Shown here: positions 1 to 64,000 of the stretch, one piece after another
How the letters are laid out: each line of letters begins with the position of its first letter
Position numbering within the stretch: position 1 is the first letter of the stretch
Assembly: GCA_002238415.1 (NCBI GenBank)
Contig: MPMI01000020.1
Span: 1 to 64,000, forward strand
From: Desulfurellaceae bacterium bin18
GTDB taxonomy: Bacteria; Desulfobacterota; Binatia; Bin18
DNA: 64,000 nt
Direction: 5' to 3'
Program-made: the position numbers and the translations under genes
Notes under the pieces: model-generated
What the model saw: the letters and a program-made list of their open reading frames with translations, nothing else
The model's database searches: none
What the model was told of the DNA's origin: nothing

Positions 1-393
1 CCCAACGACCCTCAGGACCCCAACGACCCTCAGGACCCCAACGACCCTCAGGACCCCAACAACCCCAACAACCCCAACAACCCCAACAACCCCAACAATC
101 CCAACAATCCCAACGACCCTCAGGACCCCAACAACCCCAACGACCCGACCAAGCCGGATGATCCGACCAAGCCGGATGACCCCAACGACCCGACCAAGCC
201 GGATGATCCGACCAAGCCGGACGACCCGAATAATCTCAACGACGATAAGGACGAGGACGACGATAAGGACGAAAACGACGAGCCACAGGGGACGCACGAG
301 AAAGACGAGGACGACGAGGACGACGACAAGGACGAGGACGACGACAAGGACGAGGACGACGACAAGGACGAGGACGACGATAAGGACGAGGAC
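1..393 (+). repeat. Tandem low-complexity coding repeats upstream of vgrG
   Basis: Most units are 18 bp: CCCAACGACCCTCAGGAC (PNDPQD) from base 1, a run of 9-bp Asn-Asn-Pro units at about 55-110, GACCCGACCAAGCCGGAT units at about 142-222, then Asp/Lys/Glu 18-bp units at about 238-393. All keep the vgrG frame. Unit lengths that are multiples of 9 allow copy-number change without a frameshift. The repeats continue past the left edge of the window. Confidence 0.85.
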
Positions 394-3177
394 CGGAAAC
401 CGCCGGGTTGGATGCCATCACCGGACCCAAACGATCAACCGGACCCCGAGGAGCCGGATGACCCGAAACCACCGTGGGATCCGGGGGACCCGAAACCACC
501 GTGGCCGAACCCACCGCCGGACGACAATGACAATGAAGGAGACGATATGGACGACAGTAATGTGGTGCACGTGCCCGGGACTCCAACCTTGAGTTTGACT
601 ATCGGTTCGCTGGCTTCCAGTGAGCTGAAGGTCTATCGCGTGCGCGGGGAGGACGCGTTGTCCAAGCCGTTCCGCTATGAAATCGATCTGGTCCGCATCG
701 TCGGCACTAACTATGCCCAACTGGCGATCTCAGATGTTGTTGACCAGGAAGCCACACTCGAACTGACCTATGATGACCGACAGGGTATCGAGGTGACGAA
801 TGTAACGTCGCGAAAATACCACGGCATTATCACGGAGTTCAACGAACTGACCAATGGGGAACTGATGGGGCAGTATCATTACCGCCTGGTGATGGTGCCG
901 CGTCTGTCACGGCTTGCGCTCAACCGTCAAAGTCGGATTCACGCCACAGCCAGCCCTATGACACCGGCGGAGCTGATCGCGAATAAACTCAAGGCCGAAG
1001 GCGACGACTATGCCGGTGATGAAACGACGAAGTGGGAGACACTGGAAAATGATGCCTTCAGTGTCCCCCTCACGCCGGCACAGCTCCCCAGGCAAAACGT
1101 GTCCCATATCACACAGTATAACGAGAGCGACCTGGACTTCCTGAACCGCTTTTGTGAGCATTACGGTATCTATTACTTCTTTCACCACCACAAGACGACC
1201 GACAAAGAACACATCGTCTTCAGCAATAACAAGAGCAGCCTTGCCCAACTCAATACCCACAGGGCCCCGAGTGATACCGACCCGACTAGGACCGAAGTCA
1301 ACAAAGTCTGGCTGCTGAGACGCGATGAGGACCTCACCCCCTTTCTCGGCTCACAGGAAGTATTACGCGGGGAGAAGTATTACGCGGGAGAATTGCTGAA
1401 CTTTCAGCGAGTGTGCCGGCCGATGCCCAAGACAGTGCGGCTGGTTGACTACAATTATACGAGTGGGAACACCCTGGCAGTGGAAGCAACGGTCAGTGCT
1501 GCCGGGCGCGGAATACAGGTCGACCAGAGCACGCATTTCCTGAATAAGACCGAAGGGGACCGATTTGCCGAAATCCGTGCCGAAGAAATCAGGGTCGCCA
1601 AGGACTACTACATCGGACTGACGACCTCGAGTTTTGCGGCGCCCGGCAGGATCGTCAGAATGCTCGATAACTCAACAGTGGCTTATAACCCAACAGCGGC
1701 AGTGGCTTATAACCCAACAGTGGCTACGGATGATTACCAGGAATATCTGGTCACGCACTCGCAGTTTGAAATGACGTTGGCCGAACCGGGTGTCATGGAC
1801 CCCGAGGGCGGCGCGCTTCAGACGGTTTTTCTCAACACCATCAAGTGCATTGAGTATAGCGCGACTTCCGCCCCCACCTTTCGTCCGCGACGGGTCACAC
1901 CGGTTCCCAAACTGCCGGGCGTCTATACCGCGCATATTGACGCCGACAGCAGTCACCGTGCTGAGTTGGACGACACCGGGGCGTATAAAATTGACCACAC
2001 CTATGACAGCCGGGTGACGGTCTCGGCCGGCAAGCATTCCCGCGCCGTGCGTAAAGCCGAGCCGTATGCCGGCACGAACGCGGATCGGACGGTGGGAATG
2101 CACTTTCCGCTGAACAAGGGGACGGAAGTCCTGGTGAGCTATCGCAACGGCGACCCGGATCAGCCCATCATTACCGCGGCGGTCCCCAAAGGAACGGCGG
2201 AAAGTCCAGTCAATCAGACCAATCAGACGACCAACAAGATCGTCACGCACTCGGGGGCGTTGTTCGAGATTTACGACGACGCGCATGAGGCCGCGCGCCA
2301 GACACGGATTGCGCTCCGCTCAAGCGATGCCACGCATGGCAGCTACCTGCGGCTCGGGTCGTCCAACACCGCGCTGGAGACGGGTTACGATACCGCTTTG
2401 CAGTCCATCACCGCCAGAGATACCGGTATCTTTACCTATTCTCCTGACAATATCAACGAAACCGCCGAGGGAGACAAAAAGTCCCTGGCCGGCAAAACCT
2501 ATGCCCGCTCGGTACAGTCGCATATTTTGTCGGGCACGCGGATGGTCATCCACGCCGGGACCACCGCTGCCCCCTTCGCCACCCCAAGCGGCATGGGCGA
2601 CGACGACGCCCTTGTTGCAGCGAGTCGAGACCTGACACTCAAGGCGGGCCGCGATCTTCATGGGGAAATTGGTGGAGATCTCTTCTTAGATGTCTCGGGG
2701 AGTGCAGACGATACGGTGAGAGGGAACTTTATTTCTAAAATTCTGGGCTCGAAAACAACACTCATCGGTGGCGCTAAAACAGGTATGGTCGCGGGGGCCT
2801 CTACTAGCGGGGTCCTGGGAGCAAAGACCAGTCTAACCATAGGGCTGAAGACCAGTATTAACATTCTGGGGTCCCTCGCCTTGGATGTAGCGGCTGGACT
2901 GAAGCTTTCTCTAGGCGGGTTTGCCAAAATTGAAGGGCCATTTGTCGCCTCCATTGGTTATGGAGCGAAAGTCAGCAAGAAGCCAGAATCGCAGTTGAAT
3001 CTCTATACCCTCAAGGTGGAGAATATCGCGCTAGCCGAGGTAAAGCAGTCTTTCGCGGAGATGAAGAATACGCCGATCAAACTGACTACTGACGGGGTCA
3101 AGTTGGTGACGGGAGCGCTCAATCTTCAAACTATAGGCACAAAAATGATAACGAGCGGTCTACATATAAACCTGTAA
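1..3177 (+). CDS. vgrG: T6SS spike protein VgrG (TssI) with low-complexity N-terminal extension, 5' end outside the window
   Basis: VgrG trimers form the T6SS puncturing tip. From about position 547 the product reads like VgrG: an N-terminal gp27-like region, a gp5-like OB-fold near 1880-2260, then a beta-helix-like tail and a Gly-rich hydrophobic C-terminus. The same frame is open back to base 1 and encodes tandem PNDPQD, NNP, PTKPDD and DDDKDE repeats, then Pro/Trp-rich sequence. An ATG at 412 lies inside this extension. An ATG at 547 has a good Shine-Dalgarno (AAGGAG, about 536-541) and would give a normal 876-residue VgrG. So either VgrG carries a long disordered extension, or a repeat protein runs in frame into it. 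VgrG identity is firm; the true start is not settled. Confidence 0.85.
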   Translation, partial: PNDPQDPNDPQDPNDPQDPNNPNNPNNPNNPNNPNNPNDPQDPNNPNDPTKPDDPTKPDDPNDPTKPDDPTKPDDPNNLNDDKDEDDDKDENDEPQGTHEKDEDDEDDDKDEDDDKDEDDDKDEDDDKDEDRKPPGWMPSPDPNDQPDPEEPDDPKPPWDPGDPKPPWPNPPPDDNDNEGDDMDDSNVVHVPGTPTLSLTIGSLASSELKVYRVRGEDALSKPFRYEIDLVRIVGTNYAQLAISDVVDQEATLELTYDDRQGIEVTNVTSRKYHGIITEFNELTNGELMGQYHYRLVMVPRLSRLALNRQSRIHATASPMTPAELIANKLKAEGDDYAGDETTKWETLENDAFSVPLTPAQLPRQNVSHITQYNESDLDFLNRFCEHYGIYYFFHHHKTTDKEHIVFSNNKSSLAQLNTHRAPSDTDPTRTEVNKVWLLRRDEDLTPFLGSQEVLRGEKYYAGELLNFQRVCRPMPKTVRLVDYNYTSGNTLAVEATVSAAGRGIQVDQSTHFLNKTEGDRFAEIRAEEIRVAKDYYIGLTTSSFAAPGRIVRMLDNSTVAYNPTAAVAYNPTVATDDYQEYLVTHSQFEMTLAEPGVMDPEGGALQTVFLNTIKCIEYSATSAPTFRPRRVTPVPKLPGVYTAHIDADSSHRAELDDTGAYKIDHTYDSRVTVSAGKHSRAVRKAEPYAGTNADRTVGMHFPLNKGTEVLVSYRNGDPDQPIITAAVPKGTAESPVNQTNQTTNKIVTHSGALFEIYDDAHEAARQTRIALRSSDATHGSYLRLGSSNTALETGYDTALQSITARDTGIFTYSPDNINETAEGDKKSLAGKTYARSVQSHILSGTRMVIHAGTTAAPFATPSGMGDDDALVAASRDLTLKAGRDLHGEIGGDLFLDVSGSADDTVRGNFISKILGSKTTLIGGAKTGMVAGASTSGVLGAKTSLTIGLKTSINILGSLALDVAAGLKLSLGGFAKIEGPFVASIGYGAKVSKKPESQLNLYTLKVENIALAEVKQSFAEMKNTPIKLTTDGVKLVTGALNLQTIGTKMITSGLHINL
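1677..1724 (+). repeat. 24-bp tandem duplication inside vgrG
   Basis: Two adjacent 24-bp units (1677-1700 and 1701-1724) differ at one base and encode VAYNPTAA then VAYNPTVA. The duplication keeps the frame and lies in the gp27-like part of VgrG, ahead of the OB-fold. Confidence 0.8.
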
Positions 3178-3360
3178 CGATTTGATATGACGCGCGTCAT
3201 GCCCGGAATTTTCGGCATGTGCGCATGCAAGCCGGTCCGCTCCTGATTGGCCGGTTCGGCTGTCTCACAAATGTAAACGGACCGACACACCTCTTTAACA
3301 TCCTGCCGATAGGTCTTGTGAATCGCTGTGAGGACAAAATTCAGGGGCCTGGGCGTGAAG
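3178..3360. promoter_or_regulatory. vgrG-tssA intergenic region with 14-bp perfect palindrome
   Basis: This 183-bp gap is the longest between genes of the T6SS locus. ATGACGCGCGTCAT at 3187-3200 is a perfect palindrome ten bases after the vgrG stop and could be a dimer-binding site or part of a terminator. No convincing -35/-10 pair was found. Most other genes of the locus overlap or nearly touch, so a promoter for tssA onward could lie here; that is inference. Confidence 0.4.
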
Positions 3361-4566
3361 ATGTCTGCTGTGTCACCGCTTGAGATGCTGAGAGCCGTCG
3401 GAGCCGAACCTGTGGACGGCAATGCGTCGACGGGTCTGCTGATAACCGACCTGCCCGACTACACTGATATTACCGACGAAATCGCCCACCTCAATCTGAA
3501 CGGCAGACGCGCCGTCAACTGGCCCAATATAGTCACCAAGAGCGAAAGCATCCTGCGCACGCACAGCAAGAACCTGCGGGTCGCCTCCTACCTGGCTTAC
3601 GGCCTGTACGAGACCAATGGCCTGCGCGGCCTGGCCACCGGATTGGGCTTGATCGGCGACATGGTCGCCAATTTCTGGCCCGACCTCCAGCCGCCGCGGC
3701 CGCGAGGGCGGCTCATGGCCCTGGAGTGGCTGGCGGAAAACGTGCGAACCGTGCTGGAAAAGGACGACGGCCACGCCCCGGAAACGGTTGCCGATTGCAA
3801 AGCCGCGCTGTCCGAGGCCGAGTGGCTGCAAACCAATCTGACGGCCCAGTCGTCCGAGGCCGGCGACGCGGCCTGGCCCCTGCTCCCCGCGCTGAAGAGT
3901 CGTCTGGAGAAGGCGTACCAGGCAGAACAACAGGCTCGAGCCGAACACGTCCAGGCGGAGCCCGAAGCGCCGGTCGCCGGCAGTCCGAACCCCACGCCCT
4001 CCGCCTCCACGCTGGACATCCCGTCCAACCTGACCACACCCGCGGCGCGCGAGCGCTCGCTAGGGACCGTGCGGTCGTCGCTACTGCGCTTTGCGGCCAG
4101 CCTGCGCTCTGCGGATATTGCCGACCCGCGCGCCTATCTCCTCCAGCGGGCTGCCATCTGGCTGCCGCTACGCGTCCTTCCTCCGGCGGTCAATGGCGAG
4201 ACCGAACTGCCCGCTCCGTCCCGGGATGTGCAGGCCGCGATTGAGGCGGCTCTGACCGCGCAGGCATACGCCACCGTGGTGGGCCAGTGTGAAGACGCTT
4301 TATCAGACAGTCTGTTCTGGCTGGATGGGCACCGCCTCAGCGCGGAAGCGCTCAGCGCCCTGGGGCATACGGCCGCGGCGCAAGCGGTTCGGGCCGAAAC
4401 GCTTGCCCTGCTACACCGCCTGCCGGCCTTGGTCGAACTGAAATTCAACGACGGAACGCCGTTCGCCGACCCGGCCACGCGCCAATGGTTGAGTCTTATC
4501 GAGTCCTTTGAGTCGGCTAGGTCTGTTGAGTCTGACCCAACCAACCCGAAAACTCCAAACGCATAA
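3361..4566 (+). CDS. tssA: T6SS assembly protein TssA (ImpA_N, VasJ-type C-terminus)
   Basis: TssA caps and coordinates growth of the T6SS sheath and tube. The N-terminal half matches the ImpA_N domain (NWPNIVTKSESILRTHSKNL, then the GLATGLGLIGDMV region). The C-terminal part has the VasJ-like VELKFNDGTPFADPAT segment. I prefer ATG 3361 to the in-frame ATG 3328 because the family starts close to the SPLEMLRAVG segment. The last 25 or so residues (SFESARSVESDPTNPKT and flanks) are not family-like: they are encoded by the GAGTC-type repeat described elsewhere. tssB follows after 20 bp. Confidence 0.92.
   Translation: MSAVSPLEMLRAVGAEPVDGNASTGLLITDLPDYTDITDEIAHLNLNGRRAVNWPNIVTKSESILRTHSKNLRVASYLAYGLYETNGLRGLATGLGLIGDMVANFWPDLQPPRPRGRLMALEWLAENVRTVLEKDDGHAPETVADCKAALSEAEWLQTNLTAQSSEAGDAAWPLLPALKSRLEKAYQAEQQARAEHVQAEPEAPVAGSPNPTPSASTLDIPSNLTTPAARERSLGTVRSSLLRFAASLRSADIADPRAYLLQRAAIWLPLRVLPPAVNGETELPAPSRDVQAAIEAALTAQAYATVVGQCEDALSDSLFWLDGHRLSAEALSALGHTAAAQAVRAETLALLHRLPALVELKFNDGTPFADPATRQWLSLIESFESARSVESDPTNPKTPNA
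4488..4566 (+). repeat. GAGTC/GACTC element, copy A (C-terminus of tssA)
   Basis: Repeated TTGAGTC-like words (TTGAGTCTTATC, GAGTCCTTTGAGTC, TCTGTTGAGTCTGACCCAAC) end the tssA reading frame. The words recur in clpV, tssJ, the DUF3540 gene and the TPR gene. This copy is the least palindromic of the five. Confidence 0.75.
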
Positions 4567-4586
4567 CGAAGGGAGACGACTTTCGT

Positions 4587-5096
4587 ATGGCCAAAGAAAC
4601 ATCTGTCGCGCCGAAAGAACGGGTGAACATCCGCTTCAGCCCTGCCACCGGCGGGCTGACGGAAGATATTGAACTACCTTTCAAACAGGTCGTCATCGGT
4701 GAATTCAGAACAGCCGTCGACGAGACCCCGTTGGAAGACCGCTCCAGGATTGACATCAACAAGGATAATTTCAACAGCGTGATGACCGCCCAGAATCTGA
4801 AGCTGGATTTCAGCGTGGACGACATGCTGTCGGGCGAAGAGGATTCCTCGTTGCCGGTCTCCCTGCGCTTCTCCACGCTCAAGGACTTTGAGCCCGAGCA
4901 AGTGGTCAGAGGCGTGCCTGAGTTGCGCCAACTGCTGGAGCTGCGCAACGCCCTGCTGGCCTTGAAAGGGCCGATGGGCAATGTGCCGGCCTTTCGTAAG
5001 GCGGTCCAGAATATCCTGGACGACGAAGACTTGCGCAAGAAGCTTCTGGACGAGTTGGAGATCAACCAGGACGAACAGGACCAAGAATCCGAGTAA
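4587..5096 (+). CDS. tssB: T6SS contractile sheath small subunit TssB (VipA)
   Basis: TssB pairs with TssC to build the contractile sheath in the cytoplasm. The 169-residue product has the usual length. It contains the conserved ERVNIRF start, the ELPFKQVVIGEF-like strand region, the segment from INKDNFNSVM to LKLDFSVDD, and the C-terminal LRKKLLDELE helix that contacts TssC. A purine-rich GAAGGGAG lies upstream of ATG 4587. It sits 20 bp after tssA and 21 bp before tssC, the invariant tssB-tssC pairing. Nothing unusual was seen. Confidence 0.96.
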   Translation: MAKETSVAPKERVNIRFSPATGGLTEDIELPFKQVVIGEFRTAVDETPLEDRSRIDINKDNFNSVMTAQNLKLDFSVDDMLSGEEDSSLPVSLRFSTLKDFEPEQVVRGVPELRQLLELRNALLALKGPMGNVPAFRKAVQNILDDEDLRKKLLDELEINQDEQDQESE

Positions 5097-5117
5097 TCGG
5101 AGGAAAGAGACGGAACC

Positions 5118-6602
5118 ATGAGCGAGAGCACAGAACAACACGCTGCCGAGGCCACCGAGGCGACTGGAGGCGAGACCCTGCTTGAGCAGGTCATGCGTGA
5201 AACTAAAATTACCCCGAGTGACGAGTGGTATGCCCCGGCCCGCGACGGCATGGCGGCATTTTTTGCCGACTTGGTGAAAACCGCCAAACCGGGAGAGAAA
5301 GTTCACGCCTCGCGGATCGACAAGATGATCGCCGATATTGACACAAGGATATCCGGCCAGCTCGATCAGATTTTGCACGCCTCCGAGTTTCAGCGGCTCG
5401 AATCGTCCTGGCGCAGCCTGAAGTTTCTCATCGATCGCACCGATTTTCGTGAAAACAACAAAATCGAGATGCTGAACGTCTCAAAAGACGAACTGGCCGA
5501 CGATTTCGACGACGCGCCCGAAACCGTCAAATCCGGCCTGTACAAGCACGTCTATGTGGCCGAGTACGGTCAGCATGGCGGGGAGCCGGTCGCGTCAATT
5601 ATTGCCAACTACGAATTTGGAGCCTCAAGCCGCGACATGGGTCTGCTTCAGGAATTGGCCAGCGTGGCCAGTATGGCCCACGCGCCGGTGATTGCCTCGG
5701 TGTCGCCGAACATGTTCGACATTGAGGACTGGGCCGAGTTGGCCGGGCTCAAGGACCTGGCCTCGGTCTTTGAAGGCCCGCAATACACCAAATGGAATTC
5801 GTTTCGCGAATCCGAGAACGCGCGCTATGTCGGCCTGGCCCTGCCGCGTTTCATGCTGCGCGCGCCCTACCACCCCGAAAACAACCCGGTGCGGGCCTTT
5901 AACTATGAGGAAAACGCGACCAGCTCCTCGGCGAACTATCTCTGGGGGAACGCGGCCCTTGCGCTGGCCACGCGGCTCTCCGAGAGCTTTGCAAAATACC
6001 GCTGGGCGCCGAATATCATCGGCCCGCAGGGCGGTGGCGCGGTTGAGGACCTGCCTCTGCACCACTATGAGGCTATGGGCCAGCTTACCGCGAAACCGCC
6101 CATTGATGTCATGATTTCGGACCGCCGCGAGTTCGAGCTGGCCGAGCAGGGTTTTATTCCGCTGACCCTACGCAAGAACAGTGACAATGCCGCCTTCTTT
6201 TCGGCCAATTCGACCCAAAAGCCCAAGGTCTTTGCCGATACCGGGGAAGGCCGGGCGGCCCAGGCCAACTATAAGCTCAGCACCCAACTGCCGTCTATGT
6301 TTATCATCAACCGTCTGGCCCACTATATCAAAGTGCTCCAGCGCGAAAATATCGGCACCTGGAAAAGTCGCACCGAGCTGCAAGACGAACTCAACAACTG
6401 GATCCGCGCCTATGTCTCGGACCAGGAAAACCCATCCGCGGATGTCCGCAGCCGGCGGCCCCTGCGCAAGGCCCAGATTGAGGTTGAGGATGTTGAGGGC
6501 GAGGTCGGCTGGTATCGCGCCAAAATTCTGGTCCAGCCCCATTTCAAATATATGGGGGCGGATTTCACCCTGTCGCTCAGTAGCCGTCTGGAGACCACCT
6601 GA
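5118..6602 (+). CDS. tssC: T6SS contractile sheath large subunit TssC (VipB)
   Basis: TssC is the large sheath subunit. At 494 residues it has the normal length. Family hallmarks visible are the LESSWRSLKFLID segment, the SRDMGLLQELASVASMAHAP stretch, the NYLWGNAALALATRL region and the C-terminal VEVEG-like region ending in FTLSLSSRLE. AGGAAAG precedes ATG 5118. Its TGA stop overlaps the tssE start (ATGA-type junction at 6600-6605), which implies translational coupling. Confidence 0.97.
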   Translation: MSESTEQHAAEATEATGGETLLEQVMRETKITPSDEWYAPARDGMAAFFADLVKTAKPGEKVHASRIDKMIADIDTRISGQLDQILHASEFQRLESSWRSLKFLIDRTDFRENNKIEMLNVSKDELADDFDDAPETVKSGLYKHVYVAEYGQHGGEPVASIIANYEFGASSRDMGLLQELASVASMAHAPVIASVSPNMFDIEDWAELAGLKDLASVFEGPQYTKWNSFRESENARYVGLALPRFMLRAPYHPENNPVRAFNYEENATSSSANYLWGNAALALATRLSESFAKYRWAPNIIGPQGGGAVEDLPLHHYEAMGQLTAKPPIDVMISDRREFELAEQGFIPLTLRKNSDNAAFFSANSTQKPKVFADTGEGRAAQANYKLSTQLPSMFIINRLAHYIKVLQRENIGTWKSRTELQDELNNWIRAYVSDQENPSADVRSRRPLRKAQIEVEDVEGEVGWYRAKILVQPHFKYMGADFTLSLSSRLETT

Positions 6603-7108
6603 TGATGAGTCAACAGACCCTCAACCGCGCTGCCGATGGGGGTGCGGTTACTCATACGCGGGGAGGAAGGGTGCGCGCCAACAATACGGGTGCGCCGCCC
6701 CGGCCGGCCACATCCCTGTTCGAGCGGCTTATCGCCGCGCAGGAGGGACAGCCGTTCCACACCCCGAATCGCGAGGCGGCCATTGCGTCGATTATTCGGA
6801 ATCTCCACCTCAACCTGAACGGTCGGGCCGGCGGCGTTGAGACGCGCCCCGACTGGGGGCTTTCCGACTTTCAGGACCTTGCCCTGGGGAAGGCGCGGGT
6901 CGCCCCCCGCATCGCCCAGGAAATCAAGCGCCAGATCGAGACGTTTGAGCCCCGGCTGCGCCACGTCAGCGTCTACCACGAACCGGCGTCGGAACGGTTT
7001 ATGACGGCCAGCTTCCGCGTTCACGCCGAGTTGGTGTTTGCGAACGAAAGGTCGCCGCTGACGCTCGAAACACGCATTCACGCCAACGGCTCTGTCCGGG
7101 TCAGATAG
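6602..7108 (+). CDS. tssE: T6SS baseplate protein TssE (gp25-like)
   Basis: TssE is the T4 gp25-like baseplate protein that helps start sheath polymerisation. The 168-residue product has a variable 35-residue N-terminus, then SLFERL, the ASIIRNLHLNLNGRAG segment, and DWGLSDFQDL. This last segment matches the family's DYGLPD-type motif. ATG 6602 and ATG 6605 are both possible starts, and both overlap the tssC stop. tssF begins 4 bp later. Confidence 0.93.
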   Translation: MMSQQTLNRAADGGAVTHTRGGRVRANNTGAPPRPATSLFERLIAAQEGQPFHTPNREAAIASIIRNLHLNLNGRAGGVETRPDWGLSDFQDLALGKARVAPRIAQEIKRQIETFEPRLRHVSVYHEPASERFMTASFRVHAELVFANERSPLTLETRIHANGSVRVR

Positions 7109-7112
7109 CACG

Positions 7113-8873
7113 ATGACCTTCAACCGCTACTACCAGGAAGAGCTGAATTACCTGCGGGAGTTGGGCGCTGAATTCGCCCTCCGAAACACCAGCCTGGCTC
7201 CCTTTCTGAGCCACGAAAGTTTTGACCCGGATGTCGAACGGCTGCTGGAAGGCTTTGCTTTCCTCACCGGCCGGTTGCGACAAAAACTCGACGACGAACT
7301 GCCCGAGTTCAGCCAATCGCTGACGCAGCTCATCCTGCCCCAGATGCTGGCGCCGGTCCCGGCCAGGACGGTGGTGGAGTTCCACCCGATTGCCGAGGCC
7401 GGGCTGGCGCGCCGTACGGTCCCGCGCGGCACCCCGATTGCTTCGCGTCCGGTCCAGGGTCAGCGGTGCCGGTTTCGGACCTGCTATGATGTCAGGCTGA
7501 CACCGGCCAGGATTCTGGACGCCGGGGCCTCTACGCTGGGCCGACGGGGGCGCGTCCATCTGGAACTCCAACTGACACACGACGCGCAGTTTGCCGCTTT
7601 GGGCCTGGACCGCCTGCGGCTCTACCTCGCCCCGTGGCGGAGCGGTGCCCTAGCACGGTCGCTGTACTGCGCCTTGCGTACTCAGTGTCAGGGGGTGCAT
7701 GTCCAGGATGCTGCGGGGCACGGATTCTCTCTGCCAGCTGGCGCGGTTCGTCCCGTCGGTTTGCAGCCCGATGAGGCAGTCCTGGAATATCCCTCCAAGG
7801 CCGTGCCAGGGTATCGGCTGTTTCAGGAATACTTTGCTTTTCCCGATAAATTCATGTTCCTTGACATCTGCGGGCTGGAACAGACCGCGGAATTCAGCGG
7901 CGAGCGGCTGATCCTCCTGTTCGATCTGGAAGAACCTCTGGCCGACGGCCCGGGCTTGACGCCCGACCGCCTGCGCCTGAACGCTACACCGGTGGTCAAC
8001 CTGTTCGACGCCAACGCCGCCCCGGTTCGCATTGAACATCGCAAGGCCGCATACCGGGTGACCGCCCGGGACAGCGCTGGCAACCGCTATATGATCCACT
8101 CGGTGCAGCGTGTCACCGGCGAAACAAGCAGCGAGGGAGGCACGGTCAGCGAGTCCATTGAATATGCCCCGCTTGAATCCTTCGAGGTGCTCGGCCAGGT
8201 GGCCGACCAAGCCTGTTTTTCTCTGAACCGCAGCCTGAACCCCGTGAGCGGCGAGGTCGATACCCATATGACCTTTACCCGGATCGACGGCCTGCCTCAT
8301 CTGTCCGAGACCGAAACCGTGTCGATCACGGCGGCATGCACCAATGGGGCGACCGCTGCGGACATCCCGGCCGGCCATATTGACCAGCGGGTTGACGGGT
8401 CGCCAAATTTCGCCACTTTTCGTGATATTCAACCAATTCGGTCCGAGATACCCCCTCCGCTGGACGCGGCCCTGATGCGGCGCTTGATCGCCGGCATGGC
8501 CTGTAATTTCAGTTCGTTACTGGATGTCGAGGCGCTTCGGGCGCTCATGGCGACCTGTAATACCGGCATCCACGTCGATCATTGGGAACGTCAGCGTCAC
8601 GCCCAACTGTCCGAAGGGATGCAAGCGATTTCGGTCAAGCCGCTTGACTGGATTATTGCCGGTGTGCCGGTGCGCGGCTCGGACATCACTGTCACCGTAG
8701 ACGAGAGTCAGTTTGGCGGTATCGCGGATGCCTATCTCTTTTCGGTTGCCCTGGGAGCGCTGCTGGACGAACGGGCGGCAGTCAACACGGTGCATCGGCT
8801 GACCGTTGTTGCGCGTGGAGAGAACCGCCGCTTTCGCGGCACGGTCCGCCGCGGGCGAAAGGCAGTCCTGTAA
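7113..8873 (+). CDS. tssF: T6SS baseplate protein TssF (VasA/ImpG)
   Basis: TssF forms the baseplate wedge with TssG, TssE and TssK. The 586-residue product starts with the hallmark FNRYYQEELNYLRELGAEFA. It continues with DPDVERLLEGFAFLTGRLRQ and LPEFSQSLTQLILPQ, all typical of VasA/ImpG. Its length is normal. No strong ribosome-binding site is visible, and the gene follows tssE by 4 bp, so coupled translation is likely. Its TAA stop is one base from tssG. Confidence 0.97.
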   Translation: MTFNRYYQEELNYLRELGAEFALRNTSLAPFLSHESFDPDVERLLEGFAFLTGRLRQKLDDELPEFSQSLTQLILPQMLAPVPARTVVEFHPIAEAGLARRTVPRGTPIASRPVQGQRCRFRTCYDVRLTPARILDAGASTLGRRGRVHLELQLTHDAQFAALGLDRLRLYLAPWRSGALARSLYCALRTQCQGVHVQDAAGHGFSLPAGAVRPVGLQPDEAVLEYPSKAVPGYRLFQEYFAFPDKFMFLDICGLEQTAEFSGERLILLFDLEEPLADGPGLTPDRLRLNATPVVNLFDANAAPVRIEHRKAAYRVTARDSAGNRYMIHSVQRVTGETSSEGGTVSESIEYAPLESFEVLGQVADQACFSLNRSLNPVSGEVDTHMTFTRIDGLPHLSETETVSITAACTNGATAADIPAGHIDQRVDGSPNFATFRDIQPIRSEIPPPLDAALMRRLIAGMACNFSSLLDVEALRALMATCNTGIHVDHWERQRHAQLSEGMQAISVKPLDWIIAGVPVRGSDITVTVDESQFGGIADAYLFSVALGALLDERAAVNTVHRLTVVARGENRRFRGTVRRGRKAVL

Positions 8874-8874
8874 C

Positions 8875-9963
8875 ATGAGGAAAGACGCCACCTCCAGCAC
8901 TTCTATTGAGAGTCCGTCTCCTCATCTGGCGTTGTTGTCAGAAGGGCATGACTTCTCGCTCTTTCAGGCCGTAGACCTGATTGACCGTATCGCCCTGGAA
9001 ACCATGCTGGGCCAGGAGAGCGATCCGTTTGATGCACTTGAGCGACGCCTTGATGCTTTGGAGCAGAGACGGCGCGCCGGCGGGTATGTGTCGCCCTCAA
9101 AGGAGAACATTCGTTTCCGCGGGGTGGACAGCATGGGTTTTCCGGCCGCGGACATCGCCCGGATTTCGCTGGAGACGACTACACCCGAGGATCAGCTCCC
9201 CTCGCGCTACGTCATTGAGGCAAACTGTCTCGGACTGTATGGCCCTGACTCTCCACTGCCCGATTATGTCAATGAACGCATCGTTGCCTACGATCGCTCT
9301 GCAACGGTGCTGCGCGATTTTCTTGACCTTTTCAATCACCGTCTCCTGATCCTGCTGTGCCGGATCAGTACGCGCTACCGGCATGCCAGGGTTTTTGACG
9401 GCGAGGCAACAGATGAAATTTCACTTTTTTGCGGCGCGCTGATCGGCGAACTTGACCCTTTTGACCTGCAACCGGACGTCGGGCGGGCGCACCGCTTGCG
9501 CAATGCCGCGCGGCTGGGACTCTTCAATCTGCCGGCGGAAACCCTGGAACAGGTTGTGGCCGATCTGTTCCCCGGCCTGGAGGTACGGCTTGAGGAGTTC
9601 GTGCGCCGGACGGTTCGGGTCTCTGACGAACAGCGCAACCGCCTCGGACAGCAGGGCAATCTCCTGGGTGAGACCGCCATAGTGGGCGACCGAGTAGAGA
9701 GCCGTGACAAAATTCGCCTGTGGCTCGGGCCGCTCAGCCTCGATCTGTGGGAGGACTTCCTGCCCGGCGGCTCAAAACGACGCAGCCTGGAGCCGCTGTT
9801 GCCACGCCTGCTGCCGGCGCCGTTGGCCTATGACATCGTGCTGCTCCCCAGCCCCGAGGTGGTGGCCCCGACCCGTCTGGGCGAGCAGGGCCGGTTAGCC
9901 TTGGACGCCTGGCTGGACGAATCACAGGCCGAAAAAAATATCAGCTTCAAAATAGATGCATGA
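8875..9963 (+). CDS. tssG: T6SS baseplate protein TssG (VasB/ImpH)
   Basis: TssG is the partner of TssF in the baseplate wedge. I chose ATG 8875, directly after the tssF stop; an upstream in-frame ATG at 8806 lies inside tssF. The 362-residue product has the family start motif HDFSLFQAVDLIDRI, the FRGVDSMGFPAADIA segment, a LYGPDSPLPDYV motif and the FLDLFNHRLLILL helix. The C-terminal RLGEQGRL segment is also typical. Its TGA overlaps the clpV ATG. Confidence 0.95.
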   Translation: MRKDATSSTSIESPSPHLALLSEGHDFSLFQAVDLIDRIALETMLGQESDPFDALERRLDALEQRRRAGGYVSPSKENIRFRGVDSMGFPAADIARISLETTTPEDQLPSRYVIEANCLGLYGPDSPLPDYVNERIVAYDRSATVLRDFLDLFNHRLLILLCRISTRYRHARVFDGEATDEISLFCGALIGELDPFDLQPDVGRAHRLRNAARLGLFNLPAETLEQVVADLFPGLEVRLEEFVRRTVRVSDEQRNRLGQQGNLLGETAIVGDRVESRDKIRLWLGPLSLDLWEDFLPGGSKRRSLEPLLPRLLPAPLAYDIVLLPSPEVVAPTRLGEQGRLALDAWLDESQAEKNISFKIDA

Positions 9964-12569
9964 TAGATATCAACCTGACCGACCTTGTTGAGCATCTTGA
10001 CGCCTCCTGCCGGAATGCAATGGTGGGCGCGGCTGGAGAATGCGTGGCGCGCGGCCATTACGAGATGGCGATTGAGCACGCGCTGCTGCTCATGATCGAG
10101 CATCCCGACGCCGAACTGCACGGCATTCTGGCTGCCTATGAGCTTGATCGGGCGCGGCTGCGCCACTGTCTGCACGAAGGGCTGGAAGCGCTGGCCCAGG
10201 GTCATACCGGCCGGCCGGTTTTTTCGCCGCTGCTGATTGAGTGGCTGATGGAAGCCTGGCTGATCTGCTCCATTGAAAAACGACGCAGCACTATCGGCTC
10301 AACCGCGCTGTGGACGGCCCTGGCCGCGCGGGCAGAGCGCTATGTGAACAGTGCCACCGCTCGGCTCCTGAAGCACAGCGGGCTGACCAGCTTGCGGAAG
10401 CGGTTTGACGAATTTGCCGCGGTCCCGACTCAAAACGGCGTTGGGCCGGCCACGGACGGGCCGGACCACGCGGCTGAGGACAGCCCCCTGGCGCAGTTCT
10501 GCATTAACTTCAGCGCTGAGGCGCGGGCCGGGAAAATTGATCCGGTGCTCGGACGCGACGCCGAAATCCGTCAGATGATCGACATCCTGGGCCGGCGGCG
10601 CAAAAACAATCCGATTGTGGTGGGCGAGCCCGGCGTCGGCAAGACCGCGCTGATTGAGGGGCTGGCCCTGAAAATCGTCCAGGGCGCGGCCCCGGAATTT
10701 CTGCGCGATGTCGAGATCATGAGCCTGGACCTGGGGCTGTTGCAGGCCGGGGCGAGCGTGAAGGGCGAATTTGAAAAACGTCTCAAAAATGTCATCGCCG
10801 CAGTCGAAGACATGGCCCATCCGGTGATCCTGTTTTTTGACGAGGCGCATATGCTGATCGGCGCCGGCGGAGCGCAGGGCGGAGCCGATGCCGCCAACCT
10901 GCTCAAACCCGCGCTGGCGCGCGGCAATTTTCGCGCTATCGCCGCCACGACCTGGAAGGAATACAAAAAGTATTTTGAAAAAGACCCGGCCCTGTCGCGC
11001 CGCTTTCAGCTGGTCAAACTGGATACGCCCTCGCCGGCGGATGCGGTCACGATCCTGCGCGGGCTTCGTGAACGCTTTGAGGAGGCGCACGACCTCTTCA
11101 TCCGGGATGAGGCGATTGAGGCTGCGGTCCAGTTATCGTCGCGCTATATGACGGGCGGACAACTGCCCGACAAGGCCATTGACGTGCTGGACACCACCGC
11201 GGCTCGGGTGCGTATCAGCCGCAGCAGTGAGCCGGCGGAGATCGAACGCCTGTCGGCCCGCATCGCCGCCCTGCAACGCGAGGAAGCGGCGCTGAGCCGA
11301 GATCAGGCCGCGGACGGGTCTGCTGACCAGGGCTCGCGTCTGGCCGAAATCCAGGTCAGCATCGCCGCTCTGGAGGAAGAACTCACCACCCTCACCGCCC
11401 GCTGGAACGATGAGAAAGCCCTGGTGGAGCAGGTCGTCCACCGGATTGAGTCCATTGAGTCGAACTCCACAGACCCAAAGGACCCTACAGACCCATCCCC
11501 CAGCCTGATCGAACTGCGTGCCGGCCTGACCGAAGTGCAGGCCGGCGCACCGCTGGTGCATTTTGAGGTGACTGCGGATGCGGTCGCCAGGACGGTTTCG
11601 GAATGGACCGGGGTACCGCTGGGCGCGCTGGCCCGTAACGAGGCCAGCGACGCGCTGAGTTTTGCTGATAATCTGGGGAAGCGGATCTGCGGACAGAAGC
11701 AGGCGATTGACATCCTGGACCGGGAGTTGAGCATTGCCCGTGCGGGTATGGCGGATCCGGACAAGCCGCGTGGGGTCTTTCTGCTGATCGGGCCGAGCGG
11801 TGTGGGCAAGACGGAGACCGCCACCGCTATCGCCGAGATTCTGTTTGGCGGCCGGTGGCAAATGACCGTCATCAATATGTCGGAATATCAGGAAAAACAC
11901 ACGGTCTCGCGGCTGTTCGGCGCGCCGCCGGGCTATGTCGGCTATGGCGAAGGCGGGGTGCTGACCGAGGCGGTGCGGCAGAAACCCTATTCGATTGTCC
12001 TGCTGGACGAGGGGGAGAAGGCCCATCCCGAAGTGCTGGACACGTTTTATCAGGTCTTCGACAAGGGCGTTATGGCCGACGGCGAGGGCCGGGAGATCGA
12101 CTTTCGCAACACCATTATTCTGCTGACCAGCAATCTGGGCGCTGATCAGATTGCCGAGATGGTAACTTGTCCGGTTCCGCCCGATACGGCCGACATGGTT
12201 GAGGAGCTGCGTCCGACCCTCAACCGGTATTTCAAACCCGCGCTGCTGGCGCGGATGCGCATAGTCCCGTATGTCCCGCTCAGCACGGAAACCCTGCGTA
12301 CCATCGTGGTCCAGCGCCTGCAACGGCTGGGCGCGCGGCTGGACGCCCAGTCGAGCCTTGCCCTGCGCTATAGCGACGCCGTGCCGGACCATATTACCGC
12401 TCACTGCGTCCGCAGCGACGGGGGCGCGCGCAATATCGACGCGATGATTAACCAGACGCTCCTGCCCCGTATCTCAACGGAAATCCTGACTGCCATGAAT
12501 CAGGAGCGCAGCCTCCGTGGAGTGACGATTGGCGTCGAGGATGGAGAGTTCAGCTATGACTTTTTGTAA
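9960..12569 (+). CDS. clpV: T6SS sheath-recycling AAA+ ATPase ClpV (TssH)
   Basis: ClpV disassembles contracted sheath. The 869-residue protein has a Clp N-domain, then AAA-1 with Walker A GEPGVGKTALIEG near residue 221 and Walker B ILFFDEAHML. AAA-2 has Walker A GPSGVGKTETATA near residue 610 and Walker B IVLLDEGEKAHPE. Between them, around residues 496-514, the coiled-coil-like linker carries IESIESNSTDPKDPTDP. This comes from a GAGTC-type repeat and is not expected in ClpV. The start overlaps the tssG stop, and the 3' end overlaps tssJ by 14 bp. Confidence 0.96.
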   Translation: MIDINLTDLVEHLDASCRNAMVGAAGECVARGHYEMAIEHALLLMIEHPDAELHGILAAYELDRARLRHCLHEGLEALAQGHTGRPVFSPLLIEWLMEAWLICSIEKRRSTIGSTALWTALAARAERYVNSATARLLKHSGLTSLRKRFDEFAAVPTQNGVGPATDGPDHAAEDSPLAQFCINFSAEARAGKIDPVLGRDAEIRQMIDILGRRRKNNPIVVGEPGVGKTALIEGLALKIVQGAAPEFLRDVEIMSLDLGLLQAGASVKGEFEKRLKNVIAAVEDMAHPVILFFDEAHMLIGAGGAQGGADAANLLKPALARGNFRAIAATTWKEYKKYFEKDPALSRRFQLVKLDTPSPADAVTILRGLRERFEEAHDLFIRDEAIEAAVQLSSRYMTGGQLPDKAIDVLDTTAARVRISRSSEPAEIERLSARIAALQREEAALSRDQAADGSADQGSRLAEIQVSIAALEEELTTLTARWNDEKALVEQVVHRIESIESNSTDPKDPTDPSPSLIELRAGLTEVQAGAPLVHFEVTADAVARTVSEWTGVPLGALARNEASDALSFADNLGKRICGQKQAIDILDRELSIARAGMADPDKPRGVFLLIGPSGVGKTETATAIAEILFGGRWQMTVINMSEYQEKHTVSRLFGAPPGYVGYGEGGVLTEAVRQKPYSIVLLDEGEKAHPEVLDTFYQVFDKGVMADGEGREIDFRNTIILLTSNLGADQIAEMVTCPVPPDTADMVEELRPTLNRYFKPALLARMRIVPYVPLSTETLRTIVVQRLQRLGARLDAQSSLALRYSDAVPDHITAHCVRSDGGARNIDAMINQTLLPRISTEILTAMNQERSLRGVTIGVEDGEFSYDFL
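11445..11501 (+). repeat. GAGTC/GACTC element, copy B (inside clpV)
   Basis: ATTGAGTCCATTGAGTCGA is followed by 15-18-bp spaced CAGACCCA words. The insertion keeps the frame and encodes IESIESNSTDPKDPTDPS in the linker between the two AAA+ modules. Confidence 0.75.
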
Positions 12570-13206
12570 TCGAAGAAGCCGCAACCGAGCCCGGCTCGGG
12601 CTTCCGCGCCTAGCCGCGCTGGTTGGGGTAATGGTGTGGGGTATGGTGCTGACGGCCTGTTCCATGCCCAGGATATTCAGGGGACCGCCGGACACGGTAA
12701 CGCGACTCCGCTTGGTCGCCTCGGACTATGTGAACCCGAACGTTGCCGGCGACCCGTCGCCCGTTGTGCTGATTCTGTATGAGCTGGCCCGGCCATCCGG
12801 CTTTGAAGGGGCCGAGTTCAATCAGTTGTTCTATAACGACCAGCAGACGCTCGGGGGCGAGGTGCTGGTCCGGCAGGAGTTTCGGATCGAACCCGGCAAG
12901 ATCATGACTATGAGCCGTGTCCTGGACCCCAAGACCACCCATCTGGGGTTTGTTGCCGGATACCGCAAGATCGAACGCAAGCGCTGGCGCCTCACGGTTG
13001 ATGTCGAGCCCCAGACGACCCAGGATCATGTGATTGTCATCGGCTCACAAGCCTTGTCCGCTCCCAAGGCCACTTCGCGGACCCTTGGGACGGGGACCCT
13101 CAGCCTGGCCCAAGCTCCGCAGATTGAGTCCATAGGGTCGGACCCAACAGACTCAACAGACCCAACGGACTCAACAGACTCAACCCACCCCCAGAAGCGC
13201 ACCTAA
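12556..13206 (+). CDS. tssJ: T6SS outer-membrane lipoprotein TssJ
   Basis: TssJ is the lipoprotein that anchors TssM to the outer membrane. ATG 12556 gives an Arg-rich n-region, a hydrophobic stretch LAALVGVMVWGMVLTAC, and a lipobox (LTAC) with Cys near residue 36. The body has the TssJ beta-sandwich pattern (NVAGDPSPVVLILYELARP, ALGGEVL-like region, and HLGFVAGYRKI). The C-terminal 27 or so residues (IGSDPTDSTDPTDSTDST and flanks) come from a GAGTC-type repeat. The start overlaps the clpV 3' end; the stop overlaps the tssK ATG. Confidence 0.93.
   Translation: MTFCNRRSRNRARLGLPRLAALVGVMVWGMVLTACSMPRIFRGPPDTVTRLRLVASDYVNPNVAGDPSPVVLILYELARPSGFEGAEFNQLFYNDQQTLGGEVLVRQEFRIEPGKIMTMSRVLDPKTTHLGFVAGYRKIERKRWRLTVDVEPQTTQDHVIVIGSQALSAPKATSRTLGTGTLSLAQAPQIESIGSDPTDSTDPTDSTDSTHPQKRT
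13122..13190 (+). repeat. GAGTC/GACTC element, copy C (C-terminus of tssJ)
   Basis: The element starts with ATTGAGTCCATAGGGTC and continues as alternating 9-bp GACCCAACR/GACTCAACA units. TTGAGTC near the left end can pair with several GACTCAA words at right. In frame it encodes Asp-Pro-Thr/Asp-Ser-Thr repeats. Confidence 0.8.
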
Positions 13207-14573
13207 TGGCAGAATCCGGCAAACCCATCTGGTACCAGGGCATGTTCATGCGACCGCAGCATTTTCAACAGCAGGAACGCTACTGGGAGACCTTTGTCAA
13301 TGAGCATCTTTCGGGCCAGTTCGGGTACGGCTGGGGGCTGCGGCAGCTTGAGATTGACCAGGCCGCGCTGGAGGTCGGCAGCTTCCATATTACCCAACTC
13401 GCCGTCACCCTGCCGGACGGGACGCCGCTCAGCGCACCGGGGGTGGCTGATCTGCCGCCGCCCCGGATTTTTGGGGGTGAGGCCGCCGGTAAGCGGGTGA
13501 TGCTGGCCCTGCCCATCCGCCGGACTGACGCGCCCGAAGTCTCGTCCAGCGATGGCGCGGAACACGAACGGCGCTGGCGGCGGCTTTCGGTCTCGCTACG
13601 CGACATCAGCCGCGAGGATGAAGAGTATTGTGAGGTTCAGGTCGGCCGCCTGGCCCCGGTCTTACTGCTGGAAGACGAAGTGACGGGCGCCTACGGGAGC
13701 GTACCCATCGCTCGGATCAAAAACGCCTCCGAGAATGCCCTTATTCTGGATGACTCCTATCTGCCGCCGGTTATGAACTGCAAGGCCCATGTCGGCTATA
13801 TGCGCGCGCTGGGTGATATCCGGGCTATCCTGCACCGGCGCGCCGAGACCCTGGTCAAGCAGCTCGACCCGTCAACAGCAACGGGTCTGTCGGACATGCT
13901 GGACTTCCTGCTGCTCCAGATGATTAACCGACACGAGGCGGCCTTTGTTCATATGATGCAGCTCGATCATATTCAGCCCGAACGGGCTTTCGCCGCCACA
14001 GCCGAACTGGCCGCGGAGTTGACGACCTTCCTGCCCGAACGCCGCGCCGAACCGCCGCCGGTCTACGACCACAGCGACCCTGGGCCGGGCTGGCGCAAAC
14101 TCGTTCGGACCATCACCGCGGCATTCAGCCTGATTGCCGACCGACACGGCCTTGAATTGCCACTGGAGCGGCAGGCCAACGGCTCACACGTGGCCACCAT
14201 CCACGATCGCAGCCTGTTGGAAGACGCCCGTTTCATTCTGATTGTGCGTGAAAATGCGCCGCGCGAGATGGACCGGGTCAAGATAGAGAACCGACTCAAG
14301 GTCGGCTCGGTGGACACCTTGCGCGAGATTGTCAATCTACAACTGTCAGGCATTCCCTGCAAAACCGTCCCAGTGGTGCCGCGCGGTCTGCCCTATTACC
14401 CCAACGCCAGCTATCTGGAGGTGGACCGCACCGTCCCGCTCTGGGAAGAGGTGCGCACTTCGGCCAGCCTAGCGATCTATATCGCCGCCGGTCAGACCTA
14501 TTATGACCTGCAACTCTGGGCAATCCGCAGTAAGGCAACGCCTCTCTCCATCGCTTCGGAGGGTATCCAGTGA
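13206..14573 (+). CDS. tssK: T6SS baseplate protein TssK
   Basis: TssK links the baseplate to the membrane complex. The 455-residue product begins with the near-invariant PIWYQGMFMRPQHFQQQERYW-type motif, which fixes the start. It also has the WGLRQLEID and HEAAFVHMMQLDHIQPE segments and ends with YDLQLWAIR, all typical. Start and stop codons overlap the neighbouring genes (tssJ TAA/ATG, tssL GTGA). Confidence 0.97.
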   Translation: MAESGKPIWYQGMFMRPQHFQQQERYWETFVNEHLSGQFGYGWGLRQLEIDQAALEVGSFHITQLAVTLPDGTPLSAPGVADLPPPRIFGGEAAGKRVMLALPIRRTDAPEVSSSDGAEHERRWRRLSVSLRDISREDEEYCEVQVGRLAPVLLLEDEVTGAYGSVPIARIKNASENALILDDSYLPPVMNCKAHVGYMRALGDIRAILHRRAETLVKQLDPSTATGLSDMLDFLLLQMINRHEAAFVHMMQLDHIQPERAFAATAELAAELTTFLPERRAEPPPVYDHSDPGPGWRKLVRTITAAFSLIADRHGLELPLERQANGSHVATIHDRSLLEDARFILIVRENAPREMDRVKIENRLKVGSVDTLREIVNLQLSGIPCKTVPVVPRGLPYYPNASYLEVDRTVPLWEEVRTSASLAIYIAAGQTYYDLQLWAIRSKATPLSIASEGIQ

Positions 14574-15499
14574 GAGAATTCCACGCCGATACGGTTGAGG
14601 GTCCGGCCTCAGCGCCCCCAGCGTCCATTGCCGACCCGCCAAACCTGCTGGCGGTGCCGCCGCTCGCCCCCGCTCCGCACTCGGACAATGGGAATGCGAG
14701 CCCGCCGGACAATCACTTGGCCGACCTGCCGGCCCCCCGTATGGGAGACAGTCAGCGCTTGCGCCAGTTCCAGACCCAATTCGAGCATGGCCGCAACCCC
14801 TATATTGCCGCGGCCGGGCCGATCGTGAATCTGATCCTGGTTCTGAACGAAGGCGCCCGGCACGAAAACCCCCACGCCCTGCGCCTGATTGCCGCCGGGG
14901 AAGTCCGCGCGTTCTACAATCAGATGGCTCAGCAATCGGTTTCCCCGCAAAACGTCCAGATCGCCAGCTACGCCCTGTGCAGCGCACTCGATGAGGCGGT
15001 GCTGACGACCGACTGGGGCAGTGAAAGCGACTGGCAGACGGAAACCCTCCTGTGGATGTTTCACAACGACGGGACCGGCGGTGAAAACGTTTTCAAACAC
15101 CTGGAGGAGCTTCTTCTCAACCCGAATATGCAGCTTGAGCTGATGGAGTTGCTGTCTCTGCTGCTGGACCTGGGGTTTCAGGGCCAGCACCGCATAGCCC
15201 CTGACGGAGCGCACGTCCTGGAGAGCCTCCGGGTCCGCCTGCACGAAATGCTCGGCGCGAAGCGATCCAAAGCGCCCAGCCCGCTCCGTCCGCCCGAACC
15301 GGCGACCACCGGCAGCGCGTCCCGCTCGCATATCGGCCCGATCATCCTGGCGCTGTTTGTCGCTCTGGTTTTGCTGGTCGTCTACCTGAATCTCAATAGC
15401 CGCACCCAGGTGTTGACCGAGCCGCTGCTGAATCGGGTCGAGCAGTTGACCGAGAGTTATGAGAGGGAGCCGGAGGAGTGGGAGTGGAGCAGTTATTAG
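14570..15499 (+). CDS. tssL: T6SS inner-membrane protein TssL (DotU/IcmH family)
   Basis: TssL sits in the inner membrane with TssM and binds the baseplate. GTG 14570 overlaps the tssK TGA (GTGA). After a Pro-rich cytoplasmic N-terminus of about 60 residues comes the DotU fold (NPYIAAAGPIVNLILVL, then ASYALCSALDEAVLTTDWG). A single transmembrane helix lies near residues 255-278 (IGPIILALFVALVLLVVYL), followed by a short periplasmic tail. No peptidoglycan-binding OmpA domain is fused. Confidence 0.95.
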   Translation: MREFHADTVEGPASAPPASIADPPNLLAVPPLAPAPHSDNGNASPPDNHLADLPAPRMGDSQRLRQFQTQFEHGRNPYIAAAGPIVNLILVLNEGARHENPHALRLIAAGEVRAFYNQMAQQSVSPQNVQIASYALCSALDEAVLTTDWGSESDWQTETLLWMFHNDGTGGENVFKHLEELLLNPNMQLELMELLSLLLDLGFQGQHRIAPDGAHVLESLRVRLHEMLGAKRSKAPSPLRPPEPATTGSASRSHIGPIILALFVALVLLVVYLNLNSRTQVLTEPLLNRVEQLTESYEREPEEWEWSSY

Positions 15500-15546
15500 T
15501 GGCTAGTGGTTCGTTCGTTGGAAACTGAAAACTCGAAACTTGAAAC
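15500..15546. repeat. GAAACTGAAAACT-type A-rich repeat before tssM
   Basis: The 47-bp gap contains near-repeats GAAACTGAAAACTCG and GAAACTTGAAAC up to the tssM start. No Shine-Dalgarno is visible. It looks like a short repetitive filler sequence, not a promoter. Confidence 0.5.
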
Positions 15547-18500
15547 ATGAGATTCTTCTATCTTTTGAACCGTTTTGCGTCATCCCGACTCACCTTGGGT
15601 CTGGCGCTGCTGATTGGACTCGCCCTCCTGATCTGGTTTGGTGGGCCAAAGCTGACCATAGACGAGACTATGCCGCTGGCCAGCCAGACCAGTCGTCTGA
15701 TTGCGATCTGCGCGCTTGCCACCGTCTTCCTGTTGTTTGAGGGGCTGCGGCGCTGGCGGCTGGAGCGGATCAATCGGCGTATTCTGAACGATATCGGCGG
15801 AGCGCAGAGCGCGGTTTCCAGCCTGTCGGACCGCACCGGCAAGGTGCGTCAGGGCTTCACCTTGCTGTGTGAAACCCTGCGTGAGCGGCTGGGCGCGAGG
15901 CGTGGAAGCCGGCGCTATCTGGAACAGTTCTCCTGGTATGTGCTGCTGGGGGCAAGCGGCTCGGGCCGGTCGACTGCGCTGTCCAATTCCGGATTGGAGT
16001 TTCCCCTGGAAACCACTTTCGGTCCGGCCTCTTCCCTGGGCTCCGGGTCGGATTTCAGCCAGTATTGCGCCTGGCGGGTCACTGATGAGGCCGTTTTTAT
16101 CGATGCGCCTGGCGCGTTTGTGACCCAGCCCGGTCCAGAGGAAACTGGTGAGTGGCAGGACCTCCTGGACTGCCTCAAGTCGGCCCGGCCGCGCCGGCCG
16201 CTGAATGGCGTCATTCTCACCCTGCCAGCCGATTTGCTGCTCGAAGAGACATTGGCACCCGAGGTGCCCGACCGGCTGCGCCAATGCCTGCAAGAGATGA
16301 TGGTCCATTTCGGTGCTGCGCTGCCGGTTTATGTGCTGGTCACCAAATGCGATCGGATCGCCGGGTTTGTGGATTTCTTCTCCAATCTCGATGCCAGGGA
16401 GCGGGAACGCCCTGTCGGTGTCGCGCTGCCGCCGGTGGAACAAGACACGCCACGGCGGGGGGCCGTGTGGAAGGTCCGCCCCCGGAAGGGGGATCGGCCG
16501 GCCGCGGCCTCGGTCAGGACACTGGCGGCCTTTATTGAACGCTACCACGATTTCACTGTGGGGCTGACCGAATGGACCCTGACGCGCTTTCCCGCGGAAC
16601 GGCTGCCAGACAGCCGGCTGCGGATATTTGCCTTTCCCCAACAGATGCAGGCGCTCGGCGCGCCGCTCGAAGCCGTCCTGACGCACGTTTTCGGACCGAG
16701 CCGGTTTCGCCATGACGCGCTGCTGCGCGGGGTGTATTTTTGTAGTGCCTGCCAGGAAGGCCCGACCATAGACATGCTGATGCGGGCGCATCAGGAAGCC
16801 CACGCTCTACAGCCGCCCAGGCCGTATATCCATAACCCGCGGCGCGAAGCCGCCTTTTTCCTCAAAGGGGTTGTTCAGGATGTGATCCTGCCTGAGCGTA
16901 ATCTTGTCGGGGTTGACCCTAAGCTGGAGCGCCGCCGGCTGTTGCGACTCGGGTCGGCCTGGGTGGCGGCTGGGATCGTGGGCGGAACGCTGTGCGCCTC
17001 GTGGTGGCTGGCGAATGACCGGGCAAAACAGCAGGTCGCCAGCCTCTCCAAGGCGCTGGAGGAACATGACGCGCGGCAGGCCGTTATGTCGGCTCAGCCG
17101 GATATCGGTCAGGCCGCGCTGGCGATTGCGCCCTTGCGCCGGAGTCTGTCCGCCGAAACCGGGCGGGGGGTGATGTCGCAGGCGGCTGCCGACTTTGGGG
17201 CATATATGCTGGGCAGCCCGGTGGAGCTTGCGGACCGAGTGGAAACGGCGTACAACCTGGCGGCGACAAACCTGGTCCGGCCGGCGGTCCTGCGCGACCT
17301 CGGCCATGATGTCACCGATCTGGCCCGTTCGGGAGGCCCAACCGACCAACTCCGCAGCCGGCTGGCGCTCTATATCAGTCTGTCGGAGCTCAGCCGTTTT
17401 GACAGTGCCGACCTGAACGCCTGGGTCGCCGAGCACGCGCACGGGAGGTATCCACTCAGCCCGGAAAGACAGGCCGCTGTCTCTGCCGTGGTGGGGGACA
17501 CTTTTGACGGCTTGGAGACCTCCCTCGCTCTTGACGAAACCGTTTTGGCCGCGGCCCGCGAACGACTCTATTCGGTCCCGCCGGCCGAGCGGCTGTACGC
17601 GCGGATGAAGGAACGGACCGGGATATTGGCCGAGGTCTCCCTGGAAACCGAGCTGGGTATCCCCTCGGCCAGCATGTTTGCTTCCATCTATCTCGGCGAG
17701 CCGCTGCCGAGCGTACGGGGCTATTACTCCGAACCCGGCTTCTACGAGCATTTTCTGGCAAGCGCCCCCCGCGTCATCCACACATGGAGGCAGAATGACT
17801 GGCTGTTAGGCACAGCCTGGCCGGCGGCCAGCGACGAGCGGCTGTTCACCGCATTGAGCACGCTGTACATACGGGATTACATACAGGCCTGGACCAGCTT
17901 TCTGGACCAGCTGACGCTCCGGTCCGTGGAGACGCCGGGCCAGACGCTCCGTCTCCTGGAGAGCCTGCTGTCAAGCGAATCGCCACTCAACGGCCTTGTG
18001 CGCATGGTCTCGGCCCATACCGGCCTGCCGCTCGTGCGCGGCGCGGCGGTGGAGGATGTGTCTGAACCACCACCACCGGACGAAGCCGCAGCCGAAGCCG
18101 CAGAGGACGACACGATGTTTGCGGCACTGGGCAATATGGTGCAAGAGGGCGAACACGCGATTGAGCGCCAGTATACCAAGTGGCCCGGTACCAGTATTCG
18201 GCGGGCGTTTGCGGCCTACCACGCTCTGCAGAACGGCAAAACCGGCAGTCTGCCCGGGCTGACCGAAATCCACGCCGAACTGGGCGATCTGCACAGCGTC
18301 ATCGCCGCAGTGGCGAATAAATCCGAGCCTGACGGCGCGGCCTTTCATACCGTGCGACAGTGGATGGATAACCCGAATGGGACCGAGGTGGGCGGCGTGC
18401 GCAACGCGGCCTCATCGCAACCGGGACCGCTGCGCCGGATGCTGTTCGACTTGTCGGACCAGTCGCTGTATATGCTCATGACCTCGGCTCGGCGGCATCT

Positions 18501-19185
18501 TGAAGAGCGCTGGCAGAGCACCGTGCTGGAGGAATGCCAGCGGGCCATCAGCGGGCGCTATCCGATCGACCGTCAGTCTGAAACCCTGATTGCCCCGGAC
18601 GATTTCACTCTGTTCTTCGCCCGTGATGGTGTCATCAACACCTTCTTTGAGCAGAGCATCAGCCCCTTTGTTGTCACGGCTGGCGGTCAATGGGAGGAGC
18701 GCAGCATCTATGACCAGCAGATCGGTTTCTCGACGGACGCGCTGGCAGCTTTTCGTCACGCCAATGCCATTCGTGAGGCGTTTGACCTCAACGGCGCAGG
18801 GCTGAGCGAGCTCGACTTCACCATCTCGCCGGTCTATCTGGATAACCAGGCGACCCGCGTCACCGTGCAGACCGAAAACGGGATGTTCAGCTATCGCCAC
18901 GAACCCCCGCGGCGGTTTCGCGTGAAGGTTGCCGGTGAAACCGTCGAGATCAGCATCACGGACAAGGAAGGGGGCATTCATGTCAGCCGCCTGAATGGAC
19001 CGTGGGCTTGGTTCCGCATGTTTGACCGCTTTGAGCTTCAGCCCACCAGCATTCCCGATCATTTTCATCTGAGAGTCAACATTGGCGGCCTGGAGGCCAG
19101 TTTCAATATTGCCATGAACAGCACGGTGAACCCCTTAGCCCAGAGCGCCCTGACCGACTTCGACTGTGAGGAGAGCCTGCTATGA
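15547..19185 (+). CDS. tssM: T6SS inner-membrane core protein TssM (IcmF)
   Basis: TssM spans the inner membrane and periplasm and contacts TssL and TssJ. The 1212-residue product has two N-terminal transmembrane helices (about 15-33 and 50-66), a cytoplasmic NTPase-like domain and a third helix near residues 470-488. A long periplasmic IcmF-related region follows, ending in the VasK-type beta domain (FELQPT and FNIAMNS). The P-loop reads GASGSGRST at 135-143, with Arg where the Walker A lysine should be, so ATP binding may be weakened. ATG 15547 has no clear ribosome-binding site. Confidence 0.95.
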   Translation: MRFFYLLNRFASSRLTLGLALLIGLALLIWFGGPKLTIDETMPLASQTSRLIAICALATVFLLFEGLRRWRLERINRRILNDIGGAQSAVSSLSDRTGKVRQGFTLLCETLRERLGARRGSRRYLEQFSWYVLLGASGSGRSTALSNSGLEFPLETTFGPASSLGSGSDFSQYCAWRVTDEAVFIDAPGAFVTQPGPEETGEWQDLLDCLKSARPRRPLNGVILTLPADLLLEETLAPEVPDRLRQCLQEMMVHFGAALPVYVLVTKCDRIAGFVDFFSNLDARERERPVGVALPPVEQDTPRRGAVWKVRPRKGDRPAAASVRTLAAFIERYHDFTVGLTEWTLTRFPAERLPDSRLRIFAFPQQMQALGAPLEAVLTHVFGPSRFRHDALLRGVYFCSACQEGPTIDMLMRAHQEAHALQPPRPYIHNPRREAAFFLKGVVQDVILPERNLVGVDPKLERRRLLRLGSAWVAAGIVGGTLCASWWLANDRAKQQVASLSKALEEHDARQAVMSAQPDIGQAALAIAPLRRSLSAETGRGVMSQAAADFGAYMLGSPVELADRVETAYNLAATNLVRPAVLRDLGHDVTDLARSGGPTDQLRSRLALYISLSELSRFDSADLNAWVAEHAHGRYPLSPERQAAVSAVVGDTFDGLETSLALDETVLAAARERLYSVPPAERLYARMKERTGILAEVSLETELGIPSASMFASIYLGEPLPSVRGYYSEPGFYEHFLASAPRVIHTWRQNDWLLGTAWPAASDERLFTALSTLYIRDYIQAWTSFLDQLTLRSVETPGQTLRLLESLLSSESPLNGLVRMVSAHTGLPLVRGAAVEDVSEPPPPDEAAAEAAEDDTMFAALGNMVQEGEHAIERQYTKWPGTSIRRAFAAYHALQNGKTGSLPGLTEIHAELGDLHSVIAAVANKSEPDGAAFHTVRQWMDNPNGTEVGGVRNAASSQPGPLRRMLFDLSDQSLYMLMTSARRHLEERWQSTVLEECQRAISGRYPIDRQSETLIAPDDFTLFFARDGVINTFFEQSISPFVVTAGGQWEERSIYDQQIGFSTDALAAFRHANAIREAFDLNGAGLSELDFTISPVYLDNQATRVTVQTENGMFSYRHEPPRRFRVKVAGETVEISITDKEGGIHVSRLNGPWAWFRMFDRFELQPTSIPDHFHLRVNIGGLEASFNIAMNSTVNPLAQSALTDFDCEESLL

Positions 19186-19859
19186 CCGTTCCCGCTTCAG
19201 GATTCTTTGGGCCGGTTGAGTCCTTTGAGTCCGACTCAACCATGACCGCAGGGAGAGCGCCCAACCCCCAACCCTCAACCCCTAATCCCCAATCCCCCCA
19301 GCTCGTACTGGCCCGAGTGGTCGGGGTGCTGCAAGACGCCATTCTGGTAGACATGGCTGGCCAATCCCACGCCGCCCGTCAGGCCGCAAGCTGCCTGTTA
19401 CGCCCGGAGGCCGGCGACACGGTGCTGTGCAGTATCAGCCAGATTGGGGTGCATGTCCTGCATTTGCTCGAACGGGACGCTGCCGACAGCGCTACGCTGT
19501 CGGCCCCCGGAGTGCAACGGCTGGTGCTGGACCAGACCGCGATTGACATCCGAACTCAGGACCTCAACGCCACCGCAGCAAGGGCGCGGGCCCAGGTTGA
19601 CCGCCTTCACCTGTTCTCGCGCCTGGTGTCGGTCGTGGTAGGCGGACTTGATCTGGTGGCGGACCGTCTCAAACGGGTGGCGGGCCACGAGACAAGCTCG
19701 GTCACGGACAGTGTGCGGACGGTGCGGAACTCTGACACCCTGCGCGCCGGGCATATCCTGCACGAGGCCTCGGAGGTGATGAGTATGCGCTCGCATATTA
19801 CGGTCATTGAGGCCCGCAGCGATGTGCGGGTGAATGGCGAACGGATCAGTATGGGATGA
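19182..19859 (+). CDS. DUF3540 T6SS-associated protein
   Basis: DUF3540 proteins are often encoded beside T6SS vgrG or effector genes; their role is not known to me. The domain starts near residue 40 (LARVVGVLQDAILVDMAGQ, then AASCLLRPEAGDTVL) and ends with EASEVMSMRSHITVIEARSD. The ATGA overlap with tssM fixes the start, yet the first 38 or so residues are made only of repeat-derived sequence: a GAGTC element (VESFESDST) and a CCCCAACCC-type repeat (PNPQPSTPNPQSPQ). Its stop overlaps the next gene. Confidence 0.8.
   Translation: MTVPASGFFGPVESFESDSTMTAGRAPNPQPSTPNPQSPQLVLARVVGVLQDAILVDMAGQSHAARQAASCLLRPEAGDTVLCSISQIGVHVLHLLERDAADSATLSAPGVQRLVLDQTAIDIRTQDLNATAARARAQVDRLHLFSRLVSVVVGGLDLVADRLKRVAGHETSSVTDSVRTVRNSDTLRAGHILHEASEVMSMRSHITVIEARSDVRVNGERISMG
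19215..19300 (+). repeat. GAGTC/GACTC element, copy D, plus CCCCAAYCC repeat (5' end of DUF3540 gene)
   Basis: GTTGAGTC (19215-19222) and GACTCAAC (19233-19240) form perfect 8-bp inverted arms. After a short gap, about 19259-19300 is a telomere-like run of CCCCAACCC, CTCAACCCC and CCAATCCCC words. Both are translated in frame. Confidence 0.8.
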
Positions 19860-21739
19860 ATATCGCGCAGGTAATCAGCGCTGCTGAGGAGCATCTGGCG
19901 GAGGGGCGCGATGCCGCAGCCGAACAATTATTTACTGAAGCGCTAGAGCAGCCGGCCGGCGCGGTGCGGGCCATGGCCGGCCTGGGAAAGATCGCCCTGC
20001 GCAAGGGCGATACTGAAACCGCGCACAAGCTGTTCGGTCACGCCCTGACCCAGGAGCCCGAGAATGCCGGGCTGCTGACGGGCCTGGCCGCGGTGTATCT
20101 CGCCACCGAGCGTTGGGAAGAAGCCAAAGCTTGTCTGCAGCGTGCTATGCGGCTGGACCCCGCGCTCGTAGATGCGCCGGTCGGCCTGACCCTGCTGGGC
20201 CTGATTCGGCAAGACCTGGAGGGCGCGCGCGCAGCCGCGAAACGTTCCATTGAGATTGCACCGGACTCAACCGACGCCCTCAACGCCCTGGCCCAGGTTG
20301 AGGTCGTGTCCGGCAACATCCCGACGGCCATCGCTCTTTTGCAGCAGAGCCTTGCGCTCGATCCTCGACAGGTGGAGACGCTGACCACGCTCGGCTCGTT
20401 GTTTCTGCTAACTGACGAGCCAGCCCGGGCGCTCGACTGTCTGGAAGCGGCCCGCCTTCAGGAACCGGACGCGCCGCCCGTGCTGGCCCGTCTGGCCCAG
20501 TGCCGGGCCGCGTTGAACCAACTGGAAGAAGCGGGAACGCTGGCGCGTCAAGCCGCGACGCTCGCCCCCGCAGACCCGGAGGTGCGCAACATCGAGGGCA
20601 CCGTGCTGCTGGATCGGGGATGCTTTGCCGAGGCCCTGACCGCGCTCCAGGCCGCGGCGGAACTGGACCCGCAAAACCCCGAGCCGCTGGTCAATCTGGC
20701 GCGCCTATTGCGCCGCCGCAATGAACCCGAAGCCGCCCTGACCGCCGCTCGCCAGGCCGTTACGCTGAGCAACGGTGCCCACGAGTTGGCCCGCCGGATT
20801 GAGGCCGACCTGCTCTGCCTGTCCGGCGACTGGCGCGAGGGCTGGCGCAGCTATGACCGCCTGGGCAGGTCGGACCTGCTCGACGCTTCCGAGGCGGTGC
20901 CGGACTTGGCGATACGCGACTTCGGTCCCCGGCTGGCGTTGATCGTGGATGATTTTTCCTCCACCCTGCTGGGTCTGCGTCTGCTCCCCCAGGTGAGCCG
21001 CGAGGTGGAACGGCTGCGTCTGCTGTGTCTGCCGGTCTTGGCCAGCTTTTTTCAGGCCATTCCTGGCATTGCGAGCGTGCACGCCTACCAGGAAATCACC
21101 CTCTCCACCGATATCGAAGCCGGAGAAACCGCGCTCCTACTGGACGACCTGCCACGCCTCCTGCGGACCGAGCCCCGCGCCCTCCCGGTCGAGCCGCTGC
21201 AGCTGTGCCTTGAGTCTGTTGAGTCGGACCCCGAGGACTCAAACGACTCAAGGGATCAAAAGGACCCAGCCGGAGACGGGCCGCGCATCGGCCTGTGGTG
21301 GGATAACACGCCTGACGGACCCGACCCGCAAACGCTGCTGACCGCCCTGTCGGGCCGGCCGGTGTTGCTCCGCGAATGCGACGACGGACAACCGCTAACG
21401 CTGCCAGACGGTCAACCCCCGGAGATTCTGGTGCCGTATAGTGTTGAGCACCTGCTGGACATGGCGGTCGCCCTGCTGTCCGTAGACATGGTTGTTACCA
21501 TGGACGGTCCCGTTGCCCATCTGGCTGCCAATCTGGGTTGCAAAACACTAGTGCTGTGCCAATACGACATCCCCTGGTATTGGCAGCCATGCGGCCCCGA
21601 CGAGGCACGCTGGTATCCGACTGCCCAGGCGGTTGGGCGCAATCTCGACGGCTCCTGGAGCGACGCAGCCGAGGCGTGCGTCACCTTCCCGAGAGCCGCG
21701 GAGACCGGTCAGGAAGCGGGCGAGGAGGAGGATGGCTGA
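19856..21739 (+). CDS. TPR protein with C-terminal glycosyltransferase-9-like domain
   Basis: About the first 310 residues are consecutive TPR helices (LGKIALRKGDTETAHKLFGH, then ALTQEPENAGLLTGLAAVYL, and so on). The C-terminal part ends with a heptosyltransferase/TPR-glycosyltransferase pattern (VVTMDGPVAHLAANLG, then WYWQ and ARWYPTAQAV). Between the two lies an in-frame GAGTC element (LESVESDPEDSNDSRDQ). ATG overlaps the DUF3540 stop, so it belongs to the T6SS transcription unit. Possible roles are protein glycosylation or scaffolding of a T6SS component; neither is shown. The catalytic status of the C-terminal domain is uncertain. Confidence 0.75.
   Translation: MNIAQVISAAEEHLAEGRDAAAEQLFTEALEQPAGAVRAMAGLGKIALRKGDTETAHKLFGHALTQEPENAGLLTGLAAVYLATERWEEAKACLQRAMRLDPALVDAPVGLTLLGLIRQDLEGARAAAKRSIEIAPDSTDALNALAQVEVVSGNIPTAIALLQQSLALDPRQVETLTTLGSLFLLTDEPARALDCLEAARLQEPDAPPVLARLAQCRAALNQLEEAGTLARQAATLAPADPEVRNIEGTVLLDRGCFAEALTALQAAAELDPQNPEPLVNLARLLRRRNEPEAALTAARQAVTLSNGAHELARRIEADLLCLSGDWREGWRSYDRLGRSDLLDASEAVPDLAIRDFGPRLALIVDDFSSTLLGLRLLPQVSREVERLRLLCLPVLASFFQAIPGIASVHAYQEITLSTDIEAGETALLLDDLPRLLRTEPRALPVEPLQLCLESVESDPEDSNDSRDQKDPAGDGPRIGLWWDNTPDGPDPQTLLTALSGRPVLLRECDDGQPLTLPDGQPPEILVPYSVEHLLDMAVALLSVDMVVTMDGPVAHLAANLGCKTLVLCQYDIPWYWQPCGPDEARWYPTAQAVGRNLDGSWSDAAEACVTFPRAAETGQEAGEEEDG
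21209..21267 (+). repeat. GAGTC/GACTC element, copy E (inside TPR gene)
   Basis: This is the best hairpin of the family: CTTGAGTCTGTTGAGTC (21209-21225) faces GACTCAAACGACTCAAG (21236-21252). The 17-nt arms have only two mismatches around a 10-nt loop. It is in frame between the TPR and glycosyltransferase-like parts. Confidence 0.85.
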
Positions 21740-22088
21740 GCAGGTCTGGCTCCCTTCGCTTGAGGACACCGTGCAGAACGACCTGTCAGCCCGGCTGCGG
21801 GCCAGGCTGACAGCGGCCCTGCCGGAGTTTGTGCGGCAACATGGCCGCGACCCTGGGATTTCGGCCCGTGACGTGGAAATCAGAGAGCTTGCGCTGGGGC
21901 TGACCCTCCAGTTCAAGGCTACGCATACGCGCAGTGTCATGCACAAAAACCGCCCGGTCCTGGAAATCCGATTCCGAGGCCTGATGCGATTTATCGATCC
22001 GAAAACTCGGCGGAGCGAGGATTTGCCCCTCGCCGGAGAATGTCGGCTCGATATCAAGAGTGGCGCGATCGTGCATCTTGTTCTGTAA
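21732..22088 (+). CDS. Small unknown protein at the end of the T6SS unit
   Basis: I do not recognise this 118-residue protein. ATG 21732, after a GAGGAGGA purine run, overlaps the TPR gene by 8 bp, which argues that it is translated. It has no signal peptide or membrane segment. It is a mixed alpha/beta sequence with an Arg-rich middle (EIRFRGLMRFIDPKTRR) and an ending LDIKSGAIVHLVL. Its position suggests an accessory or effector-linked role in the T6SS, but there is no direct evidence. Confidence 0.7.
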   Translation: MAEQVWLPSLEDTVQNDLSARLRARLTAALPEFVRQHGRDPGISARDVEIRELALGLTLQFKATHTRSVMHKNRPVLEIRFRGLMRFIDPKTRRSEDLPLAGECRLDIKSGAIVHLVL

Positions 22089-22138
22089 ACGTCTTTCGAC
22101 TGCGTCCTCTGGGCTACGCGGCAGCCATCCCTCTCAAT

Positions 22139-22155
22139 CCCCCTTAATAAGGGGG
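22139..22155. repeat. CCCCCTTAATAAGGGGG palindrome after the T6SS unit
   Basis: Perfect 8-bp arms around a single A. It lies 50 bp after the last T6SS-locus stop and within a longer GGGGGAT-flanked block, where it could act as a transcription terminator or be a REP-like repeat. Confidence 0.6.
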
Positions 22156-22207
22156 AAGCGCGACAGCGCAGGGGGATGGCCGGACCGGGGTGAATTCCCC
22201 TAGGGCT

Positions 22208-22232
22208 GGGCAACAACCATAGGGGGTTGCCC
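22208..22232. repeat. GGGCAAC...GTTGCCC hairpin at the MFS stop codon
   Basis: Arms GGGCAAC (22208-22214) and GTTGCCC (22226-22232). The right arm reaches the MFS stop codon. This belongs to the same GTAGGGGCARCCCCC family seen at 23538 and 26117. It lies between convergent genes, where it may work as a bidirectional terminator. Confidence 0.6.
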
Positions 22233-23407
22233 TACATGGTGTTCTGGCACCCAGAGGGAGCCGATTTCTCGGTTGTCAACCAGGTAAACATCAGTGTTCC
22301 CATCACACCGGCCACCGCCCCAAAACCAAACAACGGCCGTAGGCCGACAATATCCGACAGCAGGCCGGCGACGACCGGACCGAGCATCATGCCGACGCTC
22401 AGCGCCATATTCAGCACGCCCATCATCGCGCCCATTCCGCCCTGCTTGCCCTCGCCGACGGCCAGGGCGGTCAGGGCCGGGCCGGCCAGCGCGCCCATGA
22501 TTCCGGTGAATCCGCTAATGAGCAACAGGCCCCAAAAACCGGCGGCAAAGAGGATGGTCACAAACGCGAAGGAGGCCAGGTAGCCACTGATGATAATCAA
22601 CAGCCGCTTGCTATAGCGGTCGGCCATGCGTCCAAATGGTATCTGGACGAGGCTGTTGACCAGCATATAGGTCGCCATGATGATGCCAATGCGGGATTGA
22701 CTGAGCTGCAGCAGTTCGACGGCCAGCAGCGGGAGAAAGGAGAACCATAAGCCCATCTGAATGGACGTCACCATACGGTACAGGACAATCCCGCGTACAC
22801 TGGGGCGGCGTAAGAGGTCGCGGTAGGACGGCGGGCGTTGCGCCTCCGCCTGGGAAGAGCGGGTCTCATCCAGAAAGAACAGGACAAAGAGAAAAGCTAC
22901 GAGGTTGAAGCCGCCCATCAAATAAAAACTGAGCGCCATGCCATACGTGTCGCTCAGCCAGCCGCCGAACAGAGGGCCGACGCCGATGCTGCTGGTCAGC
23001 GCCAGATTGAAAATGCCCATCAACTCGCCCCGCTTTTCCGCGGGGGCCAGGTCGCCGACGTACGCGGTCGAGATGGGAATAATGAGGGCCACCGCAATCC
23101 CCTGGAAAAATCGGCCCAGGGTCAAGTACACGATGTTGGGGGCAGACACATAGACGAGCGACATCAGACTGCTGAGCAACAGGCCGCCGGCAATGAACGC
23201 CTTACGTCCGCGCTGGTCGGACAGCCGGCCGATGATCGGCATGAACAGGAGCTGAGCGAGGGGAAAGCTGGCAAAGAACACCCCGATGCTGACCCCGGTT
23301 GCGCCCAGCGTCTTGGCGTAAATCGGCATGAACGGAATCACGATGCCCATGCCGAGCATGGAGGTAAAAATCGCGAGGTTCAGACTATAGAAAACGCGCC
23401 AGTTCAA
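22232..23407 (-). CDS. Major facilitator superfamily transporter
   Basis: The 391-residue product has about 12 hydrophobic helices and the MFS loop 2-3 signature (GRLSDQRGRKAFIAGG near residues 60-75), typical of drug-proton antiporters of the tetracycline-efflux type. The second half repeats the pattern more weakly (PFGRMADRYSKRLLII). It would act in the inner membrane as a proton-driven exporter. The substrate cannot be told from sequence. It is transcribed towards the T6SS locus, on its own, and starts ATGAACTGG. Function at family level is firm. Confidence 0.9.
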   Translation of the reverse strand: MNWRVFYSLNLAIFTSMLGMGIVIPFMPIYAKTLGATGVSIGVFFASFPLAQLLFMPIIGRLSDQRGRKAFIAGGLLLSSLMSLVYVSAPNIVYLTLGRFFQGIAVALIIPISTAYVGDLAPAEKRGELMGIFNLALTSSIGVGPLFGGWLSDTYGMALSFYLMGGFNLVAFLFVLFFLDETRSSQAEAQRPPSYRDLLRRPSVRGIVLYRMVTSIQMGLWFSFLPLLAVELLQLSQSRIGIIMATYMLVNSLVQIPFGRMADRYSKRLLIIISGYLASFAFVTILFAAGFWGLLLISGFTGIMGALAGPALTALAVGEGKQGGMGAMMGVLNMALSVGMMLGPVVAGLLSDIVGLRPLFGFGAVAGVMGTLMFTWLTTEKSAPSGCQNTM

Positions 23408-23537
23408 AATACGAGTCCGGGAGCGGCAGGCTCTGCCTGTGGATAGGTTCTTGTTTCACACGGTCCCTGGTCCGACAAGGCAACAGCACGCTTTCCCCTG
23501 CTGGTCGCTTTCTGCTAAGAAAAGACTCGCACTGCGT

Positions 23538-23559
23538 GGGCAGCCACAGGGGGCTGCCC
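23538..23559. repeat. GGGCAGCC...GGCTGCCC hairpin between MFS and amidohydrolase genes
   Basis: Perfect 8-bp arms at 23538-23545 and 23552-23559, followed by CTAC. On the minus strand it reads GTAGGGGCAGCCCCCTGTGG, a close match to the elements at 22208 and 26117. It sits 31 bp upstream of the amidohydrolase start, in a divergent gap of 183 bp. Confidence 0.7.
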
Positions 23560-23590
23560 CTACATTGTTCACCAGGATGGAGGACGCGCC

Positions 23591-24739
23591 ATGTTTAATC
23601 ACCCGGTCATCTCGGCTGATGGCCATATGGACATCCCGTGTTTGCCGGCCACTCTTTTTACCGAGAATGCCCCGGCCCACCTCAAAGACAAAATGCCTCG
23701 GGTGGTGGACGCCCCGGAGGGGAAAACCTGGGTGGCCCATAACGGGACCAGTATGGGTCTGGTTGGCGGGATGGGTTCGGCCGGGCGGCAGTATATCCCG
23801 GGCCAGATTCATCGCGCCGACCGCATGGCCTCAACCGGCCTGTACGAGGATCAGGGCAAGGGGATTATGCGCACGACCGTGCCTGAGTTGCGGATCAAGG
23901 ACCAGGAACGGGACGGCGTTGTGGGCGAGGTCATCTACGGCATCCTCGGCGCCGCCTTTCGGATTGATGACCCCGAAGTGACTGACCTGGTTGTCAGGAT
24001 TTACAACGATTTTGCCGCGGACTTTTGCCACGCCGCTCCTGGTCGTTTTGCCGCAGTTGCCAGCCTGCCGGCTTCGTCTCCCGAGAAAACGGCAGAGGAA
24101 GTGCGTCGCTGCGCGAAAATGGGCCTTAAAGGAGCCGAGTTGCCCGTCCGTCACAGCATGATGCCGCTGTGGCATCTCGACTGGGACCCGGTCTGGGAAG
24201 CCTCGCACGATACCGGCCTGCCGATTCATTTGCACACCATCGGGCCCAAGCTTGACATGACCTGGGCCACAGACCGCCGCTCCAAGCGGATGTGGCTGGC
24301 CACCGTGCTGACCGAATTTCAGATTGCCACCGCCGGCTTTATCGGGGCGGTGATCTATGGTGGCGCCTTGGAGCGCTACCCACAGTGCCGAGTGGTGATT
24401 GGTGAAGCCGGCATCGGCTGGATTCCTTACGTCCTGGAACGCATGGACTATGAGTGGGAAGATCAGTTTCAGGACCTCGAACTCAGTATGAAGCCGAGCG
24501 AGTATTGGTACCGGCAGATGTACGCCACCTTTCAGCAGGATCAGACCGGCCTGGATATGATCGAGCGGGTCGGCGTCAACAACGTGATGTGGGGCTCGGA
24601 CTTTCCGCATCCCGACGGGGTGTGGCCGGATTCACAGGAATTTCTGCACAAGCAGCTCGCTCATCTGTCCGAAGACGTTCGCCGCAAGCTCGTCTACGAA
24701 AACGCGGCCAAGCTGTATGGCTTTCCCATGGAGCAGTAA
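23591..24739 (+). CDS. Amidohydrolase-2 family metal-dependent hydrolase
   Basis: The 382-residue protein belongs to the Amidohydro_2 (TIM-barrel, metal-dependent hydrolase or decarboxylase) family. It has an N-terminal SADGHMD metal-binding motif, a mid-region HLHTIGPK, a conserved GEAGIGWIPYVLERMD stretch, and C-terminal MWGSDFPHPDG with the catalytic Asp region. ATGGAGGACG precedes ATG 23591 as ribosome-binding site. Such proteins often act on aromatic carboxylates or similar small molecules; the substrate is unknown here. gloB follows 23 bp later, so co-transcription is likely. Confidence 0.88.
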   Translation: MFNHPVISADGHMDIPCLPATLFTENAPAHLKDKMPRVVDAPEGKTWVAHNGTSMGLVGGMGSAGRQYIPGQIHRADRMASTGLYEDQGKGIMRTTVPELRIKDQERDGVVGEVIYGILGAAFRIDDPEVTDLVVRIYNDFAADFCHAAPGRFAAVASLPASSPEKTAEEVRRCAKMGLKGAELPVRHSMMPLWHLDWDPVWEASHDTGLPIHLHTIGPKLDMTWATDRRSKRMWLATVLTEFQIATAGFIGAVIYGGALERYPQCRVVIGEAGIGWIPYVLERMDYEWEDQFQDLELSMKPSEYWYRQMYATFQQDQTGLDMIERVGVNNVMWGSDFPHPDGVWPDSQEFLHKQLAHLSEDVRRKLVYENAAKLYGFPMEQ

Positions 24740-24762
24740 AACAACGCAGTCAGGAGAGACCT

Positions 24763-25539
24763 ATGAAAATCCTTCCCATCCCCGTGTTGTCCGATAATTA
24801 CGCCTATGTGCTGATTGATGAAGCGACCAATGAGGCCGGCGTTGTTGATCCGTCCGAGGCCGGTCCGGTTGCCGCCGCGATCAAGCGTGAGGGCGTGAAC
24901 TTTACGACCATCATCAATACCCACCACCACTGGGATCATGTGGGTGGGAATAAAGAACTTGTGCAAGAATTTCCGCAGCTCAAGGTCTACGGCCATAAGC
25001 GGGACGAGACGCGCACGCCGTGCATTACCAATATGGTCGATGAGGGCGATATGGTTCGCATTGGAAACCTCGAAGCGCGCTTTCTCTTTATCCCGTGTCA
25101 TACCAGCGGCCATATTGCCGCTTATTTTGAAGCGGAACAATCGGTTTTTACCGGCGATACGCTCTTTATTGCCGGTTGTGGACGGCTGTTCGAGGGAACC
25201 GCTTCGGATATGCACAACAATATGGTCACGCTGATGCAGTTACCGGACGACACCAAGATTTACTGCGGGCATGAGTACACCGTCACCAACCTGAACTTCG
25301 CCCTCAGCCTGGAGCCGGGCAATGTGAAACTTCAGGAAAAGCTGCGCTGGGCCGAGGAACTGCGGGCCAAAAATAAGCCGACCATTCCGGGCACGGTAGG
25401 CGAGGAAAAAGAGATCAACCCCTTTGTGCGGGTTGACAGCTCTGAACTGCAAGAGCATGTGCAACAGTCCTTCCCCGGACTCGCCCTCGACCCCGTGTCG
25501 GTATTGGAAAAGACCCGTTTTCTGAAAGATAATTTTTAA
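24763..25539 (+). CDS. gloB: Hydroxyacylglutathione hydrolase (glyoxalase II)
   Basis: GloB hydrolyses S-lactoylglutathione to lactate and glutathione in methylglyoxal detoxification. The 258-residue metallo-beta-lactamase-fold protein has THHHWDHVGG (metal motif), HTSGH, FTGDTLFIAGCGRLFEG and CGHEYT, then the HAGH C-terminal domain with NPFVR. It starts at ATG 24763 after AGGAGAG. An in-frame ATG at 24454 lies inside the upstream gene and is rejected. It is probably co-transcribed with the amidohydrolase. Confidence 0.95.
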   Translation: MKILPIPVLSDNYAYVLIDEATNEAGVVDPSEAGPVAAAIKREGVNFTTIINTHHHWDHVGGNKELVQEFPQLKVYGHKRDETRTPCITNMVDEGDMVRIGNLEARFLFIPCHTSGHIAAYFEAEQSVFTGDTLFIAGCGRLFEGTASDMHNNMVTLMQLPDDTKIYCGHEYTVTNLNFALSLEPGNVKLQEKLRWAEELRAKNKPTIPGTVGEEKEINPFVRVDSSELQEHVQQSFPGLALDPVSVLEKTRFLKDNF

Positions 25540-25566
25540 GCCGGGCAAACGGAGCATGACCCAAGT

Positions 25567-26079
25567 ATGTCTACTGCAATAGCGAGTAGGGGCGGGTTTC
25601 AAACCCGCCCCTACAGTAACCTGTTCGGCGTCATGGTCTTGGGCGTATTCCTGGCCTCGTGCAGCCTGTTCGACACGAGTGTCCTGGAACAACAGCGGGC
25701 GGAAATCGAACGCTTACGCCAGGAAGCCGAGCAGTTACGGCAAGAAACCGAGGCCCTCCAGCAACAGCAGGCTCAGCAACAACAGCAGAACGAGGCCTGC
25801 AACCGGGCCTTCAGCGACTTTGACGCCGCTCGAAAAGCCACCGATGACGCCACGGCCATCGCCTATTATCAGGCCGGCCTGACAATCTGTCCGAGCGATG
25901 ATGTGGCCCACTATGAATCGGGAGAGGTCTATCTGCGGCTGGGTCAGTCCGAGGCGGCGCGGGCGGCCTTTGAAGCGGCGCTAAAGATCAACTCTCGTTT
26001 TTCACGGGCGCAACGCCAACTGGACAGCCTTACTGGTGGTTCCAGGGCCACAAGGGACGAGAACACCCCCTCACCCTAA
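25567..26079 (+). CDS. Coiled-coil/TPR lipoprotein
   Basis: The 170-residue product has a lipobox (LASC, Cys near residue 31), then a Gln/Glu-rich coiled coil at about 38-75 with poly-Gln runs, then a TPR-like pair (CPSDDVAHYESGEVYLRLGQ). It is probably an exported lipoprotein with a protein-interaction role. The 5' end holds a perfect 29-nt palindrome that is translated as part of the n-region (RGGFQTRP). A shorter start at ATG 25633 would skip the palindrome, but leaves no basic residues before the hydrophobic core, so I prefer 25567 with modest confidence. Confidence 0.7.
   Translation: MSTAIASRGGFQTRPYSNLFGVMVLGVFLASCSLFDTSVLEQQRAEIERLRQEAEQLRQETEALQQQQAQQQQQNEACNRAFSDFDAARKATDDATAIAYYQAGLTICPSDDVAHYESGEVYLRLGQSEAARAAFEAALKINSRFSRAQRQLDSLTGGSRATRDENTPSP
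25586..25614. repeat. 29-nt perfect palindrome in the lipoprotein signal-peptide region
   Basis: Arms GTAGGGGCGGGTTT (25586-25599) and AAACCCGCCCCTAC (25601-25614) are separated by one C. The same type with variation occurs at 38246-38274. Confidence 0.9.
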
Positions 26080-26102
26080 CCCTCTCCCTCCAGGGGAGAG
26101 GG
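26080..26102. terminator. CCCTCTCCC/GGGAGAGGG hairpin
   Basis: A 9-bp stem (26080-26088 with 26094-26102) starts right after the lipoprotein stop codon. It lies between convergent genes and probably ends transcription, though it lacks a T-run. A related sequence occurs between pdhA and pdhB. Confidence 0.6.
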
Positions 26103-26116
26103 AATGAAAAATGTAG

Positions 26117-26176
26117 GGGCAACCCCCTGTGGTTGCCCGGCCCCCTGTGGTTGCCCGGCCCCCTGTGGTTGCCCGG
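26117..26176. repeat. GGGCAACC/GGTTGCCC hairpin with 3x 18-bp tandem repeat
   Basis: GGGCAACC (26117-26124) pairs with GGTTGCCC (26131-26138). The 18-bp unit CCCCCTGTGGTTGCCCGG then occurs three times without a mismatch (26123-26140, 26141-26158, 26159-26176). It ends 10 bp from the pdhB stop. Confidence 0.85.
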
Positions 26177-26185
26177 CCTGCTCTA

Positions 26186-27163
26186 TCAACTGTACAGCAC
26201 GTCCCTGACCGCGCGAACGATTTTTTCAACACTGGGGAAGACTTCGTGCTCCAGGTTTTTGGCATAGGGCATGGGCACGTCTTCACCCGTGACCCGCACA
26301 ACCGGCGCGTCCAGATAATCAAAGCCCTCTTTCATAATGCGGTAGGCGATTTCCGCCCCCAGGCCGGCAAACGGCCAGCCCTCCTCGACAATAATACAGC
26401 GGTTGGTCTTTTTGACTGAATCAAAAATCAGCCGGTCGTCCAGCGGACGAAGGGTGCGCGGGTCTATCACTTCGAGTTCGATGCCCTCTTTTGCCAGCTC
26501 GGTGGCTGCGTCCAGGGCGGCATGGACCATCTTGGACCAGGCGACAATCGTCACGTCCTGGCCCGCCCGTTTGACCTCGCCCCGTCCGAGCGGAATCTGA
26601 TACTCCTCGTCCTGGATCTGCCCTTTGTGTCCATACAGGACCTCGCCCTCAATAAAGATCACCGGGTTTTCATCGCGGATGGCGGTTTTCAGCAAGCCCT
26701 TGGCATCGGCAGGAGTTGAGGGTGCAATCACCTTCAACCCCGGTACATAGGCGTACAGGCTCTCGACTGCTTGGGAGTGCTGGGCGGCCAGTTGATGCGC
26801 GGCCCCACCTGGGCCACGAAAGACGATCGGCAGGGTAATCTGTCCACCCGACATATAGCGCAGCTTGGCCGCGTTATTGACGAGTTGGTCATAGGCGCAC
26901 AGCGAGAAGTTCCAGGTCATAAACTCGATGATGGGCCGCAGCCCAACCATGGCCGCGCCTATCCCCACCCCGGCAAAGCCGGTTTCCGCAATCGGCGTAT
27001 CCACCACGCGGCGCTCACCAAAACGGTCGAGCAGGCCCTCGGACACTTTATACGCGCCGTTATAGTGGCCAACCTCTTCGCCCATGAGGAACACGCGCTC
27101 GTCGCGTTCCATCTCTTCCGCCATGGCCTCTCGCAAAGCCTCTCGGTATGTCAGCTCTCGCAT
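26186..27163 (-). CDS. pdhB: Pyruvate (or 2-oxo acid/acetoin) dehydrogenase E1 component, beta subunit
   Basis: This is the beta chain of a thiamine-diphosphate E1 enzyme. The 325-residue product has the family start LTYREALREAMAEEMERD, then VFLMGEEVGHYNGAYKVS, DTPIAETGFAGVGIGAAM and the C-terminal VEEGWPFAGLGAEIA. GGAGAG precedes the ATG at 27163. It follows the alpha subunit gene by 54 bp. No E2 or E3 gene follows, so the full complex must use genes elsewhere. Pyruvate, branched-chain 2-oxo acid or acetoin specificity cannot be decided; pyruvate is most likely by resemblance. Confidence 0.92.
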   Translation of the reverse strand: MRELTYREALREAMAEEMERDERVFLMGEEVGHYNGAYKVSEGLLDRFGERRVVDTPIAETGFAGVGIGAAMVGLRPIIEFMTWNFSLCAYDQLVNNAAKLRYMSGGQITLPIVFRGPGGAAHQLAAQHSQAVESLYAYVPGLKVIAPSTPADAKGLLKTAIRDENPVIFIEGEVLYGHKGQIQDEEYQIPLGRGEVKRAGQDVTIVAWSKMVHAALDAATELAKEGIELEVIDPRTLRPLDDRLIFDSVKKTNRCIIVEEGWPFAGLGAEIAYRIMKEGFDYLDAPVVRVTGEDVPMPYAKNLEHEVFPSVEKIVRAVRDVLYS

Positions 27164-27180
27164 TTGCTTACTCTCCGCTT

Positions 27181-27207
27181 CCCTCTCAATGTGGGAGAGG
27201 GTGAGGG
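27181..27207. repeat. CCCTCTC...GAGAGGG hairpin between pdhA and pdhB
   Basis: Arms 27181-27187 and 27195-27201, followed by GTGAGGGT. This is the same family as the hairpin at 26080 (CCCTCACCCTAACCCTCTCC-type). Being inside the pdhA-pdhB gap it could protect or attenuate the mRNA; it may simply be a repeat. Confidence 0.6.
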
Positions 27208-27217
27208 TGCGCTGCTC

Positions 27218-28240
27218 TTACACGCTCGCCTGCTGACGACGTTTTTCGAGCGGCACGACCTTTTCGTCCTGCTCATGGTGGTCGGGTTCGTAGTAGATGT
27301 CATCAAACAGCGTGGCTGTATCGGGTGACGGTGATTCATCGGCAAACTTCACCGCCCCCGCCACCTCTTGTTTGGCGGCTTCGTCAACGGCTTTGAGCTG
27401 TTCTTCATTGGCAATGCCCAACGCATAAATGCGTTCGGCCAAAAGCCGGATAGGGTCACGCTCCATCCACTCTTTGACCTCTTCTTTGGTGCGGTACTTG
27501 GCTGGGTCGGACATGGAATGGCCCCGAAAACGGTAGGTCTTGGCTTCAATGAGAATCGGCAAACTCTCGGTACGGGCACGTTTGGCCGCGTGGCGAATGA
27601 CCTCCCGGACCTCAAGTACATCGTCACCGTTCACGATCTCCTGAGCCATGGGATAGCCCTTGGCCCGCACGGCGACATCCTCAACCGACAGGGTCCGATA
27701 GAGGGGGGTGCCCATGGAATAGAGATTGTTCTCGCAGATAAAGATAACGGGCAGTTTCCACAGCGCGGCCAGCGACAGGCCCTCGTGAAAGGCACCCATA
27801 TTGGCCGTTCCTTCCCCAAAGAAACACAGGGTCACATCCGGCTCGCCCCGATATTTCGAGGCAAAGGCAATCCCCGCGGCGATGGGCACATGACCGCCGA
27901 CAATGGCGTGGCCGCCCATGAAGCGTTTGGCCACGTCAAAATAATGCATGGAGCCGCCCCGGCCCTTGGCACAGCCATCCACCTTGCCGAACAGTTCCGC
28001 CATGGCCGCATTCATATCCCCAACCCGAGCCAGATAATGGCCGTGGTCCCGATAAGTCGCCACGATATAATCCGTGGGCTCAACCGCCGACATCGCCCCA
28101 ACCGCCACCGCCTCTTGGCCATTATACAAGTGCAGAAAGCCACCAATCTTGCCCCGTGAATACGAACGCGCCGCTTCTTCCTCAAAGCGCCGAATGCGAA
28201 TCATGTCGCGGTAGAGCGAAAGCATAAGGGTCTTATCCAT
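27218..28240 (-). CDS. pdhA: Pyruvate (or related) dehydrogenase E1 component, alpha subunit
   Basis: The alpha chain binds thiamine diphosphate and decarboxylates the 2-oxo acid. The 340-residue protein shows IRIRRFEEEAARSYSRGKIG, the GRGGSMHYFDVAKRFMGGHA segment, and the ThDP motif CFFGEGTANMGAFHEGL through ICENN. It also has YRFRGHSMSDPAKYRTKEEV, the loop that carries the phosphorylation site in mitochondrial homologues. GAGGGA lies before the ATG at 28240. The C-terminus is acidic then basic (EPDHHEQDEKVVPLEKRRQQ). It is the first gene of a pdhA-pdhB pair. Confidence 0.93.
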   Translation of the reverse strand: MDKTLMLSLYRDMIRIRRFEEEAARSYSRGKIGGFLHLYNGQEAVAVGAMSAVEPTDYIVATYRDHGHYLARVGDMNAAMAELFGKVDGCAKGRGGSMHYFDVAKRFMGGHAIVGGHVPIAAGIAFASKYRGEPDVTLCFFGEGTANMGAFHEGLSLAALWKLPVIFICENNLYSMGTPLYRTLSVEDVAVRAKGYPMAQEIVNGDDVLEVREVIRHAAKRARTESLPILIEAKTYRFRGHSMSDPAKYRTKEEVKEWMERDPIRLLAERIYALGIANEEQLKAVDEAAKQEVAGAVKFADESPSPDTATLFDDIYYEPDHHEQDEKVVPLEKRRQQASV

Positions 28241-28349
28241 ACTGATTCCCTCGCTATCGAGTGTTCCGTCTTTTGACGATTCTTGTCAGGGTAGGACACT
28301 CTGCGGTCTGGTTGCAAGCGGGTTAAGACAAAATATCTGAGTGCTCAAT

Positions 28350-28366
28350 ACGGACGTATAGTCCGT
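28350..28366. promoter_or_regulatory. ACGGAC-N5-GTCCGT inverted repeat upstream of pdhA
   Basis: Perfect 6-bp arms (28350-28355, 28361-28366) lie in the 164-bp gap between the recQ stop and the pdhA start. This could be an operator for pdhAB or a weak recQ terminator. No good sigma-70 boxes were recognised, so the assignment is tentative. Confidence 0.35.
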
Positions 28367-28404
28367 GGATAATGGGGGTATGAGGTGGAGACTGGAGGCT
28401 GAAG

Positions 28405-30615
28405 TCATTGCGTTTGGTGCATGAACGCTCGCACTAATCGGATCTCCTCGTAGGTGTAGTCTTTGCCCAGCATCGCTTTAACCGGAGCCAGGACGGTGGC
28501 GCCGGAACGGTCTAGCGCGCGTTGAATGGCCTCCAAACGATCCGATGACGGGAGCAATGGGCCAAGGTCAACGTCCTCGCCGCCGCCGACCAGCTTCTCA
28601 ACGTGGCCGACTACCGTGCGTACAGAGAGGCCGCGTTCCGCTGCGATCTCGGTAATTGACCGGCCCTGCTCAAGCAACTGTTTCGTTGCAATATGAGTTG
28701 AGCCTTGCCGACTCACCTTACTGCCCGGCGACTCTCTGCCACGCCGCGAGCCTGGTACGGGGCGTTCCTCAAGACCCTGCTCGCCGGCGTGCGAACGAAT
28801 AACCTCCAGAAACGCCTCGCCCCACTGTTCCAGCTTCGCCGCGCCCACCCCGGAGATGCGAGACAGGCTCTCGCGGCTCTGGGGCAAATAGGCCGCCATC
28901 TGTCTGAGCGTCACGTCGCCGAAGATGACGTACGGCGGCACGTTGCGCTCCTCGGCCAGCCTGCGACGCAGCGTGCGCAGCTTCTCGAACAGGGTCGTGT
29001 CAATGGCGAGGTCACCCTGTTCATCCGTCAGGGGCGGCGCATCCCGTCTGCGCCATATCTGCGCCGGGTCGGAGTCGGGGGTGGTACGGGGAGCCGGTTC
29101 AGCCTGTTTGGCGCGCGTGAGGGTCAGGTTCTCGCGGTTTTTGAGGAATGTCCGGCCGACCTGTGTCAGGTTCAGGCTGGCGTAGCTGTCCTTGCGCAGC
29201 AGGCCCTTGGCCTGCAGCAAGCCGGCCACCTCTTTGATTTCGTTACCTGAGAAGTCGTTGACAATGCCGTACACGCTCAGCTTGTCGTGTCGCAATTCCC
29301 GAATGCGTTTCGTATTCGCACCGCGCAGCACTTGGCTCAGGTGCGCAATACCGAACCGCTCCCCCGTGCGGACGATGGCCGACAGGATTTTCTGGGCGAT
29401 GACGGTGGCGTCAAACTCTTCCCTGGGCGTAAGACATACGTCGCACCCCCCGCAGTTGTCCTGCGGCCAGTCTTCGCCGAAGTAGGCCAGCAGATATTTG
29501 CGGCGGCAGGTTTGCAGGTCGCAGAACTCGATCACCTGCGCCAGCTTGTCCTGTGCATTTCGTTGCTCGGCCGCGTTTTCTATCTGATCAATAAAGAAAT
29601 CCTGCTTGACCTTGTCACCGTAGGAGTAGAACAGCGCGCACTCGCTGGGCAGGCCGTCGCGCCCGGCGCGGCCCGTCTCCTGGTAATAGCCTTCGAGTGA
29701 CTTGGGCAAGTCGTAGTGTACGACCAGCCGGACGTCGGGCTTGTCGATGCCCATTCCGAAGGCGATGGTCGCCACGATGATCGGCACCTCGTCACGGATG
29801 AATTTCTCCTGGGTCTGGCTGCGCACCGGAGTATCCAGGCCGGCGTGGTAGGGCAGGGCGGACAGACCCCGCTCGCACAGCGCAGTGGCCAGGTCTTCCG
29901 TGCTCTTGCGCGAAAAGCAGTACACGATGCAGGACTCGCCCCGATACTCGTCGAGCAGAGTCGCCAGCGCATCAACGGAGTTGCGCTTCGGACGCACGCT
30001 ATAGGTCAGGTTGGCGCGGTTGAAGCTGGCGGCGAATTCCTGCGGCTGCGTCAGTTCGAGCTGTTCGGCAACGTCACGGCGGACCTGCTCGGTCGCGGTG
30101 GCGGTCAGGGCGATGAACGGGACGCCCGGCAGGAGACGGCGCAGATCAACCAAGTTGCGGTAGTCGGGCCGGAACTCATGGCCCCACATGGAGATGCAGT
30201 GCGCCTCGTCCACAGCTACCAGGCTGACCTTCAGCCCGGCCAGGAAATCCCGGAAGCCGGATAACGCCAGCCGCTCCGGGGCGACGTACAGAATTTTGAC
30301 CGCGTTCCGCCGCACGCGCGTCCGCACGCGGTTCAGTTCAGGGTAGGTCAGGCTGCTATTGATGAACTCCGCGGCGATTCCGTTGGCCTTGAGCGTATCG
30401 ACTTGGTCTTTCATCAGGGCGATCAGCGGCGAGACCACCAGCGTCAGCCCGTCGAAGCGCAGGGCGGGCAACTGATAGCACAGAGACTTACCGCCGCCGG
30501 TAGGCATCAGAACCAGGGTGTCGCGCCGCTCCAGCACGCTGGCGATGATCTCCGCTTGCAGCGGACGGAACTGGTCGTAGCCGAAATGTTTCTTAAGCAA
30601 GTCCAGCACGGTCAC
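28405..30615 (-). CDS. recQ: ATP-dependent DNA helicase RecQ
   Basis: RecQ unwinds DNA 3'-5' in recombination and fork repair. The 736-residue protein has Walker A MPTGGGKS near residue 38, DEAH box AVDEAHCISMWGHEFRP, motif III ALTATAT, motif VI QETGRAGRDGLP, the zinc-binding Cys set (CDLQTCRRKYLL, then CGGCDVC), RQC, and HRDC near residues 520-600. A C-terminal HTH_40-like region (LLEQGRSITEIAAERGLSV) is a common RecQ ending. Length and order are normal. It is a single gene with no partner in the same operon. Confidence 0.96.
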   Translation of the reverse strand: MTVLDLLKKHFGYDQFRPLQAEIIASVLERRDTLVLMPTGGGKSLCYQLPALRFDGLTLVVSPLIALMKDQVDTLKANGIAAEFINSSLTYPELNRVRTRVRRNAVKILYVAPERLALSGFRDFLAGLKVSLVAVDEAHCISMWGHEFRPDYRNLVDLRRLLPGVPFIALTATATEQVRRDVAEQLELTQPQEFAASFNRANLTYSVRPKRNSVDALATLLDEYRGESCIVYCFSRKSTEDLATALCERGLSALPYHAGLDTPVRSQTQEKFIRDEVPIIVATIAFGMGIDKPDVRLVVHYDLPKSLEGYYQETGRAGRDGLPSECALFYSYGDKVKQDFFIDQIENAAEQRNAQDKLAQVIEFCDLQTCRRKYLLAYFGEDWPQDNCGGCDVCLTPREEFDATVIAQKILSAIVRTGERFGIAHLSQVLRGANTKRIRELRHDKLSVYGIVNDFSGNEIKEVAGLLQAKGLLRKDSYASLNLTQVGRTFLKNRENLTLTRAKQAEPAPRTTPDSDPAQIWRRRDAPPLTDEQGDLAIDTTLFEKLRTLRRRLAEERNVPPYVIFGDVTLRQMAAYLPQSRESLSRISGVGAAKLEQWGEAFLEVIRSHAGEQGLEERPVPGSRRGRESPGSKVSRQGSTHIATKQLLEQGRSITEIAAERGLSVRTVVGHVEKLVGGGEDVDLGPLLPSSDRLEAIQRALDRSGATVLAPVKAMLGKDYTYEEIRLVRAFMHQTQ

Positions 30616-30746
30616 GTTCCCTTATCTCCGCTGTACGACTTCGAGAATATCTTTCACCCTTCCCAGCTTCCTGGAATATAGCGATTCAATTAGCACGAGC
30701 TGAAACATTTTTCCTCATAAGGCGACTGACGAGAAGCACTCTCAGC

Positions 30747-30776
30747 TTGACAGGCGGACAAAAATGTCCGTTATAT
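30747..30776 (+). promoter_or_regulatory. hicAB promoter with operator-like inverted repeat
   Basis: TTGACA (30747-30752) and TTATAT (30771-30776) are 18 bp apart. Between them CGGACA (30755-30760) and TGTCCG (30765-30770) form a perfect inverted repeat with a 4-A spacer. A repressor bound there would block RNA polymerase, as expected for autoregulation by the HicB helix-turn-helix domain. The predicted transcription start (about 30783) falls at the hicA start codon. Confidence 0.65.
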
Positions 30777-30781
30777 GAAAT

Positions 30782-30988
30782 GTGACGGGGAATGAGTTCA
30801 TCCGCAAGGTGCGAAAACTGGGCAGAGCAAATAGAGTGAAAGTTCAGTTTGTGGCCCGTCGCGGGAAAGGCAGTCACGGAACATTATTCTATGGTTCACG
30901 GTTCACAATCGTTCGGAATCCTAAAGATGAACTCAAAACAGGAACGCTACGAGCCATGCTGGACCAACTCAGTATCAACGACTTGTAG
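30782..30988 (+). CDS. hicA: HicA-type toxin (putative mRNA interferase)
   Basis: HicA toxins cleave mRNA with a dsRBD-like fold. The 68-residue product has the expected size, an N-terminal helix (NEFIRKVRKLG), the conserved GKGSHGTLFYG with the catalytic-type His, and the ending KTGTLRAMLDQLSI. The start is GTG 30782 with no ribosome-binding site; the predicted transcription start coincides with it, so translation may be leaderless. hicB follows after 9 bp. The order toxin then antitoxin is usual for hicAB. Confidence 0.85.
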   Translation: MTGNEFIRKVRKLGRANRVKVQFVARRGKGSHGTLFYGSRFTIVRNPKDELKTGTLRAMLDQLSINDL

Positions 30989-30997
30989 GAGACGCCT

Positions 30998-31435
30998 ATG
31001 CAGAGTTTCATATACCCTGCCAAGTTGAAACCCGATTCGGTCGATGGCGGTTTTGTCGTCATATTCGCCGATTTGCCCGAGGCCATCACTCAGGGAGACA
31101 ACGTCGAACAGGCCCTGCACGAGGCAGCCGATTGTCTCGACGAAGCCATTGTGAACCGGATTGTCACGGGCCTGCCCATCCCCCTCCCGTCTGCTGTCAA
31201 GAAAGGATGTTACCCGGTGCCGCTGGCTGCACACAGCGCGGCCAAGGCCGCCCTCCATCTCGCCCTTCAGGAAGCCCGAATGACAAAAGCTGGCCTGGCA
31301 AAGCGACTGGGCTGTGACGAAAAAGAGGTGCGTCGTTTACTGGACCCTCGCCATCCGTCGAAACTGCCCCGGATCGAATCTGCCCTGGCAGTAATAGGCC
31401 GGCGTTTGATCGTTGGGTTCCAGGCAACTGCTTGA
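30998..31435 (+). CDS. hicB: HicB-type antitoxin with helix-turn-helix
   Basis: HicB binds HicA and represses the operon. The 145-residue product has the partial RNase H-like HicB fold (YPAKLKPDSVDGGFVVIFADLPEAITQGD, then ALHEAADCLDEAI). A C-terminal HTH runs about residues 85-140 (ALHLALQEARMTKAGLAKRL, then DEKEVRRLLDP). TAGGAGACGCCT before ATG 30998 is a strong ribosome-binding site, in contrast to hicA, so antitoxin should be made in excess. The inverted repeat in the promoter is the probable target. Confidence 0.9.
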   Translation: MQSFIYPAKLKPDSVDGGFVVIFADLPEAITQGDNVEQALHEAADCLDEAIVNRIVTGLPIPLPSAVKKGCYPVPLAAHSAAKAALHLALQEARMTKAGLAKRLGCDEKEVRRLLDPRHPSKLPRIESALAVIGRRLIVGFQATA

Positions 31436-31527
31436 GGTATGTTCACGTTCCCGGTCGCGTCCGATTATTTACCTTCCCAACATCTTCACGGCCTTCGCTT
31501 TCTGAGGCAACTCTCTATCACCCCAGT

Positions 31528-32572
31528 CTACCCGTTGCCATGATCGTCGTCAGAGCCCATATCATCGTCATGGTCGGTCTCATGGTCATGTTCAGAGTCA
31601 TGCCCGCCGTCCTCATCATGGTCGGTAAAATCGGACGGAACGAGCGCTCCGCCGAGTACCCAGTGCCGAATGGTCCCGATCTCCTCAGCGGACAACGGCG
31701 GCATACGATGAGGCATACGACTGCCACGGGTGGGTGCATCCACGGCTATCTTCTCTACAATATAGCTCTCATCCGGAATAGCTCTCATCCGGACGACCCG
31801 GATTGATAAGCAGGGTTCCATTAGAGAGCTGCCCACTTCTGGCGGCGATCGTATTTCGTGGCATATTCCCTTCGGCCAAATCTAGGTTCGCGACAGGGCG
31901 GCCCCCTTCGTATTCGTTCGAATGGCAGGAAATACAGTGCGCGTTAAAAATTGCCTGTACCGCGTCCAGAGTGTCTCCAGTTGTTTCGTCTTCGTTATAT
32001 GCCTCGACAATGCCGGTGTTCTGAGTGGGCAGGGCATAATCCACCCGCAGATTGGCCGCGCCCATCTCAGCCCCAGTTGTTGCGTTCACAATGAGTATCT
32101 GGTCGTTGTGCACATCCACCCCCGTCCACGACTCCTCAAAGCTGAAGGCTTCGTTAAATTCGACGTTCCCAGGCGTGGCAACCGTAACGGTATGCTCAAT
32201 AATAACCGGCTCGCAGCCCTCAGCCTGAATCTCGACGCCAACGGTATGCTCACCAGAACCCAGGCGGGCATAGTTTATTACGCCGGAATAACTCGTATTA
32301 AGGGGAGCGCCCGCCACTGCCTGCTGCACGTCTTCTCGTGGGCTACAGCATGGCAGGGGGTAATCGAGCCGAGTGGTTCCATCAATCCGGAGGTAGACTG
32401 ACACGGGGGCATCATTGGTGGCAAAGGCCCAGCCGTGGACCGTTTCAATCCCAGCAACACTGGTTTCGTTGGATGGATTATCCAAGAACGCCTGAATGGT
32501 GTCTGCCCGCCCTGCTGATGCTGTCAAAATAAGCATACCGAGGACGGCCGCCAGGATTTGGTATTTTTTCAT
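31528..32572 (-). pseudogene. Secreted cytochrome c-like protein broken by a 16-bp tandem duplication
   Basis: Translation from ATG 32572 (or 32575, after AGGAGGA) gives a signal peptide (ILAAVLGMLILTASAGRA), an Ig-like domain, then a c-type haem motif NAHCISCHSNEYEGG. It stops at 31769 just after GRPDESYSG. The next frame (stop at 31528) continues exactly where homologues would: SYIVEKIAVDA, then MPHRMPPLSAEEIGTIRHW, and a His/Asp-rich tail. Removing one copy of the 16-bp repeat at 31762-31793 joins the two into one ORF. The intact product would resemble Planctomycete-type cytochrome c domain proteins. It may be a true pseudogene, a phase-variable gene, or an assembly error. Confidence 0.8.
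31762..31793. repeat. 16-bp exact tandem duplication (ATAGCTCTCATCCGGA x2)
   Basis: Copies at 31762-31777 and 31778-31793 are identical. As 16 is not a multiple of three, the duplication shifts the reading frame of the minus-strand cytochrome c-like gene. Confidence 0.95.
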
Positions 32573-32701
32573 CATTTCCTCCTGTTTCGCAGGCCGCCCG
32601 ACCAGACGGCCTCCACATGAAAAATTTGTCAAGAATTATCGTAGAATCTCAAACGAGGGTCAAATTTTTATTTCTGCTCGGAGAGTTCTATATTTGACCG
32701 C

Positions 32702-32736
32702 TGTTATAATAGCTCGTGACCCGCACTCCAGGAGGA
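32702..32736 (+). promoter_or_regulatory. Extended -10 promoter and ribosome-binding site of the alpha/beta hydrolase gene
   Basis: TGTTATAAT (32702-32710) is an extended -10 box with a perfect TATAAT; the -35 region is weak. CCAGGAGGA (32728-32736) is a near-perfect Shine-Dalgarno 3 bp before ATG 32740. The region between the divergent cytochrome-like and hydrolase genes is AT-rich compared with its surroundings. Confidence 0.6.
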
Positions 32737-32739
32737 CCC

Positions 32740-33720
32740 ATGAAGCGTATAGCGATTGTGTTCGTTGCAGGGGTGGCTGTCGTGTCTGTGCTGCTCGCCT
32801 TGGCTGTTGTGCTTGGTGCTCCCCGTCCGCCGCCTCCGATGGAAAGTATCAATACGCCGTTTCGTAGCGTGGATTTCTCCGACCTTGCCCAACTCAAACA
32901 TTATACCGCTCGGGATGGGGCGCGTTTGGCGTTTCGTGCCTACGCACCGGCCACAAGCCCGGCCAAAGGGTCGGCGGTGCTTATCCATGGGTCGTCTGCA
33001 AGCAGCAACAGCCTCCATCCCTTAGCGAAGGGGTTAGCGCAGGCTGGCTATGCGGTCTATGCCCTGGATATGCGCGGTCACGGAGAGTCCGGTCCGAAGG
33101 GCCAGATTACCTATATCGGCCAACTCGAAGATGATGTGGAAGATTTCCTGGGGGCCGTCCATCCCGCTGGCACCAGGACGCTGGTCGGATTGTCGTCCGG
33201 CGGGGGCTTTGCCTTGCGCTTTGCTGCCAGTTCGCGACAGAAACTATTTGACCAGTATATGTTGCTAGCACCCTTCATTCACCAAGACGCGCCAACGGCT
33301 CGACCTGAGGCTGGTGGCTGGGTTACAACCGGGGTTGCGCGTATCATTACGCTTACGTTGCTCAACCGTTTCGGTATCACCCGGTTCAACACTTTACCGG
33401 TGCTTGCTTTTGCGTTGACGTCTGAAGCGCAGAAGTTTCTGACGCCTACCTACTCCTACGCCCTGGCGACGAACTTTCGACCCCATAACGATTACCGGGT
33501 GGATATTGGCGCCGCTGAACAGCCACTTCGTGTCCTGGTTGGCCAAGACGACGAAATCTTCCATGCTGATCAGTTTTCAGCCGTGTTCGAGGAGGCTGGA
33601 AGGCCGGTTCCAGTCACCCTCCTGCCGGGAGTTGGGCATGTCGATATCACGCTCCAGCCCGCAGCAATCCAAGCTGTTACGGAGACAATCGGGTCATTTC
33701 GTGACGGGGAAAGCCCTTAG
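32740..33720 (+). CDS. Alpha/beta hydrolase, membrane-anchored or exported (lysophospholipase-like)
   Basis: The 326-residue product has an N-terminal hydrophobic segment (IAIVFVAGVAVVSVLLALAVVL, shown here as one helix at about 4-25). The hydrolase domain has VLIHGSSASS (oxyanion region), DMRGHGESG, the nucleophile elbow GLSSGGG near residue 150, an acid in VGQDDEIF and the catalytic His in GVGHVDI. This fits Hydrolase_4 or lysophospholipase-like enzymes acting outside the cytoplasm. The substrate is unknown. ATG 32740 is set by the strong ribosome-binding site; an upstream in-frame GTG at 32716 is less likely. Confidence 0.85.
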   Translation: MKRIAIVFVAGVAVVSVLLALAVVLGAPRPPPPMESINTPFRSVDFSDLAQLKHYTARDGARLAFRAYAPATSPAKGSAVLIHGSSASSNSLHPLAKGLAQAGYAVYALDMRGHGESGPKGQITYIGQLEDDVEDFLGAVHPAGTRTLVGLSSGGGFALRFAASSRQKLFDQYMLLAPFIHQDAPTARPEAGGWVTTGVARIITLTLLNRFGITRFNTLPVLAFALTSEAQKFLTPTYSYALATNFRPHNDYRVDIGAAEQPLRVLVGQDDEIFHADQFSAVFEEAGRPVPVTLLPGVGHVDITLQPAAIQAVTETIGSFRDGESP

Positions 33721-33724
33721 TCCT

Positions 33725-35440
33725 CTACTCTCGCCGCGCGCCCTCAAGCATTTCGCGTGCGTGGCGGCGGGCCTCGGGCGTGATCTCCACGCCGCCTAGC
33801 ATGCGGGCGAGTTCCTGGAGGCGTTCGCGCGGGGTCAGACGTTGGGCTGAAGAAATCGTGCGGCCTTGGGCCACCGTTTTGGTCACGGTGTAGGCGTGGT
33901 CGGCAAACGCGGCGATCTGTGGCAAATGCGTAATGCACAGCACCTGATGCTGGTCGGCCAGGACCTTGAGCCGCCGCCCGACGACCTCGGCCACTCCCCC
34001 GCCGATCCCCGCGTCCACTTCGTCAAAAATCAGTGTCGGCGTGGCTTCCGCAGCCGCACTGAGGGCTTTGAGGGCGAGCATGAGGCGGGAGAGCTCTCCA
34101 CCGGATGCTACCTGGACGAGTGGCAAGAGCGGCTCTCCGGGATTGGCGGACAGATAAAACTCGACCTGATCATAGCCGCGCTCCCCGAGACGCCGACCAT
34201 TTTGGGTGAACGGCGAATCCGATGCACCCTTGGTTCCATCTTCAGGAGGTTGCGGAAATCGGACGCCAAAGTGCGCGCCCTGTATACCGAGTTGGCCCAA
34301 CTCGGTCTGGATGCTGTGCTCAAGATTCCGGGCAGCCGCGCGCCGCTCCTCTGACAGTTCGTGCGCCCAGGACCAAGCCGCGTGCGCGGCTTGGGCGACT
34401 TCCTGTTGCAACGCAGCAATCGCCTCTTCACCGCTTTCGATGTGTTCCAGCTCTTGTTCCAGAGCGGCCTGCCGGGCCAGAATCGCCTCAATACTCTCGC
34501 CGTATTTTTTCTTGAGACGCGAGAGCAGCGCGAGGCGTACATCGATCTCTTCCAGACGCTCGGGATTCGGGCTGAGGCGCTCGCCATATCTACGCAGGAA
34601 GAGGGCAGCCTCTTCGACCTGGGCCAGCCCGTCACTCAGGAGTGAGATCGCTTCGTTCAGGCTGGCATCCACCTGGACCAGGTCACGTAGCTGGGTCACC
34701 AGTCGTCCGAGTTGATCCGTGACCGCACCGTCGCTCGCAGTGAGCATTTCCTCACCGCTGGATGTCGTCTGATACAGCTTTTCGGCGTTTATGAGAATGG
34801 TCCGTTCCTGGCGCAACTCCTCTTCTTCGTCTGGCTGGAGTGCTGCGCGGCGAATCTCATCGACCTGAAAACGGACGAAGTCCTGACGTGCCTCAGCCGC
34901 CGCCTTGTCCTCGGTCAGTGTACGCAGGTGCTCCCATACACGTCGCAGGGTCTGGTAGCGTGTCGTCATTTCCTGGACACGCCGCGTCGTATCAGCGAAA
35001 CCGTCAAGCAGGGAGAGCGCCGAATCCGCCTCGCGTAAGACCTGCTGTTCGTGCTGTCCATAGATCTGCATCAGCCTGGCACTGAGCTGACGCAACAGCG
35101 CAACCGTGGCCAGCCTGCCATTCAGATACACCCGGCTCCGTCCGTTCGCTGTAATCACACGACGGACCAGGAGTTCTTCGGCCTCAAGGAGATCATGTTC
35201 CGCAAAGAGGGGGGCGAGGCGCGCCTTGTCGAGGCCGAAGACTGCCTCGACAACGGCTTCTGTGGTATCCCGGCGAATCAGGTCGGCGGTTGCTCGACCA
35301 CCCAGGGCCAAGCCGATGGCCTGCATGAGCAGGCTCTTCCCAGCGCCCGTCTCTCCGGTGATCACATTCAGGCCGGACTCGAACGACAGTTCGAGATCGT
35401 CGATCAGAGCCAGATTTTTCACGTGCAGATGACGCAGCAT
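33725..35440 (-). CDS. recN: DNA repair protein RecN
   Basis: RecN is an SMC-like ATPase in double-strand-break repair. The 571-residue product starts MLRHLHVKNLALIDDLELSF and has Walker A GETGAGKSLLMQA near residue 29. Two long coiled coils surround the middle, followed by signature SGGELSRLMLALKAL, Walker B PTLIFDEVDAGIGG and the H-loop QVLCITHLPQIAAFADH. Length is normal. It lies 4 bp from the convergent hydrolase gene and 32 bp downstream of the RND gene on the same strand, so it may be co-transcribed with it. Confidence 0.96.
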   Translation of the reverse strand: MLRHLHVKNLALIDDLELSFESGLNVITGETGAGKSLLMQAIGLALGGRATADLIRRDTTEAVVEAVFGLDKARLAPLFAEHDLLEAEELLVRRVITANGRSRVYLNGRLATVALLRQLSARLMQIYGQHEQQVLREADSALSLLDGFADTTRRVQEMTTRYQTLRRVWEHLRTLTEDKAAAEARQDFVRFQVDEIRRAALQPDEEEELRQERTILINAEKLYQTTSSGEEMLTASDGAVTDQLGRLVTQLRDLVQVDASLNEAISLLSDGLAQVEEAALFLRRYGERLSPNPERLEEIDVRLALLSRLKKKYGESIEAILARQAALEQELEHIESGEEAIAALQQEVAQAAHAAWSWAHELSEERRAAARNLEHSIQTELGQLGIQGAHFGVRFPQPPEDGTKGASDSPFTQNGRRLGERGYDQVEFYLSANPGEPLLPLVQVASGGELSRLMLALKALSAAAEATPTLIFDEVDAGIGGGVAEVVGRRLKVLADQHQVLCITHLPQIAAFADHAYTVTKTVAQGRTISSAQRLTPRERLQELARMLGGVEITPEARRHAREMLEGARRE

Positions 35441-35472
35441 AGGGCGGTTTCCCGGTCGCTCTTGTTTCCTGC

Positions 35473-38238
35473 CTACGCCACCCCGCGTCGAGACGCGTCG
35501 TCTAGGCGATCACTCAAAATCTTGGCGATATTCAGGAATATCCGAGCGCCAATCCGCGGGTAGCGTTTTTGCATCCGCTGCAAGAAGCGCTCGTCCACCA
35601 CAATCGCCTCAGCATCGTCCACGGCAATCACGTCCGCGGTCCGCTGATTTTGACGGATGAGGGCCATTTCGCCAATCACATCGCCGCGTCCCATGCTCCG
35701 CAGCAGCTTTGACGCGCCGTCAATATTGAGCCGGGCGTCTGCCCTGCCACTGATCAGCACGAACATCTCCCTGCCCACCTCTCCTTGCCTGACAATGAAC
35801 TCATCCTTGGCAAAGGCCCGAAATTCGCCCATCAGCGTGACTATCTTGGCTTGCACGGGACGCAGCCCGGCAAAGAGGGGAATCGTCTTCTGCGGGTCGC
35901 GTCCGAGTTTCAGGTATAAGACGTCCCACAGGGTAATGATCTTGGTGGTGGCGAGCAGGGCCGGCAGCAAGATTACATCCGCCCCAAAGGCAACGACCAT
36001 GGTGGCCGCCGAGAGCAGACCAAATTCCCGGATCGGGACAAAAGTCGAAAAATACAATACCAGAAAACCGAGAAATAAGATGACGGAGGCGTATAGGCTC
36101 GGCTTGCCTACCGTCCCGAGGGTGTGGAGCAGGGCGGTTTCCTGGTCTGGGGTCGCGTGCACCTCAGCGCTCAGTCTGGTCATCAGGTGCACCGTGTTGT
36201 CCACCGCAATGCCGAGCGCGATAGCGGCGATAATGCTGGTCCCGAGGTTGAGCACCGCGCCGGAGAGCCCCATCAGTCCGAAGAAAATAACAATCGGAAA
36301 AATGTTCGGGATCATGGCGATCAGCCCAATCCGAGCGGACAGAAACATGGCCGACATGATGACGAAGATGACGCTGGCAGCCAGAGACAGACTGCGGATC
36401 TGGCCGGTAATAATATCGCCGGTTGTCTTGGTCAGGAGAATCAGATTGCCGGTGGGACGTACCTTGAGATCGGGCGGAAAGCGCTCCTGAGCATAGGCAC
36501 TAATCTGCTCCGTGAGTGCTGAAATCTCCTGTGAGCCCGAGAGGGTGGTGCGGACGAGAATATTCAAGCGCGTAAAGTCCGGGCTGGCGACGGACCGAAA
36601 ACTGGTCGGACTGCCGGCCACGAGTTGCATGACAGCGCGGAGTTGAGACGGCTCCTGCCAGAAGGTTGTGGGATTTTCCAGAGGTGGGGCCGTAATAATC
36701 TCGCCATCCGGACCAACTAGAATCTCACCGCCGCCGGACTGCGCCCCGCGGTCGAGCAACTCGCAATAATCAACGAACGAAACGGTTTTATCCACACCGG
36801 ACAGACCGTCGATATAGGATTGCAGGTCTTTGATCCGGCGTAAGGTATCCCACTGTTTCATGACGTCTTTTTCTTCGCCATCAATCACCACATAGAAAGC
36901 CATGCTGCCGACCAGATGCGTATTAATGGCATCGGTAGCCTGACGAACGGGGTCGTTGGGACGAAAGAAAGACTGAAAGTTCGAATCGACCTGAATCGAG
37001 GAGAGGTTCCATATCGCCACGACGGCGAAAAGCAATGCCGCAGCAATAACGCTCAGGCGATTCTGAATAGCAAAGCGGCCGATACGTCGCAGACCCGTGG
37101 TGACCCCGGGGGCAAACGCGGCCGCCGGGCTGGCCGGTAGACGCAACTGCATGAGCACGGCTGGGACCAGGAGAATGGAGAGGAGAGAAGCGATCAGAAT
37201 GCCGACCGACGAGAAGATACCCATTACTCGAATACTGCTGAGCGGGTTCACTCCTAAGGAGAGGAAACCGAGCACGGTGGTCAGCGCGGTGATACAAATC
37301 GGCGGGCTGGTTTTTTTTAGGGTCTCCAATACGACGTCCCGCGCCGCGCCGTCCGGCCGGGCCAACTCATAATACTCGGCCACCATGTGGAGCGAATAGG
37401 CTGTCCCTAAGACCAGAATCAGAGGCGGCAGGGCAATACTCCCCAAGCTGAGGCTGCTCCCGGCGAGCACCATAATCCCCAGAGTCCAGATCAGACTGAC
37501 GAGAATCGTCAGGGCGGGCAGCAAGACGCCGCGGACGGAACGAAAGCTCACGAAGAGCACGACAACAATAGCGATGAGGGTCAGGGGAACAAAGCGGCTT
37601 AAATCGCTCTGCATGGCCCGTGCGGAATAGACTTTGAAGCGGGGCAGGCCGGTATAAAACAGTTGTTCCGGCCCTGTTGCACGTTCTGCATCGAGGATTG
37701 CTTGGATCTGCTCATCGATCCCCCGCTGCATGAATTCAGCGTCGTCCATATCGGCGAAAAAGATATTGATGGCCGCGGCCTTTCCGTCTTCGGAGACCAG
37801 ATTCTTCAGGTAAATAGGCCGGTCGGCCAACGTCTCCCGGAGCGCATCCAGCCCGGCTTGGTCGGTAGGGATCTGTGTGACCAACAGCGGCGGCTCGACC
37901 ACATCGGCAATCGGGTCAACCGCATTGGCCAGGCTGAGCACCTCCTGGACCCCCTCGATGTTCTCCAGCGCTTCGGTCAGGCGCGTAATCTTGTGTAAGA
38001 CGGCAGCGGTATAAATGTTATCGGCCAGCAGACCGACCACCCCGACTTCATCGCTGCCAAAGAGCTGGCGGACTTCGGCGTAGTATTGGCTGTCCGGGTT
38101 GTCCTGGCTCAGGAGGCTTTCAACCGAGCTGTCCAGACGAATGTCTTTTGCGTACACACCAAAGACACAGGTGAGCAGGAAGAGCAGCAGGAGTAGGGTC
38201 TTCGACCGGTTGACGACGAGCAGATAGAGCCGTTCCAT
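35473..38238 (-). CDS. RND/MMPL-family permease fused to a C-terminal cyclic-nucleotide-binding domain
   Basis: The first 780 or so residues form a two-repeat RND permease of the MMPL/sterol-sensing type. There is a helix at about 13-30, a periplasmic domain, helices near 215-400, a second periplasmic domain and helices near 625-770. Residues about 795-905 form a cNMP-binding (CRP-like) domain with FIVRQGEVGREMFVLISG and the phosphate-binding-like GRGDVIGEMALIRQNQRTAD. The fusion suggests transport gated by a cytosolic ligand. The substrate is unknown; hydrophobic or hopanoid-type cargo is possible. A hairpin precedes the start codon and no ribosome-binding site is visible. Confidence 0.88.
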   Translation of the reverse strand: MERLYLLVVNRSKTLLLLLFLLTCVFGVYAKDIRLDSSVESLLSQDNPDSQYYAEVRQLFGSDEVGVVGLLADNIYTAAVLHKITRLTEALENIEGVQEVLSLANAVDPIADVVEPPLLVTQIPTDQAGLDALRETLADRPIYLKNLVSEDGKAAAINIFFADMDDAEFMQRGIDEQIQAILDAERATGPEQLFYTGLPRFKVYSARAMQSDLSRFVPLTLIAIVVVLFVSFRSVRGVLLPALTILVSLIWTLGIMVLAGSSLSLGSIALPPLILVLGTAYSLHMVAEYYELARPDGAARDVVLETLKKTSPPICITALTTVLGFLSLGVNPLSSIRVMGIFSSVGILIASLLSILLVPAVLMQLRLPASPAAAFAPGVTTGLRRIGRFAIQNRLSVIAAALLFAVVAIWNLSSIQVDSNFQSFFRPNDPVRQATDAINTHLVGSMAFYVVIDGEEKDVMKQWDTLRRIKDLQSYIDGLSGVDKTVSFVDYCELLDRGAQSGGGEILVGPDGEIITAPPLENPTTFWQEPSQLRAVMQLVAGSPTSFRSVASPDFTRLNILVRTTLSGSQEISALTEQISAYAQERFPPDLKVRPTGNLILLTKTTGDIITGQIRSLSLAASVIFVIMSAMFLSARIGLIAMIPNIFPIVIFFGLMGLSGAVLNLGTSIIAAIALGIAVDNTVHLMTRLSAEVHATPDQETALLHTLGTVGKPSLYASVILFLGFLVLYFSTFVPIREFGLLSAATMVVAFGADVILLPALLATTKIITLWDVLYLKLGRDPQKTIPLFAGLRPVQAKIVTLMGEFRAFAKDEFIVRQGEVGREMFVLISGRADARLNIDGASKLLRSMGRGDVIGEMALIRQNQRTADVIAVDDAEAIVVDERFLQRMQKRYPRIGARIFLNIAKILSDRLDDASRRGVA

Positions 38239-38245
38239 AATAAAG

Positions 38246-38274
38246 GTAAGGGCGGGTGTGTAAATCGCCCTTAC
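38246..38274. repeat. GTAAGGGCG...CGCCCTTAC hairpin in the RND gene 5' leader
   Basis: The 9-bp arms (38246-38254 and 38266-38274) lie 7 bp upstream of the minus-strand start codon at 38238, so the hairpin could hide the start region. It is a variant of the palindrome at 25586-25614. Confidence 0.7.
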
Positions 38275-38453
38275 TCATTGGAAGGGCATATCGGAAACGG
38301 GCGGCCAGTGCGAGAGGTAAATCGGGCAACTTTCGACCAGCAGCCTTCGACCCAGCAACAGGAAGGTTGGCAATCCTGACCGCCCCGGCTATAGAGCTAC
38401 GAAGATATGCAGTGTACGGGTTGCGGCTTTGCAAATGAAGCGTAGATGTGAGT

Positions 38454-38474
38454 ACTTCGTCCGAGCGACGAAGT
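38454..38474. repeat. ACTTCGTC-N5-GACGAAGT inverted repeat
   Basis: Perfect 8-bp arms in the 288-bp divergent gap between the RND permease gene and the orphan gene at 38527. This could be an operator for either gene. Nothing else was recognised in the gap besides this and the hairpin at 38246. Confidence 0.5.
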
Positions 38475-38526
38475 CCCTGGACCCCTGCCTTGACCCACCT
38501 ATAGCACCTGCGTTAAGCCGACGAAG

Positions 38527-39672
38527 GTGGTCCAGAAACCCACATATGACCGGGGAACCATAAACCAGCTCATCCACAGTATGGGAGTGAAGTTCCGCAA
38601 AGAAATCCTCCGGCCGGTCGGTCCCACCCCAACCCGTCTTCCGGTCAATCAGGCTTTTTCCCTTGCTGCCACCCATCTGTTCTGGACGCTTCCGGGGCAG
38701 GTGCGACGCTTTTCTTCTCGTGCTACACCGCAGGCGATTGCTCAGAGGAGTGGGCGGCTTGACACCAGTGTCTCTCCGTTGGCCATCTGGATGTTTGGTT
38801 ATTCCTTCCTGGTGGGGCGAGAAATTCTGCTTGATTTTGGTGCGATCAAAGCAAGCGACCATGCCGAGGATATTGGACTGGTTCTGGACTGCTGGAACCG
38901 GTGTGCAACCGCCTCGCGAACCGATGGACACAGGGATAACAGCGAGGCCGGCTGGACGAATCCCTATCTCCCCAGAGAAACGATTCAGCAATTGTCGGAC
39001 ATGCTGGTTCCCGTTGATGCCGAAATGCGACGGGTGGCCGGACAATTCCTGGCCGCGCTCGAATCCTATATCTTTCTTTTGCATGCAGAGGCATATCTCG
39101 GGACGATTGATTCCGGCCCTTACCCGCTGAGTACGAATCGCCTGCTTATTGTCCGTCATTTTTTTGACCTGACCGGCCGGTGGTATCCGTGGCGTTCTCG
39201 CGCGGTCGAGTTTCCGTATCCGACCTGCACCCTCGCTTTTACCCTTAACCTCGAAGAGTTTCAGACGATCGAGCTGAGCGATCGCGCTGCCTTGCTCACC
39301 TCACCCAGGGATTATCGGACGCGTATCCAGGAACTTGTTCTGGTGTGCCTTGATCGCACCCGTCCCCGGCCACTGCCCTTCACCGATCTGGACCGTCTCA
39401 CTCGGGCCGCAAAAAAAATAGAGCCCCGCGTACTCGCCTGGTTTCAGGCGCAATCGTCCTACAAGGCGATCCGTTTTTGTGCCCAACCCTGGGCTGTCAG
39501 ACCAGCCTCGGTCGTTGTCCCGTCTGAAGCATGTTTTGATTGGAAGCCTATTCCAGCCGCCCTTGAGCTCTTATCCCAATACGCTCGGGACGACACTCTG
39601 GCCGCCCGCTGGGCCCTGGAGCGCTGCTTGGCGCCAGATCGTTCATCCGCCTTTGTCCCCGTGGAGGGCTGA
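38527..39672 (+). CDS. Protein of unknown function beside the CRISPR array
   Basis: I do not recognise this 381-residue protein (GTG start 38527; ATG 38581 would remove 18 residues). No signal peptide, transmembrane segment or nucleotide-binding motif is obvious. It is rich in aromatic residues and Arg, with helical stretches such as ETIQQLSDMLVPVDAEMRRV and DYRTRIQELVLVCLD. It shows no Cas-like motif, so it is unlikely to be part of the CRISPR machinery despite lying 99 bp from the array. A hairpin terminator follows it, which suggests a single-gene unit read towards the array. That it is a real gene rests on length and composition. Confidence 0.6.
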   Translation: MVQKPTYDRGTINQLIHSMGVKFRKEILRPVGPTPTRLPVNQAFSLAATHLFWTLPGQVRRFSSRATPQAIAQRSGRLDTSVSPLAIWMFGYSFLVGREILLDFGAIKASDHAEDIGLVLDCWNRCATASRTDGHRDNSEAGWTNPYLPRETIQQLSDMLVPVDAEMRRVAGQFLAALESYIFLLHAEAYLGTIDSGPYPLSTNRLLIVRHFFDLTGRWYPWRSRAVEFPYPTCTLAFTLNLEEFQTIELSDRAALLTSPRDYRTRIQELVLVCLDRTRPRPLPFTDLDRLTRAAKKIEPRVLAWFQAQSSYKAIRFCAQPWAVRPASVVVPSEACFDWKPIPAALELLSQYARDDTLAARWALERCLAPDRSSAFVPVEG

Positions 39673-39686
39673 TTCCCTACAAAAAT

Positions 39687-39702
39687 CCCCTCCCTGGAGG
39701 GG
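39687..39702 (+). terminator. CCCCTCC-CT-GGAGGGG hairpin
   Basis: A 7-bp GC-rich stem starts 14 bp after the stop of the unknown gene and precedes the CRISPR array by about 70 bp. It lacks a T-run but probably limits read-through of antisense transcripts into the array. Confidence 0.55.
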
Positions 39703-39771
39703 TGACGCGTGAGCGCCGGGGTGGGTTCCTTTCGCCCCGCCAGTCTGGTGCGCGGGGCGCCCCCTATGTCC

Positions 39772-40319
39772 CTTCAATGAGGCCCAGGCATGTCCGCCTG
39801 GGATATTCTCCATCAGCATATCCTGCTTGAGTTGCTGATACGTGCTTCAATGAGGCCCAGACCTGTCCGCCTGGGATATTCTTTGACGTAGGCACGGCTG
39901 GTGTAGCCGTCACCGTTGCTTCAATGAGGCCCAAGCGTGTCCGCCTGGGATATTCGCGCATCCGGCGCAAACCACCTAAAGGCGGTAGTGCTTCAATGAG
40001 GCCCAAGCGTGTCCGCCTGGGATATTCATGGCGTGGCTGGCCAACCAAGTGACGGCTCGGCTGCTTCAATGAGGCCCAAGCGTGTCCGCCTGGGATATTC
40101 GTAAGGCAGAGCAGTCAAACTCACCTTGCAACGAACTTCAATGAGGCCCAAGCGTGTCCGCCTGGGATATTCAAGATATTCTCCGTGACAAAGACACCAT
40201 CCGTATACTTCAATGAGGCCCAAGCGTGTCCGCCTGGGATATTCTCGACTGGAAAGTTGACTTACCATATTACAACATCGTACTTCAATGAGGCCCAAGC
40301 GTGTCCGCCTGGGATATTC
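39772..40319 (-). CRISPR. Type I-G CRISPR array, 8 repeats and 7 spacers
   Basis: Repeats are 37 bp, starting CTTCAATGAGGCCCAAGCG on the plus strand and ending CCGCCTGGGATATTC. They begin at 39772, 39845, 39919, 39991, 40064, 40136, 40208 and 40283. Spacers are 36, 37, 35, 36, 35, 35 and 38 bp. The last six repeats are identical; the first two (39772, 39845) diverge in the centre, which marks them as the old, distal end. The leader is therefore on the csb2 side and the array is read on the minus strand with the cas genes. In that orientation the repeat ends in ATTGAAG and contains a hairpin CCCAGGCG-GACA-CGCTTGGG. Confidence 0.97.
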
Positions 40320-40577
40320 TCTCCGGGTGCCCAACTCGTTATTTTGACTGAAATTTTTCTCCCGTCTGCGCGGATCAGTTGGTTTCCGGCTAAGACCTGC
40401 CAGACTGTCTTTCTGCCCCAACGAGAAAATCCTTATGTTTCGGCAGGATAGAAACAACGCGATCCCCCCCGGCTTTATGCTCACGCTTCCGGTCCGCGCC
40501 GAGCTTATTTCAACCCTTATTATGTAGTTGTCAAAGAGCGGAAAATTGCGCTGCAAGTACTGTCCACAATATCGTTT
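40320..40577 (-). promoter_or_regulatory. Putative CRISPR leader
   Basis: 258 bp between the csb2 stop and the newest repeat. It is more AT-rich than its surroundings, with T-runs next to the repeat (ATTTTTCTCC), and has no ORF of note. Its position and the repeat-degeneration polarity make it the leader. No promoter boxes were confidently assigned. Confidence 0.6.
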
Positions 40578-42743
40578 TCAGCCTACCGCACCAAAAAGGC
40601 CGCCTCCCTTATGGCTATCGCGGCCAAGCATGACCGGTCCCTCAACTGCCACAGCGAAGCGAAGGCGCACTCGGGCCGCTAAGCCACAGTTTGGACCGAT
40701 GTTGAGTTCCAACAACTCGGCTTCGGGCTTGGGCAGACCGCGCCGCTCGCATTCGGATATGATGTCTTGCACGACGAAGGCGTCCGTTCTTTTGCTCCTT
40801 CCCGTATGGCGTGTCGGACGATAAAGGGTGCGACTTTCCCATACGCGGGAAGGACCGACGAGCGGGTCGCCCGTCGCCAGGGCATACGCGGGACCGAGAG
40901 TCAGAACGCCGAGCGGGCCGGCGCGCACACTGGTCAGGGTCGGGACTACGCCGTCAAAATGGGTCCGGTCCTCACGGCTTCCTTGTGTGGTACGGTCACA
41001 GGCCCACGGCGCGGCTACGATCAAGCGGTCAATGCGCCCATCCTCGTCTGTGTCATCCGTAGCGAGAAAAATATGCTCATGCCTACCCGATCCCGCCGGT
41101 GCTCCATCAGGCTCATGCCCGGAAAAAAGCCGAGGCACACGGCCCTGTTTATCTTCTGACAGTGCCATCAGTGCACGTCTGACCGCGTGCAGGAGAAGTG
41201 CGGAATCGGTAGTGGCAATGTTTGTCCTAGACGCTATAGAGAAGGCCAGCGCGTCGTGTGAGACATCCTTTCGCGGTGCCATCAGACCCAGGCCGAGATA
41301 ACGTCCGTTCCCGATGACGAGGGGGCCACGCACAGCTTGCGAGAAAGCAATCTCCACGTGATGTAATCCACGTGTCACATATCGTTCGGGCATGGCAAAT
41401 TCTTCTGCCCGTGCGCCGTTCCGGTCGAATGGCTCGCGTTGTACGCGAATGGACGCTACCGGCACTGACACTCCAATATGACGCAACGCCTGCATGACAG
41501 CACGGGCCGCCTTTGCCTCACCGGCTACGCGCTTGGCTCCGGTCGTTTCGCGTCCCGTCCGCATGACCGGCAGAGCAACCGGAGTGACCGTGCGCCAGAC
41601 GCGGAACCCATGCTGTTCCTTGTCGTCAATGCCATAGTGCTCAAGCATGCCGTGCTCTTCAGACCGAATGAGATTCCACAGAATTTCTCCTGTTGTGGGA
41701 TGAGTCTCTGTGAGCCCGGAGAACGCCCAGCCTATGTCATCGGCTCGCAGTGGGCAGTTCGATGGTACATCTATCAGGACGCGGCGAACGGCGTGGTCCG
41801 CATGGTTATGACCGATGGACGGGAGGGGCAGAATACGCACACGGGCGGCCTTGTCGGCCTCTGTTGCGTTGCGACCAATCAACACGCGGTCTATCGTCCC
41901 AGCCGCCTCGGGCAACGCCTCTTTCAGCCGACTCACGGCCTTGTCGCGTACATTGAGGACGAGTCCCGTTACCCGCTCGGACGGCCACGGCGCAAAAGAT
42001 TCGGATGTAGCCGCCCGTATCTCGAATAGAAAGCGGCGTGATGGCGTGGCGTATGCAACTGTGGCAAAGCGGGGCTTGGGAGATTGAGAGAAAATTTGCT
42101 GAATCTTTCTGCCCTGCTTTACGGAGGTAAAGCGCGTCCTGTCTGCGTCGTATCGTTCTTTGAGGCTTGCTAGCGATCCTTTCTTCGGACAAAGCAGGGC
42201 CTTGCCAGTCCCGTTCTGGCTCGGGCGATACACCACACCACCATGACGGGCGAGTCGTGGTGCAATCTCGCCCGCGTCCAGGATTTCCGCCCAAGTCCAG
42301 GCCATATCGACGCCTCGCCCGAGTTGATACAGCCGCTCAGCGATCCGGCAGATAGTCTGCGCATAGTTTTCAGCACTCACGTTGCCGGTGAACTTCCAGA
42401 TAAACAGCAGCGGAATTTCCACATTGAAAATATGAGAATGGATGGTCTTGGGAGTACGAATCTTGTTGATCTTTCTTACGTCGCCACCGTACTTGTCGAG
42501 ATCGTTGTTTGGCACAAAGCTCTTGAAGGCTCGGCCGGCGCGGACCGCAGGTGCGGCAATTACCGGCGCTTCAAGCGTCTCCAGCCATTCAAGCGCGGCT
42601 TTGTCTGTGTCTGATAGCTCAGAGCCTTTGGCAGTACCGGCAACCAGTGCTTGAAACAGCCGGGCCGGCGCTGGCGGCCAATCCCCAGTGCCATGATACC
42701 GCCCGTCGTGGAAGCGGATTGAGAGAAGGAGCGCGCGGCTCAT
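40578..42743 (-). CDS. csb2: Type I-G Cascade protein Csb2 (Cas5-Cas6 fusion, GSU0054 family)
   Basis: Csb2 joins a Cas5-like part and a Cas6-like pre-crRNA nuclease. The 721-residue protein starts with the family's MSRALLLSIRFHDGRYHG and PPAPARLFQALVAG, where a Cas5-type fold is expected. The C-terminal half holds a RAMP-like domain ending in the Gly-rich stretch HKGGGLFGAVG. It is the last cas gene before the leader and is 3 bp from csb1. The array hairpin is its expected substrate. I cannot point to the catalytic His with certainty. Confidence 0.9.
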   Translation of the reverse strand: MSRALLLSIRFHDGRYHGTGDWPPAPARLFQALVAGTAKGSELSDTDKAALEWLETLEAPVIAAPAVRAGRAFKSFVPNNDLDKYGGDVRKINKIRTPKTIHSHIFNVEIPLLFIWKFTGNVSAENYAQTICRIAERLYQLGRGVDMAWTWAEILDAGEIAPRLARHGGVVYRPSQNGTGKALLCPKKGSLASLKERYDADRTRFTSVKQGRKIQQIFSQSPKPRFATVAYATPSRRFLFEIRAATSESFAPWPSERVTGLVLNVRDKAVSRLKEALPEAAGTIDRVLIGRNATEADKAARVRILPLPSIGHNHADHAVRRVLIDVPSNCPLRADDIGWAFSGLTETHPTTGEILWNLIRSEEHGMLEHYGIDDKEQHGFRVWRTVTPVALPVMRTGRETTGAKRVAGEAKAARAVMQALRHIGVSVPVASIRVQREPFDRNGARAEEFAMPERYVTRGLHHVEIAFSQAVRGPLVIGNGRYLGLGLMAPRKDVSHDALAFSIASRTNIATTDSALLLHAVRRALMALSEDKQGRVPRLFSGHEPDGAPAGSGRHEHIFLATDDTDEDGRIDRLIVAAPWACDRTTQGSREDRTHFDGVVPTLTSVRAGPLGVLTLGPAYALATGDPLVGPSRVWESRTLYRPTRHTGRSKRTDAFVVQDIISECERRGLPKPEAELLELNIGPNCGLAARVRLRFAVAVEGPVMLGRDSHKGGGLFGAVG

Positions 42744-42746
42744 AGT

Positions 42747-43901
42747 TCAGGCCGTGCCTTCCTCATCTTCCGTCTTCTTAGCGAGCAGCTTCTTAGCCTC
42801 TGTTAAGTCGAACTTATGGGTCAACTCCTCGGGCCATTGCTCACTGAAAGGTTTGACGGATTCCTTCGCGTAATCAAGCAGGGTTTTCCGAGCTTTTCCC
42901 GATGACAAATCAACGGGCTCTATCTCACCCCGCCGAGGGATAGCGTACCAGCGATCATCGTCGGCATATCGAAGGTGGCATCCCTCGCGCAGGAACAAAT
43001 CGATTTCGGCTGTTGCTGCAATCAGCGTAAGTGCAAGAAGATACCGCCGCACAGGTTTCGTTTTCTCTTGATTGGCACCATTTATTGTACGTAATGCAAC
43101 GAGGTTGACGGTAACATCACGCTCAATCGACCCGCTTGCTAGCACGCCGCCAAGAACCCTTGCTTCCGGGTTAGGAGACCCGTCAAGGTATTGGGCAATC
43201 TTGGTCTTTCGGAATGTAGACGGAGCATCTGCAAAACCCTTCTCCGACAGTTTTGTCTTCTTCGCTTTGGCTTCTTTATCCAGTTCTTTCTGCTGGCTCT
43301 CATCGAGAGCTTTCCACACAGAATTGAATTGCGCTGCCACATGAAGTGGCTGAACGTCTTGGGCGCGAATAATCGACCGTACTAAACGAGGGTGCCTTTC
43401 GCTTGACTCACCGCGTGAATCCCAGAAACCAAACACAAGAGATGTAGGTGCCAACTGGCATAGCGGTCCAGCATCGCCACGTTGCTTCAGCGCGCGGAAA
43501 GCCTTCTCTATGCAGGGTGCAAGTGTCGGACACGAATAAACGACAGCATCGGCGCTCCTGTGGGCGAGATCGAGAAGGGAACGCCTCTCTACGTGTTTCT
43601 CGCCGTCGTGTTCCTTGGTGTGCAACTCGATTTCAATCTGCGGGACGAGTGCCGAGTATGGCTCACACTTGAAAATCGGCTCCATACGGTTGGCCTGGGA
43701 ACCCACGCTGTCAATCAGGGCAACCTTCGTTCCATCGGAGAGCGCGTCGATGTTGTAGCCGATGTCGGCATAGGTCGGCGGAAAGATGATCCCGCCTTCT
43801 CCCTCAACAGGCAGAAGCTTCTGTTTCAGATGTAAGGCCACGGGACCGCCGTCGTCGGCCCAGGCATTGATGGTGTCGTGTGTGAGGTCGGTCATAGTCA
43901 A
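42747..43901 (-). CDS. csb1: Type I-G Cascade backbone protein Csb1 (Cas7, GSU0053 family)
   Basis: Csb1 is the Cas7-like subunit that coats the crRNA in I-G effector complexes. The 384-residue product has family-typical stretches: VEGEGGIIFPPTYA, IDSVGSQANRMEPIF, DLAHRSADAVVYS and SLVFGFWDSRGE, followed by LVRSIIRAQDV. The C-terminal region is Lys/Glu-rich. ATG overlaps the csb3 stop (ATGA) and csb2 follows after 3 bp, so the three Cascade genes are translationally coupled. Confidence 0.93.
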   Translation of the reverse strand: MTMTDLTHDTINAWADDGGPVALHLKQKLLPVEGEGGIIFPPTYADIGYNIDALSDGTKVALIDSVGSQANRMEPIFKCEPYSALVPQIEIELHTKEHDGEKHVERRSLLDLAHRSADAVVYSCPTLAPCIEKAFRALKQRGDAGPLCQLAPTSLVFGFWDSRGESSERHPRLVRSIIRAQDVQPLHVAAQFNSVWKALDESQQKELDKEAKAKKTKLSEKGFADAPSTFRKTKIAQYLDGSPNPEARVLGGVLASGSIERDVTVNLVALRTINGANQEKTKPVRRYLLALTLIAATAEIDLFLREGCHLRYADDDRWYAIPRRGEIEPVDLSSGKARKTLLDYAKESVKPFSEQWPEELTHKFDLTEAKKLLAKKTEDEEGTA

Positions 43902-44767
43902 ATCTCCTGTTCTGCGAAAGTGACAATTTTGTTTTCGCCCGCCTTGTCCAACTCAAAGCGGAACCGTTTCAGAGGTACTCCAGAGACGGCACCCGCAAGG
44001 GCGACACGGGCCAGTATGGGCGGAAGGACAACTCCCCACGCCGCGTAACGGACTTTGCGAGTCTCGTATTCGTTTGGACGAGCGTTCTCCAGAGCCCAAG
44101 TCGTAAGAATTTCGACAACCGGAGAAGCCGCGACTTGGTGCTTTTGTTTATTCGGCGAATAGCCCGTGCCAATCGCAGTCCACCCGCCCCGCGGGTCAAA
44201 ATTAAAACTGCCGCTCATAGGTGTAGTAATACCAAAAGGTCGCTCAATGAGATCGTTTCGTCTTTCTGTCCAGAGCTGGACAATACCTTGAAGCATCGCG
44301 CCGGCAATTTGGTAAGCGGACCGATTGCCGGCATACAGCTTGAAGTCATTGCGACTGGAGCCGTCAGCCCAATGGCTAAGCTCGATTGCAAACCTGCTCT
44401 CACCACTGAGACAAATGGGCAACGCCATTTTTGTGGCGCTGGTTTTGTGGGCCGGAAAGGTATCACGCAACTCAAGCTTATTCTCCTCTGCCATCTTGCC
44501 CTTCTTGCGCGTCTTTGGCGGTGGTTCCGAGTAGCCGACTGGTCCCCAACGCCGTGGTTTTGTATTCGCCAGGAAACCCAACACTGTCTCGAAGGGATTT
44601 CTGGCGCTGCCCGCTCGCAAGCAGAACCTCGTCTCCGCTTCGTCACTCCAATCGAAACCCCCTTCGGCGTCGCCACAGAGCACGTCGGCAGCTTCCAGGA
44701 AGCCGAGACAGGCGAAGACTTGGCCTGGGTTGAAGAGGTCTACAGGAATCGAAGATTCGGCCATCAC
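43898..44767 (-). CDS. csb3: Type I-G Cascade protein Csb3 (Cas8-like, GSU0052 family)
   Basis: The 289-residue protein matches Csb3/Cas8u2: PGQVFACLGFLEAADVLCGD at the start, the W...F/YSxP region, then HWADGSSRNDFKLYAGNRSA, and PMSGSFNFDPRGGWTAIGTG in the second half. It presumably takes the large-subunit role in target recognition. The start is GTG 44767 or the adjacent ATG 44764; the cas3 TGA overlaps this pair. Position between cas3 and csb1 equals the Geobacter-type order (GSU0051-0054). Confidence 0.88.
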   Translation of the reverse strand: MMAESSIPVDLFNPGQVFACLGFLEAADVLCGDAEGGFDWSDEAETRFCLRAGSARNPFETVLGFLANTKPRRWGPVGYSEPPPKTRKKGKMAEENKLELRDTFPAHKTSATKMALPICLSGESRFAIELSHWADGSSRNDFKLYAGNRSAYQIAGAMLQGIVQLWTERRNDLIERPFGITTPMSGSFNFDPRGGWTAIGTGYSPNKQKHQVAASPVVEILTTWALENARPNEYETRKVRYAAWGVVLPPILARVALAGAVSGVPLKRFRFELDKAGENKIVTFAEQEI

Positions 44768-47532
44768 GCATCCTTCTCGGCGTCGTACTCAAACCGCTTC
44801 CCGCGCTCATCGTTGTCACGCGAAGCTTGCTGGTCTGCGGCACGCAACAACGCTTCCCACCACGCCAGACCCCATGGTCCCCAGCGCTTTTGAAGTTGCG
44901 CAAACCGTAGCGCGATGTTGCGAGCGCGTTTTTCCAAAACGGAGGGTGGTTCGTCGCAGCCGCGTATGGAAATGACAGGCCGCGCCCAGCCGTGATGTGC
45001 TGCGACTAGATGCAGGGCGAGGTCCTGAAGGTGAGGGGGTAGCGCTCTGAAACCCTCATCCTCCTCAGCGTAGGGCAGCGAACCAAACTCATGGCGGTAG
45101 CCGTCAAGCAGTTTGGTATTCATCCATCTGTCAGTCTTGGCGTAGAATTTTCCGTCAACTGGGACTTTGGCGGCCTGCTGCCAGCGCTTGTGACGTTTGC
45201 CTTCGTCGTGCAGCTTGGCGGCTGTGGCGAGCATGTCGGCATATTCACCCGGTAAGCCGATTGTGTCAGCCAAGGTGCGAGCCTTGCGTTCGGTCCAGGT
45301 GTGGTGCTCGGTCAGTTCTTGCAGATGCCCGACGGAGCGGTCGTCCTCGGTTTCTGCGTCGTGACGCCATTTCTCAACGATCAGAAAACGTTGCGCTTCT
45401 CCTTCGTCTGATTGCTTAGTGATGAAACGGTATCGCTCCCGCCAATCGCCGTCCGATGTGGGGCCTTCTTCTCCGGTAACGGAACGCACCCGAAACCGAA
45501 TGACAGGCTTATCGTCTTGTGGAGGCAGCCATTCCTGACCGTCGTCAATGACACGTGGGGAACTATCGGCATTTTCGTCGGTCCTCTTCTGTTCTTTATC
45601 TTTAAGTAAGCCGTCGGAAAGACCACCGAGGCGGGCATCCACGACCAATGTTCCGCCAATCAGACTCTCCTTCAAATTCTCCTTGGTCCTCTTCTGTTCT
45701 TTCGCATCCCCTTGGACAAGACTGTATCCGTGTACTGTGTCCCGTAAATCTCTTGAGAGTGACAAAATGTACGCAATAACGTCCTTCCGCCCCAGCGTCT
45801 CTGTGTTGCCAACCCCATCTTGGGGATGGTTTCTCACCGCCTTCTCAGTGCGTTTCACGAGCCAGTCAACTACCCTGTAAGTCTCGGTTTCGAGTTTTTC
45901 ACTGGCATGTGGCGGTGCCGCTTCAAAGAAGGCTTCAACGTCTTTTCCCGCTGCTTCTGTCCCATCTCTACGCACGGGCAGATACTTACGCCAGACGACT
46001 GTGGTTTGCGGCTTCTGGTCTTCCTCCCAACCGCGCAACCAGGGTTGGATATCGTCCGGGCGTCCCGTGTGTTTATCCAGCGAGGTCAGCGACCACGCAT
46101 CGACGAGGGCACGGGTCAACGCTGGACGTAACGGCACCGGCGTTGTTGCCGCTTCAAGCGCGTTTTGCAGTTCCGAACAGTTTTCTGCGCGTTCTTTGAG
46201 TTCCAGGATCGCGCTGGGGCTTGCGTCCCGCTCGTCCTGCACGTCAACACCGCGCAGGCTGTCCAACGGTTTGCGGAGGCGGGCCAAGCGTTCTTTCCAC
46301 TGCTCTTCCCACTCTTCAGCCTTTTTCTGGGCGTTGGGTTTTTTTGTGCGTGGCGCGGCAATGACCTCAATACGGGCATCTCCCTTACCGCGCCGATTCA
46401 CACGGCCCAGCCGCTGCACCATGCGTTCCCACGCAACCAAGTCGCAGACCATGTGGTCGGCGTCCAGATCAACGCCTACTTCGCCCGCCGAGGTCGCAAT
46501 CAGAAAGGTCGGCTGCTCAGGCTTTGCCTCAGTGCCCCCCAGGAAACCGTGCGTCTTCAACCAACCAAAGAGGGCTTCCCGCTCAAATACCCGTCGCCCG
46601 CCAACCAGAAGTTCGGGCACATGGCCGCGTTTTTCTTTTTTGCACTTCTTGTCGATCTCGCTCTTTACCTTCACGGCTTCGTCTCGGTGGTGGCAATAGA
46701 CCAGGACGCGAGCCGGCCCTTGCTCATTGCCGAGACTCCACGCTCGCTCGACAAGCTGCGGCACAAGCTCCGGCGCATCGTCAAATGTCTGGACCACAAG
46801 CCGCTTACGGGCATCAAGGCGTTTCTTGACGGTTTCATCCGCCTTATCTTCGGACGAAAGTCGAAAGACCGTTTTGTCGTTCAAGCTGTCTGAGCTATCT
46901 TCGCGTCCGGTGGCCGACAACGAGAGTAGCTTGAGGGACGGCACAATCTTTCTAGCCTCGCGCTTACGTGGGCCAAATGCCTCGGCTCCGTTTGTTATTG
47001 CTTCAAGGAGTTTTTCAAATGGCGGAACCAAATGCGCTTCGTCAAGCACAACCAGGGTGTCCGCCCCGAGCAAACCAGCGTGGTAGGGCCTCATTTTGCG
47101 CGACACGCCGTAACCCGAGAACAACAGCCGCGAGCCGATCATGTCTACAGTACCGACAATGATGACCGGTGCAGCCGGGTCGGCCAGCCATTCCCGGTTG
47201 TCCACATGCTGGCCGCGTAGCGTGCTCACGCGCAATGCGGAGTCTTGCGATTTCTCTCGAATCTCATCGGCAACAGTGGTCGCTTGATCGACCACCGCTC
47301 GTCTATCGACCACATAGACCAGACGCCGGGGGACTTTGGCTCCAGCCGTTCGGGCCATATACCAGAGAATCATGACAGAGGTCTTGCCTAGACCGGTTGG
47401 AATATCCAGTGCGGCAGGGACATGGCCCTTGGCAAAATGCTCGTAAAAGAGACGCCGCTGCCAGCAAAATGGCGAGTTGCCGGTCAGCGCTTTGAACCGG
47501 TTGTGAAAGTGACCAGAAGTCTCGGAATCCAT
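44764..47532 (-). CDS. cas3: CRISPR-associated helicase-nuclease Cas3 (I-G, helicase then HD)
   Basis: Cas3 unwinds and degrades the target DNA. The 922-residue protein has Walker A DIPTGLGKTSV near residue 45, DEAH box LVVLDEAHLVPP, motif III SATGRE, motif V SAGEVGVDLDAD and motif VI QRLGRVNRRGKG. The HD nuclease is at the C-terminus: EHHTWTERKARTLAD, KLHDEGKRHKRW near residue 770 and AAHHGW. This helicase-HD order is typical of I-U/I-G Cas3. The middle shows a charged low-complexity stretch (KEQKRTKENLKE and KEQKRTDENADS). It follows the phosphoribosyltransferase by 14 bp. Confidence 0.95.
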   Translation of the reverse strand: MDSETSGHFHNRFKALTGNSPFCWQRRLFYEHFAKGHVPAALDIPTGLGKTSVMILWYMARTAGAKVPRRLVYVVDRRAVVDQATTVADEIREKSQDSALRVSTLRGQHVDNREWLADPAAPVIIVGTVDMIGSRLLFSGYGVSRKMRPYHAGLLGADTLVVLDEAHLVPPFEKLLEAITNGAEAFGPRKREARKIVPSLKLLSLSATGREDSSDSLNDKTVFRLSSEDKADETVKKRLDARKRLVVQTFDDAPELVPQLVERAWSLGNEQGPARVLVYCHHRDEAVKVKSEIDKKCKKEKRGHVPELLVGGRRVFEREALFGWLKTHGFLGGTEAKPEQPTFLIATSAGEVGVDLDADHMVCDLVAWERMVQRLGRVNRRGKGDARIEVIAAPRTKKPNAQKKAEEWEEQWKERLARLRKPLDSLRGVDVQDERDASPSAILELKERAENCSELQNALEAATTPVPLRPALTRALVDAWSLTSLDKHTGRPDDIQPWLRGWEEDQKPQTTVVWRKYLPVRRDGTEAAGKDVEAFFEAAPPHASEKLETETYRVVDWLVKRTEKAVRNHPQDGVGNTETLGRKDVIAYILSLSRDLRDTVHGYSLVQGDAKEQKRTKENLKESLIGGTLVVDARLGGLSDGLLKDKEQKRTDENADSSPRVIDDGQEWLPPQDDKPVIRFRVRSVTGEEGPTSDGDWRERYRFITKQSDEGEAQRFLIVEKWRHDAETEDDRSVGHLQELTEHHTWTERKARTLADTIGLPGEYADMLATAAKLHDEGKRHKRWQQAAKVPVDGKFYAKTDRWMNTKLLDGYRHEFGSLPYAEEDEGFRALPPHLQDLALHLVAAHHGWARPVISIRGCDEPPSVLEKRARNIALRFAQLQKRWGPWGLAWWEALLRAADQQASRDNDERGKRFEYDAEKDA

Positions 47533-47533
47533 T

Positions 47534-47743
47534 TTATACGTCGTTCTTATCCGTAAGGATTGCGCGTGCGACCTCGGCGACTTCCTTCTTGCTTTGCCGC
47601 AGCAAGCCTATTTCGTATGGTGTCAACATCCGGGGAGCGGGTGAGGTACCGAGCCTCCGATTGAGTAAGGCAATCGAAGGAGTGCCCGAAATGTTCTTGC
47701 CACCATTCTTCAAAGTCCGCTCCGTGTCGTTGTCGGAGTTCAT
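47534..47743 (-). CDS. Possible 69-residue ORF overlapping the phosphoribosyltransferase 3' end
   Basis: In another frame, ATG 47743 lies 7 bp after AAAGGAG. The product ends with PYEIGLLRQSKKEVAEVARA and a few more residues, and its TAA is one base from the cas3 ATG (TAAAATG). It overlaps the phosphoribosyltransferase for 197 bp. The strong ribosome-binding site and its place at cas3, which lacks its own clear site, suggest a coupling peptide. It may also be chance, as the same bases encode a plausible phosphoribosyltransferase C-terminus. Confidence 0.35.
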   Translation of the reverse strand: MNSDNDTERTLKNGGKNISGTPSIALLNRRLGTSPAPRMLTPYEIGLLRQSKKEVAEVARAILTDKNDV

Positions 47744-48320
47744 AGAGTTGCTCCTTTGATGGACTCAGTTTAGCGGAATAAGGTTTGCCGGTCAGCACAA
47801 TGGCTCCGACAGCCCTGCCCTCCTGTTTTTCTATCCAGCCACGCAGATTCGCCAGGGTGCCTCCCTGCCCGACGAAGTCGTCCACCATCACGTATTCACG
47901 GTCCCTATCGACCTGCCCCCCGAAACAGGCTTGACGGGCGAGGCGGCCATAACCATCCGCACTCGTATGGGAAACGATATTGGTTTGTACAACGACGGTC
48001 TCATACGGGATACCGGTCCGTTCGCTCAGGAATGAAGCCAATGCGCCTGGAATTGCGTTGACACCGTGGCGTTCGTAAGCGTGAGCGCTGACGAACATGG
48101 GAGTATCGCTTGTACTGACGGCAGCGATCAATGTTCGAACCGTATCCACCCCTGTTTCGTCAACTATCCGACTGACCAGACTCGTCGCGGCCCTCACATC
48201 GCCCGCCTTCGCCCGGGAATAGTCGGGATGTCGCTTGGCTGCTAATTCATCAGCTAGCAACACGGCATCCGGGAACGCTTTCCAGGCTGCTCTTGGGGGA
48301 TACATCGCCGCCTTTTCCAT
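47547..48320 (-). CDS. Phosphoribosyltransferase-fold protein leading the cas operon
   Basis: The 257-residue product has a type I phosphoribosyltransferase PRPP loop, VMVDDFVGQGGT (residues 144-155), preceded by beta/alpha elements and followed by AIVLTGKPYS. N- and C-terminal parts are specific (FGHSFDCLTQSEARYLTRSP near 215-235). ATG 48320 lacks a ribosome-binding site; ATG 48305 has AAGGCGG upstream and could be the real start. It is read with cas3, 14 bp apart. It could make or salvage a nucleotide, or act in conflict signalling with the CRISPR system; the role is unknown. It is not a standard I-G gene. Confidence 0.75.
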   Translation of the reverse strand: MEKAAMYPPRAAWKAFPDAVLLADELAAKRHPDYSRAKAGDVRAATSLVSRIVDETGVDTVRTLIAAVSTSDTPMFVSAHAYERHGVNAIPGALASFLSERTGIPYETVVVQTNIVSHTSADGYGRLARQACFGGQVDRDREYVMVDDFVGQGGTLANLRGWIEKQEGRAVGAIVLTGKPYSAKLSPSKEQLYELRQRHGADFEEWWQEHFGHSFDCLTQSEARYLTRSPDVDTIRNRLAAAKQEGSRRGRTRNPYG

Positions 48321-48956
48321 ATTGAGGTGGTGTAAAAATGTTCTCGACTGGAAGATATATCACTTCATAACGGAGGTGAACGGTAGTAGCAGGACTGGAA
48401 AAGTTGATATTGCTCCAAGGAGGGGACTTTTTGCGGCAAGGCCATCTCTCGGACAAGGGGAGGCGGGGTGCGGCTTCAGTGAGTCCAGCCCAAAATCGAC
48501 GCCAAACCGCCCCCGCGACAAGACTAAAAAACGCCCTAAACAGCGCCCTAAGATCAAGATTTTAGGCCGATTTTAGCCTAAAACAAGGTGAAAATACGTG
48601 AAAAATCGTCTTTTGGAGCAGGAATTTTCATTCTGCGTGAAAAATTGCCTAAGAGGCTGATTTTAGGGCACTTTTTGCCTCTTTTGGGATATTTGAGGGC
48701 GTTTTCGTGTGAAATATTTCGCGATTTCTCGGGTTCTCAGGGAAAGTGGTCCTGAATTTTGCAACAAAATGGCTCCCGATTTTCGTAATTTCTCATGTAG
48801 AGGACTGACGACCGGCACGGCGCCTCCGACTGTAGGCTGATGAGAAGCGGTGCTGGGTGTGCCATGCACGCCCCGTTATATCTTCGCCTCCTCCTAGCCA
48901 TGCACCTCCAGCCGCTGGTATAAGTTGCGATATGAGCCAGTGACACAGGAGCCCAG
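48321..48956. other. Divergent 636-bp gap with GATTTTAG/CTAAAAC repeats
   Basis: This separates the cas operon (minus) from the DUF58 operon (plus) and holds no convincing gene. About 48530-48720 is AT-rich with many short repeats: ACGCCCTAAA, GCGCCCTAAG, GATTTTAGGCC, GATTTTAGCC, TGCCTAAGAG, TGATTTTAGGGC. TTTTAGGC (48560-48567) and GCCTAAAA (48576-48583) are inverted arms. CGTGAAAAAT occurs at about 48597 and 48635, and GAAATATTTC near 48711 is a palindrome. The promoters of both operons should lie here. A second possibility is a scar of insertion of the cas locus. Confidence 0.5.
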
Positions 48957-49850
48957 GTGTTACCACCGTTATTCACAGCAGACTACTTGTCTCGGCTGGA
49001 AACCCTACGAATTCAGACCAGACGCCGCTTTCTGGGCAGCCGTCCCGGTGGCCATGTTTCGCTGCGCCGTGGAGCGGGGCTCGAATTTGCGGATTATCGT
49101 CGCTACTCCCCCGGTGATGACCTGCGCTATATTGACTGGAATCTGTACGGCCGGACCGACCGTCTCTATATTAAACAATTCCAAGAAGAAGAAGACCTCT
49201 ATACCTCACTCTTCCTGGATGGGAGCGCTTCTATGGCCCACCCCGCTCAAGACGGAAAGTCCGAAGCCGCTCAGGATATTATCCTGTCGCTTGCCCATGT
49301 TGTGCTAGCCAGCAACGATGCTGTCAAACTCTCTCTCCTGGGCGCGGATACGACCCCATCAACAACGCCGTTCTTCCGTGGCCGCCAGCGCTTGGGCGCT
49401 GTTGCGGAATTTCTTGATGCTTACAATCCGGCGGGTCGGGCCAACGTCGTCCAGTCGCTGACGCGGCAGTTACAGCAGTCCCGCCATCCGGGCAAGGCGG
49501 TGTGGGTTTCTGATTTCTTATTCCCCCTGTCCGATGTCCGTACCGGATTGAGTCTGCTGCGTGGCGCAAACTTTGACCTGGCGCTTATTCAGATTCTCGG
49601 CCAGGAGGAAATTGATCCGCCGCTCTTTCCAGGCGGAGCCCGACTGACGGACAGTGAAAGCGGGGAGGAAAGCGTGGTCTACTTCGACACCCACGCCAAA
49701 CAGACCTATATGCAGCGTTTGGACCGACACAATAGAGAGCTCCAGAGTTCCTGCCATCAGGCCGGTGTTTACTATGCCCGTTTTATTACCCGGCAAGACC
49801 TGTCCCACTTTGTCCTACGCGAGTTGCCGGAGTTGGGGCTGCTGATGTAG
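48957..49850 (+). CDS. DUF58 family protein (MoxR-associated, vWA-like)
   Basis: DUF58 proteins are vWA-related partners of MoxR AAA+ ATPases. The 297-residue product has the family core RRGAGLEFADYRRYSPGDD, then RYIDWNLYGRTDRLYIKQF, and a vWA-like FLDGSASM. AGGAGCCCAG before GTG 48957 is a good ribosome-binding site. The two vWA-type genes follow on the same strand, as in Bat-like operons. No moxR gene precedes it; upstream is the divergent gap and the CRISPR locus. Confidence 0.9.
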   Translation: MLPPLFTADYLSRLETLRIQTRRRFLGSRPGGHVSLRRGAGLEFADYRRYSPGDDLRYIDWNLYGRTDRLYIKQFQEEEDLYTSLFLDGSASMAHPAQDGKSEAAQDIILSLAHVVLASNDAVKLSLLGADTTPSTTPFFRGRQRLGAVAEFLDAYNPAGRANVVQSLTRQLQQSRHPGKAVWVSDFLFPLSDVRTGLSLLRGANFDLALIQILGQEEIDPPLFPGGARLTDSESGEESVVYFDTHAKQTYMQRLDRHNRELQSSCHQAGVYYARFITRQDLSHFVLRELPELGLLM

Positions 49851-49880
49851 GCGAGCGACCTCGTCCTCACGCTGAGTCTC

Positions 49881-51824
49881 ATGCAGTTCAGTTTTCTCTC
49901 CCCCGCCGCTTTTTCCCTCCTGCTTGCGCTTCCCTTGCTGCTTGTGCCGTATTTGCTGCGGCAGCGACATCAACGTCGGGTCGTTCCGGCTCTCTTTCTC
50001 TACCAGGATATTTCTTCCCCAGTGCGCCGCCGCCTATGGGGCCGAATCCGGCTGTCTCCACTCTTTTTGCTCCAACTCCTCATCCTTTTGTTATTGGTTG
50101 CCATCGCCGCCCGTCCGGTCTTGAGATACGACACCGCCGGAGAAATGGCGCTCGTCCTTGACACCTCGGCCAGCATGCAGGCGCGCGACCCTTCAGGCCG
50201 GACCTCACTGTTTGAGATGGCAAAGGAGAAAATTCAACAGGAACTGGCAAATATCCCGGCCAAGCGCCCCATCAGCATCTTCACCACTAATCCTCTTGGA
50301 GCGGTCCCCAAAGACCTCCTCGATCCCCTCGCCAGCTCGGCTGATGCCGGAGAATCCATCACGGTCGGCTCTGATATGCAGGCCGAGTGGAACCGGATTC
50401 GCGTCAGCGATGCGCCCGACCCGAGCGATGCAACGCTCTCTGCCTTCTTGGCCCGGCTCTTACGCGATCACGATTTTGAGCGTGTCTTGTTTGTGACCGA
50501 CCGCCTCGTCACGCCGCCCCCTGACGAGCAGCCGTCCCACCCCGCCCTCCGCACGGTGACGCTGGACTCTGCCCAGCCCAATATCGGAATAAGCACATTT
50601 CGCTTATACCGGAGCCTGTTCTTTCCAGACGAGATTCACGCCACGGTCGGAATACACGCCGCCCAAGACGCCCTCTCCCCATTACCTCGTGGGCAGGTTG
50701 TCATCGAAGACGGCCAGACCAGGCAGCGTTTCGCCGCGCAACCGCTCAGACTGTCAGCCCCGCAGACCTTCTCCTTTTCCCACCTCCCGCTGACGACAAG
50801 CTACCGAGTCCGGATTCTTTTTGGTGAACAGGAAGAGGAGAACGGAGCTAGCAGAGGAGATGGACTGAGCATAGATAACGAGGCCTACGCCGTTCTTCCG
50901 CCCCTTGAAGAAATTGCGGTCCTCCTTGTTACCCCAACGCCTGAGGTCGGGGACAGTCTTGGGCAGATACCAAACATCAAATTGACGCTGATGACCCCCC
51001 AGGACTATGACCCCGCTGCGGTCACGCACGCCTCCGCGTTCAGGTGCATCCTTTTTCATCTGACCGCCCCCGAAGCTTTGCCCCCGACGCCGGCGGCCTT
51101 TTTTCTGCCGCCGGACGACAATCCACTCTTCCCCTTGGGACAAAGCGCCCAGCAACCCGTGCTCACCCACTGGACCCACGGTCACCCCCTGACCTCGTAT
51201 GTAACCTTTCCTTTGCTCACCCCTGCCTATGCCCAGGCTCTCCACCCCTCTGGGTGGAATACGCCCATCATTGAGAGCACTGTCGGCCCACTCCTGCTGG
51301 CTGGAGAACGGGCTGGGAGGCGCTACGTTGTGACGGGATTCGACCTCCTGCCGTACCTGGGAAGGCGCAACCTGCCAGCATCCATCCTGACTCTGAATAT
51401 TTTAGGCTGGCTCTCGGATCATGCCTCGCAATCCGCTCCCTATCAAACAGGGGCAGTGCTAAACCCGCAGTCCCACCTGGCCGGGACAACGGACTCGCCG
51501 CTGCATGTTCGGTTTCCTCAGGACACGCATTTTCAACCCGTCGAACAAGCCCTCTCTTTGGACCGGCAGGGAGTGTATACTTTTCGGGAAAATGGCCGGG
51601 AACGTCTCGTGGCCGTCAATCTCCTGAGCCCGGAAGAGACTGAATTGGGTAGGCCGTTCTCCTTGGCAGTTGACGAGTCTGGCGGACAGCCTTACATCCC
51701 CCAGACCGACCGCGAGAGCCGAACACGCGAGCAGCCGGTCTGGCCGTGGCTCTTGCTGGCCGTGCTCGTCCTGTGCAGTCTGGAGTGGTGGTGGGTCGCC
51801 CGAACGGATAAGGCCCGAGAATAA
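49881..51824 (+). CDS. BatA-like membrane protein with vWA domain
   Basis: The 647-residue product starts with a BatA N-terminal domain (two helices, about 7-25 and 58-76) containing FLSPAAFSLLLALPLLLVPY. A vWA-type domain follows with MALVLDTSASMQARDP (MIDAS DxSxS near residue 93). A long extracytoplasmic region and a C-terminal helix (VWPWLLLAVLVLCSLEWWWV, near 622-641) complete it. Such proteins assemble with MoxR and DUF58 partners in envelope stress or protein maturation; the role here is inferred from context. Confidence 0.85.
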   Translation: MQFSFLSPAAFSLLLALPLLLVPYLLRQRHQRRVVPALFLYQDISSPVRRRLWGRIRLSPLFLLQLLILLLLVAIAARPVLRYDTAGEMALVLDTSASMQARDPSGRTSLFEMAKEKIQQELANIPAKRPISIFTTNPLGAVPKDLLDPLASSADAGESITVGSDMQAEWNRIRVSDAPDPSDATLSAFLARLLRDHDFERVLFVTDRLVTPPPDEQPSHPALRTVTLDSAQPNIGISTFRLYRSLFFPDEIHATVGIHAAQDALSPLPRGQVVIEDGQTRQRFAAQPLRLSAPQTFSFSHLPLTTSYRVRILFGEQEEENGASRGDGLSIDNEAYAVLPPLEEIAVLLVTPTPEVGDSLGQIPNIKLTLMTPQDYDPAAVTHASAFRCILFHLTAPEALPPTPAAFFLPPDDNPLFPLGQSAQQPVLTHWTHGHPLTSYVTFPLLTPAYAQALHPSGWNTPIIESTVGPLLLAGERAGRRYVVTGFDLLPYLGRRNLPASILTLNILGWLSDHASQSAPYQTGAVLNPQSHLAGTTDSPLHVRFPQDTHFQPVEQALSLDRQGVYTFRENGRERLVAVNLLSPEETELGRPFSLAVDESGGQPYIPQTDRESRTREQPVWPWLLLAVLVLCSLEWWWVARTDKARE

Positions 51825-51832
51825 TACTGAGC

Positions 51833-54448
51833 GTGTCGTTGCTAATGTCGTTTATGGAAGGCCTGACGCTGCTGCTCGATCTGCTGCCTCCACTGGACTG
51901 GAGCCGACCGGCTGTGCTGTACGGGCTTACTGCGGTGCCCATTTTCCTCTTATTACAACGGTCTGCCTTTCGCCAGCGTCCTGCGTTGTCCAGTCTGATG
52001 TTCCGTGGGCTTTTCCTGGTCTCCCTCATCCTCGTGGCCGCCGGCCCCTCTACCCGAGGCCGACAACAGCCCGTTCCTCCCATTTTGGTCATCGATGTCT
52101 CGGACAGCCTGACCGCTACCCAACGACAGTGGATACGGCAGACAATTACGGACGATATTCGACCCACTCCAGACACTCCGGTTGTGCTCTTCGGGGGCGG
52201 AAGCCAGCGATTCGTCTGGCAGGATGTCCCGCCCCTTTTGGTCGCGCCCCCGCAAGGAGTCCAGCCGGAAGAGACGAATCTCGAGGCTGCCCTGGGTCAG
52301 CTTTTGGAAGAGCCCCAACCCCGACTGGTCTATATCTTGAGCGATGGCTGGGAAACGCAAGGAACGGTGACCGCCCTGCTCCCTGCACTGGTAAAGCAGG
52401 GTCTCCGTCTGTTCCCACTGACCCCGCCACCGAAAGAACAGGCACCCAATATCGTACTCCAGCGTCTTAGCGCACCGCAGTCTACCTCGGGTGGGGAGGA
52501 TGTGGACATTACGATTGCGTTGGAGAATACCGCTCTTCGAGCTGTACGGGGTGAGTTGACGCTGCTCGAACGCGATACTGTCGTGTGGCAGCAGGAAACC
52601 GAACTCCGCCCAGGCGCCTCACTCCTTACCCACTCGCTGCGCCTATCCGGCAGTGGCCTTGTGCCCCTGCAGGCAAGTTTTGTCCCGCAGCCTGAGGCAC
52701 CCGACGCCATTCCCTACGACAACCAAGCAACCGCGTGGGTCCAAGTTGTGCCGCGGTCGAGCGTTTTGCTGCTGAGTGCAACTCCGCGTGATAACCGCTA
52801 TCTCGAACAGGCTTTAAGCAGTCGTGGACTCGCCGTGACGACTCTTGCGCTGCCTGCCCCGCCCGCCTCGCTACCGGCGCTCGACACTTTTACCGCGGTG
52901 ATCCTCAATAACATTGCGTACGGACAACTCCCCACAGGTTTTGCGCGCGGGATGGACGCCTATGTCAAAAATGGGGGTGGTCTGATTATGGTCGGAGGAG
53001 AAAGCAGCCTCGGTCTGGGCCACTACGCCGGTACGGCCATTGAAAAAGTCCTACCCGTGCGGCTCGTCCCTCCCCAAAAAGAGGAGCAGCGCACGGCCAT
53101 GCTGCTGATCATTGATAAATCTGGCAGCATGCGGAAACAGCAGAAATTATTGTACGCGAAATTGGGCGCTCGGGCGGTTGCCCGCAACCTGACAGATACC
53201 GACCTGTTCGGAATAATCGGTTTTGATAAGACCCCGTTTGTGGTCGCTCCGCTCGACTATCTGGGCAAAACACGCGCTCAGCTTGATGATCGGATTGACC
53301 GCTTAAAGCCGTCCGGGGGCACGTTTCTGCTGCCCGCTCTCCAGGAGGCCAAACGCCAGTTGGAACGTCAGTATGCAACCCGCAAGCATATTGTGCTCCT
53401 GACCGACGGCGAAACCGGCGGTAGCGGGAGTGACTATCTGGACCTTGCCGCAGTGCTGCGCAACGAGCTCAAGATCACGATTTCAACCATTGCCGTGGGC
53501 AAGCAGCCAAACCTGCGTCTGTTATCACGTTTGGCCGACTATGGTGGCGGGGCATTCTACCATACAACCGACCCGTCTACCTTACCCGACCTCTTCCTCG
53601 ACGAGCTGGAAGAGAAACCGGAAGAAAAGACGATGGTTGAACGGCTGCTATACCCCATTCCGAACCCGCGTTCTCCCTTGCTCAAAGGCTTGGCCCAGCA
53701 GCGATTGCCGGCAGTGAAAGGCTATGTGCAAACCAGACTCAAAAAGGGGGCGCGGGCCGACCTGTCGGTTCGGGATGCGGACAAGCAGCCCCCCCTGTTA
53801 GCCTCCTGGTCCTATGGTCAGGGCAAGACAGCCGCATTTACCTCAGATGCGAACGGACGCTGGTCGGCACCGTGGGTGGTCTGGAACCGGTACAGCCAGT
53901 TCTGGAATCAAACTGTCCGCTGGACTTTTGCCCGAGAGGAGAGAGACGAACCCAATGGGCAGCACGCCTCTCCGTTTTCCATCGAGGTCGGGCACACCGA
54001 GACAGGGCTGCTGGTTGAAGCCTTTTTCTATGGGACGCAAAAGTCAGCCCAAACCGACGCAACGCTCACGGCAACGCTCACGGCTCCGGATGGGGTGACC
54101 AGCCGTCTGCTCTTTGAACGCCTGGCTCCCGGCCATTATCAAGGCAAGTATGATACCCGTGTGGTAGGCGACTACACCCTTGAGGGCATTCTTCCCAGCG
54201 GGGAGCAGTTTGGCCCCCTTGGCTACACGCTGCCCCGTCTCCAGCCGCGTGAAGCCCCGCAGCCCCAGCCCAATCTCCGCCTCTTTGAAACCCTGGTAGA
54301 GGCAACGGGCGGTGGCCTGAACCCTGAGTTGGCCCCCCTCAGCCCGCCGCTCGGACCAGCCGAGCAACTGCCGCTCTGGCCGTACCTCATCCCCCTTGCC
54401 ATGACCCTCTATCTTGTGGAACTCGTTATCCGGCGGCTCACCGGCTAG
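51833..54448 (+). CDS. Large membrane vWA protein with glutamine-amidotransferase-like segment
   Basis: The 871-residue product starts with two hydrophobic helices. It has a degenerate vWA-like strand (PILVIDVSDSLTA near residue 82) and a GATase1-like segment (GGGLIMVGGESSLGLGHYAG near 382-401). A full vWA domain with MLLIIDKSGSM (MIDAS, near 422-432) follows, and the protein ends with a C-terminal helix (LWPYLIPLAMTLYLVELVI). The start may be GTG 51833, ATG 51845 or ATG 51854. It is 8 bp after the BatA-like gene and completes the DUF58-vWA-vWA unit. Confidence 0.85.
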   Translation: MSLLMSFMEGLTLLLDLLPPLDWSRPAVLYGLTAVPIFLLLQRSAFRQRPALSSLMFRGLFLVSLILVAAGPSTRGRQQPVPPILVIDVSDSLTATQRQWIRQTITDDIRPTPDTPVVLFGGGSQRFVWQDVPPLLVAPPQGVQPEETNLEAALGQLLEEPQPRLVYILSDGWETQGTVTALLPALVKQGLRLFPLTPPPKEQAPNIVLQRLSAPQSTSGGEDVDITIALENTALRAVRGELTLLERDTVVWQQETELRPGASLLTHSLRLSGSGLVPLQASFVPQPEAPDAIPYDNQATAWVQVVPRSSVLLLSATPRDNRYLEQALSSRGLAVTTLALPAPPASLPALDTFTAVILNNIAYGQLPTGFARGMDAYVKNGGGLIMVGGESSLGLGHYAGTAIEKVLPVRLVPPQKEEQRTAMLLIIDKSGSMRKQQKLLYAKLGARAVARNLTDTDLFGIIGFDKTPFVVAPLDYLGKTRAQLDDRIDRLKPSGGTFLLPALQEAKRQLERQYATRKHIVLLTDGETGGSGSDYLDLAAVLRNELKITISTIAVGKQPNLRLLSRLADYGGGAFYHTTDPSTLPDLFLDELEEKPEEKTMVERLLYPIPNPRSPLLKGLAQQRLPAVKGYVQTRLKKGARADLSVRDADKQPPLLASWSYGQGKTAAFTSDANGRWSAPWVVWNRYSQFWNQTVRWTFAREERDEPNGQHASPFSIEVGHTETGLLVEAFFYGTQKSAQTDATLTATLTAPDGVTSRLLFERLAPGHYQGKYDTRVVGDYTLEGILPSGEQFGPLGYTLPRLQPREAPQPQPNLRLFETLVEATGGGLNPELAPLSPPLGPAEQLPLWPYLIPLAMTLYLVELVIRRLTG

Positions 54449-54609
54449 AATGCCAGCCTGCTCGTTCGGGGCTACCGCTGAGCATGGATTGCCCTTGCTC
54501 ATATTCGGCGCTCTGCCCCGCTTGCCCAGAGATGGTCGGACTGGTATGGCGGGCAGAGAGACTGGCGCCTCGACCCTGGTTTGAAGACGCTGGGAGGCGT
54601 GGAGAATAG

Positions 54610-55221
54610 ATGGCATATCTCGTACTCCTTCGACATGGCCAATCACAATGGAACCTGGAAAACCGTTTTACCGGCTGGGTTGACGTTGCCCTGACGGAAA
54701 AAGGCGAGCAAGAGGCGCGGCAAGCCGGAGAGAAGATTAAAGCCGCTGGCCTACCATTTGATACCACCTTCACCTCAGTGCTTCAGCGTGCCATCCGAAC
54801 GCTGGAGTTGGTCTTAGGGGTGCTCGGCCAACCGCACCTTCCCGTCGAACAGGACCAGGCACTCAACGAACGCCATTACGGTGACCTGCAGGGACTCAAT
54901 AAAGCCGAAACCGCCAAGAAGTTTGGCGACGAGCAGGTGCGACTCTGGCGACGGAGCTATGATATTGCCCCACCAGGCGGCGAAAGTCTGGAAAACACGG
55001 CCGCGCGGACGCTACCCTATCTGAAAGACCGGATTCTCCCCACGGTCCAAGCCGGACAGAATGTATTGGTTTCGGCGCATGGCAATAGCCTGCGTTCAAT
55101 CATCATGCATCTCGATCAGTTAAGCCGAGAGGCAGTCCTCAGTCTTGAGTTGGGAACAGGCGTCCCGGTGGTGTACGATATTGACGCTGAGGGCAACGTC
55201 CAGTCAAAAGAGATTCTGTAA
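54610..55221 (+). CDS. gpmA: 2,3-bisphosphoglycerate-dependent phosphoglycerate mutase
   Basis: GpmA interconverts 3- and 2-phosphoglycerate in glycolysis. The 203-residue product has LVLLRHGQSQWN (phospho-acceptor His9), FTGWVDVALTEKG, the ERHYGDLQGLNKAE motif and the second His in VSAHGNSLR. It is shorter than the roughly 250-residue E. coli enzyme; such short forms are known in some proteobacteria. GTGGAGAAT precedes ATG 54610. It stands alone, 161 bp after the vWA gene; I see nothing notable in that gap. Confidence 0.93.
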   Translation: MAYLVLLRHGQSQWNLENRFTGWVDVALTEKGEQEARQAGEKIKAAGLPFDTTFTSVLQRAIRTLELVLGVLGQPHLPVEQDQALNERHYGDLQGLNKAETAKKFGDEQVRLWRRSYDIAPPGGESLENTAARTLPYLKDRILPTVQAGQNVLVSAHGNSLRSIIMHLDQLSREAVLSLELGTGVPVVYDIDAEGNVQSKEIL

Positions 55222-55282
55222 CGACGACGCGACGTCCAAGGAGCAGATGGGCTGCGCGTTGAGCGGACGGCCTCACGCGGGA

Positions 55283-55762
55283 CTACTGTGGGGCCAGGGC
55301 GCGATATTTCCCCTGATAAAAGAGGAGTGGGTCGCCGGGTGCGGTCACGAGCCGCTGAACCTCTCCAACATAAATGGTGTGATCTCCACCCTCGTAGGCG
55401 TGGGCGACGGTGCATTCAAAATGTGCCAACGCTCCATCGAGCAGGGCTACCCCGAGTTCCCCGAGGCTGTAGGATAAGCCCGCAAACTTCTCAATCCCTT
55501 TTGTGGCAAAACGCGTGGACAACTCTTCTTGCGCCAGACTCAGGAAGTTGACGGCAAATACCTTGGATTCCTCAAAACAGTCGTAGCAGTCTACGCCTTT
55601 ATCAACACAGATTAAAAGCATCGGTGGGTCCAGAGACAGTGAGCTAAACGCATTGGCGGTCAGGCCAAACGGCTTGCCTGCGGCATCTTTCGTCGTGATG
55701 ATGGTCACCCCGGTTGCAAACAGCCCCATTGCGTTGCGTAATTCACGTCCGTCAATTGCCAT
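55283..55762 (-). CDS. Flavin reductase-like FMN-binding protein
   Basis: The 159-residue product fits the flavin reductase (split-barrel FMN-binding) family that supplies reduced flavin to two-component monooxygenases. It has LRNAMGLFATGVTIITT, GLTANAFSSLSLDPPMLLIC (flavin contacts) and the C-terminal GGDHTIYVGEVQRL with PLLFYQGKY. No partner monooxygenase gene is next to it, so its substrate enzyme is not evident. It faces gpmA convergently and is 50 bp downstream of the radical SAM gene on the same strand. Confidence 0.9.
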   Translation of the reverse strand: MAIDGRELRNAMGLFATGVTIITTKDAAGKPFGLTANAFSSLSLDPPMLLICVDKGVDCYDCFEESKVFAVNFLSLAQEELSTRFATKGIEKFAGLSYSLGELGVALLDGALAHFECTVAHAYEGGDHTIYVGEVQRLVTAPGDPLLFYQGKYRALAPQ

Positions 55763-55812
55763 GCTGCCTCCCGATCAGTAAAGAAGTTCTCTGACAGCTA
55801 CCAGAGCGCCTC

Positions 55813-56958
55813 CTAGGCTGTCAATTGCTCTGCGCGTCTGCCCGCCCGATGCGTGCCTTCCTGTCCCAGGTTCGGTGCAGTCAGGGACCGCGCGACATCC
55901 TTGTCACAGCCCGGAGCGCGCCCAAACACTTTCTGCCACACCGGGGCGGTTTCCATGCACATATACACCGGAACCGTGGGAGCCAGGCGGTTCAGTTGGG
56001 TGATGAGGGTGCGGTACATCTTGACCCGCAGGGCCTGAAAGGTGCGCCATTTGCCATCATCACACAAGACCTGCTCGCCGGATAAGAGACGGGTCTGCGG
56101 GAAGCGCTGACGGATGACTTTGCGGAGGGGTGGGGTGATGCGCAGGCTGCCGAAACTGACCCAAGCTACCCTACGCGGATCAACGCTCGTAAAGACCTGC
56201 TCCAGCGCCTGCCGATAATCTGTCTCCCACCTGGGATACTCGATGAGCGGATCAAAGTGAAAACCTATTTTATAGCCCGCCTGCTGGACGCGTCGGGCGG
56301 CCCGGAGGCGTTCGGCAAACGGCGCCGTGCCGTGCTCTTCCGCATCGGCAATAGCCGGTGGCGTCAGGCTCCAAGATACCACCACCCGCCCGTGCGATTC
56401 GAGCCTGAGCAAATTGTCAATACAATCGCTCTTCGTTTTGAGTTCGAGCAGGACGTTTTTTCGAGCGGCGAAGAAAGGTACCAAGTCTGCTGAAAACCCC
56501 AAAAGCGCATCCAGGGCCAGGCTATCGGAGAGTTCGCCAGTCCCAATCCGAAACTGCCGCCACGGCTGACGATCGACGACCTGGGCGACTTCATCCAGCA
56601 GGTCGTCACTGTTGGTGAAGACTTTGAGGGTGGGATTATTGGCGAGATAGTCCTGTAAAAAACAATAGCTGCAATCCATCGGGCAGTTGGAGATCAGACT
56701 GACGATCAGATAGTTGCAGCACACCAGCCCAGGGGTTCCGGCCGGACAATGTTCGAGAAAGCGGGCGCGCTGGCGGGTAAAAAACAGCCGGCGCTTACCG
56801 GCACCGAACGGGTCCATGCCCGCCGGACGGGTGTCCTCTTGCTCCCAGTCTTTTTCAACAATGCGGACGGGTAGCTCCGGCAGCCTGGCTAAGGCCCGTT
56901 GAACGACCGGTGCCTCTTCCTCGCCGCGCTCGATAAGAATTTCAGTTGGCTGATACAT
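55813..56958 (-). CDS. Spore photoproduct lyase-like radical SAM protein
   Basis: The 381-residue product resembles the SplB family, which repairs a UV thymine dimer in spores through radical SAM chemistry. The Fe-S cluster motif CPMDCSYC (C-x3-C-x2-C), used by SPL proteins, is followed by FLQDYLANNPTLKVFTN. The RIGTGELSDSLALD segment and a late CMETAPVWQKVFG stretch are also family-like. The usual SPL C-terminal Cys may be in CMETAP. Spore formation is not otherwise indicated, so it may repair other photoproducts. It is downstream of engB, GT2 and the 182-residue gene on the same strand. Confidence 0.85.
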   Translation of the reverse strand: MYQPTEILIERGEEEAPVVQRALARLPELPVRIVEKDWEQEDTRPAGMDPFGAGKRRLFFTRQRARFLEHCPAGTPGLVCCNYLIVSLISNCPMDCSYCFLQDYLANNPTLKVFTNSDDLLDEVAQVVDRQPWRQFRIGTGELSDSLALDALLGFSADLVPFFAARKNVLLELKTKSDCIDNLLRLESHGRVVVSWSLTPPAIADAEEHGTAPFAERLRAARRVQQAGYKIGFHFDPLIEYPRWETDYRQALEQVFTSVDPRRVAWVSFGSLRITPPLRKVIRQRFPQTRLLSGEQVLCDDGKWRTFQALRVKMYRTLITQLNRLAPTVPVYMCMETAPVWQKVFGRAPGCDKDVARSLTAPNLGQEGTHRAGRRAEQLTA

Positions 56959-56981
56959 GGCCGACCATTATGCCGCAGGAC

Positions 56982-57530
56982 TCATACATCATCCAGAGCG
57001 TCAAACACGCGCTGAAAGCGGCCATCATCGAGTCGCTGCTGAAGCTGGGAGAGACCGTCCTGGAGTTCGTGAACATTGCGCGCCGTCAGGGTGGCCGTTA
57101 CTTCATCGCCTTCAAAGTCTGACGGGAAAGAGACCTGCACTGTCCTGCCCAAGTCGAGGGCTTTCAGCGCTTGGCGGACATTTTCCTCCAAGCGTGTCAG
57201 GCGCGGGTAGCGTATCTTGCGCAACACGACCTTGACCGCCTTGAGTTTGTCGTTACGCGACCCCGGTGTTGCTCGCGCGCGGCGGAGTTCTCGCCGTTCG
57301 AGAATGTCGGCAATGGTCCGCTCATCACGCGCCGCAATCTCCTCTAACCAATTGAGCAGGTCTTTGAGATGGTTCTCACCGCACTGGAGATCTTGCAGCA
57401 AGAAGAACAGCGCGGCCTGGTCGGTCCCTGGCCACGCCTGCCAGCGGGCCAGCGTTATGCTGCTCAGACGTTTGCGCTGGGCATAGACTTCTATCTGCTG
57501 CGCCTGCGCCTGTTCATTCAGTGTCGCCAT
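56982..57530 (-). CDS. Conserved-looking helical protein of unknown function
   Basis: I do not recognise this 182-residue protein. It appears mainly alpha-helical with many charged residues (AARDERTIADILERRELRRA, then KAVKVVLRKIRYPRLTRLEE). A C-terminal segment of beta type (VQVSFPSDFEGDEVTATLTA) is followed by a helix (LQDGLSQLQQRLDDG). No signal peptide or membrane segment is seen. Its start overlaps the glycosyltransferase gene by 17 bp and the radical SAM gene follows after 23 bp, so it is in that operon. Confidence 0.7.
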   Translation of the reverse strand: MATLNEQAQAQQIEVYAQRKRLSSITLARWQAWPGTDQAALFFLLQDLQCGENHLKDLLNWLEEIAARDERTIADILERRELRRARATPGSRNDKLKAVKVVLRKIRYPRLTRLEENVRQALKALDLGRTVQVSFPSDFEGDEVTATLTARNVHELQDGLSQLQQRLDDGRFQRVFDALDDV

Positions 57531-58383
57531 ACGCCTCCTGCGCGTGGGGATAGCGCGCCATCAGGGCAAGGTAGGGTTCCGCCGACTTGCCCCGTTTGCG
57601 CGCCCCATTGGCTAAGATTCGACACTTCTTGTGAAGCATGGCGAGGGTAGCGCGCCGTTGCTGGAGAGAGAGATGGCCCGAATCAAGAATTTTGCGGAGC
57701 GCGATCAGCCGAAAACGATCCATTCCCCAAAACTGGCGGGACAATTGATCGGTATGACCGCCACGTTTCAGGACTAAAGGTATATCAATCAGGGAGACCG
57801 GCTCGTGTACGCTGATGCGCAGCCACAGGTCATAATCTTCACACGCAGGGAGCTGCTCATCAAAACCGCCCACCCGTTCAAACAATTCCCGGCGTAGCAT
57901 AACGGCCGAGGGACTGACCAGACAGTCGGCGAGGCTCTGAACGAAAATATCGCCGTACGGTTTTCGATGTTTCTTGCGCGGATTAACCCGCACCCCATGC
58001 CGAATCCAGGTTTCCTGGGTCTGACAAATCTGCGCGGGCGGCTGCGACTCAAAAAAGGTGATCTGGTGGGCCAATTTTTCGGGCTGCCAGATGTCGTCGG
58101 AATCGAGAAAGGCGAGGAGTTCGCCCTGACTGGCCGCTACCCCGCGATTGCGGGCAGCGGAGACGCCCCGATGGGGCTGAAAGAGGTAGCGTATGGGCCG
58201 GGACTGCGCGCGGGCGTATTCGTCAACGAGTTGCCGGGTTGCGTCCCGCGCTGCATTCGTTGAGCCGTCGTCCACGACAAGAATTTCACTCTCCTGATAC
58301 GTCTGAGCCAGGACCGAGGCCAGCGCCTCGCGCAGGAAGGTGGGGCGATTGTAGGTCGGGATGATAGTCGAAACGCTAGGCAT
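57514..58383 (-). CDS. Family 2 glycosyltransferase
   Basis: The 289-residue GT-A-fold enzyme has SVSTIIPTYNRPTFLREALA at the start, ILVVDDGSTN (first acidic motif) and GELLAFLDSDDIW (DxD-type motif), followed by CEDYDLWLRIS in the second half. It probably transfers a sugar in envelope polysaccharide or lipopolysaccharide synthesis; donor and acceptor are unknown. It overlaps engB by 8 bp and the next gene by 17 bp, which indicates an operon. Confidence 0.9.
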   Translation of the reverse strand: MPSVSTIIPTYNRPTFLREALASVLAQTYQESEILVVDDGSTNAARDATRQLVDEYARAQSRPIRYLFQPHRGVSAARNRGVAASQGELLAFLDSDDIWQPEKLAHQITFFESQPPAQICQTQETWIRHGVRVNPRKKHRKPYGDIFVQSLADCLVSPSAVMLRRELFERVGGFDEQLPACEDYDLWLRISVHEPVSLIDIPLVLKRGGHTDQLSRQFWGMDRFRLIALRKILDSGHLSLQQRRATLAMLHKKCRILANGARKRGKSAEPYLALMARYPHAQEAYGDTE

Positions 58384-58990
58384 CTGAGAGTCTGTCCGTT
58401 TCGGGAGCCGCGGGATGGCCTGCGGTCAGCGCGAGCATCGCCTGCCACAGAGTGTCTGTGCCGTGGCCATCCCGAGCCGAAAAAAGAAACAGCGGCTCGC
58501 CACCGATTTGCTGTATCAGGCTGTGGCGCTGTTTTTCTTGCTGGTTGCGCTTGAGCTTGTCACATTTGGTTGCCACAAAGAGAAAGGGGCGGTGATGATA
58601 GGCCAGAAAGTCAGCTAGGGCTGCCTCCTCCGCTTCCGGCCCACGGCGAATATCGAGAATGATGACCACCCCACACAGGTTCGGCGCGTGTATCAGATAG
58701 TCTTCAATTAGTCGCTGCCACGCCGTCCGCTCGGACTTGGCCACTTTGGCATAACCGTAGCCAGGCAGGTCAACAAAGGTCAGGGCCTGATTGATGGTAA
58801 AAAAATTGAGCTGTCGCGTACGGCCCGGAGTCTGACTCGTCCGGGCAATTTTCCGGTTCAGGAGTCGGTTGATTAACGAAGACTTGCCGACATTCGAGCG
58901 TCCGGCAAAGGCGATCTCCGGTTGAGAGAGTCTCGGGTATTGTCCCGGTCGCATCGCGGCGCCGGTAAACTCAACGCTTGAAATTTTCAC
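58376..58990 (-). CDS. engB: Ribosome biogenesis GTPase EngB (YsxC/YihA)
   Basis: EngB is an essential GTPase for large-subunit ribosome assembly. The 204-residue product has the full G-motif set: G1 GRSNVGKSSLINRL near residue 34, G2 with RTSQTPGRT, G3 DLPGYGYAKV, G4 VATKCDKL and a G5-like FSARDG. Length is normal. It appears to be the first gene of an operon continuing with GT2, the unknown gene and the radical SAM gene. A 127-bp divergent gap separates it from the next plus-strand gene. Confidence 0.96.
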   Translation of the reverse strand: MKISSVEFTGAAMRPGQYPRLSQPEIAFAGRSNVGKSSLINRLLNRKIARTSQTPGRTRQLNFFTINQALTFVDLPGYGYAKVAKSERTAWQRLIEDYLIHAPNLCGVVIILDIRRGPEAEEAALADFLAYHHRPFLFVATKCDKLKRNQQEKQRHSLIQQIGGEPLFLFSARDGHGTDTLWQAMLALTAGHPAAPETDRLSDA

Positions 58991-59117
58991 GATCTTGACT
59001 CACGCTCAGCGGTGGACCGAACACAGGCACTCCGCAGGATTTGAAAGGAGGGTAGCCGACAGAGCCGATTTGCGCCACCTTGACTTCCGCTCGCTTGGAT
59101 TGTTTGTTTAGGGGGAC

Positions 59118-59573
59118 ATGAAAAAAGAACTCTTGGGCATGCTCGTGACTGCCCTGTCCATATTATCCGCAGCCGTTGTGTCCGGCCTGCGGCTCAAGCC
59201 CTATATTGACGCCGGCGAAACGTATACGCCCGCGTCGTTTATGCTGTATCCGGCCCTGGCGGCCGTGTTAGTTGCCATCCCGATCATCTTCTTGCTGCGC
59301 GCAGTCCAAGGCACAAAAGAGCTTGAAATCGGTCCGCTGAAATTCACCGAGCGCACTCCGTTTATGGCCTTATGGTGCATCTTGTATATTGTAATTGCCG
59401 TCACCTTCTTCCCCTACGACGGTCCTGAGGAGTCGGACCTCCTGCCTGAGCCGTCGTACCAGGAGGATACCGGGTCCCCCCTCAATCAGCCGGTTCGTCT
59501 GTCACTGCCATTTGCCGCTGAGGCGCCCCAGGAGAGAACAGCGGAGCAGAGACAGGTCAGGAAGCCGTTGTGA
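59118..59573 (+). CDS. Small membrane protein of unknown function
   Basis: The 151-residue product has three hydrophobic segments: about 6-25 (LGMLVTALSILSAAVVSGL), 42-62 (MLYPALAAVLVAIPIIFLL) and 82-98 (PFMALWCILYIVIAVTFF). A Pro/Glu/Gln-rich tail of about 50 residues follows. GGGGGAC lies before ATG 59118. Family not recognised. Its stop overlaps the thioesterase GTG start (GTGA), so it opens a chain of overlapping genes with the thioesterase, protease and deaminase. Confidence 0.7.
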   Translation: MKKELLGMLVTALSILSAAVVSGLRLKPYIDAGETYTPASFMLYPALAAVLVAIPIIFLLRAVQGTKELEIGPLKFTERTPFMALWCILYIVIAVTFFPYDGPEESDLLPEPSYQEDTGSPLNQPVRLSLPFAAEAPQERTAEQRQVRKPL

Positions 59574-59965
59574 CCGATTTTCAGCCTCAGCTCGATCCGT
59601 TTCAGGTCTTGTTAGGTTTTCACCTCGACCTGGTGACGCCGGAATTTTGCCGTATCAGTCTCCCCTTCAAGCCCGAGCTGCGGACCGCCGGTGATGTTGT
59701 GCACGGTGGGGTCATTGCCACCCTGATCGACAGCGCCGGGGTGGTCGCGGCCTGGTCTGATGCCGACCACAGCGCCACCCGTGGAGCCACTGCCGATCTC
59801 TCGGTCAGCTATTTATCTGCGGCGCACGCCGTTGATCTTGTCGCTGAAGCCCGGGTCATGCGGCGCGGACGGAGTCTAGTCTTTATTGAGGTCGATGTCA
59901 CGGCATTGACTGGAGAGCGGATTGCCAAGGGGCTGGTCACGTATAAGCTGGGGTATAGTGCATGA
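59570..59965 (+). CDS. PaaI-type hotdog-fold thioesterase
   Basis: The 131-residue product has the hotdog-fold thioesterase pattern: LDLVTPEFCRISLPF, the DVVHGGVIATLIDSAGVVAA motif (HGG with the catalytic region), RGATADLSVSYLSAA and ARVMRRGRSLVFIEVDV. It would hydrolyse a CoA or ACP thioester; substrate unknown. GTG 59570 overlaps the previous stop and the stop overlaps the M50 protease ATG, so translation is coupled on both sides. Confidence 0.9.
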   Translation: MTDFQPQLDPFQVLLGFHLDLVTPEFCRISLPFKPELRTAGDVVHGGVIATLIDSAGVVAAWSDADHSATRGATADLSVSYLSAAHAVDLVAEARVMRRGRSLVFIEVDVTALTGERIAKGLVTYKLGYSA

Positions 59966-60975
59966 CGCAACCCTCGTTTGATCACTCCGTCCCGCCGAAT
60001 TTTCCGTCATCGCTTGCGTCGCTCCGGACCGTTTCACCCAGAACTATCCCGCCCATCCATATCGTCCTGTTTGGGGCCACCCTCTTTACCACAACGCTCG
60101 CCGGAACCTTTCAAGCCGGCGGGGACCCCCTCAGCGACCCATCTGCTCTGGTGTTGGGGTTGCCCTTTGCCCTCACCTTACTGCTCATCCTCCTCAGCCA
60201 TGAGATGGGACATTACATCCTGGCCCGTATCCATGGGGTCTGGGCCAGCCTACCGTATTTCATTCCCGGCCCGCCCTTCTTCGTCGGGACTTTTGGTGCG
60301 TTCATTCGGATGAAGTCAGCTCCGGCTAATCGATCTGCGCTGTTTGATATTGGCGCGGCTGGACCATGGGCCGGGGTCTGCTTCGCCATTCCCGCTGTTA
60401 TTATTGGCCTGACACTCTCCGAAGTGCAGCCGCTCGACCCCCTTTCGGGTGGTATCATTCTCGGCGACTCTGTTCTGTTCTCTGCCTTGATAACGCTCGT
60501 TCTTGGCGTCGCCCCTGACGAGGTCAGAGTCATACTCCATCCCATTGCGCTTGCCGGCTGGTTTGGCCTGTTTGTCACCTTTCTCAATCTGCTGCCGGTT
60601 GGGCAACTCGACGGTGGCCACGTTGTGTACTCGCTCTTTGGGCCGGCGCACCGCTGGGTCGCACGCGCCTTTCTGCTGGTTATTCTGATGCTGGGTTTTC
60701 AGGGCTGGAATGGCTGGTTCGTGTGGGTTGTCTTGTTGGCTATCTTGGGCATTGACCATCCGCCGATAGGCGATCAGGTATTGCCCCTTGATCGCAGGCG
60801 GACCATCTACGGCTGGTGTACCGTTGGGCTCTTTGTCTTGACTTTTACCCCCGTGCCCATCACCATATCGGCGGATTTTCCACTCCAGGAGGATGTGACT
60901 CCAGTGGCCTACCAGCTCGAACAGCGGCCCCTGTCGTCACCCTTATCCCCCTGGACGTTGGTGTACCAGCCATGA
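59962..60975 (+). CDS. Site-2 protease-family (M50) membrane metalloprotease
   Basis: The 337-residue multi-pass membrane protein has the zinc motif LLSHEMGHYI (HExxH near residue 76) and the third ligand motif NLLPVGQLDGGH near residue 213. This arrangement suits the S2P subfamily that resembles plant EGY proteases. It has about 6-8 hydrophobic segments. It may release regulators or signal peptides within the membrane; substrate unknown. The start overlaps the thioesterase stop and the stop overlaps the deaminase ATG. Confidence 0.9.
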   Translation: MTQPSFDHSVPPNFPSSLASLRTVSPRTIPPIHIVLFGATLFTTTLAGTFQAGGDPLSDPSALVLGLPFALTLLLILLSHEMGHYILARIHGVWASLPYFIPGPPFFVGTFGAFIRMKSAPANRSALFDIGAAGPWAGVCFAIPAVIIGLTLSEVQPLDPLSGGIILGDSVLFSALITLVLGVAPDEVRVILHPIALAGWFGLFVTFLNLLPVGQLDGGHVVYSLFGPAHRWVARAFLLVILMLGFQGWNGWFVWVVLLAILGIDHPPIGDQVLPLDRRRTIYGWCTVGLFVLTFTPVPITISADFPLQEDVTPVAYQLEQRPLSSPLSPWTLVYQP

Positions 60976-61424
60976 CCGATCGTCTGTCCTGGAATCAATA
61001 CTTCATCACCATCACGCGCCAGGTGGCCGAACGTTCGACCTGTCAACGCGCCAAGGTTGGCGCGGTTATTGTCCGCGAGCGTAATATTCTGACCACGGGC
61101 TATAACGGTGCGCCGGCCGGACAGCCCCACTGCTCCGAGGTTGGCTGCCTGATTTACGAATCAAAGACCCCGACCGGGGAAATCGAGGAGAACTGCTACC
61201 GGACCATCCATGCGGAAATCAATGCCATTGCCCAGGCGGCGAAGAACGGCACTAATATCAGTGGGGCGGATATTTATGTGACCCACACCCCGTGTATCCA
61301 TTGTCTCAAAGTGCTGGTGAATACCGGTATCCGGCGCATCTTTTACGAGAAAGCGTATAAGCTCCACACCATACAGGAGTTGCTGGCGTCCTCTCAGGTC
61401 GAGTTGCAGCAAGTTGAACTGTAG
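60972..61424 (+). CDS. dCMP/cytidine deaminase family protein (ComEB-like)
   Basis: dCMP deaminase makes dUMP for thymidylate synthesis. The 150-residue product starts at ATG 60972, overlapping the protease stop; an upstream in-frame ATG at 60816 is inside the protease gene. It has RAKVGAVIVRERNILTTGYN, the zinc/catalytic motif TIHAEINAI (HAE) and TPCIHCLKVL (PCxxC). SEVGC and the ENCYR region are also typical of ComEB-like dCMP deaminases. Confidence 0.93.
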   Translation: MTDRLSWNQYFITITRQVAERSTCQRAKVGAVIVRERNILTTGYNGAPAGQPHCSEVGCLIYESKTPTGEIEENCYRTIHAEINAIAQAAKNGTNISGADIYVTHTPCIHCLKVLVNTGIRRIFYEKAYKLHTIQELLASSQVELQQVEL

Positions 61425-61485
61425 ACCGGTGAGGCGAACCTGTCCGCCCAGCTTCCGTCCTGGCAGGGCCGCCGAGCCCGCGTCT

Positions 61486-61638
61486 CTATTCTTGCGTTTC
61501 GGCCGATTGGGCTGCGGGTTGAGCGGATAACCCGTCATACGCGCCGAATTGATAGGCGGCCGCCAACAAGAGAACGGACAGGACAAGCACTGTAATCAAA
61601 ATATCCAGGGCACTGAGCCCGGCATGGCCCTTCTTCAT
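61486..61638 (-). CDS. Small single-pass membrane protein
   Basis: ATG 61638 is preceded by GGAGGACAAAA, a strong ribosome-binding site, so I use it and not the upstream in-frame ATG at 61740. The product is about 50 residues: a short basic start (MKKGHAG), one hydrophobic helix (ALDILITVLVLSVLLLAAAY) and a Gln/Ala/Glu tail. No family was recognised. It lies 19 bp downstream of the acyltransferase gene and is likely co-transcribed with it. Confidence 0.65.
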   Translation of the reverse strand: MKKGHAGLSALDILITVLVLSVLLLAAAYQFGAYDGLSAQPAAQSAETQE

Positions 61639-61657
61639 TTTTGTCCTCCATGCGCTT

Positions 61658-62692
61658 CTAGGGGTAGACCGGGGCATCTCCATCCGGACGACGCTTCCAG
61701 CGCTTGTGTATCCACAGCCAATGGTCTGGATAGCGTTCAACCATATCCTGAAATATGACGGTGAATTTTGCGGTCGTGGCGCGGATATCTTCTTTTTGGT
61801 TACCAGTCCGGATCGGTTCGATCAACGGTAAGATCACGATCTTGTGTTGGTACGAGCCGTTTTCCCGCACCAGAAAAGCCGGTACAACCGGAACCCCTGT
61901 TGTCAGAGCCAAGCCGGCAAGGCCGGCCGAGGTTGAGGCTAGCCGTGAGAAAAACGGTACAAACACGCCCATCCGTCCAGAGGCGTTTTGATCAACTGCA
62001 GCGACAACCGCACTCTTTTTCTTAATTGCCCGGAAGACCTCAAGCCCGGCGGTCGTCTTCTTAATCACTGTGGTCCCGCACCGCTCGCGCTCTGTGGTCA
62101 ACACCTTTTCAATAAAGACATTGCGCAGACGGCGATGGATGATGTGCATAGGTAGGCCGTAACACGCAGCCGCATGAGCGAAGAGTTCCCAGTTGCCAAA
62201 ATGTCCGGTGAGAATCAGGGCGCCGGTCTGGCGCAGTTTGTCAACCAGCTGACGCCATTCGGCTTCGTTCTCAAACTGCACCCGCTCGTGAATATTCTCT
62301 GGCGTGAGGGAACGCAAATGGCAGAACTCGGCCAATAAGCGGCCCAGGTTCCGAAAACTTTCACGCAAGATACGGTGCCGTTCGGCTTTGTCCTTGGCCG
62401 GAAAGGCCAGCGCCAGATTCGTCAACCCGACGCGACGATGCGGCCAGTCTATCCAGTAGAGGAGCGTGCCAATGCCTTCTCCAACCCGAAACGCGAGACG
62501 AAAGGGCAACACGCGAAAGAAGGCGAAGAGGGCGAGGAATAAGATATATTCGATCCGGGCTAGCAGGTGTTTTTTTTCACGCGCCGGCCGGATACGTTTT
62601 TTGCGGCGTGGCCGGCCCTGTTGAGGAGCCGCCTGCTCAGTCTGGGCGGTCACAGCGGTATCGTGTGACGCGCCTCTGATCCCTTCTGGCAT
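61658..62692 (-). CDS. Lipid A biosynthesis acyltransferase (LpxL/HtrB family)
   Basis: This family adds secondary acyl chains to lipid A from acyl-ACP at the inner membrane. The 344-residue product has a Lys/Arg-rich N-terminus of about 40 residues, an N-terminal hydrophobic helix (IEYILFLALFAFFRVL), the catalytic HX4E motif LTGHFGNWELFA and a late AVDQNASGRMGVFVPFF stretch. It ends with PDHWLWIHKRWKRRP. These are all family hallmarks. Which acyl position or chain cannot be told. The presence of this gene supports a diderm organism. Confidence 0.92.
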   Translation of the reverse strand: MPEGIRGASHDTAVTAQTEQAAPQQGRPRRKKRIRPAREKKHLLARIEYILFLALFAFFRVLPFRLAFRVGEGIGTLLYWIDWPHRRVGLTNLALAFPAKDKAERHRILRESFRNLGRLLAEFCHLRSLTPENIHERVQFENEAEWRQLVDKLRQTGALILTGHFGNWELFAHAAACYGLPMHIIHRRLRNVFIEKVLTTERERCGTTVIKKTTAGLEVFRAIKKKSAVVAAVDQNASGRMGVFVPFFSRLASTSAGLAGLALTTGVPVVPAFLVRENGSYQHKIVILPLIEPIRTGNQKEDIRATTAKFTVIFQDMVERYPDHWLWIHKRWKRRPDGDAPVYP

Positions 62693-62718
62693 GAATACGC
62701 GCTAGACCGGACTGATGA

Positions 62719-63288
62719 CTACGCTTCTGGAGCGTCAGAAAACGAAAAGCCAAACACGTCCCGTTCCTTGGCCACCAAGTCGGCAACGACCTGTCGATCA
62801 ATATCCCGGTAGTGTTGCAGGGTTTCCCGCATCTTTCTTTCCCCACCGTTTGCTCTGGCCATCTCTTTCAACTCGTTTTTGATCCAGCCGATATGCCACT
62901 TTTCATCTTTGGTGACTTCGTGCAGGATGGCGAGCGTCTCCGGATCGACATCTGACCGTTGGGCGTGTTCAATATATCGGCGCTCGGCGCGCTCTTCGAC
63001 CACGACGGTGAGAGCGAAGAGATCAATCAAGGAGCGAGGAATGCCAACGGCTCTGCCAATGCGGGTCTGGTAGCCATCATCGACGTGAACCGGTTCATAA
63101 CCCAGGTCGGTAATGCGTTTCGTCCACAACCAGGCGTGACGGGTTTCGTCAGCCAGATGCCGAGATAATTTGACTCGAGCCTCGGTGTTTTCGACTCGCA
63201 TGGCCAATTTTAAGAGCAGCGTCGCGCCGCGTAGCTCGGCGTCACGGTAATAGCTGTATAAATGGATCATCCGTGGATCTATAGACAT
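62719..63288 (-). CDS. Ferritin-like domain protein
   Basis: The product, about 189 residues from ATG 63288 (after GGTGAA), looks like a four-helix ferritin-like protein. It has ELRGATLLLKLAMRVEN, the ExxH pair motifs DETRHAW and EERAERRYIEH, and a late EVTKDEKWHIGW. It probably binds a di-iron centre; function unknown. An in-frame ATG at 63384 would add 32 residues of non-family-like sequence and is not preferred. It is 26 bp upstream of the acyltransferase gene on the same strand. Confidence 0.8.
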   Translation of the reverse strand: MSIDPRMIHLYSYYRDAELRGATLLLKLAMRVENTEARVKLSRHLADETRHAWLWTKRITDLGYEPVHVDDGYQTRIGRAVGIPRSLIDLFALTVVVEERAERRYIEHAQRSDVDPETLAILHEVTKDEKWHIGWIKNELKEMARANGGERKMRETLQHYRDIDRQVVADLVAKERDVFGFSFSDAPEA

Positions 63289-63453
63289 AGTATGTTCACC
63301 TTCCACCCGAAAAGCCCTGTCCTCTTCTCGGCAAGAAAGGACGTCTACCCCCGCAGGCTTCTCTCGGTATAGAGTAATGATCACAGAAAAGCAAGAACCT
63401 CGATAGTGCGCTAAGCATCGACAAATACTCCATTTTTTTATACCGTGGCGCTG

Positions 63454-64000
63454 ATGAAGCTGTCTTTCCTGTCTACACGAGATTTCTTCCCTTCGACTTG
63501 GCTCAAAACAGGCTTTTGGCTGGATGTCGTGCGTTGGAGCGGAATACTGTGTCTCTTGTTGCCCGGCCTGAGCGGATGTTTGGGCAGCGAAGACAACCGA
63601 CTGGTGGCTCGGCCGGCTGGACCCTATCAGCTGACACTGGACCTTGGATCAACACTCCCGCAGGCTGGCCAGGAAACAATCCTGGCCTTTCACCTGACCC
63701 ATACCAAGACACAACAACCGGTTTTTGACTTGCAAATATTGCACGAACGCGCCCTCCACACCTTTATTGTGAGCCGTGACTTATCTACCTTTGTCCACAC
63801 CCACCACGAGGACTATATTCCGCTCACTGACCAGGACCTTCAGCGAGCGCGGTTCCATTTTCCCTATACGTTTCCCAAGGCGGGGCAGTATCTCATTGTC
63901 AACGAGTTTACCCACAAGGATAGAAGCTGGACCAAACATTTCACGCTGACGGTTACGGGGGAGTCCGGCCCGTCGCCCAAGCCCGATTTCCGTCAGGAAA
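63454..64000 (+). CDS. Lipoprotein with metal-transport-associated beta domain, 3' end outside the window
   Basis: ATG 63454 opens a frame without a stop to the right edge (182 codons). The N-terminus has a hydrophobic stretch ending in a lipobox-like LSGC near residue 47, after LCLLLPG. The mature part has LTHTKTQQPVFDLQILHERA, then LHTFIVSRDLSTFVHTHHED, and FPKAGQYLIVNEF. This pattern (LHxFIVSRDLSxFxHxHP) occurs in small periplasmic proteins linked to heavy-metal or copper transport and YtkA-like domains. The upstream gap 63289-63453 holds nothing I recognise. Confidence 0.75.
   Translation, partial: MKLSFLSTRDFFPSTWLKTGFWLDVVRWSGILCLLLPGLSGCLGSEDNRLVARPAGPYQLTLDLGSTLPQAGQETILAFHLTHTKTQQPVFDLQILHERALHTFIVSRDLSTFVHTHHEDYIPLTDQDLQRARFHFPYTFPKAGQYLIVNEFTHKDRSWTKHFTLTVTGESGPSPKPDFRQE

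What the first reader, a model, noticed from the sequence alone, without database searches (positions are those of the whole stretch)
47534..48320. Phosphoribosyltransferase as first gene of a type I-G cas operon
A protein with a PRPP loop (VDDFVGQGGT) precedes cas3 by 14 bp on the same strand, with the rest of the cas genes overlapping. Known I-G loci consist of cas3, csb3, csb1, csb2 and cas4-1/cas2, so this is an unassigned partner. It might modify nucleotides, regulate the system, or act as an abortive effector. Its C-terminal LTQSEARYLTRSP region seems specific to the subgroup.
Basis: partly seen in the sequence, partly recalled or inferred. Interest (0 to 1): 0.6.

Follow-up and report, generated by a model that had tools for sequence, protein, structure and literature searches.

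The report
Hidden gene pair heading CRISPR operon
The enzyme gene in front of this CRISPR immune operon belongs to a family otherwise found on phages and plasmids, and a second small gene, in another reading frame, is hidden inside its end; some related systems have built the enzyme into a core CRISPR protein and others have lost it but kept the small gene.

Summary
Confirmed: a 257-aa phosphoribosyltransferase (PRT) gene lies 14 bp upstream of cas3g in a type I-G effector operon. It belongs to the mobile-element PRT family (PHROG 22413; phage MuF C-terminal domains, plasmid KfrC).

The I-G link is real. Of 19 close relatives found regardless of context, 14 lie in I-G loci, in several phyla. 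I-G copies form one clade (99/97) nested in mobile-element PRTs. In nine loci the PRT is an in-frame insert between the Cas5 and Cas6 parts of Csb2.

New here: a conserved second gene ("orfB", window 47534-47743, minus, 69 aa) overlaps the PRT 3' end in the +1 frame, with its own Shine-Dalgarno and ATG, ending one base before cas3. It is open in 20/20 representatives, under synonymous constraint, and also free-standing. The closest relative has lost 523 bp of the PRT but kept orfB; three other loci show the same.

Most likely a mobile-element toxin-like enzyme with a small cognate regulator, adopted by I-G. Anatomy and association rest on sequence comparison; expression, toxicity and neutralisation are inferred. 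Only a minority of I-G systems carry it.

The parts
47547..48320 (-). PRT: type I phosphoribosyltransferase of the mobile-element family (PHROG 22413), 257 aa
   Evidence: (phrog_22413 E 1.1e-60)
47856..47885 (-). PRPP loop VDDFVGQGGT (residues 146-155); D147, D148, G153 and T155 are invariant in 21 relatives
   Evidence: sequence; alignment A4
47534..47743 (-). orfB: 69-aa protein gene in the +1 frame, overlapping the last 197 bp of the PRT gene; stop TAA one base before the cas3 ATG
   Evidence: conservation, codon constraint; translation P0002; homologues
47751..47757 (-). Shine-Dalgarno-like AAAGGAG, 7 nt before the orfB ATG
   Evidence: similar purine-rich sites before the orfB ATG in most I-G relatives
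44764..47532 (-). cas3g (922 aa)
   Evidence: TIGR02621 E 7e-182
43898..44767 (-). cas8g / csb3 (289 aa)
   Evidence: TIGR04106 E 3.9e-46
42747..43901 (-). cas7g / csb1 (384 aa)
   Evidence: TIGR02570 E 9e-30
40578..42743 (-). cas5-6g / csb2 (721 aa), no PRT insert here; its C-terminal third matches the Cas6 part of the family a second time
   Evidence: TIGR02165 E 1.3e-105; second match
39772..40319 (.). CRISPR array, 8 repeats of 37 bp

Best explanation
The feature is a two-gene overlapping module, PRT plus orfB, adopted by type I-G CRISPR-Cas from the phage/plasmid PRT family. Shown by sequence: the family, the single I-G clade, the in-frame Csb2 insertions, the conserved +1 gene, and retention of orfB where the PRT is lost. 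Inferred mechanism: the PRT uses PRPP to act on a host or invader nucleotide or nucleic acid and is harmful when unrestrained. orfB, made from the same message just before cas3, is its small cognate regulator (antitoxin- or immunity-like). [quoted passage not shown]
For: Family: phrog_22413 E 1.1e-60; about 38% identity to KfrC of IncP-type plasmids and to the C-terminal part of a phage head protein. Association: 14 of 19 relatives in I-G loci, against 20/369 gammaproteobacterial genomes with any I-G csb2. One clade 99/97, nested in mobile-element PRTs. The PRT splits the Csb2 profile in frame at about 225-250 of 492, near the Cas5/Cas6 linker reported for Tsu Csb2 (R260, PMC9638904). orfB: +1 open in 20/20, +2 in none, joint log10 P -16; PRT-frame third positions variable in 59/60 control codons but 21/49 in the orfB core, P 1e-11; own ATG and SD. 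PRT lost, orfB kept: L017, L015, G868, a second copy in G251. Toxicity precedent: KfrC of RA3 slows growth in excess and DDT to AAA abolishes this (PMC8124265).
Against: No expression, toxicity or neutralisation data for these proteins. orfB-like microproteins also occur on small plasmids without a PRT, so orfB may have a job unrelated to the PRT. In KfrC the PRT sits in a partition/conjugation setting. Only a minority of I-G systems have the module (1 of 20 I-G genomes has it next to cas3, and there only orfB). No known antitoxin family matched orfB.
Confidence: 0.42

Rival explanations
1. orfB is the part that I-G needs, and the PRT is what it came with. orfB would be a stand-alone antidote to phage-injected MuF-PRT effectors, or a small regulator or partner of Cas proteins, with the PRT being lost over time.
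For: PRT deleted or degraded with orfB intact in L017, L015, G868 and the second G251 copy. After PRT loss the orfB frame is the better conserved one: 34/38 against 26/37, and 27/38 against 18/37. orfB-like proteins occur alone on plasmids.
Against: In most I-G loci the PRT is intact with an invariant active site, and it was inserted in frame into Csb2 and kept there across several phyla. Pure decay does not explain that.
Confidence: 0.28
2. The PRT is a non-toxic enzyme that makes or removes a nucleotide during immunity, or senses PRPP/ppGpp and tunes cas expression, as PurR does.
For: PRT fold with PRPP loop; Foldseek neighbours include PurR bound to cPRPP or ppGpp. Iyer et al. proposed nucleotide production or sensing for this family (PMC5512222).
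Against: No DNA-binding domain is apparent in the 257-aa model. The growth defect of KfrC depends on the DDT motif (PMC8124265).
Confidence: 0.15
3. The PRT gene is a passenger left by a phage or plasmid at a defence locus and has no role in I-G.
For: Relatives are mostly mobile-element genes; the module is absent from most I-G loci; remnants occur.
Against: Nine in-frame insertions inside Csb2 with the active site kept; one clade spread over several phyla and over I-G loci of different gene orders.
Confidence: 0.08
4. The constraint in the +1 frame reflects an RNA or DNA signal (for example an integrase site or regulatory hairpin), not a second protein.
For: Constraint is strong in all three codon positions in the 54 nt before the internal Met.
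Against: Open in 20/20, with SD and ATG; no common hairpin seen in single-sequence folds; amino-acid conservation continues past the PRT stop and in free-standing copies and plasmid microproteins, some with RefSeq accessions.
Confidence: 0.05

Closest known systems
KfrC of IncP-type / IncU (RA3) plasmids
   Same: PRT domain about 38% identical, catalytic DD motif; a +1 orfB-like frame runs through the KfrC-type genes read here
   Different: KfrC has an extra C-terminal region and works in partition/conjugation (PMC8124265); no CRISPR link
PRTase domains of phage MuF and polyvalent proteins (Iyer et al. 2017, PMC5512222)
   Same: Same family (PHROG 22413); I-G copies are nested among them
   Different: There fused to head proteins or very large proteins; the paper's PRTase section mentions neither a CRISPR association nor the overlapping gene
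Type I-G CRISPR-Cas (Thioalkalivibrio sulfidiphilus, PMC9638904)
   Same: cas3g, cas8g, cas7g, csb2
   Different: The word phosphoribosyl does not occur in that paper; here PRT and orfB head the operon, or sit inside Csb2 in relatives
Retron type III-A PRTase effectors
   Same: A PRTase in a defence system
   Different: Only a 30-residue weak match (E 0.004); no reverse transcriptase recognised in the operon
CreTA guards of CRISPR-Cas (PMC9458426)
   Same: Idea of a toxic partner that guards cas genes
   Different: CreTA is RNA-based and uses ectopic repeats; none found here

Membership tests
Type I-G CRISPR-Cas | cas3g, cas8g, cas7g and csb2 (Cas5-6) | tested here: met
   All above NCBIfam cut-offs
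Type I-G CRISPR-Cas | CRISPR array adjacent | tested here: met
   8 repeats after csb2
Type I-G CRISPR-Cas | cas4-1 and cas2 in the locus (usual, not required for the effector type) | tested here: not met
   No such ORF seen next to the operon in the window; Cas1 matches lie on other contigs
Mobile-element PRTase family (PHROG 22413 / KfrC / MuF-PRT) | Profile match over the whole domain | tested here: met
   phrog_22413 E 1.1e-60, residues 17-250
Mobile-element PRTase family (PHROG 22413 / KfrC / MuF-PRT) | Catalytic DD and PRPP loop | tested here: met
   D147, D148, G153, T155 invariant in 21 relatives
Mobile-element PRTase family (PHROG 22413 / KfrC / MuF-PRT) | PRPP-dependent activity | not testable with these tools
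   Needs biochemistry
Toxin-antitoxin module | Two adjacent genes on one strand, one of them small | tested here: met
   PRT and orfB overlap by 197 bp, same strand; co-transcription is inferred from layout only
Toxin-antitoxin module | Small partner retained where the large one is lost | tested here: met
   L017, L015, G868, G251 second copy; suggestive, not proof
Toxin-antitoxin module | Toxicity neutralised by the partner | not testable with these tools
   Only KfrC overproduction data exist (PMC8124265)
Overlapping protein-coding gene | Conserved open frame with start and SD, synonymous constraint, homologues elsewhere | tested here: met
Overlapping protein-coding gene | Translated product | not testable with these tools
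   Needs ribosome profiling or proteomics
CreTA | Ectopic degenerate CRISPR repeat next to the toxin gene | tested here: not met
   Best match outside the array 21/37, at noise level
Retron III-A | PRTase of the retron family with a retron reverse transcriptase | tested here: not met
   Weak 30-residue match only; the operon members are cas genes. Reverse transcriptases elsewhere in the genome were not searched

The most novel reading that the evidence does not exclude
Type I-G CRISPR systems carry a previously undescribed effector module in which a PRPP-dependent toxic enzyme and its antitoxin are encoded in overlapping frames; in some lineages the whole overlapping pair has been inserted inside the gene for the crRNA-processing subunit Csb2, so that one stretch of DNA encodes a Cascade subunit with a built-in toxin and, in another frame, the antitoxin.
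Probability: 0.33. Interest if true: 0.88.

Novelty: new variant of a known kind. Interest (0 to 1): 0.74.

Why it matters
Type I-G is the least understood type I CRISPR subtype (PMC9638904). An enzyme from the phage/plasmid conflict arsenal, joined to its Csb2 subunit, would give I-G a second, non-nuclease output. The overlapping gene is missed by the annotations and family libraries examined here, and it also lies under kfrC of well-known plasmids (the IncP plasmid pUZ8002, RA3-type IncU plasmids), so published kfrC deletions and DDT mutants can be re-read for effects on it.

Tried and rejected
CreTA-like guard RNA: no ectopic repeat. Retron PRTase: weak local match only. orfB starting at the conserved internal Met: rejected, because constraint begins upstream and the further-upstream ATG has an SD; copies lacking the internal Met still have an upstream start. 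Programmed frameshift into orfB: no conserved slippery site seen, and free-standing copies argue against it. orfB in Pfam, NCBIfam, PHROGs: no significant match; a VC1465-type Xer-factor hint for a KfrC-type relative (E 0.04) was not pursued. AlphaFold2 of the whole Csb2-PRT fusion was too poor to use (pLDDT 46). Random sampling by phylum for more PRTs was unproductive (1/247 and 1/297). No literature link between PRT and I-G was found in the open-access library.

Full report
Observation. The minus-strand ORF 47547-48320 encodes 257 aa with VDDFVGQGGT at residues 146-155 and ends 14 bp before the cas3 ATG. Cas3g, Cas8g (Csb3), Cas7g (Csb1) and Cas5-6g (Csb2) follow, each above NCBIfam's I-G cut-off, and then an 8-repeat array. 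No cas4-1 or cas2 was seen beside the operon; Cas1 matches are on other contigs. The genome has one copy of the PRT and one csb2 gene.

What the PRT is. Pfam sees it only faintly (PF00156, E 0.004), but PHROG 22413 matches at 1.1e-60. Its relatives are KfrC 'stable inheritance' proteins of IncP-type plasmids (about 38% identity), solo genes on Acinetobacter plasmids, and the C-terminal part of phage head-morphogenesis (MuF) and very large phage proteins. This fits the mobile-element PRTase group described by Iyer et al. (PMC5512222). The model (pLDDT 90) resembles ComF, then APRT, XPRT, OPRT and PurR.

Association with type I-G. A pattern scan over one genome for each of about 85,000 species, blind to context, returned 19 relatives. 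The patterns came from this protein, so only close relatives are reached. Fourteen lie in I-G loci (L002-L013, L015, L017); a fifteenth (L020) is a remnant that runs on into a stretch like the one that follows the PRT in the Csb2 fusions. In nine loci (L002-L005, L008, L009, L011-L013) the PRT is read in the same frame as Csb2; eight of these ORFs are about 780-830 aa and L013 is broken upstream. The insert splits the Csb2 profile near position 225-250 of 492, between the Cas5 and Cas6 parts; the published Tsu Csb2 boundary is R260 (PMC9638904). L005, L008 and L009 come from chromosome-level assemblies, so assembly error is unlikely. Elsewhere the PRT stands alone beside I-G genes of differing gene order (L006, L007, L010, G257). 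All I-G copies form one clade (99/97) nested in mobile-element PRTs; the fused copies are not a clade of their own (AU p 0.0009), because a solo copy of G257 sits beside that genome's fused copy. Background: 20 of 369 sampled gammaproteobacterial genomes have I-G csb2; one of them (G868) has orfB beside cas3 and one (G846) has a PRT on another contig. So the module is real but found in a minority of I-G systems.

The hidden gene. Comparing the 3' ends of all relatives showed a conserved frame at +1...RMLTPSEIxLLRQSKxE.... In the window it is 47534-47743, 69 aa, with AAAGGAG seven bases before the ATG and a stop one base before the cas3 ATG. I-G copies start 38 codons before the internal Met; most phage and solo copies start 31-32 codons before it. 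Evidence that it is coding: (a) it is open in 20 of 20 representatives, whereas +2 is closed in all; reshuffling synonymous PRT codons by each gene's own usage gives a joint log10 P of -16, which overstates the case to the degree that the sequences are related; (b) codon choice is strongly biased from PRT residue 203 to the end, for example CGA at R221 in 82% and GAC at D218 in 27 of 27 (numbering of the trimmed alignment); (c) in the Csb2 fusions, PRT-frame third positions vary in 59/60 control codons and 21/49 in the orfB core (P 1e-11; columns and sequences are not independent), and pairwise rates at codon positions 1/2/3 change from 0.18/0.14/0.45 to 0.31/0.20/0.22 and return to 0.27/0.26/0.54 after its stop. 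A direct test of the position-1 to position-3 shift at its end was not significant on its own (P 0.57); (d) free-standing copies. The frames in (a) were first collected by a motif; reading the remaining relatives showed the motif in Moraxella phage Mcat8 and L034 too, but not in a Porphyrobacter plasmid gene nor in the distant L081.

Loss of PRT, retention of orfB. In L017, the closest relative (cas3g 72% identical), 523 bp are missing from the PRT, from about codon 8 to about codon 173. The leader, the SD, the whole of orfB and the cas3 junction remain. L015 lacks the N-terminal half; G868 has only orfB, ahead of cas3g; G251 has a second orfB upstream of the first. In G868 and the second G251 copy the orfB frame is better kept than the PRT frame (27/38 against 18/37; 34/38 against 26/37). 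The same +1 frame runs through the KfrC-type plasmid genes read, including pUZ8002 and RA3-type plasmids, and similar proteins of about 45-85 aa stand alone on small plasmids beside recombinase or relaxase genes (WP_167699514.1, WP_047698093.1, WP_172687388.1).

Mechanism. Shown: gene layout, family, in-frame insertion, conserved second frame. Taken from the literature: KfrC of RA3 impairs growth when overproduced and the DDT to AAA mutant does not (PMC8124265). Inferred: the PRT is a harmful enzyme when free; orfB restrains it; the pair either guards the cas operon or supplies an accessory effector, which the Csb2 fusions would carry on the complex. The main rival is that orfB alone is the useful part, for instance against phage-delivered PRT effectors. 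No paper linking PRTs to type I-G was found, but subscription journals and preprints are largely outside that library, so novelty is a provisional judgement.

Noticed in passing
40578-42743: Csb2 is 721 aa: residues 1-490 match the whole Cas5-6 family and 496-719 match its Cas6 part again, a tandem Cas6. Two other genomes have similar 733-734 aa Csb2 and several have a separate extra Cas6-like ORF nearby.
   Followed up: partly
39772-40578: The array directly follows csb2 with no adaptation genes beside it; Cas1 matches are on contigs C75, C74 and C20.
   Followed up: partly
L159, L164 (KfrC of pUZ8002 and an RA3-type plasmid): The +1 orfB-like frame lies inside kfrC of well-studied plasmids, so kfrC deletions there also remove it.
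   Followed up: partly
L168, L170, L171, L172: Small plasmids carry free-standing relatives of the orfB motif (LTPxEIEALRxDMRxAxEW) beside relaxase or recombinase genes, some unannotated.
   Followed up: partly
48547-48680: Two imperfect 33-bp copies of CCTAAGAxxxxGATTTTAGG, with terminator-like hairpins nearby, lie upstream of the PRT gene.
   Followed up: no
L089, L090 (downstream of a csb2, before cas4-1): PRT 3'-end fragments in which the orfB frame is open lie between csb2 and cas4-1 in two gammaproteobacterial genomes.
   Followed up: partly
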